NCBI GenBank assembly: GCA_002713365.1
Contig: PASR01000004.1
Location: 1-64,000 of the forward strand
Direction of reading: 5' to 3'
Origin: Rhodospirillaceae bacterium
Lineage (GTDB): Bacteria; Pseudomonadota; Alphaproteobacteria; UBA6615
DNA length: 64,000 nucleotides
Part shown: piece after piece, positions 1 to 64,000 of the stretch
Layout: every line of letters begins with the position of its first letter
Position numbering within the stretch: position 1 is the stretch's first letter
Position numbers and translations under genes: made by a program
The notes under the pieces: generated by a model
Told to the model about the DNA's origin: nothing
The model's database searches: none
Seen by the model: the letters and a program-made list of their open reading frames with translations, nothing else

Positions 1-53
1 GATATCTGTAAGTAACTTTGATGATGCACCGGGGTGATTCCACGCAGCTTCAT
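1..53 (-). CDS. possible 5' end of a gene cut by the window edge
   Basis: A minus-strand ATG at 53 opens a frame that runs without a stop to the window edge (17 codons, beginning MKLRGITPVHH). A GAGGT stretch lies just upstream of the ATG at ribosome-binding distance, and the 53 bases are richer in G+C than the non-coding DNA that follows. Too little is present to name a family. It may be chance, since 17 codons without a stop is weak evidence. Confidence 0.25.
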   Translation of the reverse strand, partial: MKLRGITPVHHQSYLQI

Positions 54-240
54 GGTGACCTCGTGATTGTATAAATAAATTTAAATGCAATTGGCGTTTT
101 AATTTCATTAGTATGCTTTTGAAGTAAAAATAAAACCTAATAATTATAATCTTATATAAATATATAGAATGTAACTAATGTCGAATTATGCTAATAAAAA
201 ACAAGAGATCATTATAAGGCGAATGAAATTTCTAAAAAAT

Positions 241-316
241 TGGTGGAGCAGAGCGGGATCGAACCGCCGACCCCCAACTTGCGAAGCTGGTGCTCTCCCA
301 ACTGAGCTACTGCCCC
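241..316 (-). tRNA. tRNA-Ala (anticodon CGC)
   Basis: The reverse strand folds into a full 76-base cloverleaf. It has a 7-bp acceptor stem with the G3-U70 wobble that identifies alanine tRNAs, a D arm with GCTC/GAGC, anticodon stem CCAGC/GTTGG around loop TTCGCAA, a T arm GGCGG-TTCGATC-CCGCT and an encoded CCA end. The anticodon at positions 34-36 reads CGC, for codon GCG. A run of T follows the CCA on the minus strand and may serve as terminator. Confidence 0.96.
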
Positions 317-544
317 ACACTATAATTATTTCAATAAAACTTTAAACTCATCATATCAAGGATGTTGGTATTTAGTTGTCAAGCAGAATAGATTGCATCT
401 TATTATGCATTATTAATAAGAATCAAAGAAAACTCTATTAATTTTACTATCTACATTACTAGACAGTAACACTAATACCCAGTTAATCTCCTCTTTACTA
501 TAGTATATTGATTGTAAAATTATAATTTAGGATAAAAATTTGCG

Positions 545-829
545 ATGCTTGCTATCTGGCAACTTCTATACACAATAATTAGCTACTATATTTTTGCTGT
601 AGTTGTTGCAGTTATACTGACGTGGCTGGTGCAATTTAGAGTGGTCAATACATCGAATCAGTTTGTGTATATGGTTTGTGACTTTCTCTTTCGTATTACT
701 GAACCTTTATTGAAGCGTATTAGGTCTATTGTTCCGGCAATTGGTGGAGTAGACCTTTCTCCACTTATTCTACTATTGGCTTTAGAGTTAGTCAGATCAT
801 TGATAAGAAATAATTTAATCTATGGATAG
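545..829 (+). CDS. YggT family membrane protein
   Basis: Small inner-membrane protein of 94 residues with two hydrophobic segments, at about residues 8-30 and 68-86. Between them is a conserved linker with the family pattern TEPLLKRIRSIVP..GG.DLSPLI, which identifies the YggT family (PF02325). Members are linked to membrane or cell-division homeostasis, but no reaction is known. In many proteobacteria yggT stands beside folD, often with a DUF167 gene between. Here folD follows after 200 bases and I see no DUF167 frame in the gap. An AGGA lies about 10 bases before the ATG. Confidence 0.88.
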   Translation: MLAIWQLLYTIISYYIFAVVVAVILTWLVQFRVVNTSNQFVYMVCDFLFRITEPLLKRIRSIVPAIGGVDLSPLILLLALELVRSLIRNNLIYG

Positions 830-1029
830 ATGATTTAGTTTATGCGGAAAATTCTAATATTTTAAAGGTTTTCTAAAAATCTAATATAAAGCCTATATCT
901 TAACCATTATTAATACCTGAATTAAGATAAGTGGATTAGTAGTAGATGGCTTGTTAATTGTCTCTGTACTAGATGCTTGACTTTATAGTTAAAGCATTGC
1001 GTGGCAAGTTTAGGGGGGAGAGGTTTTTT

Positions 1030-1971
1030 ATGAAAAATATGGAAGCCAGCTTAGTTGGTAAAATAATTGATGGTAAGGCCTTTGCAGAATCCTTCCGAGA
1101 GCGAATAGCTAGTGAGGTGAGTAATATTAAATCTGAAAAAGGATTAAAGCCTTCCCTTGCTGTGATCTTAGTTGGTAACGACCCGGCAAGTCATATATAT
1201 GTTCGGAATAAAGGTCTTGCAGCAAAAGAGGCTGGGATTATAGCAGTGGATCATCGTCTAGACGAGGAGACATCCCAAGAAGACTTATTACAGCTTATTG
1301 ATTGCTTAAATGATGATCCTCTGGTGCATGGTATTCTGGTTCAATTACCTCTACCCGATCAGATAAACCCAGCTGCAGTGATTGATCATATTGACCCGGC
1401 CAAAGATGTAGATGGTTTTCATGTAGTTAATACTGGCCGTTTAGTGACAGGCGAGATAAGCGATTCTAAAGCTGCATTGATACCGTGCACCCCTCTTGGA
1501 TGTATGATGTTATTGGAGGATAGGCTGGGAGATTTGTCTGGATTGGAGGCAGTAGTTCTAGGGCGATCAAATATAGTTGGCAAACCTATGTTACAATTGC
1601 TTACAATGGCGAATTGTACTGTAACTATAGCGCATTCCAGAACCAAGTCTTTAAAAGAAATATGTTGTAGGGCGGATATTTTAGTTTCTGCAGTCGGCCA
1701 GCCAGAGTTGGTGAAAGCTGATTGGATTAAGGCTGGCGCTACCGTTATAGATGTGGGAATTAACCGTGTATCCATACCTACTAGTGATAACCCTGAAAAA
1801 ATGGGTCTTGTGGGAGATGTAGATTTTAATGGTGCAATTGATGTTGTTGGCGCAATTACTCCAGTACCTGGTGGAGTTGGACCAATGACAATAGCCTGTC
1901 TTTTGGCAAACACTGTTACTGCCGCGTGCCGTCAGAGTAAAATTACCCCCCCCAAATGGAGGTCTAATTAA
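1030..1971 (+). CDS. folD: bifunctional methylenetetrahydrofolate dehydrogenase / methenyltetrahydrofolate cyclohydrolase
   Basis: Cytosolic one-carbon enzyme that interconverts 5,10-methylene-, 5,10-methenyl- and 10-formyl-tetrahydrofolate with NADP. Family signatures appear in order: ASHIYVRNK (catalytic Tyr and Lys), DVDGFH, PCTPLG, the NADP loop [11 protein letters not shown] and the C-terminal PGGVGPMTI. The ATG at 1030 gives 313 residues. It is preferred to the in-frame ATG at 973 because a very strong purine run (GGGGGGAGAGG, 1013-1023) sits just before it, and because FolD proteins normally begin about ten residues before the IIDGKA motif. A run of eight C near 1944-1951 lies in the last codons but does not break the frame. 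Confidence 0.96.
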
Positions 1972-1990
1972 TCCCTATAACTTTAGTAAA

Positions 1991-2290
1991 TTAGCTAACT
2001 TTTTTATAACGAATAACTCCCTTTGCTGCTCGGCTGTCTACAGGTTTTCCTTTACGCATTATTATTAGCTTCCCAGCACGTGAAAGAAAAAGTGCTTGTT
2101 GTTTTACCGAAGGTAAATATCTCCTCCATAGATCAGGAGGGTCTTTTGGGCGGCGGCGTTCATCAGCTACAAATTGAGCAAGTTGTTGTGGAGAAAATGA
2201 TTTATCTGCATCCTCTTTATTTAAGTGAACAAGAATAATTTTGGCAATAGGATCAATAGATAGATTTTCATCATTTATATTTTCAATCAT
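1991..2290 (-). CDS. DUF3253 domain protein
   Basis: Protein of 99 residues, convergent with folD. The sequence fits DUF3253 (PF11625): a helical N-terminal half, a central W-R-R-YLPSVKQQALFLSRAG segment resembling a winged-helix core, then the closing pattern MRKGKPVDSRAAKGVIRYKK, where the KGxPVDxxxxxGxIR motif is typical. No biochemical function is known for the family. A regulatory or nucleic-acid-binding role is only a guess from the basic, winged-helix-like layout. It lies about 75 bases downstream of argG on the same strand and could be co-transcribed with it. Confidence 0.8.
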   Translation of the reverse strand: MIENINDENLSIDPIAKIILVHLNKEDADKSFSPQQLAQFVADERRRPKDPPDLWRRYLPSVKQQALFLSRAGKLIIMRKGKPVDSRAAKGVIRYKKVS

Positions 2291-2364
2291 TGCAGTCCGA
2301 TCTAAAATAATCTGAATATTAAGTAAGAATATACAAATAATACTTTAAATATTATTCTAAATTT

Positions 2365-3579
2365 TTATTCTTGGTTGCTTAAGGCTTTTTTAAGACGCAG
2401 TCTTAGTGCCTGAAGTTTAATAAAGCCTTGCGCGTCCCTTTGGTCATAAACACTATCATCTTCAAAGGTGACATGATCTATTGAATACAAGCTATTTGGT
2501 GACTTTCTACCTACTACGTTTACATTTCCCTTATAAAGTTTTAGGCGTACTTTACCCGATACATTTTCTTGACTTTTATCAATCAAGGCTTGGAGCATTT
2601 CACGCTCCGGTGAAAACCAAAAACCGTTATAAACTAGCTTGGCGTATCTTGGCATTAGCTCGTCCTTGAGATGCATTGCTTCTCTGTCAAGGGTTATGGA
2701 CTCAATTCCACGGTGAGCTGCGTGAAGTATAGTACCTCCAGGTGTCTCATATATACCACGTGATTTCATTCCCACGAATCGGTTCTCGACAAGGTCCACC
2801 CGACCAATTCCATTCGACCCACCCAGTTCGTTAAGCTGGGTAAGTAATTCTGCAGGCGATAAGGGTTGACCGTTGATCCCAACTGCGTCGCCTTTTTCAA
2901 AATTGATTTCAATATAGGATGATTTGTCGGGGGCATCTTCCGGTGATAATGTCCTTGAGTATACTATCTCCTCAGGTTCACTCCACGGATCCTCAAGTGC
3001 TTTGCCTTCAGCAGAGATGTGTAAAAGATTGGCATCCACGGAAAATGGGGCCTCCCCTCTCTTATCTTTTGATATTGGAATCTGATGTGACTCGGCATAC
3101 TCAATTAATTTAGAACGAGATGTAAGGTCCCACTCACGCCATGGTGCTATAATGGTTATATCAGGGTTGAGCGAGTAATAACCTAGTTCAAATCGCACCT
3201 GATCATTGCCTTTTCCTGTTGCTCCGTGGGATACAGCATTTGCACCGGTTTTATATGCAATTTCTATTTGACGTTTAGCTATTAATGGCCGGGCTATTGA
3301 TGTTCCAAGTAGGTAAATACCTTCGTATAGAGCGTTTGCTCTAAACATTGGAAATACATAGTCTTTAACAAACTCTTCTCTCAAGTCTTCGATGAAAATC
3401 TCTTTTACCCCAAGCATTTCTGCTTTAGAACGTGCCGGCTCCACTTCTTCGCCTTGTCCAATATCAGCTGTAAAAGTTACTACTTCACATTTATATGTTT
3501 CTTGTAGCCACTTTAGAATAACCGATGTATCGAGACCTCCGGAATATGCTAAGACTATTTTTTCAACTTTAGTTTTCAT
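2365..3579 (-). CDS. argG: argininosuccinate synthase
   Basis: Ligates citrulline and aspartate with ATP to argininosuccinate, the penultimate step of arginine synthesis. The protein has 404 residues, the normal length for the family. The PP-loop AYSGGLDTS is at residues 11-19 and the substrate-binding segment [15 protein letters not shown] at about 115-130. The [14 protein letters not shown]-like and [12 protein letters not shown]-like blocks are all present (here with small local variations). The ATG is the only sensible start, since the family begins 8-12 residues before the PP-loop. It stands alone among arginine genes in this window. Confidence 0.97.
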
Positions 3580-3662
3580 AATAATTTCACGATTTTAATT
3601 TATACGGCGAGTATAGTACTAGAAATTTGTTAGGCAAGCGTAACGTAATTTATAGAGTTCAA

Positions 3663-4799
3663 TTAAATATACTTAGAATTCGTTTTTTTCTCTCGCTCAC
3701 TATCTGACTTTAATTGGCCGCAAGCAGCCATAATATCTTCACCTCGCGGTGTACGTACTGGTGAAGGGTAGCCGGCGTTTCTAACAATTTCCGCGAAACT
3801 CTCTATAGTTTGGTTATTTGAGCGCTCGTAGGGAGAGCCAGGCCAGGGATTAAATGGTATTAAATTAACTTTTGCTGGTATACCCGAGATGAGGCGCACA
3901 AGTTCTCGAGCATCTGCAAGGCTATCATTTATATTTTTCAGCATCACGTATTCGAATGTAATTCGACGAGAATTACGTACGCCAGGGTATTCTCTGCAAG
4001 CAGAAAGCAACTCAGCTAAAGGATATTTGCGGTTAATGGGTACAATTTCATTACGCAACTCATCTCTAACTGCATGTAATGAAACTGCAAGTCCAACTCC
4101 AAGTTCTTCTCCACATTTCCTAATTAAAGGCACAACACCTGCTGTAGATAAAGTAATGCGGCGCCGGGAAATAGCTATTCCCTCCCCATCCATAATGATC
4201 TTTAAAGCGTCAGCTACATTATCATAATTATACAGAGGCTCTCCCATCCCCATCATAACAATGTTTGAAAGTTTACGTTCATAAATGCTCGGTTTATCAG
4301 CGGTAGGCCATTCACTAAGGTGATCACGAGCAACCATAATTTGTTCAACAATTTCCATCGGACTAAGGTTTCTTACTAATCTTTGTGTTCCTGTATGACA
4401 AAACTTACAGTTTAAAGTACAGCCGATTTGGCTAGAAACGCATAAGGTGCCTCGGTCATCTTCGGGAATGTGAACTGTTTCGATTTCATTGCCATCGGAC
4501 AGCTTTATTAACCATTTATGTGTTCCATCAATTGACTCTAGGTTTCGAGATATTATGGGTCTGGATATTTTGAAACGATTGCCCAGTTTACTGCGAAGTG
4601 ACTTCGTCATATTAGTCATTTCATTAAAGTCAGTAACACCACGATTATAAACCCACTGGAAAAGCTGACTGGCGCGATATCTAGGTTCCCCTATTTCCAT
4701 TAAAGCCAATTCCATTTCCTTGCGACCCATACCTATAAGGTTGGGGCGTTGATCGATTGCAAATTCCTTTACATCTGATGTGTTGTTTTTAAAAGGCAT
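3663..4799 (-). CDS. rlmN: dual-specificity 23S rRNA A2503 / tRNA A37 C2-methyltransferase
   Basis: Radical SAM methyltransferase of 378 residues that methylates C2 of A2503 in 23S rRNA and A37 in some tRNAs. The 4Fe-4S motif CxxxCxxC is at C127, C131 and C134. The two further catalytic cysteines of RlmN are also visible: C120 in [11 protein letters not shown], and C360 in the C-terminal [11 protein letters not shown]. The presence of both separates this protein from plain radical SAM relatives. SAM-binding GMGEPL is also present. It is monocistronic as far as can be seen, 83 bases downstream of argG on the same strand. Confidence 0.97.
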
Positions 4800-4863
4800 A
4801 ACTACTGAGATAAGCTGCCTGAATGATTATGGCAACAGCTATAAAGGGAATTTAAATAAATTT

Positions 4864-5412
4864 TTAAGAACGTTTACAAGCCTTATTTATAGCTCGATGG
4901 GCAGCTGTAACACCTTTTAAAGAATATTTATCTGTGGTGGGATTATTTCTACTGGATATACCTTTTACCATTAACTTCATGCCTTTACGCATTGCTTTGA
5001 CTATTTGGGTGTCGTCATCTCCTGGATAAGTCCATGCATTTTTCTTATCTGTAAATAGTGTCCAGGTGTTTTTGCCAACTTGAATTTTAACGTTGGATTG
5101 TTTTCCATTTTTATCTTTTTTATAGGTGTATCCAGCATCTACTTGAACTACATCAAATTCTTTTTTTGCTGGTCTGTGCCAAACCATTAGGAATATATCC
5201 CCTCTTCTTGACCGGAGGCTAGCTTCTTTTGGTTTTGATACAATGTAGCAAAAACGTTCGTTATTATCACTACGAATATAGGCCTTCCAATCACCAAATT
5301 GGCCTATCTCCTTAATTTCCTGAGCGTCAACTGGAATATCTGAAAGTATTATGGTGGGTGCAATAACAACCGAAGCCATTATTACAGAACGTATTAATTT
5401 ATTTATAATCAT
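4864..5412 (-). CDS. invasion-associated locus B (IalB) family secreted protein
   Basis: Protein of 182 residues with an N-terminal hydrophobic segment ending near a VDAQE site, which looks like a cleaved signal peptide for export to the periplasm. The mature part has the IalB (PF06776) pattern: a FGDWKAYI start, RFCYIVSKPKEA with a conserved Cys, a MVWHRPAKKEFDVVQVDAGY core, and a second Cys near the C terminus (NKACKRS) that could pair with the first. The ATG at 5412 was chosen over an in-frame TTG 21 bases upstream. IalB proteins are common in alphaproteobacteria; the role in free-living species is unknown. Confidence 0.82.
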   Translation of the reverse strand: MIINKLIRSVIMASVVIAPTIILSDIPVDAQEIKEIGQFGDWKAYIRSDNNERFCYIVSKPKEASLRSRRGDIFLMVWHRPAKKEFDVVQVDAGYTYKKDKNGKQSNVKIQVGKNTWTLFTDKKNAWTYPGDDDTQIVKAMRKGMKLMVKGISSRNNPTTDKYSLKGVTAAHRAINKACKRS

Positions 5413-5506
5413 AGATTTTATTATCAAAACCAAGCGAGTCTTGCCAAGAGGGGTGGAAATAAAATCATTTAATATAAAATGATTGAAAATTATGTGTATT
5501 ATAATA

Positions 5507-6046
5507 TTAGCGATTATTTCTTATAATGGGCTCCCCAAACTTATGTTCTTCTAGAACTTCTGTAGGCCCTCCTGTGCCTACCGGTCGATCTGCAAATCTG
5601 CTCATAGTTATTTTTCGGTCATACATAATAATGGCGGCAGCTATTCCAACATTTACACAAAACTTTGTAGGAATTTGTACTACATATTTACAATATGTCA
5701 TCAATTTTGGTGATAAACTTCCTCTTTCGGGTCCTAATACATAGGCACACTGCATTGGATGACGAAAGCTTGGTAGATTGATTGCTTCATCAACTAGTTC
5801 AACCCCCACTAATTCGCAATTATTTGGTAGGCTTAGGCTTTCTACATCTGAAAACTCATATAAAGGTAATTGTTCTGGGGTATCAGAGGTATCAGATTTG
5901 CTAATTTCAGTTTTATTATAAATTGCACCGATGGTGAACACAAAGCTCGCGTCAAATGCATGTGCTGAACGAAGTATTGATCCTACGTTCATTGCTTTCG
6001 AGATACCCTCGACACCAATTCCAAAATAACCACGAGTATTTGCCAT
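5507..6046 (-). CDS. SpoU (TrmH) family RNA 2'-O-methyltransferase
   Basis: SPOUT-fold methyltransferase of 179 residues. The three SpoU motifs are present: NVGSILRSAHAF (motif 1, about residues 20-31), YVLGPERGSLSP (motif 2), and CVNVGIAAAIIMYDR (motif 3, closing the SAM-binding knot). It lacks the N-terminal substrate-binding domain of RlmB-type enzymes, so it is a short TrmL/TrmH-like member. The exact target (tRNA or rRNA ribose) cannot be read from the sequence. The ATG at 6046 is preferred to the upstream in-frame GTG at 6079 because the family begins a few residues before motif 1. Confidence 0.87.
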   Translation of the reverse strand: MANTRGYFGIGVEGISKAMNVGSILRSAHAFDASFVFTIGAIYNKTEISKSDTSDTPEQLPLYEFSDVESLSLPNNCELVGVELVDEAINLPSFRHPMQCAYVLGPERGSLSPKLMTYCKYVVQIPTKFCVNVGIAAAIIMYDRKITMSRFADRPVGTGGPTEVLEEHKFGEPIIRNNR

Positions 6047-6123
6047 TATGATCTTCAAGCTTGCACGTGCGGAGGGCACAAGGCAAGGTTAATAATATTA
6101 ATAAAAAGAATAAAGGTTAAAAA

Positions 6124-7104
6124 ATGAAAGCTATTTTATGCAAGGACTGGGGGGACCCTGATACATTAGTTTTAGGCGATGTTACTTCACCCTCTCCTGG
6201 CCCTGGTGAGGTTAAAGTACGGTTACGTGCTGCAGGGGTTAACTATGCCGATATAGTTTTGATTAGGGGGCAATATCAAGAAAAGCCATCACTTCCATTT
6301 TCTCCAGGTCTTGAAGGGGCTGGAGAAATCATGAGCGTAGGAGAGGGAGTAACCACTTTTTCCCCAGGTGATAGTGTGATGGCTGTTACAGGTAATGGAG
6401 CATTTGCTGAGGAGGTGGTCGCTTCCGTAAATAGTGTTTTTCCTATTCCTGTAGGAATGGACTATACTACGGCTGCTGGGTTTCCTGTTGCTTATGGCAC
6501 CTCCCATATAGCTCTGACTGACCGTGCTGACATCAAAAAAGGACAGACTTTGTTGGTCTTAGGAGCTGCAGGAGGAGTGGGGTTAACTGCTGTTGAATGT
6601 GGAAAGGCTCTGGGAGCTAATGTGATAGCTGCTGCATCTACAAAAGAAAAACTAGAGATTGCTAAGAAACACGGGGCACATCATTTGATAAATTATGTAG
6701 ATGAGGATTTGCGTGCTTCAGTACGAAAGATTACTGAAGGACGCGGAGTGGATATAGTCTACGATCCTGTTGGAGGAGAATTATCAAAAATTGCGATGCG
6801 TTCAATGAATCCGCTAGGCCGGCTGCTTATTATCGGGTTTGCTGCTGGGGATATCCCAAATTTTCCAGCTAACTATCTGTTGGTAAAAAATATAAGTGTA
6901 GTTGGAGTTTATTGGGGTTGGTATAGAACTAACCGTCCTGAAATTTTTAAAAAATCATTCGAAAATCTTGCTGTATGGTATGCTAAAGGTCACCTTAAAC
7001 CTCATATTTCTGAGGTTTTTCCTCTTGAACAAGTTCCAAAAGCGCTAGGGTTATTAGAAAGCCGTCAAGCAACGGGACGGATTGTTATTGATATTGATGG
7101 TTAG
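6124..7104 (+). CDS. NADPH:quinone oxidoreductase, zinc-independent MDR family
   Basis: Medium-chain reductase of 326 residues. The N-terminal GroES-like catalytic domain has GVNYADIVLIRGQYQ and PFSPGLEGAGEI, without the zinc-ligand cysteines of alcohol dehydrogenases. The Rossmann domain follows with LGAAGGVGLTAVECGKALGA at about residues 143-162. This pattern is that of the quinone oxidoreductase / 2-haloacrylate reductase group, which reduces quinones or activated double bonds with NADPH. The exact substrate is unknown. It is followed after 8 bases by a methyltransferase on the same strand, so the two are likely co-transcribed. Confidence 0.9.
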   Translation: MKAILCKDWGDPDTLVLGDVTSPSPGPGEVKVRLRAAGVNYADIVLIRGQYQEKPSLPFSPGLEGAGEIMSVGEGVTTFSPGDSVMAVTGNGAFAEEVVASVNSVFPIPVGMDYTTAAGFPVAYGTSHIALTDRADIKKGQTLLVLGAAGGVGLTAVECGKALGANVIAAASTKEKLEIAKKHGAHHLINYVDEDLRASVRKITEGRGVDIVYDPVGGELSKIAMRSMNPLGRLLIIGFAAGDIPNFPANYLLVKNISVVGVYWGWYRTNRPEIFKKSFENLAVWYAKGHLKPHISEVFPLEQVPKALGLLESRQATGRIVIDIDG

Positions 7105-7112
7105 TGATATAG

Positions 7113-8375
7113 ATGAAAGCAATAAACATTGATGATCAAATGGTTGTAAATCAGTATGAGAACTACCCTTATCCTGAACGCAAACCTGGAGATGAAAAAA
7201 AACGATTGATAACTGGGTCACCAAGTAACTTGGCTGAGGTTAACCATTATGTGTTTGGGGGGCGAAGAGACTTATCAAAACCTTTATCTGTATTAGTTGC
7301 TGGGGGAGGGACAGGCGATGCAGCTATCCTTATGGCCCAACAAATGACTGACTTGGGGGTTCCTGGGGAGGTAGTACATTTGGACCAAAGTGTTTCTAGC
7401 CAAACGATTGCTGAAGAACGCGCGAAGGTGAGAGGGTTAGAAAACATTCGCTTTGTAAAAGGTTCATTATTGGATGTATCAAAAATTGCACCTGGTCCAT
7501 GGGATTACATTGACTGTTGTGGTGTATTACACCACTTGCATGACCCGAACGCAGGCCTTTCTTCTCTGACGGAAGTTTTAGCGACTGATGGAGGGCTTGG
7601 CTTAATGGTTTATGGCGAGTTGGGGCGCATTGGAGTCTATCATGTTCAAGAGATGATGCGAAAGTTAGCTCCTACTGGTCAAATTGATGACTCAGAGCGT
7701 ATTTCTATTGTGAAACGGTTAATAGCTAGCTTGCCATCAACCGCTTGGTTCAACCGTAACACGCATATGGAGGATCATAAAAATGGAGGAGATGCAGGCA
7801 TTTTTGATCTATTTTTGCACGCTCGTGATAAGCCTTATAGAGTTAACGATGTAGTGGAAATGGTTAAGAATGCAAATCTTCGTTTGGTGTCGTTTATAGA
7901 GCCATATAGATACGACCCGCTTTTATTTGTTCGTGACCCAAAGTTAAAAAAAGTTATAAGCGAACTTGATAATATTGAGAGAGCCATTTTTGCCGAGGCT
8001 TATTTAGGAAATTTAAAGAAGCATGTATTTTATGCAGTAAATAAAACTAATAGCATTAATCCTCCAACAACTACATCAGCTAATGTTATTCCACTACTTG
8101 TAAACCAAAAACCCGAAGAAATCGCAAAACAAATACCGGCGGGTGGAAATATTTCTGTAGTATCTGACGGACATAAAATTGATATGTATGTGCCTTCACT
8201 CTCAAAAGCTATTGTCACATTGTGCGATGGTAAAAAGGATTTAAATACAATACATAAAGTTATAAGAGAAAAAAGAAAAGATTTAGATTATGAAGAATTT
8301 ATGGATCACTTTAACCGTTTTTATGCAGTGATGAATTCAATTAACAGAATGGTTTTGCGAATACCAAGTATGTAG
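7113..8375 (+). CDS. class I SAM-dependent methyltransferase with extra C-terminal domain
   Basis: Protein of 420 residues. An N-terminal YENYPYPERKPGD segment precedes a Rossmann methyltransferase domain with SAM motif I VLVAGGGTGDAAI at about residues 60-72, an acidic residue after the second strand (VHLDQ), and DYIDCCGVLHHLHDP as the motif IV region. From about residue 290 a further 130-residue domain ends in a segment resembling small winged-helix modules (DLNTIHKVIREKRK..). Proteins of this shape occur widely in marine bacteria; the substrate is not known. Spacing of 8 bases to the upstream oxidoreductase suggests an operon. Confidence 0.82.
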   Translation: MKAINIDDQMVVNQYENYPYPERKPGDEKKRLITGSPSNLAEVNHYVFGGRRDLSKPLSVLVAGGGTGDAAILMAQQMTDLGVPGEVVHLDQSVSSQTIAEERAKVRGLENIRFVKGSLLDVSKIAPGPWDYIDCCGVLHHLHDPNAGLSSLTEVLATDGGLGLMVYGELGRIGVYHVQEMMRKLAPTGQIDDSERISIVKRLIASLPSTAWFNRNTHMEDHKNGGDAGIFDLFLHARDKPYRVNDVVEMVKNANLRLVSFIEPYRYDPLLFVRDPKLKKVISELDNIERAIFAEAYLGNLKKHVFYAVNKTNSINPPTTTSANVIPLLVNQKPEEIAKQIPAGGNISVVSDGHKIDMYVPSLSKAIVTLCDGKKDLNTIHKVIREKRKDLDYEEFMDHFNRFYAVMNSINRMVLRIPSM

Positions 8376-8379
8376 ATTC

Positions 8380-9282
8380 TTAATAAGAAATTGGTTTTCG
8401 GTCTATTGCTAATAACATTCCTAATGTTGTGATAATAAGCCCTATCCATTCAAGCTTCGTGGGAATCTCATTCAGGATAAACATAGCAAATATTACGGCT
8501 AAGGCTGGAGAGGCAGAAAGAAATACTGCTATCGTTGTGGGACCAACTGATTTTGTGGCCTTAGTTAAAAGGATAACTACCAAAACGCTTGCAATTGCTC
8601 CTTGGAATATTGCTTGTAAAGCAATTTCTGGCCATGGAGGAAAGTTATTTTCAAAAAGTAGATCTGATGGCAGGAAAACCACCCATATTGGCAGGTATAT
8701 AGCTGCGCTGATTACTGGAACAACAACTATCGTCTGTTTTATCTCGGGCTGCCATTTTCTTAAAGTAGTCAAATAAAGGGCGAAAATTGCCCCTGCTAAT
8801 AAAAGTAATAAATCGCCAAACCATATTGAGGCAATGTTAGCTTGAGCAATGCTTTCACTGGCTATTAATATACAACCAATTACTAGGGCCGCTATTGCAA
8901 AAATTCTTTTATGACTTAGTTTTTCTTTTAGCAAAAATAAACCAAATATTGCAGTGAATATTGGTAATGACCCATTGGTAAATATCCCGGCATGAGCGAC
9001 TGGAGCAATGGCCATGCCTGTGAAAGATGCCAAAGCAAATGGAGCTCCAGCACCTATAGAGATTATAAAACCTCGATATAAAGATAACCCGCTAAAACCA
9101 TATTTGAACATAATTGGCAATACTATTAGACTACCAATACCAACTCTGAGTGCGGTTACATCATAAGCTGTCATCGATTGAGTAACACCAAACCGTGATG
9201 TAACAATCCATGCCCCCCATATAAAAGGAACAGCAAGTCCACAAAAAATTCCTATCATGTAATTTGGACTTCTTGCAGTCAT
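8380..9282 (-). CDS. EamA/DMT family transporter
   Basis: Integral membrane protein of 300 residues with about ten hydrophobic segments arranged as two EamA (PF00892) repeats, each of five helices, as in drug/metabolite exporters such as RhaT or YdcZ relatives. Typical helix-boundary motifs are visible (AFPLALAS-like, NEIPTKLEWIGLIITTLGM near the end). Only 7 bases separate it from the upstream EamA gene on the same strand, and the two proteins are clearly related, so this is a tandem paralogous pair in one transcript. The substrate is unknown. The gene is convergent with the methyltransferase upstream. Confidence 0.88.
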   Translation of the reverse strand: MTARSPNYMIGIFCGLAVPFIWGAWIVTSRFGVTQSMTAYDVTALRVGIGSLIVLPIMFKYGFSGLSLYRGFIISIGAGAPFALASFTGMAIAPVAHAGIFTNGSLPIFTAIFGLFLLKEKLSHKRIFAIAALVIGCILIASESIAQANIASIWFGDLLLLLAGAIFALYLTTLRKWQPEIKQTIVVVPVISAAIYLPIWVVFLPSDLLFENNFPPWPEIALQAIFQGAIASVLVVILLTKATKSVGPTTIAVFLSASPALAVIFAMFILNEIPTKLEWIGLIITTLGMLLAIDRKPISY

Positions 9283-9289
9283 TATCTAG

Positions 9290-10207
9290 CTATTTTTTGT
9301 TTTTATTATTTGATGGAAAAACCGGTTTGAATATGTTGAGTCCTAGTGTCATTAAAATACCAATAGTAACTATAATAACTCCGCCTACACTGAGCCAAGA
9401 AGGTATTTCGTTTAATAATGGGATGGCCATTAAAAGGGCCATAGCAGGAGCTCCTGACATTATAGCTGCCTGACGTGTTGATCCTATGGTGCGTGCGGCA
9501 TAAGCAATCATAAAACCCGCAATAAAAGCTGCGATTATTCCTTGATAAACTCCTTGAAGGGCAATTTCTTGCCACGGTGCTTCATGTATTGATGAAGGTA
9601 AAAATAATATCCAGATAGGTAAATATATCAAAGAATTTAGTCCCATAACTGCAACTAACGATTCAAGCGCTCCTATACGCCAGCCCCTAACGGCCGTTAG
9701 AAAGCCAGAATTACAGGCAGCGGCCCCTAAGAATAGTAAATGCCCTCGCCATTGGCCGGGCGTCCCAAACTCCATAGCATCCCACCCCGTTGCAGCAACA
9801 CCAATTAGAATTATTATAACCCCGGCAATTTTCCCGAGGCCTAAACCCTCTCGAAAAATTAGCCATGTCATAATAGCGGCGAAGATAGGCATAGCGCCGT
9901 TAACTATAATTCCTCCGTGGGCGACGGGTGCGAAGATAAAACCACCCAGGAGAAAAAGAGCGAATACGGCACCCCCAACTAATGCAAGGGTAAAGCTACG
10001 TCGCCAAGTAAGGTTTTCCCATTTTACCATTCCCAGGAATGGAAGTACGCATACCGCAGCGACCCCGAAACGAAGAGCTGCAACATCATAAATAGTCAAG
10101 GTATTTGTAGCGCCAATTCTAGATACAACTAAGGTACCAGAAAAAATACATAGAGTTATAAGCCCTGCTACTATACCTATTGCAGATTCGTTGCGTGGAC
10201 TATTCAT
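9290..10207 (-). CDS. EamA/DMT family transporter
   Basis: Membrane transporter of 305 residues with two EamA repeats. It shares several blocks with the neighbour at 8380-9282 and with the protein at 35520-36434: FAPVAHGGIIVNGAMPIFAA in the first half, GQWRGHLLF at mid-protein and NEIPSWLSVGGVIIVTIGIL near the end. The three therefore form one paralogous set. It is the first gene of the minus-strand pair. Substrate and direction of transport cannot be told. The start ATG at 10207 has no strong ribosome-binding site. Confidence 0.88.
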   Translation of the reverse strand: MNSPRNESAIGIVAGLITLCIFSGTLVVSRIGATNTLTIYDVAALRFGVAAVCVLPFLGMVKWENLTWRRSFTLALVGGAVFALFLLGGFIFAPVAHGGIIVNGAMPIFAAIMTWLIFREGLGLGKIAGVIIILIGVAATGWDAMEFGTPGQWRGHLLFLGAAACNSGFLTAVRGWRIGALESLVAVMGLNSLIYLPIWILFLPSSIHEAPWQEIALQGVYQGIIAAFIAGFMIAYAARTIGSTRQAAIMSGAPAMALLMAIPLLNEIPSWLSVGGVIIVTIGILMTLGLNIFKPVFPSNNKNKK

Positions 10208-10284
10208 AGCGCACTTCTGTCTTTCATAAGACGGTGGGGTGGTAGGTTATTTTAAACCCGCAGCACATAAAAATTTAAATAAAT

Positions 10285-10914
10285 CTATTGAACGAATTCC
10301 GCCTCTGTTCTTTCACGAACTTCTTCTAGAGAAGTGTCTGGTGCTAATTCCGAGAGGTATAATTGGTCGTTTTTAATCTCGAAAAGGCCAAGGTCAGTAA
10401 TCACCGTGTCAACCACCCCAGCTCCTGTGAGAGGTAGGTTACATTTCTTAAGTAATTTTGGAGACCCATCTTTTGCATTGTGGTCCATTAGAACAATAAC
10501 GCGCCTTACCCCTGCCACTAAATCCATAGCACCGCCCATGCCTTTTACCATTTTTCCTGGGATCATCCAATTAGCTAGGTCTCCATTCTCAGCCACTTGG
10601 AGCGCACCGAGTATTGATAAATCTATATGTCCATCTCTAATCATTGCAAATGAAGTGGCACTGTCAAAGTATACTGACTCCGGTAGTTCTGTGATTGTCT
10701 GTTTCCCGGCGTTAATAAGGTCAGCGTCGACTTCATTATCAAGTGGAAACTCGCCCATCCCGAGCATCCCGTTTTCTGATTGAAATGTTACACTCATAGA
10801 GTCTGGTATATAGTTTGCAACTAATGTAGGCATACCTATCCCCAGATTAACGTAGAATCCATCCTCTAGCTCCAACGCAGCGCGTTCGCACATTTGGTCG
10901 CGTGTCCAAGCCAT
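10285..10914 (-). CDS. scoB: 3-oxoacid CoA-transferase subunit B
   Basis: Beta subunit (209 residues) of a succinyl-CoA:3-ketoacid CoA-transferase, which moves CoA from succinyl-CoA to acetoacetate or a related 3-oxoacid. The family I catalytic glutamate lies in QSENGMLGMGEFP. GIGMPTLVANY near the N terminus and GMGGAMDLVAGVRRVIVLMDH are also diagnostic. It follows the alpha subunit after 38 bases on the same strand with a good Shine-Dalgarno (AGGAG) of its own. Ketone-body or ketoacid use is the likely role. Confidence 0.93.
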   Translation of the reverse strand: MAWTRDQMCERAALELEDGFYVNLGIGMPTLVANYIPDSMSVTFQSENGMLGMGEFPLDNEVDADLINAGKQTITELPESVYFDSATSFAMIRDGHIDLSILGALQVAENGDLANWMIPGKMVKGMGGAMDLVAGVRRVIVLMDHNAKDGSPKLLKKCNLPLTGAGVVDTVITDLGLFEIKNDQLYLSELAPDTSLEEVRERTEAEFVQ

Positions 10915-10952
10915 TGATTATCTCCTATATAATTTAATGTTTTTAGCGTTGT

Positions 10953-11660
10953 TTATGAATCACGAATGGTACGTCGTTCAATTCTTTTTTCGAAGTTTTG
11001 TCCTTCGAAAATTCTATCGACATAAATTCCTGGTAAATGAATTTGATCGGGCTCGATATCTCCCACTTCGACTAAATTTTCAACCTCAACTACGCACGTT
11101 TTCCCAGCAGTTGCCATAGGAGCATTGAAGTTTCTAGCTGTTTTACGGAACATTAAATTTCCTAATTTGTCTCCTTTCCAAGCTGTTACAACGGCTAAGT
11201 CACCCTTAAGAGAATGTTCCATAAGATAAGTTTCACCATCAAAGTCACGGGTCTCTTTTCCTTCAGCAATGACTGTGCCCACACCCGTTTTTGTGAAAAA
11301 CGCTGGAATACCTGCGCCTCCAGCTCTGCATCGTTCCGCCAGGGTTCCTTGCGGATTAAATTCTAGTTCTAATTCGCCATTGAGAAACTGCTCTTCAAAT
11401 AATTTGTTTTCACCCACGTAAGATGAAATCATTTTTTTAATTTGTTTTGTTTGTAATAAAAGGCCGAGACCAAAATCATCAATTCCACAATTATTAGACG
11501 CCACAGTAAGGTTTTGCACGCCAGAGTCTCTTATGGCTACAATCATATGTTCTGGAATACCACAGAGCCCGAAACCGCCCGCCAAAATTGTCATGTCATT
11601 GAAAAGCAAACCGTCAAGTGCTGTTTTCGCGTCAGGAAAAACTTTCTTATAATTACTCAT
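10953..11660 (-). CDS. scoA: 3-oxoacid CoA-transferase subunit A
   Basis: Alpha subunit (235 residues) of the same CoA-transferase. It shows the glycine-rich CoA-binding segment [14 protein letters not shown] near residue 30, [14 protein letters not shown], and the family blocks [18 protein letters not shown] and [26 protein letters not shown]. The last is typical of the ScoA/AtoD group. AGGA stands at proper distance before the ATG. The pair is isolated from other beta-oxidation genes and is bracketed by EamA transporters. Confidence 0.93.
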
Positions 11661-11941
11661 TTAATTATCCTGATTATAGTTATAGATTATTTATGGAGAA
11701 AGTGTGTAATCCCCATTCTCTTTTGGTTTAGGATAGTATTTAAGATGATAAACACTGCCAAAACAATTATGTCAACGCATATAGGCCTATAATATTCAAG
11801 ACCTTATGCAACTATTATGCCTTACCATGGATTGAGTTGATAGGCTAAAAATTTCTATTTATTTAAAGGTTTATCATAAAACTGTAAAACCTAGAATTCT
11901 ATACGTATACCATCAGGCACCTGTAGGCTAATGTGCTTGAT

Positions 11942-12841
11942 ATGATCACTTCATTGTTTTCAATAAAATTACCTATATCTGCTCCCGTCAAAGGCGCATT
12001 CTATATGATTTTATCGGCATTTTGCTTTGCTATAACTGCTGGCTTAATCCGTTATGCCACCCGTGAAGTGCATCCGTTTGAAGCTGCTTTTCTGAGATCG
12101 TTTAGCGGTTTAATATTTATGCTGCCTTTAGTAATGCGGGGTGGATTAGCAAAAATTAGTATTAAACGCCCGCGTTTGCATATACTGCGTGGTATTATAT
12201 CCGGAATAGGTACATTGATGTGGTCCAGTGCTCTGGCTGTTTTACCCGTAGGTGAAGCGGTTGCGCTTAACTTTACTGCTCCTTTATTTGCTACAATGAT
12301 GGCGCCATTTGTATTACACGAGGTGGTTCGCGCCCGAAGATGGATTGCTTGTGTTTTAGGCTTTGTGGGCGTTTTGATAATGCTAAGACCGGGATTAGAG
12401 GTAATTTCTGTTGGTGCATTACTATCTATAGGTAGTGCGGCCACCATTGCCTGTAATATGTTAATTATTCGTATTATTTCACAGGAGGATAATGCGCGTA
12501 CTGTCGTATTCACCTTTAGTATTTTTACCTCGATCGTTACTTTATTACCCGCTTTATTTGTATGGGAAACTCCATCCTGGGAAATGCTAATAGCCCTTGT
12601 TTTATGTGGTCTTTTAGCCACTTTAGCACATTTGCTTCTTACGCGTGCTATGTCTATAGCTGAAATGTCGGCTATCGCCCCCCTTGATTTTGTAAGACTT
12701 TTATTCGCAGCCGGTATAGGGTTTATATGGTTTTCGGAAGTGCCGGATATTTGGACCGCTTTAGGGGCCATGGTTATAACTGGATCGGCAGTATATATTG
12801 CACGACGAGAAGCATTATCAATTAGGAATAAGGGCGCATAA
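11942..12841 (+). CDS. EamA/DMT family transporter
   Basis: Membrane protein of about 299 residues with ten hydrophobic segments in two EamA repeats. The first has GALAV-like LPVGEAVALNFTAPLFATMMAPF; the second ends SAIAPLDFVRLLFAAGIGFIWFSEVPD. These blocks match the next gene far better than they match the transporters at 8.4-10.2 kb, so this is the first member of a second tandem pair. The ATG at 11942 is used; a GTG three codons upstream is also possible. A 12-base perfect palindrome (TATAGGCCTATA, 11780-11791) lies in the divergent intergenic region before it. Confidence 0.88.
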   Translation: MITSLFSIKLPISAPVKGAFYMILSAFCFAITAGLIRYATREVHPFEAAFLRSFSGLIFMLPLVMRGGLAKISIKRPRLHILRGIISGIGTLMWSSALAVLPVGEAVALNFTAPLFATMMAPFVLHEVVRARRWIACVLGFVGVLIMLRPGLEVISVGALLSIGSAATIACNMLIIRIISQEDNARTVVFTFSIFTSIVTLLPALFVWETPSWEMLIALVLCGLLATLAHLLLTRAMSIAEMSAIAPLDFVRLLFAAGIGFIWFSEVPDIWTALGAMVITGSAVYIARREALSIRNKGA

Positions 12842-12849
12842 GACTCCAG

Positions 12850-13767
12850 ATGAATTTTAATATTAAAACTTTTTTTGGTGTACCAAGGCCAGTAATAGCT
12901 GCTTTATGTATGATATTTGGCGGTGCGGCTTTAGCTTTAAACCATAGCTTAGTTCGTATTGTTGCCGCAGAATTACCCATATTGGAGGTGTCGGCCTTAA
13001 GGTTTATATGGGCCGTGCCGCTTATGTTAATATTTTTGATTCATAAACGTTCGGCAGCTTTAAAGACTAGACGGCATGGGTTGCATTTTATGACTGCAAC
13101 TTTGACGGTTATAATGACGGCAACTTTCTTTATGGCCTTATCAAAAATGCCAATGGCTGAGGCAACAGCACTTAATTTTACAGCTCCATTATTTACCACT
13201 ATTATAGCTGCTTTTTTATTAAAAGAAAGAATTGAATTAGCCCGTTGGACGGCGACTGCTATTGGGTTTTGTGGAGTTCTAATTATTTTAAGGCCAGGAT
13301 TCTCAGATTTACCACTGGTAGCACTTTTCCCAGTTTTTGGTGCATTTCTTCTTGCATGGTGGTTTATAGGTGTTAAGCGTCTTAGTGCTACGGAATCTAC
13401 TGCTACTATTACCATATACCAGACTCTTTGGTCTGCATTAATGCTAGCTATTATTGCCTTACCAGTCTGGGTTAATCCTACTTGGACAATACTAGCATAT
13501 TCTGCGGCAATGGGTGTTTTGGGGACAACGGGAATTGTTTGTACTAGTCTTGCATTTTCCATGTCTGAAGCTTCAAATATAGCTCCATTAGACTATTTGA
13601 GGTTACCATTTATTGCTATTATCGCGTATTTAACTTTCGGAGAAGTTCCTGATCTACTTTCAGTTTTTGGTGCATTGATTATAGCATTAAGTACTATTTA
13701 TATTGTTCGACGTGCAGCTTTGATTGAAAGATCAAAAAATAATATTGAAAAGATGAAAGCTACCTAG
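12850..13767 (+). CDS. EamA/DMT family transporter
   Basis: Membrane transporter of 305 residues, 8 bases after a related gene on the same strand. Shared blocks with the preceding protein include MPMAEATALNFTAPLFTTIIAAF, LIILRPGFSDLPLVAL and SNIAPLDYLRLPFIAIIAYLTFGEVPD. It has ten hydrophobic segments in two EamA repeats. The tandem pair may work as a heteromer, as some paired small exporters do, or may just be a duplication. Substrate unknown. Confidence 0.88.
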   Translation: MNFNIKTFFGVPRPVIAALCMIFGGAALALNHSLVRIVAAELPILEVSALRFIWAVPLMLIFLIHKRSAALKTRRHGLHFMTATLTVIMTATFFMALSKMPMAEATALNFTAPLFTTIIAAFLLKERIELARWTATAIGFCGVLIILRPGFSDLPLVALFPVFGAFLLAWWFIGVKRLSATESTATITIYQTLWSALMLAIIALPVWVNPTWTILAYSAAMGVLGTTGIVCTSLAFSMSEASNIAPLDYLRLPFIAIIAYLTFGEVPDLLSVFGALIIALSTIYIVRRAALIERSKNNIEKMKAT

Positions 13768-13807
13768 TTTCTTAGTTATAAATAAATAATTCTATAGAGG
13801 AATCCTA

Positions 13808-14878
13808 ATGCACTTTGGAATTTTTAATCTTATGAATCGGCGCGATAAATCGCAAAGTGTGTCTCAATTAATTTCCCAAACTGTAGAGCAGGTGCAAGCT
13901 GCCGAGACAGCTGGTTTCGGTGTTTCCTGGTTTACAGAACATCATTTTTCTAACTACTCTTTACCTCCATCCCCTTTAATGATGGTTGGATATGTAGCTC
14001 CGCAAACATTAAGGATTAAGTTAGGCACTTCTGTGATTTTACCAGCTCTTTATCAGGCTCCTCGACTTCTTGGTGAACTTGCGTTTGCTGATAACCTATC
14101 CGAAGGTCGTTTAATTGTTGGACTTGGTAGTGGCTATCAAAACCATGAGTTAATCAGGTTTGGAACTAGTCTTGAGGAATCACGTGCCTCGACCGATGAA
14201 TGGCTTGAATTTATAAGTAAAGGCCTTGGTCAAGTTAGCTTCAAGTTTGATGGTAAGTTTATTACTATGCCAGAGACTCCATTTTCTATTGAAACGTTGC
14301 AGACACCACGACCACCTATTTGGATTGCAGGTAATAGTAAAGATTCGCAACGCCGAGCTGCCAGCGGCCCTTATCCTCTTTTTGTATCGGGCTTTGGTGA
14401 AAGCAATGAAACTTTACTAAGAATTCGTTCAGAAGCTGACGAAACGTGGGAGTCTGAGGGACGACTTAAAAGTGAATTAGAATTTGCTACCCTAAGATAT
14501 TGTATGGTTACAGATAGTAAAAATGAAGCATTATCTTTTGCAGAAAATGCTCGATATCAAATTAGGTTATCAAAATATTTGCGCAGGGGGCAACTAGATA
14601 TTCCAGGGGCGTGGTTGCCAGAAGAAAGCTTCCCTAATGAAATGTCACCGGAAGATATTTTAGCATGGAATCCAATTGGTGACCCAGAGAAGGTGGCGTC
14701 ATGTTTGGTAGATGAGATTGTTAGAGTTGGTTCGAATCATATTGCACTGTATATGGCTATGGGTAATACGGATCATGAGGTGATAATGAAATCTATTCGC
14801 CGTTTTGGCGAAGAGGTAATGCCGCTGATTGAAAAAGAAGTGGGTCCATTAGGTGGTGTTAATATTTTTCAGTCCTAA
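13808..14878 (+). CDS. LLM-class flavin-dependent oxidoreductase (luciferase-like monooxygenase)
   Basis: TIM-barrel monooxygenase of 356 residues that would use reduced FMN supplied by a separate reductase. Luciferase-like signatures are seen: WFTEHHFSNYSLPPSPL at about residues 39-55, the strand-helix pattern LGTSVILPALYQAPRLLGELAFADNLSEGRLIVGLGSGY, and PRPPIWIAGNSKDSQRRAA. The order resembles the alkanal-monooxygenase/LuxA group but gives no substrate. A clear Shine-Dalgarno (GAGGA) precedes the ATG. The SDR gene that follows after 95 bases could belong to the same pathway. Confidence 0.88.
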   Translation: MHFGIFNLMNRRDKSQSVSQLISQTVEQVQAAETAGFGVSWFTEHHFSNYSLPPSPLMMVGYVAPQTLRIKLGTSVILPALYQAPRLLGELAFADNLSEGRLIVGLGSGYQNHELIRFGTSLEESRASTDEWLEFISKGLGQVSFKFDGKFITMPETPFSIETLQTPRPPIWIAGNSKDSQRRAASGPYPLFVSGFGESNETLLRIRSEADETWESEGRLKSELEFATLRYCMVTDSKNEALSFAENARYQIRLSKYLRRGQLDIPGAWLPEESFPNEMSPEDILAWNPIGDPEKVASCLVDEIVRVGSNHIALYMAMGNTDHEVIMKSIRRFGEEVMPLIEKEVGPLGGVNIFQS

Positions 14879-14973
14879 ATTTATTAGCTGATAATTATAA
14901 TAAAATTTAAGTGATTTTTTACATATAGCATGCATTATTAATTTTATTGATACAGAAATGTGGGGGTATTTTT

Positions 14974-15735
14974 ATGGAACTAAATGGTAGAGCCGGCATT
15001 GTAACTGGTGGGGGCTCAGGAATAGGAGCCGAATGCGCTCGAACACTTGCAGCGAAAGGAATGAAAGTTGCTGTAATGGATGTAAATATGGATGGGGCTC
15101 GAGCTGTTGCTGATCAATGTGACGGAATTGCCATTGAGTGCGATGTAACAAGTTCAGAGAGTGCAGAGGCAGCAGTTGGGGTTGCTCGAGAAAAAAATGG
15201 TTTAGCCCAGTTGCTTATTAATTGCGCAGGGGTTGCTACACCGGGGCGTATTGTAAATCGTAATGGTCCCCTGCCGCTCGAAGCTTATGAAGCAGTGATA
15301 AAGGTCAACTTGATAGGTACCTTTAATATGTTGCGATTGGTTGCCGCTGATATGCAAGAGGCTGAACCTATGGAAGATGGTGAACGAGGTTTAATTATCA
15401 ATACTGCGTCTGTTGCTGCTTATGAAGGTCAAATAGGTCAAGCCGCTTATTCTTCTTCCAAGGGAGGAATTGTTGCTTTAAATATAGTAGCTGCGCGTGA
15501 GCTGGCAAGAAGTGGAATTCGAGTGAATACTATCTCTCCCGGTTTAATTGATACACCTATGATGGAGGGTCTTCCGCAAGAGGCTTACGAAAGCTTATCT
15601 CAACAACCGGAATTTCCTAAACGTCTTGGAACTCCAAAGGATTATGCAAAACTGGTGTTACATTTATGTGATAATGTTTTAATTAACGGCGAAGTTATTA
15701 GGCTCGACGGTGCTTTAAGAATGGCCGCTCGTTAG
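14974..15735 (+). CDS. SDR family oxidoreductase, 3-hydroxyacyl-CoA dehydrogenase-like
   Basis: Short-chain dehydrogenase of 253 residues. The NAD(P)-binding TGGGSGIG is at about residues 12-19, NCAG at the end of strand 4, the catalytic serine in [10 protein letters not shown], and the YSSSKGG (YxxxK) motif follows. An acidic residue after the second strand (VMDVN) points to NAD. The inserted [11 protein letters not shown] before the catalytic serine is characteristic of the HSD17B10/3-hydroxyacyl-CoA dehydrogenase type II group. The ATG at 14974, preceded by GTGGGGGT, is preferred to a TTG at 14947. The 3' end overlaps the convergent dehydratase gene by four bases. Confidence 0.9.
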
Positions 15736-16049
15736 TCAACATATTCATCATCGGTATAGAGCTGGGCTGTTGTTTCCATGAAACTTGCAAGTTCTACGTC
15801 CAGGGTGGTTAGACCACCCACATCATGCGTGGACAGGGTTATTTCAACTCTGTTCCATACATTTAGCCATTCAGGGTGATGATTTATTGTTTCTGCTTTA
15901 AGAGCAGAATGGCACATAAAACCAAAGGCCTGGTTAAAATCTTTGAAAATATATGTTTTTGTAATGGATTCTTTATTTAAAACAAGTGACCAACCAGGCA
16001 GTTTATTTAAAGCATCTTTTTTTTGTTCTTCGTTTAATTTATTTCTCAT
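15732..16049 (-). CDS. phhB: pterin-4a-carbinolamine dehydratase
   Basis: Small enzyme of 105 residues that dehydrates 4a-hydroxytetrahydropterin, the by-product of aromatic amino-acid hydroxylases; it can also act as a general pterin helper. The PCD family core motif is intact: [20 protein letters not shown] with the catalytic His-His pair, followed by [14 protein letters not shown]. No phenylalanine hydroxylase gene is nearby, so its pterin partner is elsewhere or it serves the molybdopterin/folate side. Convergent with the SDR gene. Confidence 0.93.
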
Positions 16050-16316
16050 TTGTTTTCCTTTAGTAAATTGGTCTGGAGTTTAGGTTCTAGCCGGGGCTGT
16101 TAATGGTCGTTCATCTGATAAATTTTAGCTTTCAGATAATTCTTTTGCTATAATTTTGGTTTCTTCTAAAATAAACTAATCAGAAATATACCTAATAATG
16201 ACATTGGGTTTAGTCATCGTCATATCTATTAGAGATGCATTTATTATCCACTATATCACTGATGTTTTGCTTCTTAATTGTCGCACGAATTAACTCTGGT
16301 TTTAATTATCTAAAGC

Positions 16317-16778
16317 TTATTTATCTTCTGGATTAAGAAGTTTATCTGTTTTCTGATATATATTTTTATGCTGATAATTTTTAATCAATAAAATAACTAT
16401 CATTAACGCAATTAACACCATCAAAGGGGGGGCCATCCAAAGAAGGACTGTATTAGCCTGAAAGGGAGGTTTCAACAAAATATAATCTCCATAACGAGCT
16501 ACTATATAATTTATTACTTGATCTTTATTATCACCGGCTAATAGTCTTTCTCGTACTAATAGTCTCATATCGTAAGCAATGTCTGCATTCGATTCATATA
16601 TTGATTGATTTTGGCATACGACACACCTTAATAATTTGGAAATTTGGCGTTCTTTATTTTCTATTTCTTCACTGATAGATGTTTTGTTAGATGTTGAGGC
16701 AAAAACTAGTTTATCTCCATATAAAAAAAAACTTGGAGATAAAAATATCATGATAAGAGCAGCGAAAATGATCTTCAT
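16317..16778 (-). CDS. ccmH: cytochrome c maturation protein CcmH
   Basis: Membrane-anchored thiol-disulfide protein (153 residues) of the system I apocytochrome reduction and heme ligation module. After an N-terminal signal/anchor comes LLRCVVCQNQSI with redox cysteines C52 and C55, the LRCxxCQNQ family signature, followed by DMRLLVRERLLAGDNKDQVINYIVARYGDYILLKPP. A second transmembrane segment is at about residues 108-130. It is the short (CcmH/CycL) form without a TPR domain; no CcmI is seen next to it. It overlaps ccmG by four bases and closes the operon. Confidence 0.95.
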   Translation of the reverse strand: MKIIFAALIMIFLSPSFFLYGDKLVFASTSNKTSISEEIENKERQISKLLRCVVCQNQSIYESNADIAYDMRLLVRERLLAGDNKDQVINYIVARYGDYILLKPPFQANTVLLWMAPPLMVLIALMIVILLIKNYQHKNIYQKTDKLLNPEDK

Positions 16779-17320
16779 CTTTTCGCCTCATGTAATTTAG
16801 GAAGAATTTTTTCTTTAAGTATTTCTTTAGTAATTGGACCTATATGTTTATAGGTAATAATTCCACTAGCATTAATAATAAAAGTTTCTGGGACTCCGCC
16901 TACACCCCATTCTAAACTAGCTCTTCCTTCAGGATCAAAACCAACTGCAACATATGGATTGCCATGTTTTTTTAACCAATTAGATGCATCAGAGACATTA
17001 TCGCGGTGATTAATGGCGTAGATTGGAAAACCATTGGTGGCTAACCAACTAATTTGTGGATGCTCTGCTAGGCATGGAACGCACCATGAGGAAAAAACAT
17101 TCACTATATTTACCCTTCCTACTAGGTCAGACCCTTTAAAACCTCCAGGAATGTTTCTTGCAAGCATAGGTAGCTCGATGTTAGGGGCTTCCTTGCCGAG
17201 TAGCGCTGACGGTACTATTGACGGATTTCGTCCTTCTTTGGTTTGTAGAGTCATCACCGAAAGTACAGCAATTATTATTATGAAAACTATAATCGGAATT
17301 ATTAGTATAAAGCGCTTCAT
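16775..17320 (-). CDS. ccmG: thiol:disulfide interchange protein CcmG (DsbE)
   Basis: Periplasmic membrane-tethered thioredoxin-like protein (181 residues) that reduces apocytochrome c cysteines during heme attachment. One N-terminal transmembrane helix at about residues 4-24, then the active site WCVPC (C80, C83) and the cis-proline loop GVPETFIIN. GKEAPNIELP at the start of the mature domain is typical of DsbE. The gene lies between ccmF and ccmH in the expected order. Confidence 0.96.
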   Translation of the reverse strand: MKRFILIIPIIVFIIIIAVLSVMTLQTKEGRNPSIVPSALLGKEAPNIELPMLARNIPGGFKGSDLVGRVNIVNVFSSWCVPCLAEHPQISWLATNGFPIYAINHRDNVSDASNWLKKHGNPYVAVGFDPEGRASLEWGVGGVPETFIINASGIITYKHIGPITKEILKEKILPKLHEAKR

Positions 17321-17367
17321 TATATATCTTGAAACAATTTTGTTTTGAAAGAGACTTGCAGCATTTT

Positions 17368-19344
17368 TTAGGCTTTTTTTCTAACAGGAATGCTAATACC
17401 GCGCCGCCGGTCAGATAAAGATAAAAGGCCACCTAAAACCATTGTAGCTACACCTAACCATAACCAAAACATCATGGGGTTTATATAAAAACGAACGGTC
17501 CATTCGTTTTTATTATCTATGGTGTCTCGGGATTCTCCAATTACTAAATAAAAATCAGCTAATAGAGTTGTTTTTATCGCGGCTTCGGTAGTTGCCTGAC
17601 GAGCAACTGGGAAATATCTTCGTTCTGGGTGCATAATAATGGATGAGTTATTTGATTTGATAAGAGAGAAGGTGCCTCTTTCTAAATTATAGTTGGGCCC
17701 TTTTCCTATTTGTACTTTTTTTAGTGTTAGAGAATAGTTATTAACCTTTATGGTCTCGCCTATTGCCATAGAAGTAGTTATCTCTTTCTGCCAAGCGGAT
17801 GCTCCGGTAATACCAACGATTAGAATTGCTATGCCTAGGTGAGCTAGGGTCATGCCATTTGCTGATTTGGATGACTTTATCAGTCGACCTGTATTTGTGA
17901 TAGATTTAGAATTGAAAAGTCGTATGCGCGAAGCCCATTCAATCAGGCATCCAGCGGCTATCCAAGCCGCAAGGCCCATAGAGCATGCTGCAAGTATGGG
18001 ACCTTCTGGCACTAATATTAAAACTATAAATATAGTTATTAGGCATGAGCCTGCAGCAAACAGTAGCTTTACGTATAATTCACCTATTACGCCACGTTTC
18101 CAAGAAAGCATTGGGCCGACCGCGATAGCGGCGACTAGAGGAATCATAATAGGGAGGAAGGTAATATTAAAATATGGAGGTCCAATTGAGACTTTACTCT
18201 CTCCATTTGAAGCAAATTCCAGAAACAAAGGATACAGAGTCCCTAGCAGGACTATAGCACAGCCTATGGTTAGAAAGAGATTATTATATAATAAGGCGCT
18301 CTCTCTACTGACTGGAGCGAATTTAAAATTATTCTTTATTATTGGTGCTCTTATGGCAAATAGCCCAAGTGCTCCGCCTATTGTTACAAATAAAATTAAT
18401 AGAATAAATAATCCTCTTTCAGGGTCTGTTGCAAAGGTGTGAACAGAGGTGAGAATCCCTGACCTTACTAGAAACGTTCCAAGCAAGCTCATTGAGAAAG
18501 TTAAAATTGCTAATAAAACAGTCCAATTTTTAAAGCCTTCCCTTTTCTCTACTACGACTGATGAGTGTAAGAGAGCGGTTCCTAAAAGCCATGGTATAAA
18601 ACTAGCATTTTCTACGGGATCCCAAAACCACCATCCTCCCCATCCTAACTCGTAGTATGCCCACCAGCTGCCTAATGCTATACCTGCAGTTAGAAATACC
18701 CAGGCAGCTAATGCCCAGGGCCGGACCCATCTTCCCCATTTGTCATCAATTTTACCCTCTATTAGAGCAGCGACAGCAAAAGAAAACGCCATTGAAAAGC
18801 CAACATAGCCCAAGTAAAGCAGGGGTGGGTGGAAGGCCAGGCCAGGGTCTTGAAGTACTGGGTTTAACCCTCTCCCATCTGAAGGGACCGGGTTAAGGCG
18901 TAAAAAAGGATTTGACGTAAATAAAATGAATGCCAAAAATGCAACACCAATCATAGATTGTACACTCAAAACCCTCGCTTTCAATGTGGGTGATATATTC
19001 TTACCCCATATGGCTAGAGCCGCACCGAACATAGATAAGATCAAAACCCAAAGTAGCATTGATCCTTCATGATTACCCCAGACACCGCTTATTTTATAAA
19101 GCAAGGGTTTAAGCGAATGACTATTATTATATACTATAAGGAGTGAAAAATCAGATATTACAAATGCGTAAATCAGGCTAGTAAATGAAATGGTTACTAA
19201 AAAGAATTGTATAACAGCAAGTCTGTTACCTAAAGCCATTAAGTATACGTCTTGACGAACTGCACCCACCATAGGAACCACAGCCTGAATTGCGGCTATT
19301 ATAAGGGCTAAAAAAAGGACAAAAAGTCCAATTTCAGGTATCAT
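17368..19344 (-). CDS. ccmF: cytochrome c heme lyase CcmF
   Basis: Large polytopic membrane protein (658 residues) that joins heme from holo-CcmE to apocytochrome c. Characteristic segments are ISGVWGNHEGSMLLW near residue 90, the tryptophan-rich WWD domain GWGGWWFWDPVENASFIPWL, and TFLVRSGILTSVHTFATDP with a heme-ligand histidine. The length matches the usual 640-670 residues. It sits between ccmE and ccmG in the operon, with 20- and 47-base gaps. Confidence 0.97.
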   Translation of the reverse strand: MIPEIGLFVLFLALIIAAIQAVVPMVGAVRQDVYLMALGNRLAVIQFFLVTISFTSLIYAFVISDFSLLIVYNNSHSLKPLLYKISGVWGNHEGSMLLWVLILSMFGAALAIWGKNISPTLKARVLSVQSMIGVAFLAFILFTSNPFLRLNPVPSDGRGLNPVLQDPGLAFHPPLLYLGYVGFSMAFSFAVAALIEGKIDDKWGRWVRPWALAAWVFLTAGIALGSWWAYYELGWGGWWFWDPVENASFIPWLLGTALLHSSVVVEKREGFKNWTVLLAILTFSMSLLGTFLVRSGILTSVHTFATDPERGLFILLILFVTIGGALGLFAIRAPIIKNNFKFAPVSRESALLYNNLFLTIGCAIVLLGTLYPLFLEFASNGESKVSIGPPYFNITFLPIMIPLVAAIAVGPMLSWKRGVIGELYVKLLFAAGSCLITIFIVLILVPEGPILAACSMGLAAWIAAGCLIEWASRIRLFNSKSITNTGRLIKSSKSANGMTLAHLGIAILIVGITGASAWQKEITTSMAIGETIKVNNYSLTLKKVQIGKGPNYNLERGTFSLIKSNNSSIIMHPERRYFPVARQATTEAAIKTTLLADFYLVIGESRDTIDNKNEWTVRFYINPMMFWLWLGVATMVLGGLLSLSDRRRGISIPVRKKA

Positions 19345-19364
19345 TGATGTATATCTTTAATAGG

Positions 19365-19820
19365 TTAATTAAAATATTCATTTTTACTAAATTTTTCTTT
19401 CCAAAGCCCCGAGCTTTTAAGTTTATCAGCCACTTCTTTTGGCATGTATGTTTCATCATGTTTTGCCAATACTTGGGTTGCTGTAAAGGTGCCATCTGCT
19501 TTCAAACTGCCTTCAGCGATCACTCCCTGTCCTTCTCTGAATAAATCCGGTAAAACGCCTTTAAAGGTTACGGAAATTGTTTTTCTAAAGTCAGTTAAAC
19601 TGAAAGAAGAAAAACTATTACTATGTTTGATAGTACCATTGACCACTACACCCCCTATACGAAAAACTTGGTCGTTTTTTATACTTTTATTTTCTATTTC
19701 AGACGGTGTATAGAAAAACACTAAATTATCCTCGATTGCGGATAATAGTATTGCTGTTCCCAAACCTAAAAGCCCAAGAGAAACTAAGACTAGCAATAAT
19801 CTTTTATGCTTGCGTTTCAC
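19365..19820 (-). CDS. ccmE: heme chaperone CcmE
   Basis: Membrane-anchored periplasmic heme chaperone (151 residues). An N-terminal transmembrane helix (about residues 8-28) leads into an OB-fold domain. The covalent heme-binding histidine is H121 in LAKHDETYMP, with Y125 as the usual axial tyrosine (HxxxY). RIGGVVVNGTIKHS and FREGQGVIAEG are family blocks. The 3' end of ccmD overlaps its start by 17 bases. Confidence 0.96.
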   Translation of the reverse strand: MKRKHKRLLLVLVSLGLLGLGTAILLSAIEDNLVFFYTPSEIENKSIKNDQVFRIGGVVVNGTIKHSNSFSSFSLTDFRKTISVTFKGVLPDLFREGQGVIAEGSLKADGTFTATQVLAKHDETYMPKEVADKLKSSGLWKEKFSKNEYFN

Positions 19821-20004
19821 TTTTACTTTCTTTTCGTTTTTTATTATTCCCTTCAGAAACTTTATTTAATGCCTTCTCACTGGCTTTTAATTTTATCAAA
19901 CCTATAGTTGCCATTATAAGTAATATTAAAATTGTCAAACTAAAGGCAGGCCATAAATAAAACCCATAACCGTCCATGTTAATGAAAGTTACTATATTTT
20001 TCAT
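19804..20004 (-). CDS. ccmD: heme exporter protein CcmD
   Basis: Small membrane protein (66 residues) that helps release holo-CcmE from the CcmABC complex. One transmembrane helix at about residues 16-36 is preceded by GYGFYLWPAF, the typical CcmD N-terminal pattern, and followed by a highly charged lysine/glutamate tail. Identification rests mainly on size, topology and position directly before ccmE. An internal ATG at MDGYGF (codon 10) would give the more usual short N terminus. Confidence 0.85.
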   Translation of the reverse strand: MKNIVTFINMDGYGFYLWPAFSLTILILLIMATIGLIKLKASEKALNKVSEGNNKKRKESKSETQA

Positions 20005-20162
20005 ATATAAGTTCCTGCAGGGTTGGCAGCAAAAATATTAATTAATTTACAAACACCCTTATTAAATAGGAAGTGTTAGTTTCTTATTAAAGTAATTTAG
20101 AAAATATAATATTTTACATAATTTATAAAAAACATACCGATTATTTTTTATAATTAAAAACA

Positions 20163-20555
20163 TTAAGGAGATATTTTTTTAAGATAGGTGATTATATGGT
20201 CACGGTCTTTTTTATTTCTAAAACCGACAAAGGGCATCTTTGTTCCTGGAAGGAAACCTTTGGGGTTTTCAAGAAAATAATGCAGATTTTTTTCATTCCA
20301 TATTATTTTTGACTGTTTTAAAGCCCTTGAATAGTGTCTCTCAAAACTATAATCTCTTTGTCCAGCTTTTGCCCCAAACACTCCAAATAAATTAGGCCCA
20401 ACCTTATAGCCAATCCCTTCACTTGTAGTATGGCAGGCTTGACAATGTACTTGGAACATACTTTCCCCTCTTTTGCTATTTCCTTCTGATAAGCTTTGGT
20501 TCGTTGAGCTAAAGAGAGTAAAAATTAATGTAAATATACAAATAAAATATTTCAT
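20163..20555 (-). CDS. c-type cytochrome (class I, cytochrome c2-like) inside the ccm operon
   Basis: Exported protein of 130 residues with a cleavable-looking signal peptide (MKYFICIFTLIFTLF..). The heme-attachment site CQACH uses C38, C41 and H42. The GPNLFGVFGAKAGQ segment and the distal ligand M107 in GTKMPFVGF fit the mitochondrial/cytochrome c2 type. The gene lies between ccmC and ccmD, an unusual place, so the maturation machinery and one of its likely clients are in one transcript. The ATG at 20555 is preferred to a TTG four codons upstream. A 158-base gap separates it from ccmD. Confidence 0.9.
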   Translation of the reverse strand: MKYFICIFTLIFTLFSSTNQSLSEGNSKRGESMFQVHCQACHTTSEGIGYKVGPNLFGVFGAKAGQRDYSFERHYSRALKQSKIIWNEKNLHYFLENPKGFLPGTKMPFVGFRNKKDRDHIITYLKKISP

Positions 20556-20587
20556 TATTGCTTGCAAACCTATTATTTCTGCTAGGC

Positions 20588-21310
20588 TTAGTGTCCCATT
20601 TTATATTTTAAGGCATGTGTTTTGCGCACGGCAAGTTCTGTTCGCATCCGAATAAGCAGCATAGTTATAAAATAAAAAATAAATGCTAATGCCATTAATA
20701 GCAATGGAACTAGCATAGAAGTGTCAATAGAAGGCCCGTCTAGACGAGCAATGCTTGCAGGTTGGTGTAATGTATTCCACCAGTCTACTGAAAATTTAAT
20801 GATAGGTATGTTTATAAAGCCAATTAAGGCTAGAACAGCAGCTGCTTTGGCACCACGGTCTTGGGAATCAAAAGCATGTGTAAGTGAGATATGTCCTAGA
20901 TATAAAAATAATAATATTAGAACAGATGTTAGGCGTGCATCCCAAACCCACCAGGTTCCCCATGTGGGCTTTCCCCATAAGCTACCTGTAGCAAGAACTA
21001 TAATGGTAAAGCCAACTCCTAATGGGGCAGCTGATCTGCAAGCTATATCAGCAAGAGGGTGTTTATAAATTAATGATATAGCGCTCATTATGGCTATAAA
21101 TACATAGCAAGCTAGTGCAGTCCAGGCAGCCGGAACATGGACATACATTATTCTTACTGCATTACCCTGCTGATAATCGGGTGGGGATGAAAAAAGAGAA
21201 AAATAAATACCGATAATCAATAAGATTATTGTTCCACCACCAAACCAAGGTACTACCTTAGCTGAGATACGAGAAAAACGGTTGGGGTTCGCAAAGAAAT
21301 TTAACACCAC
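20588..21310 (-). CDS. ccmC: heme exporter protein CcmC
   Basis: Membrane protein (240 residues, about six transmembrane helices) that loads heme onto CcmE with CcmAB and CcmD. The heme-binding WWD motif is WGTWWVWDARLTS, and the flanking histidine loops appear in MYVHVPAAW and WWNTLHQPAS. The first codon appears to be GTG; the N-terminal FANPNRFSRISAKVVPWF matches the start of other alphaproteobacterial CcmC proteins. It follows ccmB after 28 bases. Confidence 0.96.
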   Translation of the reverse strand: MVLNFFANPNRFSRISAKVVPWFGGGTIILLIIGIYFSLFSSPPDYQQGNAVRIMYVHVPAAWTALACYVFIAIMSAISLIYKHPLADIACRSAAPLGVGFTIIVLATGSLWGKPTWGTWWVWDARLTSVLILLFLYLGHISLTHAFDSQDRGAKAAAVLALIGFINIPIIKFSVDWWNTLHQPASIARLDGPSIDTSMLVPLLLMALAFIFYFITMLLIRMRTELAVRKTHALKYKMGH

Positions 21311-21338
21311 TAGGTTCTTTCTTTTTGTTTTTGGAAAT

Positions 21339-22004
21339 TCATTCTATAGCCTGGCGCAATGCTGCTGCTGTTGCCCAGGGTGATAATGCAAGGGCTATTA
21401 AAAATAAGCCTGCTAGAACCATTAAAAAATTATTATATTCTACTCCTTCTACTGCACTATTAATTGCTAAAGATCCAAAGATTAAAACCGGGATGTATAA
21501 AGGCAGAACAATAAGTGGTATCAACACACTACTATTCCGAGATCCTAGTATTAAAGCAGCGCCGGTAGACCCTATGAGGCTTAAAGTTGGTGTGCCAAGA
21601 AGCATTGATATTACCAATGGCATTAATATTGTATTTGGAAGGTTATAAAATAAAGCAATCAGGGGTGCCGCTACTACAAGAAAAATACCAGTTGTTAACC
21701 AATGCGATATAGCCTTAGCTAAAGCCACAAAAACTATAGGAATGGGCGCAAGAAAGTACTGTTCTAAACTTCCGTCCTCATAATCGTTATTAAACATTCG
21801 CCCTAAACTCAACATTGCTGCGAGAAGAGCAATGACCCAGATAATTCCACCTCCTATTTGAGTTAAAACTCTAGAATTAGGATCTAAACCAAATTGAAAT
21901 AGCATACCAGCAAGAATAAAAAAGATAATAGACATTATTGCCTCTGAGCCATTACGAAAGGATAATTTTATATCACGGATTATCAAGAGGCTTATCCCAT
22001 TCAT
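21339..22004 (-). CDS. ccmB: heme exporter protein CcmB
   Basis: ABC-type membrane subunit (221 residues, six hydrophobic segments) working with CcmA and CcmC. Family marks are DIKLSFRNGSEAIMSI near the N terminus, FNNDYEDGSLEQYFLAPIP at about residue 70-88, and the SLIGSTGAALILGSRNSSVLIPLIVLPLYIPVLIF region. The start codon overlaps the ccmA stop by four bases, indicating translational coupling. Confidence 0.96.
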   Translation of the reverse strand: MNGISLLIIRDIKLSFRNGSEAIMSIIFFILAGMLFQFGLDPNSRVLTQIGGGIIWVIALLAAMLSLGRMFNNDYEDGSLEQYFLAPIPIVFVALAKAISHWLTTGIFLVVAAPLIALFYNLPNTILMPLVISMLLGTPTLSLIGSTGAALILGSRNSSVLIPLIVLPLYIPVLIFGSLAINSAVEGVEYNNFLMVLAGLFLIALALSPWATAAALRQAIE

Positions 22005-22645
22005 GATAGATCTCTCACAATTTCTAAACGGTCCGCGTAGACAGCTAGAGCATCGTCCAGATTTCCCCCATGGCTAGCAATAATAGCTAAGCCGTAATTG
22101 TTAAGATGTTCTATAACTAAATCAGCTAGGGTTTTAGTTGCACTAGGGTCTACGCCAGCTGCTGGTTCATCAAGTATCCAAATAGGAGGGCGTTGCACTA
22201 GTTGGTTATTTATTGCCAATCTAGCTAAAACAAGCCTACGACACTGACCTGCAGATAGATAACGTGTTGGTAAATCTGCTTGTTTATTAAGGTCAAATTT
22301 TTTAAGTGATATGTTTATATCAATTTTAATATTATTTAGTTTGGTCCAGAATTCAAGATTCTCTCTAACAGTCATTATACTTTTTAAAGGGTTGGCGTGG
22401 CCAATAAAGATACTTCGACGATGATGGGCATCTATATCTAAACTTATATCTCGATCTTTCCATAAAACTACCCCGGATGATGGAGTTAGGAGACCGGCGA
22501 CTATTCGCAAAAAACTTGATTTGCCGCTGCCATTCTCGCCTGATAGTAATAATACTCTACCGGGTAAAATATTGAAGCTAAGACCAGAGAAAACAGTATT
22601 ATTACCACGCATACAATTAATATTTTTAACTTTCAGGCCTTCCAT
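22001..22645 (-). CDS. ccmA: heme exporter ATP-binding protein CcmA
   Basis: ABC ATPase (214 residues) that energises release of holo-CcmE. The Walker A GENGSGKSS is at about residues 36-44, the signature is LSAGQCRRLVLARL, and Walker B is PIWILDEPAAGVD. The signature SAGQxRR is typical of CcmA. It is the first gene of the nine-gene operon ccmABC-cytochrome c-ccmDEFGH, read towards lower coordinates. A GAGAAAA run precedes its ATG. Confidence 0.96.
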   Translation of the reverse strand: MEGLKVKNINCMRGNNTVFSGLSFNILPGRVLLLSGENGSGKSSFLRIVAGLLTPSSGVVLWKDRDISLDIDAHHRRSIFIGHANPLKSIMTVRENLEFWTKLNNIKIDINISLKKFDLNKQADLPTRYLSAGQCRRLVLARLAINNQLVQRPPIWILDEPAAGVDPSATKTLADLVIEHLNNYGLAIIASHGGNLDDALAVYADRLEIVRDLS

Positions 22646-22965
22646 ATTTTCTCACTTGGCATTTCTATAGATGACTTTGGTGTTAACCTATCAGATGTTA
22701 TTAATAGTTCCGAGGGGGTATAATTTTATAAAATAATTCAATATCATATATTTTGTTGCTGTTGACCCCTAGATTCATCTTGGCCATCAAAGTAAATAAG
22801 ATATATTAAGAAATTTAAATTACTATAAATAATCCGTTCTTGTATGTCTCTAATTACCCCTGCTTGGCGAATGTTTGCCTTTATCATATAAAGAGCCATA
22901 ACTTAATGTCGCTTGTTTACTTATTTAATAAAAACTTCACTTGGCAACTAAAAAGGAAATATTAG
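22646..22965. other. 320-base divergent intergenic region between ccmA and acnA
   Basis: This region must hold the promoters for the minus-strand ccm operon and plus-strand acnA. I see a perfect TATAAT at 22719-22724 on the plus strand but no good -35 partner for it, and an AAAAAGGA Shine-Dalgarno just before the acnA ATG. No open frame with coding character and no strong hairpin or tRNA were found. Confidence 0.6.
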
Positions 22966-25644
22966 ATGTCTACTATTGGTCGAGATAGCTTGAAAACGCG
23001 TCGTACTTTAGATGTCGAGGGCAGAAGGTATGATTATTTTTCACTTCATGAGGCAGCAAAACAATTCGGCGATATTTCAAGGTTGCCTTATTCACTGAAA
23101 GTGCTGCTTGAAAATTTGCTACGACATGAAGATGGGGTAACCGTTTCGGTTGATGATGTAAAAGCTATTATAGATTGGCAGCAGGAGCGTAAATCTAACC
23201 GAGAAATTGCATATCGTCCAGCGCGTGTTTTATTACAAGATTTTACTGGCGTTCCTGCAGTTGTCGATTTGGCTGCCATGAGAGAAGCCGTACAAAATTT
23301 AAATAGTGATCCGAGGATAATTAATCCGCTATCACCTGTAGATCTAGTGATTGATCACTCTGTTATGGTTGATAGCTTTGGGGGGCAGGATTCATTTAGT
23401 AAGAATGTAGAACTTGAATTTGAAAGGAATGGAGAGCGATACGAGTTTTTACGCTGGGGGCAGGCAGCATTTGATAATTTTCGTGTGGTACCACCAGGTA
23501 CGGGAATTTGCCATCAAGTTAACCTAGAATACTTAGCTCAGACTGTTTGGTCCGATGAGCTTGATGGTCAATCAATAGCTTACCCTGATACAGTAATTGG
23601 TACCGATAGTCATACTACTATGGTTAATGGTCTGGGCGTCCTTGGCTGGGGTGTAGGCGGAATAGAAGCCGAAGCTGCTATGCTTGGGCAACCAGTGTCA
23701 ATGTTGGTTCCTGAAGTTATAGGCTTTAAACTTACTGGTGCATTAAAAGAGGGCATGACGGCGACTGATCTTGTACTGACTATTACACAAATGTTGCGAC
23801 AAAAAGGTGTGGTTGGAAAGTTTGTTGAATTTTTTGGGGGCGGGCTAGATCACCTATCTTTAGCTGATCGCGCTACGGTCTCGAATATGGCACCTGAGTA
23901 TGGAGCTACATGCGGAATCTTTCCAATAGATACTGAAACCATGCGTTATATGAGGTTTACAGGACGCTCCGAAAGCCGTTTAGCGTTAGTTGAGGCTTAC
24001 GCCAAAACTCAAGGTATGTGGAGAGATGCAAATACTCCAGAACCAATTTATACAGATACTATGGAGCTTGATATTTCAACAGTTGAGCCTTCACTTGCGG
24101 GCCCAAAGCGACCACAAGACCGGGTTGCACTGTCAGGTATGGTTTCCAGTGCTAGTCTCGCTTTGAATGACATGGGGGCTGGTAAGAAAACAAAAGTCGC
24201 CGGCTCTAATTTTGTTATAGAACCTGGGGCCGTGGTAATTGCTGCAATTACTAGTTGTACGAATACTTCAAATCCTTCAGTACTTGTTGCCGCTGGTTTA
24301 GTTGCTCAAAAGGCCCTGGAAAAAGGTTTGACTACTAAACCATGGGTTAAGACTTCTTTGGCGCCGGGCAGTCAAGTTGTTACTGATTATCTGGTTGCAG
24401 CAGGCCTCCAAGAACCTTTGGATGAGCTGGGATTTGACTTAGTGGGCTATGGCTGTACCTCATGTATAGGAAATTCTGGTCCTTTAGATCCAGATATCCA
24501 TGATGCTATTATTTCGGGTGATATAGGTGTTGGTGCAGTTCTTTCGGGTAATAGAAATTTTGAAGGCCGTGTTCATCCGCTAACGAAGTTAAACTATTTA
24601 GCATCCCCACCTTTGGTGGTGGCTTATGCTATAGCTGGGTCACTAAATGTAGATATGTTTAAAGACCCCTTAGGTCAGGACAATGATGGAAAAGATGTAT
24701 ATTTAAAGGATATCTGGCCTTCAAATTCTGAAATCACGGATATTCTTGAAAATGTTCTTTCTCCTGAAATGTTTCGCAATCGCTATGATAACGTGTTTTT
24801 AGGTGATCCAAGTTGGCAAAATATAAAAGTGGCTACCGGTCTTACTTATAAATGGAATGATGGTTCAACTTATGTACGACATCCAAGTTTTTTTGAGGAC
24901 ATGCCTCCAGAGCCGGGAGTAATAGAGGACATTCATGGAGCTCGCCCGTTGATGATTCTGGCTGATAGCGTAACAACAGATCATATCTCTCCAGCTGGCT
25001 CTATAAAAGAAGATGGTCCAGCAGGTGATTATCTCAAAATGCACCAGGTGCGACCGGTTGATTTTAATTCCTTTGGATCAAGGCGAGGTAATCACGAGGT
25101 AATGATGCGTGGCACATTTGCAAATATACGCATAAGGAATGAAATGGCTCCCGGAACGGAAGGAGGGGTTACTATTCATCAGCCCTCAGGAGAATCGCTG
25201 TCTGTTTATGATGCAGCTATTCGTTATCAGGGAGAGGGTATAAAGCTCGTAATAATAGGTGGAAAAGAATATGGCACTGGTTCTAGTCGTGACTGGGCAG
25301 CTAAGGGAACAAGGTTATTGGGTGTAAAAGCTGTAATTGTAGAAAGCTTTGAAAGAATTCATAGGTCAAATTTGGTGGGAATGGGAGTTTTACCTTTACA
25401 GTTTAAAGACGGCCTTAACCGGTCAGAATTGAAGCTTGATGGAACGGAAACATACGATATTATAGGTATTGAGGGAGATATAGTGCCACAGATGGAGTTA
25501 CAATGTAAAATATCTTACGCTGATGGGGCAGTTCGGGAGATTCCTTTGTTATGTCGAATAGATACGTTAGATGAAGTTGAATACTACCGGCATGGTGGTA
25601 TTCTACAGTATGTTTTACGAAACATGATGGAGGACGCGGCGTAA
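22966..25644 (+). CDS. acnA: aconitate hydratase A
   Basis: TCA-cycle enzyme that isomerises citrate and isocitrate through a 4Fe-4S cluster. Length 892 residues, normal for AcnA/IRP1-type enzymes. The cluster ligands are C431 in [10 protein letters not shown] and C497 and C500 in [31 protein letters not shown] and the swivel-domain segment [18 protein letters not shown] are intact. It is a single-gene unit, convergent with the downstream aldolase gene. Confidence 0.98.
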
Positions 25645-25658
25645 GTAATTTGTTACTT

Positions 25659-26441
25659 TTATAAGTATGTATTTACACGATCTACGGTTGTTTTGGCTGC
25701 TCCTAAAAGGTAGGTTAAGTCCTGTCCGGCCAAGAGAAAACGGACGCCCATATTTATATATTTTTCCTGGAGATCTGGTTGGGGTACCCCGCCCATTCCC
25801 ATCCACTTACCGTGCTTTTTACAAGCCTTAGCAACCGTTTCATAGTAGCCAGCTATGCGCTCATGTCCGACTTCTCCCGGGATACCTGATGAGGCGGCGA
25901 GGTCGTTAGTTCCAATTAGTATTATGTCAATACCATCCACACCAGCAATTTCATCGGCATGAGCTATTGCGTTTGGGGTTTCAAGCATTACGATTACTAG
26001 CATTGCCTCGTTCATTCCCTCAGTAGAGTCCGCAATTGAGGTGGAACCATAATTGTATTGAGGAAGACCACCTACAACACTTCGTTGACCTTCCGGAGGG
26101 TAATGTAATTTTTCCACAATATCACGAGCTTCACTCGCGCTTTCACACATTGGATTAACAATTCCGAGTGCTCCACCATCAAGTGCTCGAGTAGCCATTG
26201 CCATTTCACCTCTTGGAACTCTTACGATTGGTGCTATTCCGGAAGCCAGAGATGTAACTGATATTTGCGCGGTTTGATCGAGTGTTAAAGGGCCATGCTC
26301 GAGGTCTATAAAAAGCCAATCCATAACTGCAGTCTTCATTAAAGGAGCGATCTCGTTAGTGCGCACAATTCTAATCCCTATACCAATGGATATATTACCT
26401 GATTCAAGGCGTTCACGAGCTGGATTTAGGAGTCTTTTCAT
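25659..26441 (-). CDS. HpcH/HpaI family aldolase
   Basis: Class II (metal-dependent) aldolase of 260 residues of the 2,4-dihydroxyhept-2-enedioate / citrate-lyase-beta-like group, releasing pyruvate from 4-hydroxy-2-oxo acids. Conserved features are FIDLEHGPLT (catalytic His), VRVPRG, MLETPNAI (metal-binding Glu), and IGTNDLAASSGIPGEVGH with the metal-binding Asp. The natural substrate cannot be fixed from sequence. It may belong with aromatic or sugar-acid catabolism, but its neighbours (acnA, htpG) give no hint. Confidence 0.9.
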   Translation of the reverse strand: MKRLLNPARERLESGNISIGIGIRIVRTNEIAPLMKTAVMDWLFIDLEHGPLTLDQTAQISVTSLASGIAPIVRVPRGEMAMATRALDGGALGIVNPMCESASEARDIVEKLHYPPEGQRSVVGGLPQYNYGSTSIADSTEGMNEAMLVIVMLETPNAIAHADEIAGVDGIDIILIGTNDLAASSGIPGEVGHERIAGYYETVAKACKKHGKWMGMGGVPQPDLQEKYINMGVRFLLAGQDLTYLLGAAKTTVDRVNTYL

Positions 26442-26510
26442 TGGCCTTAGCCTAATTAAATTAATTTTATTTATGAGATTTTAATTTCTTTAATAAATTA
26501 AAATGATGAG

Positions 26511-28418
26511 TTACACAGTTAGCCCCATTGTTATTATGTCGGCCATGCGTTTCGCAAATGCAGATGGATCGGGCGGGCTTTCACCTTCTATTATTCTTGC
26601 CTGATCAAGCAGTAGCCAAGCTATATCATCAATAGTTTGTGATTTATTATCAGATTCTTTAGCTAAGGCTTTTGCCAGATGTATAATCATCGGATGCATA
26701 GGATTAATTTCTAATATTCTTTTTGCTGCTGAATCCACCTGTTTGTGTTGGCGTAAAAGTCTTTCAATGTGCATGTCCATATCGTCATCTGCAGCTACTA
26801 AACAAACGGCGCTATTAGTTAAACGTTTGCTTTCTCTAACATCTTTAACTTCTTCAGCTAGTGTTAGTTTTAGCAATGCTGTTAGATTCGATAAGGCATT
26901 ATTTACTGCTGGCGTAGGTTCATCATTTTTTTCTGGAGTTTTGCCAATAGTTTCTAAATCAATATCTCCACGCGTTGCTGACCGGAACTTTTTACCTTGG
27001 TATTCGCTAACCATAGGCAGCCAAAACTCATCAACTGGATCAATCATTAACAAAACGTTAATTCCTCTTTCCCTAAATGCTTCTAGTTGTGGCGAAGAGA
27101 CTACTGATTCCATGCTTTCTCCAGATATATAAAAAATATCTTCCTGTCCTGCTGCCATATTATCGATGTAATCTTTTAGACTGATCAAATTGTCTTGCTT
27201 TATGGAACTAAACCTCACTAATTCAAGAAGATCATTACGGTAATCCGCAGATTCGTAGAGACCTTCTTTTAATACAGCTCCAAAATTATTCCAGAACAAA
27301 GCATAAGGTTCAGCATCTTTTTTTGATTTCTTTTTTAGCTCGCTAATTACACGTTTAATAAGGCCAGTACGAATTCGAGTTAAGACTGGGTTGTTTTGTA
27401 ACATTTCCCGACTTACGTTGAGGGGTAGATCCTCCGAATCAATTACACCGCGAATAAACCTTAACCAGGCAGGAAGTAGATCTTCACAATCATCAGTTAT
27501 AAATATTCTTCGCACATAAAGTTTAATATTATTTTTTCTTTCCGGTTGAAATAAATCGAATGGTTGACTAGACGGTATAAAAATCAAATTACTATATTCA
27601 ATTTTTCCTTCAACCCGGTTATGAAGCGTTAACCACGGTTCATCAAACATCTGCCCGACATGACGATAAAACTCGTTGTACTGTTCTTTACTGACTTCAC
27701 TTTTTGGTCTAGCCCAAAGAGCTGATGCAGTATTAATTTGCTCTGTAGTACCATCTTTGTCAGCGAGTTTAATTGGTAATGCAATGTGGTCCGAATAGGT
27801 TTTTATGATCTGTTTGATGCGTTCAGGTTCTAAGAATTCTTTTTCATTTTTCAGAATATGCAGCACTACCTTTGTGCCTCTGGGGTGATCGGCATCAGAT
27901 GGTGTAACTGTAAAGCTACCTTTTCCATCACTTTTCCATATATTACATTTATTGGAACCGGCACGCCTGCTGCTAACTGTAACCGTATCTGCTACCATGA
28001 AAGCAGAATAAAACCCTACACCAAATTGACCAATAAGGTTGTTTTCAGCTCCTTCTGCTTTATCAATATTTTCAACAAAAGCGGCGGTTCCTGACCTAGC
28101 AATTGTTCCCAGGTTTTCAATTAGTTCTTCGTCGCTCATTCCGATTCCGTTATCACTAATAGTCAGGGTGCGTGATTTAGTATCAGACGTAATTGTGATA
28201 CCTAGGTCTCCCTCACCCTCACTTAGTGATGGATCAGTCAGTGCTTCGTATCTTAGCTTGTCACACGCGTCTGATGCATTTGATACTAGCTCACGTAAAA
28301 AAATTTCTTTATCACTGTAGAGAGACCGGGCTACAATGTCTAAAAGTCGAGTAACCTCGGCTTGAAAGTTGTGGGTATCAGTCGACTGAGATGGATTTTC
28401 GTTTGCAGAGGTGCTCAT
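26511..28418 (-). CDS. htpG: molecular chaperone HtpG (Hsp90 family)
   Basis: Cytosolic ATP-dependent chaperone, about 635 residues, normal for HtpG. The GHKL/Bergerat ATP site is complete: LVSNASDACDKLRYEAL, TISDNGIGMSDEEL and GQFGVGFYSAFMVAD. The middle domain has the FIPSSQPFDLF and YVRRIFITDDCEDLLP blocks, with the conserved SREMLQ. The ATG at 28418 was chosen over one at 28430 because a GAG lies 7 bases upstream of it. A heat-shock sigma-32-like promoter is visible upstream (28461-28489). Confidence 0.96.
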   Translation of the reverse strand: MSTSANENPSQSTDTHNFQAEVTRLLDIVARSLYSDKEIFLRELVSNASDACDKLRYEALTDPSLSEGEGDLGITITSDTKSRTLTISDNGIGMSDEELIENLGTIARSGTAAFVENIDKAEGAENNLIGQFGVGFYSAFMVADTVTVSSRRAGSNKCNIWKSDGKGSFTVTPSDADHPRGTKVVLHILKNEKEFLEPERIKQIIKTYSDHIALPIKLADKDGTTEQINTASALWARPKSEVSKEQYNEFYRHVGQMFDEPWLTLHNRVEGKIEYSNLIFIPSSQPFDLFQPERKNNIKLYVRRIFITDDCEDLLPAWLRFIRGVIDSEDLPLNVSREMLQNNPVLTRIRTGLIKRVISELKKKSKKDAEPYALFWNNFGAVLKEGLYESADYRNDLLELVRFSSIKQDNLISLKDYIDNMAAGQEDIFYISGESMESVVSSPQLEAFRERGINVLLMIDPVDEFWLPMVSEYQGKKFRSATRGDIDLETIGKTPEKNDEPTPAVNNALSNLTALLKLTLAEEVKDVRESKRLTNSAVCLVAADDDMDMHIERLLRQHKQVDSAAKRILEINPMHPMIIHLAKALAKESDNKSQTIDDIAWLLLDQARIIEGESPPDPSAFAKRMADIITMGLTV

Positions 28419-28448
28419 GTTTTTTCTCATTGCTGTGGATTATATAAC

Positions 28449-28474
28449 TTTTGCCCGCACATATGAGGGCAAAA
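28449..28474. repeat. 8-bp inverted repeat in the htpG leader
   Basis: A perfect inverted repeat, TTTTGCCC and GGGCAAAA, is separated by ten bases. It overlaps the proposed -10 element of the htpG promoter and would be near the transcript start. It does not match the CIRCE element. It could be an operator, a 5'-leader hairpin or chance. Confidence 0.45.
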
Positions 28475-28489
28475 ATCCAGACGTTCAAG
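28461..28489 (-). promoter_or_regulatory. sigma-32 (RpoH)-type heat-shock promoter of htpG
   Basis: Read on the minus strand, CTTGAA (28489-28484) is followed after 15 bases by CCTCATAT (28468-28461). This matches the heat-shock consensus CTTGAA / CCCCATNT with one mismatch and a normal spacer. The transcript would start around 28454, about 36 bases before the htpG ATG. The position directly upstream of a known heat-shock gene supports the call. Confidence 0.6.
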
Positions 28490-28544
28490 GTCTGTTTTAG
28501 TAGATGTTCAATTATATGTCTCTGAATTTAACTATATATTTATT

Positions 28545-31049
28545 ATGTTTTCTGATTTTAAGTCAATAAAAGCAGTATTGGGCCCGACTAATACCGGCAA
28601 AACCTACCTAGCTATAGATCGAATGCTGGGTCATGAAACTGGAATGATAGGATTCCCTCTCAGACTATTGGCAAGAGAAAACTATGATCGTGTTGTAAGG
28701 CTTAGAGGGGCTGGATCTGCTGCTTTGATTACAGGTGAAGAACGCATAATACCTAAAAACCCTAGATATTATTTATGTACTGTTGAGGCTATGCCAAAAG
28801 AAATTAGCGTTGCATTTCTTGCAATTGATGAAATTCAACTTTGCGCTGATGCTGAAAGGGGGCATATTTTTACTGAAAGATTGCTTGGCGCAAGAGGAAC
28901 ACAAGAAACTATGTTTCTCGGCGCTGAGACCATGGGACCAATTTTGCGTCGCTTAGTTCCTTCTGCTGAGTATATACGTCGTGAACGTTATTCTAAACTC
29001 ACTTATGTGGGGCCTAAAAAACTCAACCGGCTACCTCCTCGATCTGCTGTTGTAGCTTTTTCAAATTCAAATGTGTATGCCATGGCTGAAGTGATCCGCC
29101 GTCAGCGTGGCGGAGCAGCTGTAGTTCTTGGAGCACTTAGCCCGAGAACCCGCAATGCCCAAGTCGGTATGTACGAGGCTGGAGAAGTAGATTATTTAGT
29201 TGCTACTGATGCCATTGGCATGGGTCTAAATATGGGTATTGATCACGTCTCCTTCTCTTCGATAAGAAAATTTGATGGAGTTAACTATCGATATCTTTTA
29301 CCGACGGAAATTGCTCAGGTGGCTGGACGGGCAGGTCGCTATTTATCGGATGGTACCTTTGGTCCCACTGCTGATATAGAACCATTTGATCCAGATTTAG
29401 TTACATCATTAGAAGACCATAAATTCGACTCACTCAATTCTCTTTTTTGGCGTTCGACCGAACTAGACTTTAATTCACCTACAAGCCTCAAGAGAAGCCT
29501 TGAATCACCCCCTCCCTTACCTTTATTACGTCGTGCAAGGGCTGCCGATGACTACTCTGCTCTTATTTCAGCAATATCTAACCCAAAGATTGTTGATATG
29601 GCATCAAACCCGGAATCGGTTAGTCTATTATGGGACACATGTCGGATTCCTGATTTTTCTGGAGATCGTAGCGGCTCACATTTGAGGCTTGTTATTCGTA
29701 TTTTTAGATTTCTCATGTCTTCTGAAGCAAGGATACCAACTGATTGGGTTGCAAGGTCATTTAGCCGTCTTGATAGGTTGGACGGTAATATTGATACATT
29801 GATCTCACGTATTTCTAATGTACGTACTTGGACTTATGTGTCTCACCGAGATAATTGGCTTGAAGATGCCACTAGTTGGCAAGAAAGGACTAGTGCTCTA
29901 GAAAACAAGTTATCTGATGTTTTACATGACCGGTTAACTCAACGCTTTGTTGACAGGAAAACGGCGGTGCTGGTTCGTCGTTTACGTGAACATAAAAAAT
30001 TACTTGCCGGTGTCGGTTGGGACGGTCGTGTGACCGTGGAAGGTAATGAAATGGGCTGGTTAAAAGGCTTTCATTTTGTGCCCGACAATAAAGATGTCCT
30101 CACTAGTACACACCTCATGGCTGCTATTAATCGTGCATTAAGAGAAGTAGTTAGTATTAGAGTTGCTTCTATAAAAGCAGCCGATAACGATGCTTTTTTA
30201 CTTAATTTATCAAATGGTACTTTAGAATGGAATGGAGCACCTCTAGCAAAACTGACATCTGGATCAACAATTGTTCGTCCCCATATTGATATTCTACCCA
30301 GCGAATTACTAGATAGTTCAGCTATATCAGTAATCCGTCTACGTCTTCGTAAATGGCTAGATTACTATCTAATTAGTCAAATTAGGCCGCTATTATCGTT
30401 AAGTGAAAAAACTCTAGATGGAGAATTGCGCGGCCTCATATACCGCTTGACCGAAGGCTTGGGTTGCAGTGCTCGTGATAACAGTATTGATCGTAGAAGT
30501 AAATTTATTGGTAATAATAAACATATCCTTGCGCGGGCCGGAATTAGAGTTGGGGTTGAAATTACTTATATGCCCTCTTTACTCAAAGGTCGTTTAATGC
30601 CTTTGAAGGGTTTGCTTTGGGCGGTACATCGAGGAGAGGAGAAGCCCTCAGCGATTCCTGACGGAGGAGCGACGTCTATAGATTGTTCAGCAAACATACC
30701 TTCTTCTTGGTATTTAGCGTTGGGGTTTTTCCCGGTTGGTAAAATTGCTATTCGTGCTGATCTGCTAGAGCGTCTTTTAGCTAATGTAAGGCAGTTGAGC
30801 CGCGATGGACCATTTAATGTAAATTCAAATATGATGAACACTATTGGGGTCAATGAAGAGAAACTTGCATTAATATTAAAGAGTTTTGGCTATGTTGTTA
30901 ATAAAAAGGACAAATTTATTAGTGTTTCTAGAAAGAAACCAGGAAAACGAACATCAAATAAAATAAGAAAACAAAAAAATATACGCGCTATTGATCCTAA
31001 CTCTCCATTTGCAATACTTGCTAGACTAAAAAAAGGACCCCATTCATGA
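28545..31049 (+). CDS. SUV3-like DEAD/DExH-box RNA helicase
   Basis: Superfamily 2 helicase of 834 residues of the alphaproteobacterial SUV3/MgpS type. Walker A GPTNTGKTYLAI is at about residues 13-24, the DExH-like box is DEIQLCADAERGH, the motif III/Ia segments follow (FLGAETM), and the second RecA domain has IGMGLNMGIDHVSFSS and QVAGRAGRYLSDG. A long basic C-terminal region follows and ends in a lysine/arginine-rich tail. The mitochondrial relative SUV3 works in RNA decay. It heads a run helicase-S4-TerB-fdxA-carD that is a recurrent alphaproteobacterial arrangement. Confidence 0.88.
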   Translation: MFSDFKSIKAVLGPTNTGKTYLAIDRMLGHETGMIGFPLRLLARENYDRVVRLRGAGSAALITGEERIIPKNPRYYLCTVEAMPKEISVAFLAIDEIQLCADAERGHIFTERLLGARGTQETMFLGAETMGPILRRLVPSAEYIRRERYSKLTYVGPKKLNRLPPRSAVVAFSNSNVYAMAEVIRRQRGGAAVVLGALSPRTRNAQVGMYEAGEVDYLVATDAIGMGLNMGIDHVSFSSIRKFDGVNYRYLLPTEIAQVAGRAGRYLSDGTFGPTADIEPFDPDLVTSLEDHKFDSLNSLFWRSTELDFNSPTSLKRSLESPPPLPLLRRARAADDYSALISAISNPKIVDMASNPESVSLLWDTCRIPDFSGDRSGSHLRLVIRIFRFLMSSEARIPTDWVARSFSRLDRLDGNIDTLISRISNVRTWTYVSHRDNWLEDATSWQERTSALENKLSDVLHDRLTQRFVDRKTAVLVRRLREHKKLLAGVGWDGRVTVEGNEMGWLKGFHFVPDNKDVLTSTHLMAAINRALREVVSIRVASIKAADNDAFLLNLSNGTLEWNGAPLAKLTSGSTIVRPHIDILPSELLDSSAISVIRLRLRKWLDYYLISQIRPLLSLSEKTLDGELRGLIYRLTEGLGCSARDNSIDRRSKFIGNNKHILARAGIRVGVEITYMPSLLKGRLMPLKGLLWAVHRGEEKPSAIPDGGATSIDCSANIPSSWYLALGFFPVGKIAIRADLLERLLANVRQLSRDGPFNVNSNMMNTIGVNEEKLALILKSFGYVVNKKDKFISVSRKKPGKRTSNKIRKQKNIRAIDPNSPFAILARLKKGPHS

Positions 31050-31068
31050 AGAACTTAGTTATAAGTTG

Positions 31069-31446
31069 ATGGAAAAAACTGTAACACAAAGGTTAGATAA
31101 GTGGCTCTGGTATGCCCGTATATGCAAATCTAGAACTCAGGCAACTAATCTATGTAAATCTGGTATGGTTCGCCTAAATCGTAACTTGATTACCAAACCA
31201 AATCAGAGATTGCGTGTAGATGATGTTTTGACATTTATATTGGGTCAACGCATACGCATATTTCGCGTGGTTGCTTTAGGAGTAAGAAGGGGGCCTTTTA
31301 CTGAGGCTAAAGGTCTTTATGAAGATCTATCACCAACTATCCCATCTCCAGTGAGTGAGCCAATGAATAATGGCCAAAGAATTGCTGGTTCAGGGCGGCC
31401 TACAAAACGTGACCGTCGTGCCATAGATGAATTAAAAAAAATATAG
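31069..31446 (+). CDS. S4-domain RNA-binding protein (Hsp15-like)
   Basis: Small basic protein of 125 residues. The N-terminal S4 domain (about residues 6-70) has QRLDKWLWYARICKSRTQA and SGMVRLNRNLITKPNQRLRVDDVL, matching heat-shock protein 15 (HslR), which binds stalled 50S subunits carrying nascent chains. The C-terminal tail ends in SGRPTKRDRRAIDELKK, a pattern usual for Hsp15 relatives. The ATG at 31069 follows an in-frame TTG directly; either gives nearly the same protein. Nineteen bases separate it from the helicase gene. Confidence 0.88.
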   Translation: MEKTVTQRLDKWLWYARICKSRTQATNLCKSGMVRLNRNLITKPNQRLRVDDVLTFILGQRIRIFRVVALGVRRGPFTEAKGLYEDLSPTIPSPVSEPMNNGQRIAGSGRPTKRDRRAIDELKKI

Positions 31447-31503
31447 AAATATTTAGTATTGTTAAGCTTGTTGTATTAGTAAATGAAGTGTAAACCGATC
31501 TGA

Positions 31504-31962
31504 ATGTTAGATAGACTTAGAAAGATATTTGAAGTCGGTGGTCATAGCACCGAACAGACGAGTCAACAAAATGTTGATGATTTGCATCTTGCTGCTGCAG
31601 TGCTTCTGATTGAGGCGGCAAGAATGGATGATACATTTGACTCAGAGGAGAGAATTATAATTGCCAACTTGGTAAGGTCAAAATTTGCCTTATCTGAAGA
31701 TGAGGCCTCCTCATTAATTAATTTGGCTAATCAGGTCGCAAAAGATTCCATAGAGTTGTCTAGGTTTACTAAACAAATAAGGGATAGTTTTGGACATGAT
31801 GATAGAATTGAAATGCTCGAAATGTTATGGCGTGTTGTTCTAGCTGATGGTAAATTGCATGATCATGAAGCAAATTTATTAAGGCGAGCTGCAGGCCTAC
31901 TTTACGTAACTGATAGAGAAAGTGGTGAAGCTAAGAAAAGGGCTATTGAGTTGACAAGTTAG
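31504..31962 (+). CDS. TerB family protein
   Basis: Mostly helical protein of 152 residues matching the TerB fold (PF05099). The key signs are the acidic metal-binding loops ARMDDTFDSEERIII and VLADGKLHDHEANLLRRAAGLL, the A-D-G-x-x-x-x-x-E pattern repeated in both halves. Despite the tellurite-resistance name, stand-alone TerB proteins in alphaproteobacteria usually sit beside the ferredoxin and CarD genes, as here, and their function is unknown. Confidence 0.87.
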   Translation: MLDRLRKIFEVGGHSTEQTSQQNVDDLHLAAAVLLIEAARMDDTFDSEERIIIANLVRSKFALSEDEASSLINLANQVAKDSIELSRFTKQIRDSFGHDDRIEMLEMLWRVVLADGKLHDHEANLLRRAAGLLYVTDRESGEAKKRAIELTS

Positions 31963-32082
31963 TTAATATGTTCGATTCAATGGTTTAGTAATAGAAATCT
32001 TATTCGGCTCTAGGATAAAAAATTATTTTAAGTCTTAGATGCCGTAAATTTACTGAACTGAATTTGTAAGGAAGGAATTAAA

Positions 32083-32418
32083 ATGCCGTACGTAGTGACC
32101 GAGGCTTGCATAAAATGTAAGTATACAGACTGCGTAGAAGTTTGTCCTGTAGATTGTTTCTATGAGGGAGAAAATATGTTGGTAATACATCCTGATGAAT
32201 GTATTGACTGCGGGGTTTGTGAGCCCGAGTGTCCAGCAGAAGCAATTATCCCTGATGTAGAGCCCGAGGCTGAGAAATGGTTGGAGATGAATAGAGAGTA
32301 TTCAGAAAAATGGCCTAATGTTACAGTTAAGTCTGACCCATTACCTGAAGCAGAAGAATTTAAGGGCCAAGAAGATAAGTTTGACAATCACTTCAGTGCG
32401 AATCCTGGTCAAGGCTAG
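32083..32418 (+). CDS. fdxA: 7Fe ferredoxin (3Fe-4S / 4Fe-4S) FdxA
   Basis: Small electron carrier of 111 residues. The first cluster motif uses C9, C17 and C21/C25 in [21 protein letters not shown]-type order, the second [12 protein letters not shown] supplies a 4Fe cluster. The C-terminal extension (from about residue 60, rich in Glu/Asp/Pro) is typical of the FdxA seven-iron group. A strong ribosome-binding site (AAGGAAGG) precedes the ATG. Electron partner unknown. Confidence 0.95.
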
Positions 32419-32490
32419 ATACCAGAAAAAATCTTGCAATGAAATAGATCATTGAGCTGTTAATAATAGTGTTTTTGTGTTATAGGGACT

Positions 32491-32523
32491 AAGTGATCCT
32501 TAGAGAGATCACATCACTTTTTT
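32491..32523 (+). terminator. probable rho-independent terminator after fdxA
   Basis: AAGTGAT (32491-32497) pairs perfectly with ATCACTT (32513-32519), and six T residues end at 32523. An alternative nested pairing GTGATC/GATCAC uses the same bases. The position between fdxA and carD fits termination of the helicase-fdxA transcript or attenuation into carD. Confidence 0.55.
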
Positions 32524-32644
32524 ACGAGGTTTTTGGAGATGCCCTGGGCAGCAATCTCTTTAATATAAAATAACCAAGTGACATCTGCTGAAATAATAAT
32601 GGCGGTAGTGCCGCTTCTATTTGGGATAAATAAAATAGGCCACC

Positions 32645-33166
32645 ATGAAGACAAATACAAAAAGAAAATCATTAAAAAACCTAGAATTTAGTGCAGGTGA
32701 CTACGTTGTTTATCCAACACACGGTGTAGGACAGGTTACTGGGGTTGAGGAGCGGGAAATTGCCGGGCAAGACCTTCAATTATTTATTATTAATTTTGAA
32801 AAAGAACGGATGATTCTTAGAGTGCCTATCGATAAGGTAGAGGATTCTGGTTTAAGAAAACTTTCGAGTGAGAAAACTATTGAAATGGCTCTGAAAACAC
32901 TTAAAGGCAGAGTAAGAATTAAACGAACCATGTGGAGTAGACGAGCCCAGGAGTATGAGGCGAAAATAAACTCTGGCGATCCAATAGCGATCGCTGAGGT
33001 TGTACGCGACCTTCATAGAAATGCTGATCAACCTGAGCAGTCATACTCAGAACGCCAGATGTATCAAGCTGCTCTTGAAAGGTTGGCCCGTGAGTATGCT
33101 GCATGTGAAGACCTCGATCATGATACAGCAGTTGAGATGATGGAAGACTCGATGAGTTCAACTTAA
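32645..33166 (+). CDS. carD: CarD family transcriptional regulator
   Basis: Protein of 173 residues. The N-terminal Tudor-like RNA-polymerase-interacting domain has DYVVYPTHGVGQVTGVEEREIAG, followed by the helical C-terminal domain (KGRVRIKRTMWSRRAQEYEAKINSGD ... split here by short loops) and LAREYAACEDLD. The length and the tryptophan in TMWSRRAQEY match CarD/CdnL, which stabilises the open promoter complex. It lies downstream of fdxA as in many alphaproteobacteria. Confidence 0.94.
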   Translation: MKTNTKRKSLKNLEFSAGDYVVYPTHGVGQVTGVEEREIAGQDLQLFIINFEKERMILRVPIDKVEDSGLRKLSSEKTIEMALKTLKGRVRIKRTMWSRRAQEYEAKINSGDPIAIAEVVRDLHRNADQPEQSYSERQMYQAALERLAREYAACEDLDHDTAVEMMEDSMSST

Positions 33167-33289
33167 ATGAGGACTAGTGGGGCTGTTTTATGAAGCTCAA
33201 CAATAAGATATAATAGAGGTATAAAAATAAAATTTATAAAATATTTTTTATAAAGTGCAATTTTGTATACCTAAAGAGAGGAAACTTTA

Positions 33290-34237
33290 TTGCATAGAGA
33301 TTTATTTCCAGAAATTATGCCATATGAAACTGGTACTTTACCTCTTAGCCACGGCCATGAAATGTATTGGGAGCAGTCAGGTAATCCGGAGGGGCAACCA
33401 ATATTATTTCTTCACGGCGGCCCTGGAGCTGGTACGAATTCAAATAATCGGCGATTTTATGACCCTGAATTCTATAGAATTATACTTTTTGACCAACGTG
33501 GGTGCGGTAAGTCCACCCCTAACGCTTCTGTAGATAATAATACAACTCAGCATTTAATAGCTGATATTGAAATTTTAAGAGAGTTTCTGGGAATTGAAAA
33601 GTGGTTTGTTTTCGGAGGGTCTTGTGGAAGTACTCTTGCTTTAGCATATGCGCAATCATTTAATAACCGGTGTAGAGGTCTTATTCTACGAGGTATATTT
33701 TTGTGTGCTAAGGAAGAAGTTGATTGGTTTATTTACGGTATGGGAAGGTTTTTTCCTGAAGCTTGGCAAGAATTTTCTAATACTATACCAGAATCAAAAA
33801 GGACTGATTTATTAACAGCTTATCTAAATTTATTAGAAAACCCTGACCCTGATATAAATTTACCAGCTGCGCGCGCTTGGGTGTCTTATGAGGCAAATTG
33901 TTCATCCTTACAGATTAAACAAAATATTTTTTTAGATTCGAATAATACAGAAAGTATCCTGGCCCTCGCGAGGCTTGAGGCCTATTATTTAGCTAATAAT
34001 GGATTTCTTAAAGAAAATTATTTGATTAATAATATTGATTCTATACGACACCTTCCTGGTGTTATTGTACAAGGGCGTTACGATATGGTTTGCCCCCCAA
34101 CTACTGCTTATTGTCTAGCATCGGTTTGGCCAGAAGCACGAATAGAAATTATAGCGGATGCCGGCCATTCCGCCTTAGAACCGGGTATTCGTAGGGCCTT
34201 GGTCAAGGCAACGGAAATGATGAAGAAAATAAAATGA
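33290..34237 (+). CDS. pip: proline iminopeptidase
   Basis: Alpha/beta-hydrolase of 315 residues that removes N-terminal proline from peptides. The oxyanion HGGPGAG is at about residues 42-48, the nucleophile S111 in GGSCGSTLALAYA, and the acid and histidine in GRYDMVCPP and DAGHSALEPG. FDQRGCGKS near residue 68 is typical of the S33 family. The start is a TTG at 33290: a strong GAGAGGA lies 7 bases upstream, and no ATG occurs until nine codons later. It overlaps the next gene by four bases. Confidence 0.93.
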   Translation: MHRDLFPEIMPYETGTLPLSHGHEMYWEQSGNPEGQPILFLHGGPGAGTNSNNRRFYDPEFYRIILFDQRGCGKSTPNASVDNNTTQHLIADIEILREFLGIEKWFVFGGSCGSTLALAYAQSFNNRCRGLILRGIFLCAKEEVDWFIYGMGRFFPEAWQEFSNTIPESKRTDLLTAYLNLLENPDPDINLPAARAWVSYEANCSSLQIKQNIFLDSNNTESILALARLEAYYLANNGFLKENYLINNIDSIRHLPGVIVQGRYDMVCPPTTAYCLASVWPEARIEIIADAGHSALEPGIRRALVKATEMMKKIK

Positions 34238-35055
34238 CTGTAAAAAAGACAAAACCTGGAGCTTTGATTACCGGAGCGGCTCGTAGAATAGGTAGAGCAA
34301 TAGCACTTGGTTTAGCTAAAGATGGTTGGCATGTTGTTGTGCATTACCACAAGTCATTTGAAGCAGCCGAGCAAACTGTTGCAGCAATTGAAGCCCAAGG
34401 AGGACAAGCTACGGCCATCGCAGCTGACTTATCAAGAGCTGATTCTGCATCAGAATTAATCACTGAATCAATAAATGTCACGGGAGGTTTAACTTGCCTT
34501 GTTAACAATGCTTCTTTGTTTGTTAACGATGATATTTTATCATTTAATTCTGAGGGTTTTAACTCGATGATGGCAGTAAATCTCTGCACACCAGTTTTAT
34601 TATCCCAGGCCTTTTCGGAAAAACTACAGGAATCATCTGATGGTGTAATTATTAATCTTCTTGATCAAAAATTAGTTAACCCAAACCCAGACTTTCTTTC
34701 TTATACCTTGTCTAAGTATGGGCTTAACGGGCTTACAACTATGTTGGCAATGGCATTGGGTCCCCGTGTTCGAGTTTGTGGTGTGGCACCAGGGCTAGTC
34801 TTGCCAAGTGCTGATCAGACTCGTGATCAGTTTTCAATAGTTCATGATCGTACCCCTTTAGAACGTGGAGCTACAGTGTTTGATATTGCAAGTGCAGTTC
34901 GTTATTTAGTCTCGGCAACTGCAGTTACTGGAGAAATTTTACTAGTTGATGGTGGTCAACATCTTGTTGGTAGTACGCGTGATGTAATGTTTGCAAAAAC
35001 CAAGAACCACTCCGATGAAGTTCAATTTTTTAATGATGACGAGAACGGAAAGTGA
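34234..35055 (+). CDS. folM: pteridine-reductase-like SDR (FolM type)
   Basis: Short-chain dehydrogenase of 273 residues. The cofactor motif TGAARRIGRAIA is the TGxxxRxG variant that marks NADPH-dependent pteridine/dihydromonapterin reductases. The usual catalytic serine is replaced by aspartate in NLLDQKLVNPNPDFLSYTLSKYG, again as in FolM and PTR1, with the YxxxK pair intact. The start overlaps the pip stop by four bases and its own stop overlaps folB, so it is translated together with a folate gene. Reduction of dihydropterin or dihydrofolate is the likely reaction. Confidence 0.82.
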   Translation: MTVKKTKPGALITGAARRIGRAIALGLAKDGWHVVVHYHKSFEAAEQTVAAIEAQGGQATAIAADLSRADSASELITESINVTGGLTCLVNNASLFVNDDILSFNSEGFNSMMAVNLCTPVLLSQAFSEKLQESSDGVIINLLDQKLVNPNPDFLSYTLSKYGLNGLTTMLAMALGPRVRVCGVAPGLVLPSADQTRDQFSIVHDRTPLERGATVFDIASAVRYLVSATAVTGEILLVDGGQHLVGSTRDVMFAKTKNHSDEVQFFNDDENGK

Positions 35056-35477
35056 ATATGGCTATTACGAATATTTCTACCATGGACCCTATCGAGAATA
35101 GATTGCTTAAAAAGAAACTATCAGTGCGTAAATTGTTTTTTCGTGATTTAGAAATTCAGGCGCATATTGGTATAAATGATTCTGAACAAGGAAAAACTCA
35201 GAAGGTACTTATTAATATTACACTTTATATGGCTTCTACTGAAGGGCCTAAGAACGACAGTATTACAGAGGTGTTTAATTATGACCGGGTACGCGATGCT
35301 GTGCATGGATTAATTCAAAGACGTCATATTAACCTTCAGGAAACACTTGTTGATGAAATCGCAGATATATGTCTTGGATTTGAAGATGTAGCTGGTGTAC
35401 GAATATCTTCAGAAAAGACGGATGTTTATGATGATTGTTCTAGTGTTGGTAGCGAACTGGTTCGTTTACGTGATTGA
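35052..35477 (+). CDS. folB: dihydroneopterin aldolase
   Basis: Converts 7,8-dihydroneopterin to 6-hydroxymethyl-dihydropterin and glycolaldehyde in folate synthesis. The protein has 141 residues including about 25 extra at the N terminus before the family start RKLFFRDLEIQAHIGIND. The catalytic Glu region in this motif and the C-terminal VRISSEKTDV are recognisable, though shorter on conserved marks than the SDR next door. A GTG (35052) overlapping the upstream stop is taken as start; the ATG at 35058 is equally possible. Confidence 0.88.
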   Translation: MNMAITNISTMDPIENRLLKKKLSVRKLFFRDLEIQAHIGINDSEQGKTQKVLINITLYMASTEGPKNDSITEVFNYDRVRDAVHGLIQRRHINLQETLVDEIADICLGFEDVAGVRISSEKTDVYDDCSSVGSELVRLRD

Positions 35478-35519
35478 TACTTAGGTGTTATTTTATCACC
35501 TTTATTACAAATATTGTTT

Positions 35520-36434
35520 TTAAGGCTTGTGGTTTCCCTGTTTCGGGGTGAATGAAAACCTATTTACAAATAAAATCCCTAAGGTAACAGCCAGGGCTCC
35601 GATTATGCCATAGATTGTTATTTTTTCCCCTAGAAATGGTACAGAAAATAAAAGTACTAATATTGGTGCGCCAGACATAATAGCTGACTGCCGCATTGGG
35701 CCAATAGTATTTGCTGCATAAGAATGACCAAAAATAGCTAAAAATGACCCAAACAAACTATGTACGATTATTTGTAATACTAGATCTTCAGTAGGAGCTG
35801 TCCATATTTGGCTTGGTAGAAAGAACAACCAGATTGGAACGTAAATAAATGCATTAAGAACCAAAAGAGCACATAAAGTTTGCATAATGTTCTGACGCCA
35901 TGCCTTAATAGCTACGTACCATACTGAAAACCAAATCCCAGCGGCTATAAATAATAAATGTCCCCGCCATTGGCCGGGCATAACTGATGTAATAGTTTGC
36001 CATCCCACCACTAACATCCCAATAATGATTATTATTATACCAAATTTTTGCCATAAATCTGGATATTCCCGCAGCCATATACAGGATATTAATGTTGCAG
36101 CTATAGGAAGTGTACCATTCATAAATACGCCTGCATGAGAAGCGGGTGCGTAAATCATTCCGCCGAATAACAATAGGATCATTGGTGCGCCGCCAAATAT
36201 GGCATTAACTAAGTACTGACTAGGTCGCAATTTCCATGGTCGAGTATATAATAACAAAGGTAAAGCGAGGATAGCAGCTCCTCCTTGACGTATTCCCGCC
36301 AAGTCCCAGATTGTTAGAGTATCTCCGATTGCCCCAATTCTTCCAGCAATAAGCATAGCCACGGTTGTAAATAGTGCAAAACACCCTGCTGCAATGCCGA
36401 GTGAAGAAGTATTTTTAACCATTTTAGAGTTCAT
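35520..36434 (-). CDS. EamA/DMT family transporter
   Basis: Ten-helix membrane protein of 304 residues with two EamA repeats. It shares YAPASHAGVFMNGTLPIAA, PGQWRGHLLF and GPMRQSAIMSGAPILVLLFSVPFL with the transporter at 9290-10207, so it is a dispersed paralogue of that one and not of the 12-13.8 kb pair. Convergent with folB. Substrate unknown. Confidence 0.87.
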   Translation of the reverse strand: MNSKMVKNTSSLGIAAGCFALFTTVAMLIAGRIGAIGDTLTIWDLAGIRQGGAAILALPLLLYTRPWKLRPSQYLVNAIFGGAPMILLLFGGMIYAPASHAGVFMNGTLPIAATLISCIWLREYPDLWQKFGIIIIIIGMLVVGWQTITSVMPGQWRGHLLFIAAGIWFSVWYVAIKAWRQNIMQTLCALLVLNAFIYVPIWLFFLPSQIWTAPTEDLVLQIIVHSLFGSFLAIFGHSYAANTIGPMRQSAIMSGAPILVLLFSVPFLGEKITIYGIIGALAVTLGILFVNRFSFTPKQGNHKP

Positions 36435-36625
36435 TCTTTTTCTTAACCCTAAAGTTATACTGCAGGCACGTTGTTCCTTAACTTATTAGGATAGAGAACT
36501 AAATACCTAATAAACCAATCTATATTTCTGGTTAAAATAATATAGTAAAAACAATAACTTATAGTGTTTTATTTTATTAAAAAACCTTATGTGATCGATT
36601 CGTGAATAATACGATATCTTAAAAC

Positions 36626-36655
36626 TTGAAAAATATTACGAAAAGAGAGTATGAA
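36626..36655 (+). promoter_or_regulatory. possible promoter of tRNA-Arg
   Basis: TTGAAA (36626-36631) and TATGAA (36650-36655) are separated by 18 bases and would start transcription at about 36662, one or two bases before the mature tRNA. The -10 match is only four of six, so the call rests mostly on position. Confidence 0.3.
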
Positions 36656-36663
36656 ATAATAGT

Positions 36664-36740
36664 GGTTGCGTAACTCAGTTGGATAGAGTGCGAAATTCCT
36701 AATTTCGAAGTCGCAGGTTCGAATCCTGCCGTGACCACCA
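36664..36740 (+). tRNA. tRNA-Arg (anticodon CCT)
   Basis: A 77-base cloverleaf: acceptor GGTTGCG/CGTGACC (two wobble pairs), D arm ACTC..GAGT, anticodon stem CGAAA/TTTCG with loop TTCCTAA, T arm GCAGG-TTCGAAT-CCTGC and an encoded CCA. Bases 34-36 read CCT, which decodes AGG. Confidence 0.96.
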
Positions 36741-37002
36741 CTCTTTTCCTGCCTATTTTTTATCTAAAGTTTACTAAACTCTAACAGCTTCTAGATCCAT
36801 TAACGATCCGAAAATAAATTATTAATTTTTTTAATCCTTCAGACAATACTTAATAACATTCCGTCCACAGTAAACAAAACTTAAATTGTTTTCATAAAGA
36901 TATAAGTCACGTACAGTTAAAACCGATAAAGTGTTTAACATTACGTATTCGATCAACATATCTCGCTGAGAAGAAACAGTGAAACTAGTTAGGGAGGATA
37001 AA

Positions 37003-38139
37003 ATGGGAGCACAAGTACTTGGCGGACGTGAATCGGTAAAAGTAGCAGTTGTGCAGACACCGTCCGCATTTATGGATAAAAAAAGATGCCTCGAAATCGC
37101 CTGTGATAAAATCATTGAAGCAGGAAAAGAAGGTGCGGAATTAATTGTATTTCCTGAAACCTGGATTCCAACATACCCCTATTGGACAATGGGCTGGGAT
37201 ACAATTGCAAATGGATTTCATGATGTCATGGCAGACCTACAGGATAACTCACTTATTGTAGGAAGCGAGGATACAGATATCTTAGGTAAGGCAGCACGAG
37301 AAGTAGGTGCTTATGTTGTTATGGGGTGTAACGAGCTAGATGACAGAATTGGAAGTCGAACCCTTTTCAACTCACTAGTCTATATTGATAAATATGGTGG
37401 CGTACTAGGACGTCATAGAAAACTCATTCCTTCATTCATCGAACGTATTTGGTGGGGTATGGGTGATAGCCGAGATCTACAAGTATTTGATACGGAAATA
37501 GGACGTCTAGGTGGACAAATTTGTTGGGAAAATCACATAGTGAACATTACAGCATGGTACATTGCCCAAGGAGTGGATATTCATGTTTCTGTATGGCCGG
37601 GTATGTGGAACTGCGGAGGCGTAGAAGGAGAATCTTTTATATACGCTGGTCATGACATAAATAAATGCGATCTTATTCCTGCTACTAGAGAAAGAGCTTT
37701 CACAGGTCAATGTTACGTAGTATCCGCAAACAACCTTCTTCGAATGGAAGATATTCCAGAAAAATTTCCATTCAAAGATTCAATGACGTATGGCGGTCCT
37801 GGCCAAGAACAGTTTGTAGGTTGGGCCTGCGGTGGCAGCCATATTGTAGCACCTACCTCAGAATATATGGTTCCGCCCACGTTCGATATCGATACGATCA
37901 TTTATGCTGAGCTTCAATCAAAATATATAAAAGTGGTAAAGTCGGTTTTTGATTCTTTAGGGCACTATGCTAGGTGGGACCTTGTCAACTTAACAACACC
38001 ACCCCAACCCTATGAACCAGAAACTAATGCACCTGGGGCTATACAGCCAGATGTAAGAGACCGCGTAATAGAATCAGTTGCTAAAGAGTTCAAATTAGAA
38101 CCGGAAAAAGTTGCTGAAGTAGTTCGTAATGCTGCTTAG
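37003..38139 (+). CDS. nitrilase superfamily hydrolase (branch 1, nitrilase/cyanide-hydratase type)
   Basis: C-N hydrolase of 378 residues that would convert an organic nitrile to an acid and ammonia. The catalytic triad is E52 in FPETWIP, K140 in GRHRKLIPSF and C174 in GQICWEN. The Cys-Trp-Glu-Asn motif and HRKLxP are those of true nitrilases, not amidases. The ATG at 37003, with GGAGG seven bases upstream, replaces a GTG 24 bases earlier. The gene is followed by a strong terminator, so it is a single unit. The native nitrile is unknown. Confidence 0.9.
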   Translation: MGAQVLGGRESVKVAVVQTPSAFMDKKRCLEIACDKIIEAGKEGAELIVFPETWIPTYPYWTMGWDTIANGFHDVMADLQDNSLIVGSEDTDILGKAAREVGAYVVMGCNELDDRIGSRTLFNSLVYIDKYGGVLGRHRKLIPSFIERIWWGMGDSRDLQVFDTEIGRLGGQICWENHIVNITAWYIAQGVDIHVSVWPGMWNCGGVEGESFIYAGHDINKCDLIPATRERAFTGQCYVVSANNLLRMEDIPEKFPFKDSMTYGGPGQEQFVGWACGGSHIVAPTSEYMVPPTFDIDTIIYAELQSKYIKVVKSVFDSLGHYARWDLVNLTTPPQPYEPETNAPGAIQPDVRDRVIESVAKEFKLEPEKVAEVVRNAA

Positions 38140-38161
38140 TCACAGCGAACTAATTCCTAAT

Positions 38162-38194
38162 AAAAAGCCGCGAAAAATATCGCGGCTTTTTTTT
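38162..38194 (+). terminator. rho-independent terminator of the nitrilase gene
   Basis: Stem AGCCGCG (38166-38172) and CGCGGCT (38181-38187) with an eight-base AT loop, followed by eight T residues. It is 23 bases after the nitrilase stop codon and preceded by an A-run, so it may act in both directions. Confidence 0.92.
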
Positions 38195-38404
38195 GTGGTT
38201 TTTTTCCACCTGAATAAAACTGCTCTCACTTGATTGCAAAAAAAGACTAGAATGGGCAGAATATTCATTAAACCTAGACTTTCGGAATACCATGTATTCA
38301 ATATATTTCTGCTTACTCCAAATTCTTATTGAAAGACGAAATACTGATTTGATAAAATACAAATAAGAAACACAACAGCCTTACATTCATAGGAGAGAAA
38401 TAAA

Positions 38405-38929
38405 ATGGAAAGACAATTTAGACGCGTAGTAACAGGCCATAATTCGGAAGGTAAATCCATAATTTTAATGGATGGGGCGCCTCCACAAGTTATAGAACCA
38501 CTGCCGCAGCTTTTTCTTCACGAAATTTGGGAAACTTCTGCTCCTGCAGATAATACCGGACATTCGGACACGGCAATACGAGACACAAGAATTGAGCCTC
38601 ATGATCCGGCTGGAACAATATTCCGTTATGTTGAGTTTCCTCCTGATGAGGTTATTCAAGATGCTGACGACGCTGACGCTTTTGCTCAAATGGGAAGCAG
38701 TGATGCACACGATTCTGACTCAGAACAGGCGGGAATGCATGAAACTCAGACTACAGATTATGCAATTGTTTTAGAGGGAGAGATGTGGGCTGTGATGGAA
38801 GAAGGTGAAACGAAACTCTCTGCCAATGATGTTTTAATACAGAGAGGCACCAATCACGCCTGGTCTAACCGTTCAGGTAAACCAGCTTTAATGCTTTTCG
38901 TTCTGATTGGAGCTAATAAAAGAACTTAA
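38405..38929 (+). CDS. cupin domain protein
   Basis: Protein of 174 residues with a C-terminal cupin barrel: DYAIVLEGEMWAVMEEGE (residues about 118-135) and DVLIQRGTNHAWSNRSGKP with the second-motif histidine. The first half begins RQFRRVVTGHNSEGKSI, and is followed by an aspartate-rich insertion at about residues 82-102 (DADDADAF..DAHDSDSE). The barrel opening lacks the usual HxH, so metal binding is uncertain. A GGAGAG ribosome-binding site is clear. Relatives are often found near aromatic or hydroxy-acid catabolism, but no function can be assigned. Confidence 0.82.
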   Translation: MERQFRRVVTGHNSEGKSIILMDGAPPQVIEPLPQLFLHEIWETSAPADNTGHSDTAIRDTRIEPHDPAGTIFRYVEFPPDEVIQDADDADAFAQMGSSDAHDSDSEQAGMHETQTTDYAIVLEGEMWAVMEEGETKLSANDVLIQRGTNHAWSNRSGKPALMLFVLIGANKRT

Positions 38930-39011
38930 AAAGCCAGCCAACCCAAATTATGGGATGACTGACTTTAATAAAATACGGTAAGTTGGTTAAGAAGCTATTC
39001 TTTATGTTAAT

Positions 39012-39797
39012 TTATTGACTAGCTTCTGAATCCATTCGCTTTTGCATTTCCTCCACAGGAATTGGTTGGTTTTTAAATCGACCATGTTTTGCGTAATAAG
39101 CGTCTACTTTGATATGTTTAGAGACCGTAAGCGGGGCTGCCTTGAAAAAATCGTATAAAGCTACAAACCCGCCGGTCCACATAGTTCGGATCATATGAGG
39201 CATAGCACGAGAAGCCCGTAATTCTGCAGTGGGCGCATTTTCTACTTTATGCAAGTTTTCTCGGTCTTCAAGAGCTTTAGTAATTAAGTGAGGAGCCGCC
39301 CAATTGCATCGATAATGGATTGTTCCATCGGGACGGATTATATATACGACGTTGGGCATCGCTCCGTAAGCACGATGGAAATCACCTTCTAAGTTATCAA
39401 CTAAAATTTGTCGAAACTCTCCGTATCGGGGAGCAATTTTACGTGCCGCCTTCAATTTATCATCCATCGATTTATGAGGTCCCAGTCTTTCGCCAGGGTG
39501 GGCCTCTCTAACATAAACAGTTATAAATTCAACATCGGGGAACCCTGATACAACGTCCTTCATAGTTTTGATGTTCTTCGTATACATTGAACAAGTTGAA
39601 GACGCGGTCTCAATAACCAACCATTTTCCAGTAAAATCAGATATCTTAACCTCCTTACCGCTATCTAAGTCGGTTAATGCAAAATCTTTAAATTGTTCTC
39701 CTGCTGCCGGCCCTATAAACATGTCAAAGTTATAATCGACGACCCGAAAACGAGAGTTATTATAAACCATGGGTTGTGTTTGTTCTGTCATTTTCAA
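39012..39797 (-). CDS. deiodinase-like thioredoxin-fold protein (redoxin family)
   Basis: Thioredoxin-fold protein of 261 residues. The strand after GKWLVIETASSTCSMYTKNI carries a single active-site cysteine (C69) where iodothyronine deiodinases have selenocysteine. The downstream block FITVYVREAHPGE is close to the deiodinase family signature (VYIxEAHPxDG), so PF00837-type assignment is favoured over peroxiredoxin. A C-terminal extension of about 75 residues is not part of the fold. Bacterial members have no known substrate; reductive dehalogenation or thiol redox control are both possible. Convergent with the cupin gene. Confidence 0.75.
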   Translation of the reverse strand: MKMTEQTQPMVYNNSRFRVVDYNFDMFIGPAAGEQFKDFALTDLDSGKEVKISDFTGKWLVIETASSTCSMYTKNIKTMKDVVSGFPDVEFITVYVREAHPGERLGPHKSMDDKLKAARKIAPRYGEFRQILVDNLEGDFHRAYGAMPNVVYIIRPDGTIHYRCNWAAPHLITKALEDRENLHKVENAPTAELRASRAMPHMIRTMWTGGFVALYDFFKAAPLTVSKHIKVDAYYAKHGRFKNQPIPVEEMQKRMDSEASQ

Positions 39798-39975
39798 CTC
39801 CCTTGAGTAATATTTATATTAATTTCCAATTAATTTGGATTTAGCCAAAATCAAATTTTGCAGCAATAAAGGTTACTTCATAATTTTTATATATGTTAAT
39901 AACTCAATAAAGTATCAGTTATACTTCTATGGGTCTAGATTTCTAACTAATTTCTTCTAGGTGTATTTCATCGAA

Positions 39976-41715
39976 TTATTCTAAGTTAAATTGTATATTG
40001 GTCAGTCTTGAATACAACCCTTCTCTTGATATTAGATCTGCATGTGTTCCTTTTTCAATAATTTTTCCCTCATCAATAACATATATCATATCAGCGTTAG
40101 TAACGGTTGTTAATCGGTGTGCTATAACTATCGTAGTTCGGTTTTTTGTTAGCTTGATTAAGGCTTGGTGCACTTGTTTTTCTGATTGGGAATCTAGTGA
40201 ACTCGTTGCTTCGTCAAACAAAAGAATCGGAGCGTTTTTAAGGAAGGCGCGAGCAATGGCAATGCGCTGTCTTTCCCCACCAGATAATTTAGCGCCCTTT
40301 TCTCCTAGTAGAGTCTTATATCCATTTGGTAATAATTGAATAAATTCATGAGCTGTTGCATCCATTGCTGCAGATTTAATTTCGTTACTACCTGCTTTAG
40401 GGTCGCCGAATCCAATATTAGCTTCCACAGAAGCGTTGAATAATGTTATATCTTGGCCAACAAAAGCTATATTATCCCTTAAACTAGCAAGTTTTAAGTC
40501 ACGAATATCTTTTCCATCAATTTTTATTTCACCTTTTTCAGGATCATAGAAGCGCAGAATTAGATTAAAGACTGTAGACTTTCCTGCTCCACTTGGTCCA
40601 ACTAATGCAATTTTTTTTCCGGCGGGAATATCTATTGATAAATTTTTTAGAGAAGGTTTATTGACATCGTATGAAAAAGTAATATCGGAGAGTTGTAGAT
40701 GTCCTGATACATTTTGCAGTTCTTGCGCTTTCGGTTTTTCTGTAATCTTAGGCTTGGTGTCGAGAAGGTCAAATGTTCGGTTTAATGCTGCAAGACCTTC
40801 CTGCAGGCTAGCATTAAGGTTACCTAGACTTCTAACGGGTTGTAGTATCATAATAACTGCAGATATAAACCCTACGAATTCCCCTAATGTTCCAGCACCT
40901 GTTATTATACGGTAGCCGCCATATGTAAGTACTAAAGCAATTGCTATACCACCTAATATTTCTAAAATTGGTTGGGTGCGCGCACGTCCCTTTACTGTTT
41001 TCATGATCAATCTATAAACTTCGTCAAATAGCCAGTCTGTGCGTTTACTTTCAGCGTCTTCTAGACCATAGGATTTAATAAGTCGTATTCCACCGAAAGA
41101 CTGGCTCAAGGTAGCAGTTAAAGAACCCATTCCGGTTTGCACATTGGCTGAAGCCCTTCGTAACCTTCTACCAATTCGTATAATTGGTCGACCTGCAAAA
41201 GGAAAAATCACAATAACAATTAATGTTAGCATCCAGTCCATGTAAAACATCATGCCTAGTAAAGCGACCGCAGTGAGAAATTCCCTACACATGGTTGTTA
41301 GCGTTCGTGATAGCGCGTCCCGCATAAGATTTACATCATTAGTAAATCGTGAAATTAGAGATCCGCTAGATAGGCTTTGCATCATCGCAATATCTGAGTT
41401 CATTAGGCGTGCAAACATAGCTTTTTGTAGTTCTGCTATTACCCTTAACGTCACTGACTGATTCATTACGCTTTGCCCATATGAAGCAATACCGCGTATA
41501 AATGTTATTAATATAATTGAAGCTGGCAGTAATGTTAGAGTTTTAGGGTCGGCTCTGGAGAGCATATCGATAGATAATTCAATTAGTTTGGGGTATGCCG
41601 CTGAAGTTGCAGCCACTACAATCATTAATAAAACTGTGCAGACGATATGTGGTAGATGTTGGCGCAACCAATCATACCATAACCGATTCAGAAGATAGTT
41701 GGTTGATTCACTCAC
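39976..41715 (-). CDS. ABC transporter, fused permease/ATPase (MsbA-like exporter)
   Basis: Half-transporter of 579 residues working as a homodimer. Six transmembrane helices occupy about residues 20-300. The ATPase domain has Walker A GPSGAGKST, Q-loop FVGQDITLF, signature LSGGERQRIAIARA, Walker B ILLFDEATSSLD and the switch histidine in VIAHRLTTV. It resembles the lipid A flippase MsbA and related multidrug exporters, and could be the msbA of this organism, but no LPS genes are adjacent. The methyltransferase gene is divergent from it. Confidence 0.9.
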   Translation of the reverse strand: MSESTNYLLNRLWYDWLRQHLPHIVCTVLLMIVVAATSAAYPKLIELSIDMLSRADPKTLTLLPASIILITFIRGIASYGQSVMNQSVTLRVIAELQKAMFARLMNSDIAMMQSLSSGSLISRFTNDVNLMRDALSRTLTTMCREFLTAVALLGMMFYMDWMLTLIVIVIFPFAGRPIIRIGRRLRRASANVQTGMGSLTATLSQSFGGIRLIKSYGLEDAESKRTDWLFDEVYRLIMKTVKGRARTQPILEILGGIAIALVLTYGGYRIITGAGTLGEFVGFISAVIMILQPVRSLGNLNASLQEGLAALNRTFDLLDTKPKITEKPKAQELQNVSGHLQLSDITFSYDVNKPSLKNLSIDIPAGKKIALVGPSGAGKSTVFNLILRFYDPEKGEIKIDGKDIRDLKLASLRDNIAFVGQDITLFNASVEANIGFGDPKAGSNEIKSAAMDATAHEFIQLLPNGYKTLLGEKGAKLSGGERQRIAIARAFLKNAPILLFDEATSSLDSQSEKQVHQALIKLTKNRTTIVIAHRLTTVTNADMIYVIDEGKIIEKGTHADLISREGLYSRLTNIQFNLE

Positions 41716-41811
41716 GCTAGCCTTACCTTTAACAAGTTTTACCTCTTGTCTAGCCTTTTATGTTGGCTGATGTTAGTTGAATACAAAACACTTATCTAGA
41801 AAGAAACGAAT

Positions 41812-42663
41812 ATGAAGACTTCCCAAGAAGCTTCGAGTTTTAATAGTTTACTAAGAAAATGTCCAAGATGTGGCGCTGATAACTCATCCATTACGCCCCT
41901 TGTCTATTCTTGGCATGAATGGACTCTTAAGTCCTGTATTATTTGTAAGTTTGTGTATTTAGAAAACCCGCCAGGTTATGAAGCCTTGGTGGCGGAGTAT
42001 GCATGGGAACGTAATCATGGAGATCGCAGTGTAAGAATGAGAAAAGAGTATCCGTTTACGTATAACTTTTCTAGATTATGGAAAAAGATTCGCCGGTTTT
42101 TAATTCGCAAACCAAACAAGTTGGCTAATAGGGTTTCAAAGTTCTTTCTTCCTGGGGTTGTGGTCGATATTGGATGCGGAACTGGTGATTATCTTGCAAA
42201 ACTTCCTAATACTTATCAACCGCTTGGTATAGAAATATCTGAAGAATTGGCTCGACTGGCTACCGAACGTCTTTCTGATAGAAAAGGAAAAGTATTAGCA
42301 ATGTCAGCAATTGAAGGACTTTCTAGTGTCCCAGAAGGTACTGTAAGTGGGATAATAATGCGATCTTTTCTTGAACATGAGCAGCAACCTGTAGACTTAC
42401 TATCTTTCGCATGGAAGGCATTACGACCAGGCGGTTCTGCAATCATTAAGGTCCCTAATTATGATAGTATAAATCGCAAAGTAATGGGTAACCGTTGGTG
42501 CGGATTTCGATTTCCTGGACACGTAAATTATTTTACACCTGAAAGTCTTCAGGAGATGGTTGAATCAGTTGGCTTTAGTATCAAAAGTTTTGGTGTATTT
42601 GATCGTTTTTATTTAAGTGACAACATGTGGATGGTTGCTAACAAACCTAGACTAGACTCATAG
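41812..42663 (+). CDS. class I SAM methyltransferase with N-terminal zinc ribbon
   Basis: Protein of 283 residues. CPRCGADN and CIICKFVYL at the N terminus form a CxxC..CxxC zinc-ribbon-like unit. The methyltransferase domain follows from about residue 100 with SAM motif I VVDIGCGTGDYLAKLP, then GIEISEEL, and SAIEGLSSVPEGTVSGIIMRSFLEH. This arrangement matches Methyltransf_11/23 proteins, often acting on surface sugars or small molecules. Divergent from the ABC exporter, 96 bases apart, which leaves a surface-glycan role open. Confidence 0.85.
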   Translation: MKTSQEASSFNSLLRKCPRCGADNSSITPLVYSWHEWTLKSCIICKFVYLENPPGYEALVAEYAWERNHGDRSVRMRKEYPFTYNFSRLWKKIRRFLIRKPNKLANRVSKFFLPGVVVDIGCGTGDYLAKLPNTYQPLGIEISEELARLATERLSDRKGKVLAMSAIEGLSSVPEGTVSGIIMRSFLEHEQQPVDLLSFAWKALRPGGSAIIKVPNYDSINRKVMGNRWCGFRFPGHVNYFTPESLQEMVESVGFSIKSFGVFDRFYLSDNMWMVANKPRLDS

Positions 42664-42713
42664 TAATATTCTATAAAAGTTATAGTTTTTTAAAGGTTTA
42701 ATCAGCTAAGCAG

Positions 42714-43574
42714 TTATTTACTACTTGGGCCAAGAATATCTAGATCTGGACGCGAACCCCAGGCACAGAATGCTGCATCATTGATTGGGAATTGTCGAGG
42801 TTTCCAGGTTTCGTCTACCATACGCACGCCGCACGAATATTCGTAAATCATATTATCTGGCCCGTAGTAATAAACAAACCTGGCACCAGAAAGAGAATGA
42901 CGACCAGGTCCAGCCTGAATTCTTACCTGTCTATCCATTAAAAAATAATTTGATTTCATTATATCATCAGTTTCTGCAACTTGAAAATTAATGTGTTGTA
43001 TTCCTGGTCGATCAGAAGGGAACAGTGCAAATCGATGATGAACTTGGTCGAAAGTCATTAAAGCTGACCAGCCAATCCAATCACTAGTTTTAAAATTAAA
43101 TTCATTTGACCAGAATTTTTCGGCTTCCCTAGGGTTAGTAACTCTAAGGCCAATATGGCTATACTCAGTTATACCGGCGTCTCTTGATGGAAAGTAACGT
43201 TTGCCTGACGCAAAAGGTCGCACAGTAAGATCAATTGAATTTCCGCTATTATCCTTAAAATTTATATAGCCCATGCACCTTCTTGCAGCAGCTTCCGCAT
43301 CACTGCCACGATGTACAGTTAAACCTTGTTCTTTTAAAGTACTCTCGGCAGCATCTAGCTCATCAAAAGTTTCGATCGAAAGACCTACAGTATGATCATT
43401 GGGGTCGCCCTGAAAGTAAACTATATTGTGGTCTCGGTCGTCACCTCTCATATAGGCAAAACCGTCTTTTATATCCACTAATTCAAGACCAATAATATCT
43501 TTTGCAAATTTTACCGTCTCTTCAAGGTTAGCTGTACCTAACCTGCAATACCGGAAACCTGTTACATTGATCAT
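42714..43574 (-). CDS. VOC family protein, extradiol (catechol 2,3-) dioxygenase-like
   Basis: Protein of 286 residues with two vicinal-oxygen-chelate modules. The N-terminal module has FRYCRLGTANLEETVKFAKDIIGLELVD; the C-terminal catalytic module shows HIGLRVTNPREAEKFW (first metal His), HRFALFPSDRPGIQHINFQV (second His) and the metal Glu in MIYEYSCG. The layout is that of 2,3-dihydroxybiphenyl 1,2-dioxygenase, which cleaves catechols next to the hydroxyl groups. The ATG at 43574 has GGAGG upstream and is preferred to a TTG at 43592. Ring-cleavage is likely, but VOC proteins are versatile. Confidence 0.82.
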   Translation of the reverse strand: MINVTGFRYCRLGTANLEETVKFAKDIIGLELVDIKDGFAYMRGDDRDHNIVYFQGDPNDHTVGLSIETFDELDAAESTLKEQGLTVHRGSDAEAAARRCMGYINFKDNSGNSIDLTVRPFASGKRYFPSRDAGITEYSHIGLRVTNPREAEKFWSNEFNFKTSDWIGWSALMTFDQVHHRFALFPSDRPGIQHINFQVAETDDIMKSNYFLMDRQVRIQAGPGRHSLSGARFVYYYGPDNMIYEYSCGVRMVDETWKPRQFPINDAAFCAWGSRPDLDILGPSSK

Positions 43575-43662
43575 GAAACCCTCCAAGGCCAAATGAAATT
43601 CAAAAATGTTTATATCACTAAATCATGCATTATTCGTTTTTATATGGTAACCTTAAATTGTC

Positions 43663-44592
43663 TTAATCTCTAGCGCTATCATAATATGTCAGGTCTATAT
43701 AAAGCTCTGGGTTGTTTAACTCTTTCTTAGGTTCGCCAAACTTACTACGTAAATCTAAGATGGTTTTTACCCCCTCCATGTTTATTTTTTCACTTTCAGC
43801 TATGCCTTGAATGGGATCTAGCATAATTTGCATAGCAGCTTCAGCCGCCTTTATATCCATACCAGGTATTTTATTTAGAAGTATTTTTGTAGCACTATCA
43901 GAATTTTCTTGGTTAGAAATCCACTCTATTGCTTGTAACTCTGCTTTGATAAACCCTCTGAGGGCTTCGGGGTTTTCTTTTGCCCAGCCTCTGCATGCTG
44001 CCATCACTCCTATTTGACAAGTTGGTAGAGCAGATTGGCTGTTATCAATGATTTTTAGTCCTGCAGCTTCTGCAAATTCCGTAAATGGAGGATTTAGTAG
44101 GGCTCCCGAGTGCTCTCCTGAAATTAGTGAATCAAGGCGGGCTTTAGTTGCTCCCACCGGAATAAGTTCATAGGAATCATGGTCAATACCATTTATTTCG
44201 AGCATTTCTCTAAGCATAAATGCGAAACCGGTAGAAAGTGCATCTACGGCCAGCGATGTATTTTTGAGGTCCTCATATTTATTTATATGTGATTGCACGA
44301 CTAGTCCTAAGTTGACTTGAGAGGCTCCCATGAAGCCAAACAAATCAGGTGCCCTCGATAGTTTAGCTACACCTTGACCTTCTTGGTATGCAACAACATT
44401 ATCAATTGCTGTACCAGCAACTTCAAAGTTTCCATCTATTAAATTGGTAATTTGAAATACTGAGTTTGGAGTAGCCGTTATGTCTACTTTTACTTTTTGT
44501 TCTTCAAAAAAACCGAGTTCCATAGCCACATAATGAGGTAAAAGCCCTGTGCTAGGAAATTCGATAACGCGAATATTTGTTATGTCGGACAT
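43663..44592 (-). CDS. NMT1/THI5-like (SsuA/TauA) substrate-binding protein without a signal peptide
   Basis: Protein of 309 residues with the periplasmic-binding fold of the NitT/TauT or THI5 group: FPSTGLLPHYVAMELGFFEEQKVKVDI at the N terminus, GTAIDNVVAYQEG and TLAVDALSTGFAFMLREML-like blocks. Family members that feed ABC importers carry an N-terminal signal; this one begins MSDITNIRVIEFP with no hydrophobic leader, and no permease or ATPase gene is nearby. It may be cytosolic and bind or convert a small aromatic or pyrimidine-like molecule, as yeast Thi5 does. No nearer assignment is possible. Confidence 0.72.
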   Translation of the reverse strand: MSDITNIRVIEFPSTGLLPHYVAMELGFFEEQKVKVDITATPNSVFQITNLIDGNFEVAGTAIDNVVAYQEGQGVAKLSRAPDLFGFMGASQVNLGLVVQSHINKYEDLKNTSLAVDALSTGFAFMLREMLEINGIDHDSYELIPVGATKARLDSLISGEHSGALLNPPFTEFAEAAGLKIIDNSQSALPTCQIGVMAACRGWAKENPEALRGFIKAELQAIEWISNQENSDSATKILLNKIPGMDIKAAEAAMQIMLDPIQGIAESEKINMEGVKTILDLRSKFGEPKKELNNPELYIDLTYYDSARD

Positions 44593-44810
44593 ATATTTTC
44601 CCTATAATTAAATTTTCTTTAATAGTGCTTTCTTGGTTTTAGAGATTAGCAAGTATAACTCATTAAGGTTAGTATGCGTAATTTTTATTAGTTTATCTAA
44701 TAAACAAAAGGGTAATTCTAGTATAAAATTTATATACTATAGTCTAAAACATTATGAACGAATTCTTATCTAGTCTAAATCATTTATTTATATAAATGCG
44801 AGAATACACA

Positions 44811-45857
44811 ATGAAATTTGGTATGCAGTTTTTTCCCTGTGTGGGACCTGAAACAAAATCAGCGGAACAATACTTTAATGAATGTTTGTCATTGGTCGGG
44901 GACGCTGACGACCTGGGGTATGATCATGTTCGTATAGTTGAGCATTATTTTCATTCGTATGGGGGCTATAGCCCCAATCCAATGTTATTTTTAGCTGCAG
45001 CAGCTCAGAGGACTAGAAAAGCTCGGTTGGTTACCGGAGCCATATTACCAGTTTTTAATAACCCCCTAAAACTGGCTGGCGAAATTGGAATGTTAGATGC
45101 AATATCATCTGGTAGGCTTGATGTAGGTTTTGCTCGGGCCTTTATGCCCCACGAGTTCGCGCGTTTTGGAATTTCCATGGACGAGAGTAAGGGGCGTTTT
45201 ACTGAAGGAATAGAACAAATACGGGGGCTATTGGAGGAAGAAAAATTTTCCTCCAAAGGTGAATTTCACGAATTTCCCCCGACGACATCTTATCCCAGAC
45301 CCACTCAAAGGCCGCGTCCCCCCTTTTATATTGCAGCGTTTGCCACGCCCCAATCATTTGAGGAAGCGGGAAAATCTGGCCATGCCATTATGGCAATTCC
45401 ATTATCAGGCGGAAAAATGTCAGAACTAATTGGTCTCTACCGAGATGCTTGGAAGTCAGCGGGCCACCAAGGGAATGGGAAAGTTATGCTAGCCTTTCAT
45501 ATGTTCTGTTGGCCTAATGAAACAGAGGCGATAGATCACAGTCGATCAAGAATTAATAATTATCTTAATACTTTAGTTAAGGCTGGTTCAGATTGGTTGG
45601 AGGAAGAGTCTTCTGATTATCCTGGTTATCGAAAACTTATTATGGATTTAGCTGAGGAGACATTTGAAACCCAGTTAGAAAAAGGTGCAGCTTGGGTTGG
45701 CACTCCCAGTCAAATTTATGAACAGATTACAAGTTACAGGGATCAGGTGGGGGACTTTGATATTGCCTCGTTACAGGTAAATTTTTATGACATGCCTTTG
45801 GGTTTAGCAAAAAAGTCAATTGACCTATTTTCCAAAAAAGTCATGCCTAAATTATAG
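44811..45857 (+). CDS. LLM-class flavin-dependent oxidoreductase
   Basis: Luciferase-like monooxygenase of 348 residues. MKFGMQFFPCVG opens the barrel, and DADDLGYDHVRIVEHYFHSYGGYSPNPMLF, GAILPVFNNPLKLAGEIGMLDAISSGRLDVGFARAF and PRPPFYIAAFATPQSFEEAGKSG follow in the standard order. The ATG at 44811 has GAGAA 7 bases before it and is preferred to one at 44796. It is not closely similar to the LLM protein at 13.8 kb. Substrate unknown. Confidence 0.87.
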   Translation: MKFGMQFFPCVGPETKSAEQYFNECLSLVGDADDLGYDHVRIVEHYFHSYGGYSPNPMLFLAAAAQRTRKARLVTGAILPVFNNPLKLAGEIGMLDAISSGRLDVGFARAFMPHEFARFGISMDESKGRFTEGIEQIRGLLEEEKFSSKGEFHEFPPTTSYPRPTQRPRPPFYIAAFATPQSFEEAGKSGHAIMAIPLSGGKMSELIGLYRDAWKSAGHQGNGKVMLAFHMFCWPNETEAIDHSRSRINNYLNTLVKAGSDWLEEESSDYPGYRKLIMDLAEETFETQLEKGAAWVGTPSQIYEQITSYRDQVGDFDIASLQVNFYDMPLGLAKKSIDLFSKKVMPKL

Positions 45858-45885
45858 ACGTATTTTAATCTTAATTAGACTGAGT

Positions 45886-46368
45886 TTAATGACATGTTTT
45901 ACCGAGGGCTACCAAACGCCAGTAATTATAGGGCAATGGCGTTATGAAGCCTACACTAAGCATTATTGGAATGATCCACCAGGTTAGCATTGCTCCGCCG
46001 GTTATAAAGACGTCTACTAAATTCATGGAAATTTCCATCGATATCATCGAGATCATTGACATACCCAAGGCTGTTTTCAATGCTAGACGAAGGGTCATTT
46101 GCGAGCTGAGTACGATTGTTTCTAATATAATAGAGCTAAGAAGTCCCATGATTATGGCAAGACTCATTATTGCCAAAGTGGACCATGGAGTGCCGGTGAC
46201 CTGAAAATAAGCGATAGTTCCAAGGTCTCCTATAGCGCATCCCATAAGACACCATAAAGTATTATATGATGCCTTTTTCCACTTAGTTGATTGAAACCAG
46301 TCAATTTTAAAATTTTCTACGATTACCGACAATTTTGATCTCTTTTCTTTAAAAGTTTCTATAATCAT
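45886..46368 (-). CDS. DUF4396 membrane protein
   Basis: Protein of 160 residues with about four hydrophobic segments. NTLWCLMGCAIGDLGTI (two cysteines in the first helix), ETIVLSSQMTLRLALKTALGMSMISMISMEISMN and the C-terminal PLPYNYWRLVALGKTCH match DUF4396 (PF14342). The conserved Cys and the terminal Cys-His suggest metal handling, but this is inference. The ATG is 19 bases after the upstream acyl-CoA synthetase stop, same strand, so it ends that transcript. Confidence 0.78.
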   Translation of the reverse strand: MIIETFKEKRSKLSVIVENFKIDWFQSTKWKKASYNTLWCLMGCAIGDLGTIAYFQVTGTPWSTLAIMSLAIIMGLLSSIILETIVLSSQMTLRLALKTALGMSMISMISMEISMNLVDVFITGGAMLTWWIIPIMLSVGFITPLPYNYWRLVALGKTCH

Positions 46369-46387
46369 AATTTCTAGATGTATAGAA

Positions 46388-47791
46388 TTATATGTTTTTT
46401 TCTAGGTCTCTTTTTAGTGGAGGATATTGAGCAAGAATGCCAGCAGACTCTGCCATATCTTCAGAATTATCAAACATAGCAACTCCAGAATTCTCCATAT
46501 TTTGAAACCACTTATTTTTATTTTCTAACGTACCCATCATACTATGAAATATAGAGAAAGAGGATTTTTTGGCTAAGCGTGCCATTACTTTTATGATAGG
46601 GTCCGCGTCTACCATAAACGGAACCACATGTATCATTAAAACAGCATCATAATTATTTTGACAATATTTTAAAGCCGAATTAAATGTTGCTTCGAAACGA
46701 TCCTCGCGCGCGTCAGCGAGCATATCAATAGGGTTTGCAATGGCCGCTTCCAGAGGCAGGATTTTTTTTAGGTCAACCGAATAATTTTCAGGTAAGGGCG
46801 GCATCTCAAGCTTACTGTCGATTAAACGATCCGTAGTTATTACCCCGGGCCCTCCTGAATTAGATATTAGAAGTATTCTTTTACCGATGCCTTGGGGAAA
46901 AAACCCAAACCCTTTGGCCGCTAATAGCAAGTGACGCAGACTTTTGACACGTATTACGCCGCAGTCTTTCAAAAAAGAAGAAGCTTGATTATCAGTCATT
47001 GATGACCCGCCAGTATGATTAATTACAGCATTACTTCCTTCTGTTGTTCTTCCGCCAATAAGTGCAACAAGAGGCTTTTTTCTGGCGACTTTTCTAGCGA
47101 TGAATGAAAATTTTTCGATATCATTAATAGATTCCACATAAAGAAGAATACAATTACATTCTTCATGTTCTCCGAGGTATTCTAAATAATCTGTAATTTC
47201 AAGGTGGACAGCATTTCCTACTGATATCACTGTACTTATAGGAAGGTTATTTTTGTTTCCAGTAGCGATTATTTCTTCAGATATAGCGCCGGACTGAGAG
47301 ATTAATGCTATTTTTCCACCAAGAGGTAAATCTCGAAGAAAAGTTGCGGCAAAAGGTAATTTGTTATTTAGATGAATACAGCCTGCGGAGTTGGGGCCGA
47401 AAACAGTGATACCTGCAGAGTTTGTTTTTCGTAATAGTTCTTTTTCTCTTATCTGTCCTTCGGTTCCCGCTTCACTAAAACCCCCGGGTAGTATCATTAA
47501 ATTTTTATGACCGCTGGATATAGCTTCGTCAACTATTTGAAGAATTAAGTCAGGTCGTACTACTATAACAACAAGTTCAACGGGTTTTTTTATTTCAAGT
47601 AGCGATTTACTGCACGTTATTCCTAGTATCTTTCCCCCACTTGGGTTTACTGGTATTATTTTTCCAGGATACTTTGTTAAAAGTAGATTGCGTAAAACCG
47701 CTCCGCCAGAGCTTGTTTTACGATCACTAGCGCCAACAATAGCAACACTTTTAGGCTTTAGAAACGGATTGCAGTCTCTCATCTCTATCAT
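46388..47791 (-). CDS. ADP-forming acyl-CoA synthetase, alpha (CoA-binding) half
   Basis: Protein of 467 residues. The CoA-binding Rossmann domain starts PKSVAIVGASD; two succinyl-CoA-ligase-like flavodoxin domains follow, with SQSGAISEEII and the phosphohistidine H259 in NHTGGSS. GFGFFPQG and RILLISNSGGPGVITTDRL are family blocks. Full enzymes of this type have a further ATP-grasp (beta) part, which is not fused here and not found next to it. Activation of an aromatic or aliphatic acid to its CoA thioester would suit the operon. Confidence 0.8.
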   Translation of the reverse strand: MIEMRDCNPFLKPKSVAIVGASDRKTSSGGAVLRNLLLTKYPGKIIPVNPSGGKILGITCSKSLLEIKKPVELVVIVVRPDLILQIVDEAISSGHKNLMILPGGFSEAGTEGQIREKELLRKTNSAGITVFGPNSAGCIHLNNKLPFAATFLRDLPLGGKIALISQSGAISEEIIATGNKNNLPISTVISVGNAVHLEITDYLEYLGEHEECNCILLYVESINDIEKFSFIARKVARKKPLVALIGGRTTEGSNAVINHTGGSSMTDNQASSFLKDCGVIRVKSLRHLLLAAKGFGFFPQGIGKRILLISNSGGPGVITTDRLIDSKLEMPPLPENYSVDLKKILPLEAAIANPIDMLADAREDRFEATFNSALKYCQNNYDAVLMIHVVPFMVDADPIIKVMARLAKKSSFSIFHSMMGTLENKNKWFQNMENSGVAMFDNSEDMAESAGILAQYPPLKRDLEKNI

Positions 47792-47816
47792 AAGTAAGTG
47801 CTCTTTATGGTTTCAA

Positions 47817-48365
47817 TCAAAAAACATAAAATACCGAATTTCTTACACAAAGTGGCCAATGTCCTGCTTCAAGAATTCTATATTTCGCTATAAATGGAGA
47901 ATTTTTTTGTTGGTTTGCTGCTATTTCTAATCCTGCTTGATAGCACGCCATAGTTGCAGAGCCTGCAGCTGAACGGATTAGACCAGGATTTGCAATATTA
48001 CCTCGCGCAGCTGCAATTGCAGCTGCACCATGAATAACGCTAGAAACTTGTTCAGTAATGCTGGTTAGTGAAGATAGCAATTCTGATTTCTGAAACCTTT
48101 GTTCAGCATTAGTAAGAAGTTTTTTTCTAAGCAGATCTTCTGCAGACCACCAATCTTTATCCCAGTCTTCAGCCTTGATACAACTTTCCGCTTTTTCCCA
48201 TGAGGTGATTTGAGATATCATCGTGTTTTTAAGCCCTATACCACTTATATAATTTTGAGCGTCAGTATATTCTACAGGCGTTAGTTTTTGTCCTATCACA
48301 GAAAACCATGAAGCTAAATTTAATCGGTTAGCAAACTGTGAAAGAGGAGGAATTAAATTTAACAT
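47817..48365 (-). CDS. uncharacterised protein in the gentisate operon
   Basis: I do not recognise this 182-residue protein. It starts directly after the gentisate dioxygenase stop and ends 25 bases before the acyl-CoA synthetase. It looks mainly helical, with an Ala-rich central helix (VIHGAAAIAAARGN), another alanine-rich segment (GSATMACYQAGLEIAA) and a closing AGHWPLCVRNSVFYVF whose aromatic-rich end looks conserved in style. There is no signal peptide, transmembrane helix, HxH or CxxC motif. A structural or cofactor-handling partner of the upstream oxygenase is possible. Confidence 0.7.
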   Translation of the reverse strand: MLNLIPPLSQFANRLNLASWFSVIGQKLTPVEYTDAQNYISGIGLKNTMISQITSWEKAESCIKAEDWDKDWWSAEDLLRKKLLTNAEQRFQKSELLSSLTSITEQVSSVIHGAAAIAAARGNIANPGLIRSAAGSATMACYQAGLEIAANQQKNSPFIAKYRILEAGHWPLCVRNSVFYVF

Positions 48366-49409
48366 TTAGTTGTTTCCGCGATCCTCACGCCATAAGCCAA
48401 GAGTTTGCTGCACCGGCCGGTCTGAAAAGCTAAACAGAACTGCATCCTCGTTAGCGATGTGCTTCTGTTGTGCCCAGCATGGAACTACGAAGTGATCGCG
48501 TTTGGACCATTCAAAGACCTGATCACCAATAAATGATTTTCCTGAACCCTCGACCACACTGAAAACGGTTGCGTCCGTGGATTTATAGTTTGAGGTCTCA
48601 AAATTTTTCGGTAAAAGCTGCATAAACGTTCCGAGTGTAGGCATCGCTGATTGTCCGTTGTCGGGATTGATGTAGCGTAGTTTTAGTCCATGACAGAGAT
48701 CCCATTCCTCAGTTTTACGCATCATCTCCAAAGCTTCGCGAGTGCGAACGTATGGGTAGTTGAAGATCGGTGAGTTAGGCGATTTCTGTTCGTAGTCAAC
48801 AGGTGCTAGGCCCATGCCATAACGCGCGAGGGAGTCGCCGCTTGGTCGAGTTGTAGGATGAATCTTATCTGGATAGGGTTCAGCAAAAGTGGTGTCTAGG
48901 GTCTCGACTAGTGGTACATCCAGGCCGTCGAGCCAGACCATCGGTTGGTTTGATTCGTTACCATGGTCATGCCAGGTCCAAGAAGGAGTTAGAACGAAAT
49001 CTCCCTCTTCCATTATAGTCTTTTCACCATTAACTGCGGTGTAGGCACCAGATCCCTCGACGATGAAGCGTAATGCAGCTTGTGTATGTCGATGCGCTGG
49101 AGCGATTTCGCCTGGCATGATTAACTGTAGTCCTGCAAATAGAGATGTTGTTACCCGATAACGACCACGCATACCCGGATTTTCGAGGATTAAGACTCTA
49201 CGTTCTGCCTGTTCGGCAGTGATCAGATCAGCTGATTTCATCAGTGTGTCTCTGATGTTTTTGTATTGCCAGATATAGGCTTGGCAGTCACTCTTTGGCT
49301 CTTTACGGGCGAAGGAGTGCAGCACTTCCCATAAAGGAGCGAGGTTTTTGGGGTCGCAATCTTCTTTATAGTAAGGCATCAAGTCAGGACGGACATCTGC
49401 GACAATCAT
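48366..49409 (-). CDS. gentisate 1,2-dioxygenase
   Basis: Bicupin Fe(II) dioxygenase of 347 residues that opens the ring of gentisate (2,5-dihydroxybenzoate) to maleylpyruvate. The N-terminal cupin has AHRHTQAALRFIVEG (ligands H106, H108) and SWTWHDHGNE (H147), and the C-terminal cupin continues with VVEGSGKSFIGDQ. WLDGLDVPL is family-typical. The gene is clearly richer in G+C than its flanks (see findings), so it may be a recent arrival. A strong AAGGAG precedes the ATG. Confidence 0.9.
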   Translation of the reverse strand: MIVADVRPDLMPYYKEDCDPKNLAPLWEVLHSFARKEPKSDCQAYIWQYKNIRDTLMKSADLITAEQAERRVLILENPGMRGRYRVTTSLFAGLQLIMPGEIAPAHRHTQAALRFIVEGSGAYTAVNGEKTIMEEGDFVLTPSWTWHDHGNESNQPMVWLDGLDVPLVETLDTTFAEPYPDKIHPTTRPSGDSLARYGMGLAPVDYEQKSPNSPIFNYPYVRTREALEMMRKTEEWDLCHGLKLRYINPDNGQSAMPTLGTFMQLLPKNFETSNYKSTDATVFSVVEGSGKSFIGDQVFEWSKRDHFVVPCWAQQKHIANEDAVLFSFSDRPVQQTLGLWREDRGNN

Positions 49410-49442
49410 ATTTTTCTCCTTCGAACTCCTTATGGGGTTTAT

Positions 49443-50159
49443 TTAGGGTTCTACTAAACCTATGTCAGGTAATATTAAGCCCAACTCTTGGACCAGATTT
49501 TGTGCACGGTTTATAAAATCAGCTAGCATATCTTCATTTGTACGTTGTTTAATAGACCATTTACGATAGATTTCATTATTCTTAGACTTTGGCCGCCCAA
49601 AGAATTTCGGTAAAATAGGATAATATTGGTTTATTGCCTCTTGTATACTTATTTTTCCTTTTTCTGTTTGGCATATCTCAGTACAAAAATCTTTCCCAAA
49701 TTGCGCATGAAAACGTTCTTCTGGCATAGTCATACGTGATAAATTGCGAAGTGGTATAAAGCTACATTGCGCTAGGTCTTCTACCTGAAGAATTTCAGCT
49801 AGGTCGGCTAAAAGTTTTATGACGCAGAACTCTTCCCATGTTTGCAGGGGAAATTCAAAGATAGAAAGAGTTTTTTTAGAATCGTTGGGAATCATGCGTT
49901 CTGATTCTATGCCAATTTGTTCACCAAGCTCTTTAAACCTTACGTGGTGTCCATATTCTTCCATTGCCACCCTACAAGTTAACCATTTTGAATAGGGCGT
50001 GGGAGCAAAAGCAATTGCTGGCTCATCAAATACTTGCGCACCGTAGAGTTCATTAACAGCATGGCTAATTATTATTTTTTCAATAGCTATACGGTATTCC
50101 TCTGGAGCTTTTTTAAAATCATTAACAGTTTCTATATGGTCCCCTGGGTTTATAACCAT
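49443..50159 (-). CDS. PaaA-like diiron oxygenase (phenylacetyl-CoA epoxidase family)
   Basis: Ferritin-like diiron protein of 238 residues related to PaaA/PaaC (PF05138). Likely iron ligands are E37, E68 and H71 in MEEYGHH, E122 or E127 in the third helix, and E148 and H151 in MPEERFH. In the family the substrate is an aromatic CoA thioester oxygenated with electrons from a PaaE-type reductase, and such a reductase is encoded two genes upstream. Unlike PaaABCDE there are no PaaB, PaaC or PaaD partners visible. Hydroxylation to a gentisyl-CoA-type product is inferred from the neighbouring thioesterase and gentisate dioxygenase. Confidence 0.75.
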   Translation of the reverse strand: MVINPGDHIETVNDFKKAPEEYRIAIEKIIISHAVNELYGAQVFDEPAIAFAPTPYSKWLTCRVAMEEYGHHVRFKELGEQIGIESERMIPNDSKKTLSIFEFPLQTWEEFCVIKLLADLAEILQVEDLAQCSFIPLRNLSRMTMPEERFHAQFGKDFCTEICQTEKGKISIQEAINQYYPILPKFFGRPKSKNNEIYRKWSIKQRTNEDMLADFINRAQNLVQELGLILPDIGLVEP

Positions 50160-50175
50160 AAGAGCTTCCTTTTTC

Positions 50176-51132
50176 TTATACGTTAGGTTCAGTATTAAAA
50201 GCTTCCAGATCAGTGTCTAAGTCTATGTAATGAGGGCTTAGAATCTTTTTTGCAGAGGCATTTAACGTGTTAATATTCCAATCTGCTTCATTGTTAACTA
50301 ATTTTGCAATAGGTCGTGGTTGTGAGAATAAAAAAACCTCTCTTCCACGAACGCCAAACAATTGTCCATTTATATTTTGGCCATGTAGAGAACACAGCCA
50401 ACTAACTACCATTGCAACATGATTAGGTAATATTTTTAAAGCACGTTCTTTATAAGCAGTCTGTTCGTCATTGGCAGGGATAATAGTTTCTGTAACTCTG
50501 GTCGCTGCAAAAGGGGCGATCGCGTTACAAGTTATACCTGCACGCAGCAAATCCATCGCGGTAGTACGCATTAACCCTAACATACCTGATTTTGCACTGG
50601 CATATGAAGATTGCCCGTAGTTTCCATAAAACCCTGCAGTTGAAGTAATATTTATAACTCTTCCCCAGCTGTAGGGTTTGCCTCCTCTATTTTCTTTTGA
50701 ATGTTGTCGCATATTGGGAGTGGCGGCGTTAGTTAGATACCATGCCCCAGCTAGATTTGTTTTTATTACTGAATCGAAGTCTTCTGGTTTACCCTTAAAA
50801 ATAAAACTATCTCTAAGTATAGCAGCATTATTAACAAGTATATCAAGCGCTCCAAATTTTTTAATTGCAAGTTCCACTGAAGCTTTAGCAGTTAATGGGT
50901 CTGCAATAGATTCTGTATAAGCAATAACATTATTGCCAATTTCTTGTGCTGCAGATTCTGCTACAGAGGGGTCAAACGATTCACCGTTTATCGAACTACC
51001 GACATCTGCTATCACCACCTTCGCACCGTGGGCGACTAATGACTTGGTGATAGCTAGCCCGATACCCCTTGCTCCTCCGGTAACCAAAGCTACGCGCCCA
51101 TTTAACTCTTTTTTCTCTGATAAATTATTCAT
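50176..51132 (-). CDS. SDR family dehydrogenase (HSD17B4-like)
   Basis: Short-chain dehydrogenase of 318 residues. TGGARGIGLAITKSL is at about residues 18-32, NNAAIL follows, then the catalytic Ser in NITSTAGFYG and YASAKSG. The insertion before the Ser (HSKENRGGKPYSWG) and the C-terminal 60-residue tail resemble the dehydrogenase part of peroxisomal multifunctional protein 2 type enzymes acting on 3-hydroxyacyl-CoA. Its start overlaps the reductase by eight bases, so it is translated with the oxygenase operon and could aromatise or oxidise a dihydrodiol-like intermediate. Confidence 0.85.
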   Translation of the reverse strand: MNNLSEKKELNGRVALVTGGARGIGLAITKSLVAHGAKVVIADVGSSINGESFDPSVAESAAQEIGNNVIAYTESIADPLTAKASVELAIKKFGALDILVNNAAILRDSFIFKGKPEDFDSVIKTNLAGAWYLTNAATPNMRQHSKENRGGKPYSWGRVINITSTAGFYGNYGQSSYASAKSGMLGLMRTTAMDLLRAGITCNAIAPFAATRVTETIIPANDEQTAYKERALKILPNHVAMVVSWLCSLHGQNINGQLFGVRGREVFLFSQPRPIAKLVNNEADWNINTLNASAKKILSPHYIDLDTDLEAFNTEPNV

Positions 51133-52156
51133 ATTTCTCTGCCATTAAAGCTTTGTCAGCTTCAGTATAAAATGCATCAGCATGACAATTTTCATCTCGG
51201 ACACCAATTTTACGTAACTGATTAATACAGGTTTCAACCATTATTGGCGGGCCTGCAAGGTATACTTTTGTTTGATTGAGATTATCAAAGTCATTAGCTA
51301 TTGCATCAGCTAAGTAGCCTTTTCGGTACTTATTACTCTCTTTAGATTCTGATAAAATTATATTTAAAGATAGTGCTGTGTGATGTTTTATAAGCCTCTT
51401 AAAGTATTCTACTAAATAAAGATCTGGTATATCTCTGACGCCAATATATAAATATATTTTACGTTTTGCATTTTGTTTCAAAGCCTCTTCTATTATAGAC
51501 TTTATTGGAGCTAAACCTGTACTGCCTGCAATAGCAAGGATAGGGCCTGTATGATTATTTCTATAATAAGATATTCCGTATGGGCCTTTAACCTTTACAG
51601 CATCACCAACTTTAAGGTTTTTGTTCACAAAAGCACTAATTTTACCACCGGAAATTTCCCTAATATGAAACTCTAATAGTTTATTTCCTGGTTGATTGGC
51701 CATTGAATAATCACGCGGAGGTAGACCTTGAAAGGTAATTTGTGAGTATTGCCCAGCTGAAAAGTCAAATGGACCTCCGGTTTTAATTAATAATTTAACA
51801 CGAGTAACATCATGGGTCATACGTTCTAAATCAGTAACCACACAGTTAAGGTTTCGCAGAGGATGGGCTACTATTTCATCTTGTTCTAAGTAGGCAACTT
51901 CACAGTCGCTCCATGGTACTGCCCTGCAAGCTAAGATTAGGCCTGAATCTTTTTCTTCTTGGGTAAGGGCGTATTCTGAATAGGGCGACATTTGTATGTC
52001 GCCTGAGTATAATCTGGATTTACAGGCTCCACAATTACCTGACTGGCAACCATGCGGGTATTCTCTACCGCTATTTAGCGCAGTTTGTAATATAGTATCC
52101 CCCATTTCAACATTTAGTGGGGTTTTATATTGTTTAACATTTACAGCAAAGCTCAC
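51125..52156 (-). CDS. PaaE-like oxygenase reductase (2Fe-2S, FAD, NAD)
   Basis: Electron-transfer protein of 343 residues with an N-terminal plant-type ferredoxin: C37, C42, C45 and C77 in GCQSGNCGACKS..LACRAV. The FAD domain carries RDYSMANQPGN and the NAD domain AGSTGLAPIKSII and YLYIGVRD. The ferredoxin-first order matches phenol hydroxylase P5 / toluate-type reductases more than PaaE itself (which has it at the C terminus). It most likely feeds the diiron oxygenase downstream. Confidence 0.88.
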   Translation of the reverse strand: MSFAVNVKQYKTPLNVEMGDTILQTALNSGREYPHGCQSGNCGACKSRLYSGDIQMSPYSEYALTQEEKDSGLILACRAVPWSDCEVAYLEQDEIVAHPLRNLNCVVTDLERMTHDVTRVKLLIKTGGPFDFSAGQYSQITFQGLPPRDYSMANQPGNKLLEFHIREISGGKISAFVNKNLKVGDAVKVKGPYGISYYRNNHTGPILAIAGSTGLAPIKSIIEEALKQNAKRKIYLYIGVRDIPDLYLVEYFKRLIKHHTALSLNIILSESKESNKYRKGYLADAIANDFDNLNQTKVYLAGPPIMVETCINQLRKIGVRDENCHADAFYTEADKALMAEKYE

Positions 52157-52191
52157 TGGCTTGTCTTCATATAATTGTAAGGGTTAAAAAA

Positions 52192-52230
52192 TTTAGTTTG
52201 TGTAACAAACAATTGTCAATACAAACTAAA
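52192..52230. promoter_or_regulatory. 9-bp inverted repeat with MarR-like motif between thioesterase and reductase
   Basis: TTTAGTTTG (52192-52200) and CAAACTAAA (52222-52230) are a perfect inverted repeat. Inside lie the palindrome ACAATTGT and the 13-mer TAACAAACAATTG (52203-52215), which recurs with one change at 52790-52802. On the minus strand the repeat is followed by TTTTTT, so it could be a weak terminator after the thioesterase gene as well as an operator. Confidence 0.5.
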
Positions 52231-52240
52231 TACATGTGCA

Positions 52241-52666
52241 TTATTTATTTTCCATATCAAAGAAATCTTTAAAGCTCGATGGTATATCTTTAGATTTTAA
52301 TTTTCTTGAATCTTGGGTATCTGTTTCTGCCCATATCCTAATTTCTGTTCCTTTTACACAAACTTTATTTTGGTTTTTTACTTCATGAATTAATACTATT
52401 GTCCTACGGCGCCATTCATTTACATAACTAGTTACCTCAATTTCGTCCCCAAATCTTGTTGGTGACAAAAATTCTGCATGAGCATCAACTAAAGGGAAGC
52501 CCACTGTTTGATACTTATCAAGCATAATTTCATAGCTAAGACCAACGCGATCAAACAAGTGTCTAGTAGCTTGGTCAAACCAAAAGAAGTAGTTCGGATA
52601 AAAAACAATTCGTGCAGGATCACAATGGCCCCACTCAACGGGTATTTTTATGGTATTTTTAAACAT
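52241..52666 (-). CDS. acyl-CoA thioesterase, 4-hydroxybenzoyl-CoA thioesterase family
   Basis: Hotdog-fold hydrolase of 141 residues. The catalytic aspartate is D16 in EWGHCDPARIVFYPNYFFWFD, the classical 4HBT signature, and GFPLVDAHAEFLSPTRFGDEIEV is the second family block. It heads the aromatic operon divergently from a MarR gene. A gentisyl-CoA or similar hydroxyaroyl-CoA is the expected substrate from context; the family also accepts acyl-CoAs. Confidence 0.88.
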   Translation of the reverse strand: MFKNTIKIPVEWGHCDPARIVFYPNYFFWFDQATRHLFDRVGLSYEIMLDKYQTVGFPLVDAHAEFLSPTRFGDEIEVTSYVNEWRRRTIVLIHEVKNQNKVCVKGTEIRIWAETDTQDSRKLKSKDIPSSFKDFFDMENK

Positions 52667-52789
52667 TTAATTAGCCTTGGTATTTCTATGGTTTGCTTTA
52701 GGAAAAAGAAACTTGCGGGGTTTGTAAAGTTTGGTAATTATTTATAAGAACCATAGTTTGATTGTATATTATATAACGAAAACATTGGG

Positions 52790-52802
52790 TAACAAATAAT
52801 TG
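52790..52802. promoter_or_regulatory. second copy of TAACAAAyAATTG motif upstream of MarR gene
   Basis: TAACAAATAATTG lies 98 bases before the MarR start, in the divergent region shared with the thioesterase gene. It differs in one base from the copy at 52203-52215. Placement of both copies next to the operon makes it a candidate binding site of the adjacent regulator. Confidence 0.45.
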
Positions 52803-52899
52803 ATTAATCTTAACCATTTTGATTGTTAGCTTAGTATAATGATTGAATATTATGTAAAATAAGTTTTTAGCTAATATTATTTAATATAAGGTATTATCT

Positions 52900-53355
52900 G
52901 TGGGCATAAAAAAAGTAGTTGATGAAGATGTTTTGGATCTAAGTGGTCTAAACGACCTTTTAGGTTTTCAATTACGTAGGGCACAGATGTCGGTATTTCA
53001 TCATTTTTCTAGCACAGTAGGTGGTGAAGGTATTACACCGGCACTATTCGGTTTGATGGTGATTGTTTCTAAAAACGAAGGTCTGAGCCAATCTCGTCTT
53101 GCGCAAGCCTTGGGAATTGACGTTTCAACTATGGTGGCGATGATTGATCGTATAGAGAAAAAACGATGGATACAGAGAAAAAAGTCTAATGTTGACCGTC
53201 GTTCTCATGCATTATATTTGACAAAGGAAGGTAATAAACTAATAGATAGATTGTGCTTACTTGTCGAGGGACATGAAAAAAAGTTCTTTAATAACCTTAA
53301 TTTATCTGAAAAAAAAACCTTACTGGCTTTATTAAAAAAAATAACTAAGACATAA
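52900..53355 (+). CDS. MarR family transcriptional regulator
   Basis: Winged-helix regulator of 151 residues. The recognition region is SQSRLAQALGIDVSTMVAMIDRIEKKRWIQRKKSNVDRRSHALYLT, covering the helix-turn-helix and the DxRxxxLxLT wing typical of MarR proteins (shown here across about residues 67-110). The start is GTG at 52900 with AAGG about 8 bases upstream. MarR proteins next to aromatic operons usually repress them and release on binding an aromatic acid or its CoA thioester. It is divergent from the thioesterase-reductase-oxygenase operon. Confidence 0.9.
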   Translation: MGIKKVVDEDVLDLSGLNDLLGFQLRRAQMSVFHHFSSTVGGEGITPALFGLMVIVSKNEGLSQSRLAQALGIDVSTMVAMIDRIEKKRWIQRKKSNVDRRSHALYLTKEGNKLIDRLCLLVEGHEKKFFNNLNLSEKKTLLALLKKITKT

Positions 53356-53380
53356 GTTAAGAATTTTTTAATAAAATTTT

Positions 53381-54601
53381 CTACAGTTTATTTCGTTCTT
53401 CGACTAAGGCTCTGTCAGCTGCGAGAGAATCAATCTCTGCATCGCTAAACCCATGTTCTGCAAGTATTGATCGAGCATGCTCGCTAAATTTAGGGGGGGG
53501 TGAATTGATTGAACCAGGTGTACGGGAAAATTTAATTGGAATGCCCGTTCCTTTGTACCAGTCAAGTTCAGCCGCCATATTACGATGTATAGAATGCGGA
53601 TGATTCATTACTTGTTCAGTATTATGTACAGGGCCGGCGGGAATTCCGGCTAATAAAAGACGTTTACACAAATCTTCCCCGTTAACATTTTTCATGAGTT
53701 CAGATAGCTCATCTCGAAGATCGCTTATGTTAGCAAGTCGATCAGGGTTGTTTAAAAAACGAGAATCTTTTGATAACTCCGGATTTCCTAGTTCTTTGCA
53801 AAGTTTGCGGAAAGCGGGGTTGTTTCCGGCAGCAACAAAAATATCAACCGTTTTAGTACTTAGTTTATCATAGGGTGCCAGATTAGAGTGTTGGTTCCCG
53901 GTTATTTCTGGGACCTTTCCCCCAGATAAATAATAGTTCGAAACGTGTGGGTGCATAAGTGCAATTGCACAGTCATACAGTGTCATGTCAATGTACTGGC
54001 CCTGATTTGATTTTTCACGCTCTAATAGGGCCATTAATATTGCTACGCAGGTGTATAAGCCGGTTCCCATGTCAACAGCTGCAATTCCGACACGTGTGGG
54101 ATCTTTGTCTTTACCACCATTCACCGACATCCAGCCTGCCATTGCTTGAATAATCGCGTCGTAACCAGGAAACCCGCCCATAGGGCCATCACTTCCAAAA
54201 CCAGAAATACGACAATGAATTAAATTCGGGAACTTTTTTGAGATTACATCATTATAGCCTAGTCCCCACTTTTCCATTGTACCGGGTTTATAGTTTTCAA
54301 GTAGAACATCAGCCTCTTCTAAAAGGCGCAATAATACATCTCTACCTTTTTGAGTACTTAGGTCTAAGCCGATAGACTTTTTATTTCGGTTTAGACCAAT
54401 AAAATATGAAGCATCCCCCTCGTGGAAAGGGGGGCCCCAGTCACGTGTTTCATCCCCTTGAGGTGGTTCCACTTTAATTACTAAAGCACCATGATCTCCA
54501 AGTATCTGAGTGCAATAAGGCCCGCCTAAAACTCGAGCGAGATCGACAACCTTAATTCCTGCCATTGCCCCGGCGGAGTATTGTTTTTCATTATGAGACA
54601 T
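53381..54601 (-). CDS. CaiB/BaiF family (class III) CoA-transferase
   Basis: Protein of 406 residues, normal for the family. DLARVLGGPYCTQILGDHGALVIKVE and the FIGLNRNKKSIGLDL segment open it; the nucleophilic aspartate is D177 in AAVDMGTGLY. The transferase would move CoA between organic acids such as an aromatic acid and succinyl-CoA. It converges on the MarR gene and is near the aromatic operon, so it could be the activating enzyme there. Confidence 0.9.
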   Translation of the reverse strand: MSHNEKQYSAGAMAGIKVVDLARVLGGPYCTQILGDHGALVIKVEPPQGDETRDWGPPFHEGDASYFIGLNRNKKSIGLDLSTQKGRDVLLRLLEEADVLLENYKPGTMEKWGLGYNDVISKKFPNLIHCRISGFGSDGPMGGFPGYDAIIQAMAGWMSVNGGKDKDPTRVGIAAVDMGTGLYTCVAILMALLEREKSNQGQYIDMTLYDCAIALMHPHVSNYYLSGGKVPEITGNQHSNLAPYDKLSTKTVDIFVAAGNNPAFRKLCKELGNPELSKDSRFLNNPDRLANISDLRDELSELMKNVNGEDLCKRLLLAGIPAGPVHNTEQVMNHPHSIHRNMAAELDWYKGTGIPIKFSRTPGSINSPPPKFSEHARSILAEHGFSDAEIDSLAADRALVEERNKL

Positions 54602-54691
54602 ACGACTATATTCTTTATTAGTCTAAAGAGTTAATAAAAATTTGAGATTTATCTATTTTTTTAATCTAAATAAAGCTTTAAACCAAAATAG

Positions 54692-55078
54692 TTAACCGGC
54701 AAGCTTCTTCTTAAGCTCTTCTGCGTTAGGGGCTAAGTTATAGTCTTGGCTTAATTCGCCGTCACCAACCGGATGTTTTGCTGTAAAGAAACGGGCAGGA
54801 CCGCCAACCGCTCTTACTGTATGTGCTGTATTGCGAGGTATGTGTATTAACTCACCTGGTCCGATGTTTTTTACTTCTTCTCCTAATACCATGCGCAATT
54901 CTCCTTCTAAAACAAGAACAAACTGTTCTTCGTTAGGATGAAAATGTGGTGGTGGTCCAATCTCATCTTCATAGGTCATTACCCCTACTTTCATGAATTC
55001 TCCTACAACTGTTGCTGCCATTCCTGGCGCTGTTTTATCCATTTTTGTTTTCATGTCATTTATATTGAAAAAAGGCAT
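54692..55078 (-). CDS. cupin domain protein
   Basis: Single-cupin protein of 128 residues with a complete metal site: PPHFHPNEEQFVLVLEGELRM-type motif 1 (two His and a Glu, about residues 40-60) and IPRNTAHTVRAVG motif 2 with the fourth ligand. This suggests a mononuclear metal protein such as a small dioxygenase, isomerase or decarboxylase helper. The catalytic role is not evident. It sits between the two CoA-transferase loci on the same strand. Confidence 0.85.
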   Translation of the reverse strand: MPFFNINDMKTKMDKTAPGMAATVVGEFMKVGVMTYEDEIGPPPHFHPNEEQFVLVLEGELRMVLGEEVKNIGPGELIHIPRNTAHTVRAVGGPARFFTAKHPVGDGELSQDYNLAPNAEELKKKLAG

Positions 55079-55183
55079 CTAAAACTCCCTAAAATTTTGT
55101 TGTTAGAGTTGGTTATTAGTATTTTTATTTAATTTTATCCAAGTAATTATTATTGATTAAGCTTGATATCAGTTCGTTATTTG

Positions 55184-55915
55184 TTAATTAGCAAAAACAC
55201 GCTCGGCAAAAGCCGGATAGGTTTCGGAAACTTCGTCTGCAACTAGTCCCCTAATTAATTCAATTGTAGCCGCACTCGGTTTCGGGGTTTGCGGTATATT
55301 TATTGGTTTTTCATAAGTGAATCCAGTCATTTCATCTACTTCTTCAATAGTATGACCAGGATGTAATGATTTTAAGAAAAATGAACCTAATTTTTTGTTA
55401 AATATAAAAACACATCTACCAGTAACCAGGGCATAAGGGCCTCCAGGTCTGTAGATGTTTTCAGCGCTAATCCCAGGCGCGCTAATAAAATCAACTTTTG
55501 GTACTAATACTCTTGGTGTATGCTCTTCTCTAAAAAGAATAACCCTAGGAACCAAGAAATATAAATATGCTGACCCAAAAGATCCGGGAAAACGAGCTTT
55601 ACTGCGCGGGTATTCACCAATCCCAACTAAATTAATATTTGCTCTACCGTCAATTTGTCCACCCCCAAGAAAAAAAGCATCAATTCGACCTTGTGCAGCA
55701 CAGTCAAATAGTTCTGTGCCGCCATTGGTAAATGCATTATGCTCTTCACTACCCAACATTGAAACGCGTAGCTTTCCTTTGCTTTTTGCACGCGCAAGCA
55801 GTGCTGCGCTTCCGGGGATAGGTGAAGAAGCACCGATAGCTACATGGCTTAGACCTTCAAGCATGTCGGCAATTGTGGAAATTATTAACTCTTCTGGCTT
55901 AAATTGGATATTCAT
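55184..55915 (-). CDS. CoA-transferase, beta subunit (glutaconate/IpdB-like)
   Basis: Protein of 243 residues related to GctB and IpdB. MLEGLSHVAIGASSPIPGSAALLARA near the N terminus, MLGSEEHNAFTNGG where family I enzymes carry the catalytic glutamate (here E followed by EH rather than NG), and FFLGGGQIDGRANINLVGIG. Whether it is a true transferase or a hydrolase of a ring-derived CoA ester, as shown for the mycobacterial IpdAB, is open. Its ATG overlaps the alpha subunit by four bases. Confidence 0.85.
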   Translation of the reverse strand: MNIQFKPEELIISTIADMLEGLSHVAIGASSPIPGSAALLARAKSKGKLRVSMLGSEEHNAFTNGGTELFDCAAQGRIDAFFLGGGQIDGRANINLVGIGEYPRSKARFPGSFGSAYLYFLVPRVILFREEHTPRVLVPKVDFISAPGISAENIYRPGGPYALVTGRCVFIFNKKLGSFFLKSLHPGHTIEEVDEMTGFTYEKPINIPQTPKPSAATIELIRGLVADEVSETYPAFAERVFAN

Positions 55916-56736
55916 TCTTTAATTTCTTTATCCAGTACATATTGTGATAGGTAGTTTTGGAAACCATCCTCAGTCCTTGCCATTTCTATGTATAGCCTTA
56001 AATGCGTATCATCGGCTGGATATGTGCCAAATAAACCAACTGGCCAAGCGCCATTCTTAGCCAAAGCTAGAGCACTGATATACAAACTTGAAATTGTTCC
56101 CGCTGCCATATTGGTGTCATTTAATAAATTACCCTCATATAGGTTTTCGTAAGTTACAAGTGTGGTTTTCGATGCGTGGGCCATAACCATCATTTCACGA
56201 CGGACCCCTATCCATACATTCCCTTCCCTATCAGCCAGTGGTGCATGAATTAATGTAACGTCCGGGGCAATAGCTTTTACCATTACCAAAGGACTATCTT
56301 CTTTATCAAAAGGGTTATTTCCTATTATCCAGTCTTCACGTTTTTTAAGTAAATCAGATCCAATGATACCTCTGACAGGCATATAAGGTATTCCTTTTTC
56401 TGCGGCCTGAAGTCCTGCATGTATTGCGGGGCACGTACCATCAATAATATTGACCGCTCCCTTTTTAATGGCATCAGTGAATCTAGGTGCTAGCCCATAC
56501 TCGCCAATGGTTACAGCTGCTGTTTCTACAGTAGATACACAACCAGAGCCAATTAACATATCACCTTGAAACCCTATAGATGGCACGCCCACCAGGTGAA
56601 GGTCACGTACTTTATGGTTTATTAAATAGCGCACTGCTTTCATCGCGCAACCGCTATAGTCAGGAGCCAGTGCCAGTTTATTTCCACTATCAATAAGTTC
56701 AATAAGAGTATTTATATTATCAAGGTGTAGTGACAC
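55912..56736 (-). CDS. CoA-transferase, alpha subunit (glutaconate/IpdA-like)
   Basis: Alpha subunit of 274 residues. It shows HLVGVPSIGFQGDMLIGSGCVSTVE, the GLQAAEKGIPYMPVRGIIGSDLLKK region typical of GctA/IpdA (about residues 109-134), and HAPLADREGNVWIG. Partners with the overlapping beta subunit. Divergent from the acyl-CoA dehydrogenase gene by 89 bases, so the two units could share a control region. Confidence 0.87.
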   Translation of the reverse strand: MSLHLDNINTLIELIDSGNKLALAPDYSGCAMKAVRYLINHKVRDLHLVGVPSIGFQGDMLIGSGCVSTVETAAVTIGEYGLAPRFTDAIKKGAVNIIDGTCPAIHAGLQAAEKGIPYMPVRGIIGSDLLKKREDWIIGNNPFDKEDSPLVMVKAIAPDVTLIHAPLADREGNVWIGVRREMMVMAHASKTTLVTYENLYEGNLLNDTNMAAGTISSLYISALALAKNGAWPVGLFGTYPADDTHLRLYIEMARTEDGFQNYLSQYVLDKEIKE

Positions 56737-56825
56737 TATTATTTTCCTGTTGTTGAGCCTTGGCGCTATGACAAGTATGATATCATAAATAGATATGTTT
56801 TGAAGATAAAGGAGATGGATAAAAT

Positions 56826-58016
56826 ATGAATTTTGACCTACCTCATGAAATTCAATCTATTATTGAGACTACTAGGCATTTCGCTAAGGTTGAAATTGTA
56901 CCAAAAATAAATGCGTTTGAAGACTCAAGGGAGTTTCCATATACATTAATACAGAAAATGGGTGAGGCAGGTTTTTTTGGGGCCGCTTTTCCTGAAGAGC
57001 TTGGCGGTACAAATGCTGGTTTTCTAGCCATAGCGGCTATTTCTGAAGAATTATCACGTCTTTCACCTGAATTTGGCTACGCTATGAATATGCAGGCGAT
57101 GACATGTCCATTTACAATTTATAATTGGGGTACGGAAGAGCAAATCTCACGTTATGTACCGGATCTAATCTCTGGTAAAAAAATAGGAATGTTTGCTCTT
57201 TCTGAATCTGGTGGTGGCTCAGATGCAGCCGGAGCTATGCAAACCAAGGCTATGCGAGATGGGGATGTGTACAGGTTAAATGGTTCAAAGCAGTGGATAA
57301 CTTTTGCTGATGTGTGTGATACAGGTATTTTATTTGCAAAAACTGATTCAAGTGCAGGTTATCGTGGCATAACGGCGTTTATAGTTGAGCCTAAAATTTA
57401 TCAAGGTTTTACAGCTAAACCTATTTCAATGTCTGGCTTATCTAATGTATTATGTTCAAATTCAGTTTATTTAGATGATTTTGTTGTGCCTGTTAAGAAT
57501 CGTATAGGTAATGAAGGAGAAGGCTTTAAGATTGCTATGAATGCTCTTGAATATGGCCGACTTACTGTATCTGCACGCTCGGTGGGGTTAGCGCAGGCTT
57601 GTTTTGAGCATTCAATAAGCTACGCTAACGAGCGTATAATTAGAGGAAAACCCATAGGTCACTACCAGATGATCCAACATCTTATCGCCGACATGGCTGT
57701 AAATATAGATGCAGCTCGTTTATTAGTTGAACGCACTGGATCCTTCATGGATCAAGGAAAAAAATCGTCTCGTGCCACCTCTAGAGCAAAGTATGTTGCT
57801 GTTAATGCAGCTAAGCATGCTGCAGCTTCAGCAGCAGAGATATTTGCCGGTTATGCTTTGGCCGATGAATACCCTATCAAGAAATTTACAGCTTATGTAA
57901 ATATGCTAGCGGTAGGCGAGGGCACCCCAAATGTTCAACGCGTTTTAATTGCAGAAGATGCACTTGGTATAAAGGATGCGAATAGGCATCCAATCCGCAA
58001 TCGACTGCGCAAATAG
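56826..58016 (+). CDS. acyl-CoA dehydrogenase
   Basis: FAD enzyme of 396 residues that introduces a 2,3-double bond into an acyl-CoA. GKKIGMFALSESGGGSDAAGAMQTKA binds FAD/substrate, QWITFADVCD follows, then the NEGEGFKIAMNALEYGRL block, and the catalytic-base region AVGEGTPNVQRVLIAEDAL (Glu in GEGTP). Total length and motif order match short/medium-chain or aryl-succinyl-CoA type enzymes; chain length cannot be told. AAAGGAG precedes the ATG, and the molybdenum hydroxylase gene starts 9 bases after its stop. Confidence 0.93.
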   Translation: MNFDLPHEIQSIIETTRHFAKVEIVPKINAFEDSREFPYTLIQKMGEAGFFGAAFPEELGGTNAGFLAIAAISEELSRLSPEFGYAMNMQAMTCPFTIYNWGTEEQISRYVPDLISGKKIGMFALSESGGGSDAAGAMQTKAMRDGDVYRLNGSKQWITFADVCDTGILFAKTDSSAGYRGITAFIVEPKIYQGFTAKPISMSGLSNVLCSNSVYLDDFVVPVKNRIGNEGEGFKIAMNALEYGRLTVSARSVGLAQACFEHSISYANERIIRGKPIGHYQMIQHLIADMAVNIDAARLLVERTGSFMDQGKKSSRATSRAKYVAVNAAKHAAASAAEIFAGYALADEYPIKKFTAYVNMLAVGEGTPNVQRVLIAEDALGIKDANRHPIRNRLRK

Positions 58017-58025
58017 GAGATACTC

Positions 58026-60419
58026 ATGACTGAAGAAAATTTATCAGCAACTGATATTAGTGTTTTGGGAAGGCCTAACTCTTACATAGGTCGCAGTGTT
58101 CCGCGCCCTAATGCGCGGCGACTTCTTTCAGGTCAGGGTCAATTTGTAGACGATTTAAAGTTACCTCGTATGCTTCATGTGGCATTTGTACGTTCTCCAT
58201 ATGCTAACGCAAGTATTACGAATATTGATTGTAGTGCAGCACAGTCCAGTTCTGGAGTAGTAAAAATAGTTGATGGAAAAGAACTAAAAGAATTCTGTGC
58301 TCCTTGGGTTGGTATTTTAACGCACTTTAAGGGTTTAAAATCACCCCCTCAACATGCAATCGCTGTTGAACGTGTTTGCTGGCAAGGAGAAGCGGTAGCT
58401 GCGGTTATTGCTGAAAGTCGTGCAGAGGCCGAGGATGCAGTAGCGCTAGTAGATGTTACTTACGAAGAATTTCCGGCAGTTGTTGATCCTGAAACAGCTA
58501 TTGATTCCACCAGCCATGTGATACATCCCGAAATGGGTGATAATATTGCTTTTAAAAATGCAGTTGAAGCTGGAGACGTCGATGCTGCCTTTGCAGAAGC
58601 TGAGTTAGTGGTTGAAGAAACATTCCAGTTTGAACGCCATACTGGAGTTACTTTAGAGCCAAGGGTTATACTATCTGACTATAGTGAAACAGAAGACTTA
58701 TTAACTGTTAATATGTCTTTTCAAGCACCTCACATGATGCAACATATTTTCGCAGCCCATATTGGAGTGCCTGAAGGCAATGTTAGGGTTATATGTAAGG
58801 ACGTTGGCGGGTCGTTTGGGATAAAAGTACATGTCTACGCCGATGAAATGGCTACTGTTGCTATATCAAAGATGATGTGTCGACCAGTAAAATTCACTGC
58901 AGATAGGCTTGAGTCTTTTGTAACAGATATACATGCAAGACATCATAGAGTTCATGGACGAATGGCATTCTCCTCTCAGGGGGAAATACTTGGTATTGAA
59001 ATTGACGCCCTAACAGGCATCGGCCCTTACTCAATGTATCCAAGGACGAGTGCGATGGAAGCAAATCAAGTGATAAATTTTACTGGATGAACTTATAAAC
59101 ATAAAAACTATAGAGCTAAAACTACGGTTGTTTTTCAAAATAAAAACGTGATGTGTCAGTACCGTGCGGTAGGTCATCCAATTGCTTTCGCTGTCACGGA
59201 AGGGCTTCTGGAAAAAGGTGCCAGAAAACTTGGAATAGACTCTTTAGATATACGACGCATTAACTTCATTCCCGATGATGCTTATCCGACTAAAGGAGCT
59301 AGTGGAATTATATTTGAATCATTATCACATCAGAAATCACTAGAAAAATTAATGTCTATGATTGATTACGAATCTATAAAAACTGAAAGAGATACCCTTA
59401 GGAAAGATGGTGTATATAGGGGTATTGGATTCGCTTCTATGATTGAACTGACTAACCCTGGGCCAATGATGTATGGTATTGGTGGGGCCCATATTTCATC
59501 ACAGGATGGAGCTCAGGTGCGTTTGGACTCTGCTGGATCAATTATTGTTCATACAAGCATAACAGAGCAAGGCCAAGGCACCGATACGATCATTGCACAA
59601 ATTGCTGCAACAGCTTTCGGAACTTCAATAGATAAAGTACGTGTTGTTACCGGTGATACTGATAACGTACCGACAGGTGGAGGTACTTGGGGGTCTAGGG
59701 GAGCTGGTATTGGGGGAGAGGCGGTGCTTTTGGCTGCAAAGCAGCTGCGAACTAATGTTGTGGAGTTGGCAGGTGAATTATTACAGGCTGATGCCACATC
59801 ATTGGATATAGTCGATAGCGTAATTGTTGATAAAAAGACCGGTACAGAGCGTATGCCTTTAACTGAGGTAGCTTTTATTGGTTATTTTCGTTCGGATTTA
59901 ATACCTAAAACCTTTCAACCGGAACTTATGGCAACTAAACATTATTTGCCGAGGGAATATAATATAGCCTTTACTAACGGTATTCAGGCTTCTTATGTAG
60001 AGGTTGATCCTGAGACTGGTCTTGTAAAGTTATTAAACCATTGGGTAGTAGAAGACTGTGGGACAGTTATAAATCCATTGTTAGTTGATGAACAAGTTCG
60101 TGGAGGAGTTATCCAAGGACTTGGGGGCGCCTTAATGGAAGAATGTGTCTATGATAATGCCGGTAATATGACAAATGCTAATATGGCAGACTATCTAGTT
60201 CCAATGGCCAATGAGATGCCGGATATTGAGGTGGGTCACATAGAAACCCCTACTATGGATTCAGAACTAGGTGCTAAGGGAGCGGGAGAAGCGGGAACTG
60301 CAGGAGCACCAGCTGCGGTAATGAATGCTATTAATGATGCTTTAAGCCCATTTGATGTAAGGATTAACCACCAGCCGATAACACCACAAAGAATTCTTAA
60401 GGCATTAGATAAATACTAA
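58026..60419 (+). pseudogene. xanthine dehydrogenase family molybdenum-binding subunit, interrupted by in-frame TGA
   Basis: One frame of 798 codons is broken by a single TGA at 59088-59090 (codon 355). Both halves are in the same frame and together give the normal length of a CoxL/XdhB-type large subunit. N-terminal GRSVPRPNARRLLSGQGQFVDDL and later QGQGTDTIIAQIA with the catalytic Glu E755 in GAKGAGEAGT are intact. The active-site loop is CQYRAVGHP, unlike the AYRCSFR of true CO dehydrogenase and off the usual AYRGAGRP. The TGA aligns with the conserved Gly of GxYK, so GGA to TGA is the simplest cause. No iron-sulfur or FAD subunit gene is adjacent. Confidence 0.8.
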
Positions 60420-60505
60420 TATTTAGAAAACCAAATAAAATAATTTTGCGGTGTAATGCAGTGAATTTTCTATTATTGGCCTTAGAAGATTTAGGATAAG
60501 TTAAA

Positions 60506-61198
60506 ATGTCTACAGTTGAAATTGTAAGTTCAAGTACTTGTCCTTTTGCTCAGCGCACTCGTATGGCTCTTCTAGAAAAAAATATTAGTTTTGATTTAGT
60601 TGAGATTGATCTTGATAATAAGCCGAGATGGTTTTTAAAAATATCTCCATATGGTAAAGTTCCGATCTTACGTCACAATGATAAAGTAATATTTGAATCT
60701 TCTGTTATAAATGAATATTTGGAAGATGTATTTCCTCAAAAACATTTATTGCCTGACGATCCAGCAGCTAAGGCACAGGCAAGAATCTGGATTGATTTTG
60801 CAAATGTTCGGTTTATTCCTCATGTTTATAAGCTGATGTTGGCGCAAGACTTAGTAAGACAAAAGATCCATAAGAAAAAATTAATAGATGCCCTACTAAT
60901 GATTGAACATGAAGGACTGGGGAAACTATCAGATGGACCATATTGGCTAGGTGAAAAGGTTAGTCTTGTGGATTTAAGTTTCTTGCCTCATTTGCAAAGA
61001 TTATGTGTTTTGAAACATTATAGGGATTTTGAAATCCCCGAAGAATGTATTTTGCTTAAATCCTGGTTACAGCTTATGCATCAACGACTATCTGTTCAGT
61101 CTATGTTGACCAGCGAGAAGACACTTATAGATAATTGGGCAAAATACGCTTTTAATACTAGTACTGGGACGACGGCTTCAGATATGCGTGAGGTATAA
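60506..61198 (+). CDS. glutathione S-transferase family protein
   Basis: Protein of 230 residues with an N-terminal thioredoxin-like domain beginning VEIVSSSTCPFAQRTRMALLEKN. The Cys at C12 in CPFAQR is typical of omega/lambda-like and reductive dehalogenase-type GSTs, which form mixed disulfides rather than conjugates. SPYGKVPIL and FESSVINEYLEDVFP supply the glutathione site; an all-helical C-terminal domain follows. Placed 138 bases before the selenoprotein gene on the same strand, it may act on the same substrate. Confidence 0.9.
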   Translation: MSTVEIVSSSTCPFAQRTRMALLEKNISFDLVEIDLDNKPRWFLKISPYGKVPILRHNDKVIFESSVINEYLEDVFPQKHLLPDDPAAKAQARIWIDFANVRFIPHVYKLMLAQDLVRQKIHKKKLIDALLMIEHEGLGKLSDGPYWLGEKVSLVDLSFLPHLQRLCVLKHYRDFEIPEECILLKSWLQLMHQRLSVQSMLTSEKTLIDNWAKYAFNTSTGTTASDMREV

Positions 61199-61336
61199 AA
61201 AAGGAAAAATATAAATATACAGGTAAATGTAAACGTTATTTAGTATAATTATAATTTATTATGATTATATTTTAGTAAATCTATATCGTGCACTTTATTA
61301 TGAGATTATAATTCGCAAAGATAGAAATGGGGACTA

Positions 61337-62569
61337 ATGGTACACGTACATGAAATGCCGGAACATCTGGCCAAAGCGCTGATAAACCAGGAGTTGCCAA
61401 CTTATGATACCACACCTTGGGTAGAAGCAATAACGTTAGAAGATAGTAAAATTGCTATAATTAGCACAGCTGGCTTACATCGAAGCGAAGATGCTCCTTT
61501 TGTTCCTGGCGCAGGAGACTATCGGGTAATTCCAGATGATGAGGATATGGCTAATCTTATGATGAGTCATCTCTCAACTAATTTTGACCGTACCGGGTTT
61601 TTTCAAGATGTTAATACAGCTTTTCCTATTGATAGGTTACACGAGCTAAATGAAATGGGTGTTATAGGGTCGGTTGCATCACGACATTACTCATTCATGG
61701 GTGCCACACCTCCCCATATGATGGAACCAGTTGCTAAGGATCTAGCAGAGTTACTAAAGCAGGATGGGGTTACTGCTGTCATTCTTGTCCCGGTCTGACC
61801 TCAATGTACGCGCGCCGTGGGCGGGCTAGCACATGTTCTAGAAGGCGAAGGTATTGCAACTACGCATATTAGTTTAATTCGTGAACATACTGAGCGAATG
61901 AAACCACCGCGAGCATTAGCTGTTAAGTTTGAGTTAGGTCGTCCGTTTGGTGCTCCAAATCAATCTGATTTTCAACGTAGAGTCTTGCATGAGTGTCTTG
62001 GGATACTAGAGTATGAAGAGGGCCCAGTTATTCAAGATTTTCCTGATCTTCCTCCTGGTAACGAAAGTGATGAATTACAAGGATGGGCATGCCCGGTAAA
62101 CTTTGCGGCACCTATGGAAGACATCAGTGATGCAGATTTAGTCTATCAGTCTCTCTCTCAAGAAGTTAATCTATTAAGACCCTGGCATGATGAAGCGGTA
62201 AAGAATTTTAATCGCTCAGCTTTCGGTATTTCCGGTAAGACAACTGACGAGATAGTTAGATTTATTGCAGATCTTTTAGTTGCACCTGAAAAGCAGAAGC
62301 CGCCTATAATAGGAGAGACACTTGGAATTGGCTTTAAACGCATGGCAGATGATCTTCGCTATTTTTATACTGAGGCAGCTATAGCCCGACCAGACCAAAA
62401 GACAAGCGATCTTGAGGTTGCTAATTGGTTATGGGGCGAAACCACTCTTGGTAAAGTGCTCGTGGCTATACGTGACTACTCAATGGAAAGTGATGACCCA
62501 TCTTTAAAAACTATGGCAGTCACGGCCATGGTTCCATCTCATCAACGCTACAGAACCAAGCATGGCTAG
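61337..62569 (+). CDS. GrdB/PrdB-like selenoprotein (UGA at codon 154 read as selenocysteine)
   Basis: A single frame of 411 codons with one internal TGA at 61796-61798. Reading it as Sec gives a 410-residue protein with VILVPV-Sec-PQCTRAVGGLAHVL, so the residue is the first position of a UxxC motif (U154, C157), exactly where glycine reductase GrdB and proline reductase PrdB have selenocysteine. The N-terminal half has ISTAGLHRSEDAPFVPG, DYRVIPDD, FPIDRLHEL and YSFMGATPPH, all strong marks of PF07355 proteins. A GC-rich hairpin follows the TGA. The C-terminal 180 residues are longer than in PrdB. The substrate is unknown; reductive cleavage of a C-N or C-S bond is a family-based guess. Confidence 0.88.
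61799..61833 (+). promoter_or_regulatory. bacterial SECIS-like hairpin
   Basis: Directly after the TGA, GCGCGCC (61810-61816) pairs with GGCGGGC (61820-61826) with one G-G mismatch, closing on the loop GTG (61817-61819). An outer TGT/ACA (61805-61807, 61831-61833) can extend it. The loop is 19-21 bases from the TGA and begins with G-U, as required by bacterial SECIS elements bound by SelB. In such AT-rich DNA a stem of six G-C pairs stands out. Confidence 0.75.
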
Positions 62570-62638
62570 CATACAGGCTGACCATACGTAGTGTTTATTT
62601 TGAAGCCGTTAATGTATTATCTATCGGGTCTATAATTA

Positions 62639-63877
62639 ATGTCTTTATTTTTTAAGCCATCAATTATAGTTCGGCGTAATTTAGTGCTAGTTGCTTCATT
62701 ATTGTTCCTGTTAGTGGGGACTGGTAGTATTTACTTTATCGTAGTTGCCATGAAGCAGATTTCTAATGATTTTCTATGGCCAAGGTCAGTACCATCAATT
62801 GCTTATGCGCTTCAATATTTTGGAGCAGGAACCGGCGGAATTTTTATGGGCTGGTGTTTGGATAGGCGAGGAATGGAAATACCAGCTCTAACCGGGGCTA
62901 TCATGATAGGGTTGGGCACTATTTTAACTAGTATGGTTACTACTCAGTGGGAGTTATACCTAATTTACGGAGTTATGCTTGGCTTTTTTGGTAGGTCAAC
63001 GCTTTTTGCTCCTTTAACAGCTAATATTACTCGCTGGTTTGAGCATAATAAAAGCCTTGCGGTAGGTGTTGTTGGATCAGGACAGGGTCTTGCTGGCATG
63101 GTATGGCCTCAGACATTCCATTATTTAATCAATGCATATGGATGGCGACAAACAGCACTTATTTACGGTGTTTTTTCGTTAGTTACCATGCTTCCGTTGG
63201 CGTTTATTCTAAAACAAAAGCCACCTAAAACTGTTTCTTCAAATTCATCCGAAAATATAATTTTAAGGCCTACGTCAAAGGTTCATCAATATATATCACC
63301 GCGAATGATTCAGGTCTCATTATCGATTGCCTCAATTGGTTGCTGTGTGGCTATGTCCCTACCTCTAGCGCATATAGTTAGTCATGTCAGCGACCTTGGT
63401 TTTGATCCAGCACGAGGTGCTGAGGTGCTTTCTATCATGTTAGCTAGTTCTGCGGTTGCTAGTTTTTTTGGTGTTGGTTTTCTTGGGAAAAGATACGGAG
63501 GTCTTGGAGCCTTAATTATTTTTTCATCTGGCCAGGCAACTTTGTTAGCGACTCTGGCTTTTGTTGATAGTCTAATGGGGGTTTACATTGCTTCCGCTTT
63601 ATTTGGACTTGGTTACGGCGGAATTTTGCCCTGCTATCCATTGATTGTTCGGGAGCTACTTCCTGAAGCTGAGGCTGGTAGGCGTACTGGCATTATTTTA
63701 TTGTGTGCGGGTATTGGTATGGCTATCGGTTCTTGGTTAGGAGGCTATATGTTTGATTTGACAGGGACTTATCAGCTAGCTTTTTTAATTGGTGTTGTTT
63801 TTAATATTGGTAACCTTGTTATTATTATTAGTTTGTTATTACGTACACATAAACTGAATGTAACTTTAGCTAGATGA
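62639..63877 (+). CDS. MFS transporter (oxalate/formate antiporter-like)
   Basis: Integral membrane protein of 412 residues with twelve predicted helices. The first half has GWCLDRRGMEIPALTGA as the MFS loop 2-3 motif (D-R-x-G), GVVGSGQGLAGMVWPQTFHYLINAYGWRQTALIYG resembles the OFA group, and the second half has LLCAGIGMAIGSWLGGYMFDLTGTYQLAF. Family members exchange organic acids. It follows the selenoprotein gene by 69 bases and may import its substrate. A short AT-rich tail with the palindrome CTAGTACTAG (63962-63971) follows to the window end. Confidence 0.9.
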   Translation: MSLFFKPSIIVRRNLVLVASLLFLLVGTGSIYFIVVAMKQISNDFLWPRSVPSIAYALQYFGAGTGGIFMGWCLDRRGMEIPALTGAIMIGLGTILTSMVTTQWELYLIYGVMLGFFGRSTLFAPLTANITRWFEHNKSLAVGVVGSGQGLAGMVWPQTFHYLINAYGWRQTALIYGVFSLVTMLPLAFILKQKPPKTVSSNSSENIILRPTSKVHQYISPRMIQVSLSIASIGCCVAMSLPLAHIVSHVSDLGFDPARGAEVLSIMLASSAVASFFGVGFLGKRYGGLGALIIFSSGQATLLATLAFVDSLMGVYIASALFGLGYGGILPCYPLIVRELLPEAEAGRRTGIILLCAGIGMAIGSWLGGYMFDLTGTYQLAFLIGVVFNIGNLVIIISLLLRTHKLNVTLAR

Positions 63878-64000
63878 TAGTAGTTTTTTTATGAAGGTAA
63901 TTTGGTTAAATTTTTTTAGACTTTAATATGTATTGTAAATAATTAAATAAAATTTACTAGACTAGTACTAGCACTATTATTGGAAACAGAGCCTATTATA

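What the first reader, a model, noticed from the sequence alone, without database searches (positions are those of the whole stretch)
61337..62569. Selenoprotein of the GrdB/PrdB type hidden as two short reading frames
The TGA at 61796-61798 lies in a continuous frame between 153- and 256-codon halves. It is the first residue of a UxxC motif at the position of the catalytic Sec in glycine and proline reductases. Automatic annotation would give two truncated proteins. In an aerobic-looking alphaproteobacterium without the other reductase subunits nearby, the role of this protein is not described.
Basis: partly seen in the sequence, partly recalled or inferred. Interest (0 to 1): 0.85.

Follow-up and report, generated by a model that had tools for sequence, protein, structure and literature searches.

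The report
Orphan two-domain PrdB-like ocean selenoprotein
A gene that looks broken in two by a stop codon is really one enzyme in which UGA is read as the rare amino acid selenocysteine; it resembles half of an anaerobic amino-acid-splitting enzyme, but occurs alone, with an extra domain, in an apparently oxygen-respiring marine bacterium, and what it does is unknown.

Summary
Window 61337-62569 (+) is one 410-residue frame with a single in-frame TGA (61796-61798) that starts a UPQC motif. Counting the window, 73 distinct copies carry TGA at this site; copies from three genomes carry TGC/TGT; no other codon was seen. The codons just downstream are frozen at third positions, which fits a bacterial SECIS hairpin. 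selA, selB, selD and tRNA-Sec lie within 13 kb. tRNA-Sec is detected in 38 of 42 genomes with the TGA form and in none of three with the Cys form. Selenocysteine is close to certain, though not shown experimentally.

The N-terminal half is GrdB/PrdB-like (PF07355 met; PrdB and GrdB equivalog cut-offs missed). It is not a member of either enzyme: the pyruvoyl partner family (PF09338) is absent from the complete genome, and a conserved C-terminal helical domain is added. PrdB-like selenoproteins are already known as abundant in ocean metagenomes, labelled proline reductase. The two-domain orphan form, its Sec/Cys split, its context and the missing partner are what this report adds.

Best guess at function: a self-contained, thiol-driven selenol reductase that cleaves an activated C-X bond, or a peroxidase-like oxidoreductase. 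Substrate unknown.

The parts
61337..62569 (+). Two-domain PrdB/GrdB-like selenoprotein, 410 residues with UGA154 read as Sec
61796..61798 (+). In-frame TGA read as selenocysteine 154, first residue of UxxC (UPQC, residues 154-157)
   Evidence: 73 distinct copies TGA, 3 genomes TGC/TGT, none other
61805..61831 (+). Predicted bacterial SECIS hairpin; core stem 61810-61826, apical loop GUG 61817-61819
   Evidence: RNAalifold consensus and frozen third codon positions; this single sequence alone is not unusually stable
61430..62056 (+). N-terminal Rossmann-like PrdB/GrdB-like domain (about residues 32-240)
   Evidence: TIGR04483 113 bits over residues 32-225; PF07355 36 bits; AlphaFold2 model and VIA-align
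62057..62566 (+). Linker with conserved Cys252 (42 of 43) and C-terminal mostly helical domain of unknown family
   Evidence: not found apart from this protein in 240 alphaproteobacterial genomes
60506..61198 (+). Glutathione S-transferase-family gene, conserved upstream neighbour
   Evidence: a GST also lies directly upstream in gammaproteobacterial loci L117 and L133
58026..60419 (+). Molybdenum hydroxylase (CoxL/XDH-like) large subunit, conserved neighbour; interrupted here by TGA 59088-59090 where relatives have Gly
56826..58016 (+). Acyl-CoA dehydrogenase, conserved neighbour
53381..56736 (-). CoA-transferase III (53381-54601), cupin (54692-55078), CoA-transferase subunits (55184-55915, 55912-56736); conserved block next door
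62639..63877 (+). MFS transporter directly downstream; not seen at the homologous loci
63943..64000 (-). 3' end of the Ndh-SelD fusion gene (contig C2:63943-66165); selenophosphate synthetase, Cys form; tRNA-Sec, selB and selA follow at C2:66203-66295, 71370-73298 and 73295-74695

Best explanation
Core claim (the confidence given is for this): window 61337-62569 is one gene for a 410-residue selenoprotein. Sec154 is inserted at UGA with the help of a SECIS hairpin within the next 35 bases, by SelA/SelB/SelD and tRNA-Sec encoded next door. It belongs to a distinct two-domain family that is related to the Sec subunit of D-proline and glycine reductases but occurs without the pyruvoyl subunit. 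Inferred mechanism (my estimate 0.35): Sec154 sits at the N-terminus of a helix after a beta strand, and as a selenolate it attacks an activated carbon-heteroatom bond of a small organic substrate held with the help of the added helical domain. The Se-C adduct is resolved by Cys157 (perhaps with Cys252) to a selenenylsulfide and reset by a thiol donor such as glutathione or thioredoxin. This would do without the amine-specific pyruvoyl Schiff base of PrdA/GrdE. Shown: frame, codon conservation, RNA-level constraint, machinery, absence of the partner. Inferred: nucleophile role, substrate class, thiol donor, role of the added domain.
For: Site: 73 distinct TGA copies against TGC/TGT in three genomes, none other. 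ORF: one TGA and no other stop in 40 of 44 long matches, two of the rest being Cys forms. RNA constraint: third-base conservation over codons 158-163 is 0.92, against 0.50 +/- 0.06 (maximum 0.72) in the rest of the gene; the third bases of codons 162 and 163 stay C and G (73/73 and 72/73) although the residue changes Gly/Ser/Cys and Gly/Ala/Val; the free third positions (161, 164) fall in unpaired places. Machinery. tRNA-Sec over cut-off in 38 of 42 Sec-form genomes and 0 of 3 Cys-form genomes (Fisher p about 0.0025, not corrected for phylogeny). Partner absent: PF09338 in none of 6 same-family genomes, while the same search rings in 2 of 13 other genomes that have the gene. Other TGA frames at known Sec sites in the genome: peroxiredoxin-type TPGU and UPYC, AhpD-type CxxU. 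Structure: model pLDDT 89, pTM 0.88, strand 147-151 then helix 155-170. Invariant residues around the site. Chemical precedent: GrdB-type FarB/FarE, proposed from transcriptomics for C-F cleavage of fluoroacetate (PMC10838667); Se-C adduct chemistry (PMC10298544).
Against: The SECIS hairpin of this one sequence is no more stable than shuffles (z 0.52), and compensatory changes are few. Four Sec-form genomes show no tRNA-Sec over cut-off; they may be incomplete. For the mechanism there is no direct evidence: neighbours differ between lineages (GST and Mo hydroxylase; selD; CoA-transferase III; 2OG or TauD oxygenases; cupin), and no solved structure matches clearly.
Confidence: 0.95

Rival explanations
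1. It is a real selenoprotein but works as a thiol/selenol oxidoreductase or peroxidase (UxxC redox pair reducing peroxides or disulfides), with no C-X cleavage.
For: UxxC at a helix N-terminus is the usual redox layout. Other likely selenoproteins of this genome are peroxiredoxin- and AhpD-like. In one lineage a gene that looks AhpD-like by eye is the close upstream neighbour (no Pfam match for the copy tested); in two others a GST is.
Against: Relatives of the domain (GrdB, PrdB) cleave C-N bonds. A strongly conserved block away from the UxxC (M76 S77 H78 S80 T81 N82 F83 D84, H117) suggests a specific substrate pocket.
Confidence: 0.35
2. It is a true D-proline or glycine reductase subunit whose partner was missed.
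For: TIGR04483 PrdB 113 bits over nearly the whole model; ocean relatives were named PrdB in PMC1088965 and PMC2398784.
Against: Score far below the cut-off of 300; PF09338 partner absent in a complete genome and five same-family genomes, with positives elsewhere; extra C-terminal domain; host with a haem-copper oxidase gene.
Confidence: 0.03
3. The TGA is a nonsense mutation or sequencing error in a pseudogene, or the two halves are separate genes.
For: A neighbouring gene in this very window carries such a TGA, at a site where relatives have Gly.
Against: The same TGA in 73 distinct copies across Alpha-, Gamma-, Deltaproteobacteria, Nitrospinota and Chloroflexi MAGs, nearly all otherwise open; Cys in genomes without a detected tRNA-Sec; frozen codons downstream.
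Confidence: 0.01
4. UGA is read through as another amino acid by suppression, without selenium.
For: Nothing specific.
Against: Complete Sec machinery next door, Sec/Cys swap that follows tRNA-Sec presence, SECIS-type constraint; four other TGA codons in the genome at known Sec sites.
Confidence: 0.01

Closest known systems
PrdB, Sec subunit of D-proline reductase (TIGR04483)
   Same: N-terminal 200 residues align over nearly the whole PrdB profile; Sec in UxxC
   Different: Below the equivalog cut-off; about 170 extra C-terminal residues; no PrdA in the genome; host with an oxidase gene; different neighbours
GrdB / GrdF / GrdH, Sec subunit of glycine, sarcosine, betaine reductases (PF07355, TIGR01918)
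   Same: PF07355 matched by all 43 members scanned; UxxC
   Different: Lacks the N-terminal half of GrdB (match starts at profile position 207); below TIGR01918 cut-off; no GrdE partner
'Proline reductase PrdB' of the Sargasso Sea and GOS selenoproteomes (PMC1088965, PMC2398784)
   Same: Marine, UxxC, PF07355 (GOS), abundant, many Sec forms and some Cys forms
   Different: Environmental reads that were given the function of D-proline reductase; whether they are this two-domain form could not be checked here
FarB/FarE, GrdB-like system proposed for reductive cleavage of fluoroacetate (PMC10838667)
   Same: GrdB-type selenoprotein put to a non-amino-acid substrate; an MFS transporter gene close by in both
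   Different: FarB is paired with a GrdE-like subunit and lacks conserved CxxC residues; anaerobe
Ndh-SelD fusion of aquatic bacteria (PMC2398784)
   Same: The selD next to the gene is this known fusion with a Cys active site
   Different: Part of the machinery, not of the enzyme

Membership tests
Bacterial selenoprotein (Sec at UGA) | In-frame UGA conserved in relatives, with Cys in Sec-free relatives | tested here: met
   73 TGA, 3 genomes TGC/TGT; Cys-form genomes have no tRNA-Sec over cut-off
Bacterial selenoprotein (Sec at UGA) | SelA, SelB, SelD and tRNA-Sec in the genome | tested here: met
   all over curated cut-offs
Bacterial selenoprotein (Sec at UGA) | SECIS hairpin just downstream of UGA | tested here: met
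   codon freeze and RNAalifold consensus; few compensatory changes, single-sequence z 0.52
Bacterial selenoprotein (Sec at UGA) | Selenium in the purified protein | not testable with these tools
   needs 75Se labelling or mass spectrometry
PrdB (TIGR04483 equivalog) | Score over curated cut-off 300 | tested here: not met
   113.4 bits
PrdB (TIGR04483 equivalog) | PrdA pyruvoyl partner in the genome | tested here: not met
   PF09338 absent, rings in 2 other genomes; TIGR04480 absent but its controls were silent
PrdB (TIGR04483 equivalog) | Single domain of about 240 residues | tested here: not met
   410 residues, conserved extra domain
GrdB (PF07355 / TIGR01918) | PF07355 gathering score 22 | tested here: met
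   36.1 bits; all 43 members scanned match at E <= 0.1
GrdB (PF07355 / TIGR01918) | TIGR01918 cut-off 65 and TIGR01917 cut-off 602 | tested here: not met
   40.1 and 36.6 bits
GrdB (PF07355 / TIGR01918) | GrdE (PF09338) partner | tested here: not met
D-proline or glycine reductase activity | Thiol-dependent reductive C-N cleavage | not testable with these tools
   needs an assay

The most novel reading that the evidence does not exclude
A self-contained selenoenzyme family that has turned the GrdB/PrdB selenol chemistry from anaerobic amino-acid fermentation to thiol-driven cleavage of some other organic substrate in oxic marine bacteria, with a new C-terminal domain and no pyruvoyl subunit. 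The PrdB label in ocean selenoproteomes would then be functionally wrong for this form.
Probability: 0.3. Interest if true: 0.7.

Novelty: new variant of a known kind. Interest (0 to 1): 0.45.

Why it matters
PrdB-like proteins are among the most abundant selenoproteins counted in ocean metagenomes and carry the label of an anaerobic proline-splitting enzyme. Here a whole genome shows that such a protein can exist without the partner subunit that proline reductase needs, in a bacterium with a haem-copper oxidase gene, with an extra conserved domain. If the C-X cleavage idea is right, selenium-dependent reductive chemistry thought of as anaerobic would run in oxic seawater. In practice, annotation that reads TGA as stop splits the gene in two, so its distribution is likely to be under-recorded.

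Tried and rejected
Proline or glycine reductase membership: rejected on cut-offs and missing partner. Nonsense mutation or sequencing error: rejected. A second selenoprotein at 58026-60419: rejected, since 11 relatives have Gly (GGC/GGT/GGG) at the TGA site and there is no Cys motif. Phage origin: no PHROGs match. No PDB sequence relative with the family profile. Finding the C-terminal domain apart from this protein: none seen in 240 alphaproteobacterial genomes; the matches lie in frames of about the size expected downstream of the UGA or in Cys-form ORFs. The TIGR04480 search alone was uninformative because no control rang. Promoter and terminator scans near the gene were at the level of shuffles.

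Full report
Observation. Window 61337-62569 on the + strand is one open frame of 410 residues apart from a single TGA at 61796-61798, codon 154, followed by P-Q-C. Ordinary ORF calling returns 153 and 250 residues. A GGGGA stretch lies just upstream of the ATG, and family members begin with the same M-V-type start.

Selenocysteine. The window lies in a 2.52 Mb genome (G000, contig C2:1-64000). tRNA-Sec is at C2:66203-66295 with 67.8 bits against a cut-off of 47. selB and selA are at C2:71370-73298 and 73295-74695, and a selD fused to an NADH-dehydrogenase-like domain at C2:63943-66165. All pass their curated cut-offs (SelA 600/268, SelB 473/242, SelD 292/125 bits). In the same family of genomes, the copies that cover the site carry the TGA at the same codon. 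In named genomes, 65 loci were found in Alpha-, Gamma- and Deltaproteobacteria, Nitrospinota and Chloroflexi MAGs. Over these and 13 further loci from other alphaproteobacterial families, 73 distinct copies (window included) have TGA; those from three genomes have TGC or TGT, and no other codon occurs. tRNA-Sec over cut-off was found in 38 of 42 genome handles with the Sec form and in none of the three genomes with the Cys form (Fisher p about 0.0025, not corrected for phylogeny; G089 and G283 look like the same genome).

SECIS. RNAalifold places a stem at +14 to +30 nucleotides from the U of UGA, with an apical GUN loop at +21 to +23 in most single folds. Third codon positions of codons 158-163 are conserved at 0.92 on average, against 0.50 +/- 0.06 in other six-codon windows, maximum 0.72; the window starting at 158 ranks first of 398. 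Codons 162 and 163 keep C and G at the third base even though their residues change. The free third positions, 161 and 164, are loop or unpaired. The Cys forms do not keep the pattern throughout. Caveats: the hairpin of the window's own sequence is not more stable than shuffles, and compensatory changes are few.

Family and architecture. PF07355 (GRDB) is met at 36 bits; TIGR04483 (PrdB) scores 113 bits over residues 32-225, below its cut-off of 300; TIGR01918 is also below cut-off. All 43 members of alignment A2 match PF07355 and nothing else convincingly. Invariant over 43 members: R63, M76-H78, S80-D84, H117, M121, G122, U/C154, P155, C157, T158; Cys252 in 42 of 43. The AlphaFold2 model (pLDDT 89.4, pTM 0.88) has a Rossmann-like N-terminal domain in which Sec154 lies between strand 147-151 and helix 155-170, and a helical C-terminal part from residue 266. 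No PDB relative was found by sequence or at E <= 0.001 by Foldseek. VIA-align Z 8.8 (rmsd 3.0, 133 residues) to a LacI-type chain is within the range of common arrangements. The C-terminal domain was not seen apart from this protein in 240 alphaproteobacterial genomes.

Missing partner. In D-proline reductase, and in glycine reductase where it has been processed in vitro, the pyruvoyl group sits on PrdA or GrdE (PF09338; PMC10838667, PMC10298544). PF09338 is absent from the complete own genome and from five same-family genomes, and from 11 of 13 other genomes that have this gene; it rings in two of those, which shows that the search works. The host has a haem-copper oxidase gene.

Context. In the own family the gene follows a GST and one or two molybdenum hydroxylase large subunits, with acyl-CoA dehydrogenase and CoA-transferases beyond, and the SelD fusion lies close by in most loci (17 of 21). 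In two gammaproteobacterial loci a GST lies 20-32 bases upstream. Elsewhere the neighbours are selD (L095, L097, L102), CoA-transferase III with a 2-hydroxyacid dehydrogenase (L123, L174), 2OG-Fe(II) oxygenases (L102, L107, L177), TauD dioxygenases next to two Cys forms (L128, L167), or a cupin (L095) (some named by eye). The shared theme is breakdown of small organic compounds and thiol chemistry, but no single pathway is fixed.

Mechanism. Shown: a UxxC frame with a GrdB/PrdB-type domain, no pyruvoyl partner, an added domain. Inferred: Sec154 as nucleophile, Cys157 as resolving thiol, Cys252 as possible third redox residue, a thiol donor such as glutathione (GST neighbour). GrdB-type proteins have been proposed to cleave C-F bonds in fluoroacetate (PMC10838667), so the chemistry may extend beyond amines. 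I give 0.35 to C-X cleavage and 0.35 to a peroxidase or disulfide-reductase role.

Known or new. PrdB-like UxxC selenoproteins were counted 42 times in the Sargasso Sea and 235 times in GOS (PMC1088965, PMC2398784) and labelled proline reductase. So a marine PrdB-like selenoprotein is known. I did not find the two-domain orphan form, the Sec/Cys distribution against tRNA-Sec, the codon-level SECIS constraint or the missing partner described in the papers searched, but only an open-licence library was searched. Whether the GOS reads are this form was not tested.

Noticed in passing
58026-60419 (+), TGA at 59088-59090: Molybdenum hydroxylase large subunit with an in-frame TGA; 11 relatives have Gly (GGC, GGT or GGG) there, so this looks like a nonsense mutation or assembly error, not Sec.
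   Followed up: yes
G000 C5:18706-19068, C16:61591-61956, C14:381-641, C1:16-156 (L151-L154): Other likely selenoproteins of this genome: peroxiredoxin TPGU, Prx-like UPYC and two AhpD-like CxxU frames, so the host has at least five candidate selenoprotein genes.
   Followed up: partly
L079, L085, L096; same-family pairs L018/L033 and L015/L034: Tandem duplicates of the selenoprotein gene, both copies with TGA (for example L015 and L034, 67% and 61% identical to the window protein); possible division of labour.
   Followed up: no
39012-39797 (-): Deiodinase-like/AhpC-type protein (PF00837 46 bits) without an in-frame TGA, in the same window.
   Followed up: no
L128:9154-10125 and L167:5164-6012: TauD-type dioxygenase directly next to the Cys form in two genomes; may point to the substrate.
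   Followed up: partly
L029, L030, L038: Shorter PrdB-like frames with TGA at a UPxD or UPVC site in other alphaproteobacteria, seemingly a separate subfamily without the C-terminal domain.
   Followed up: no
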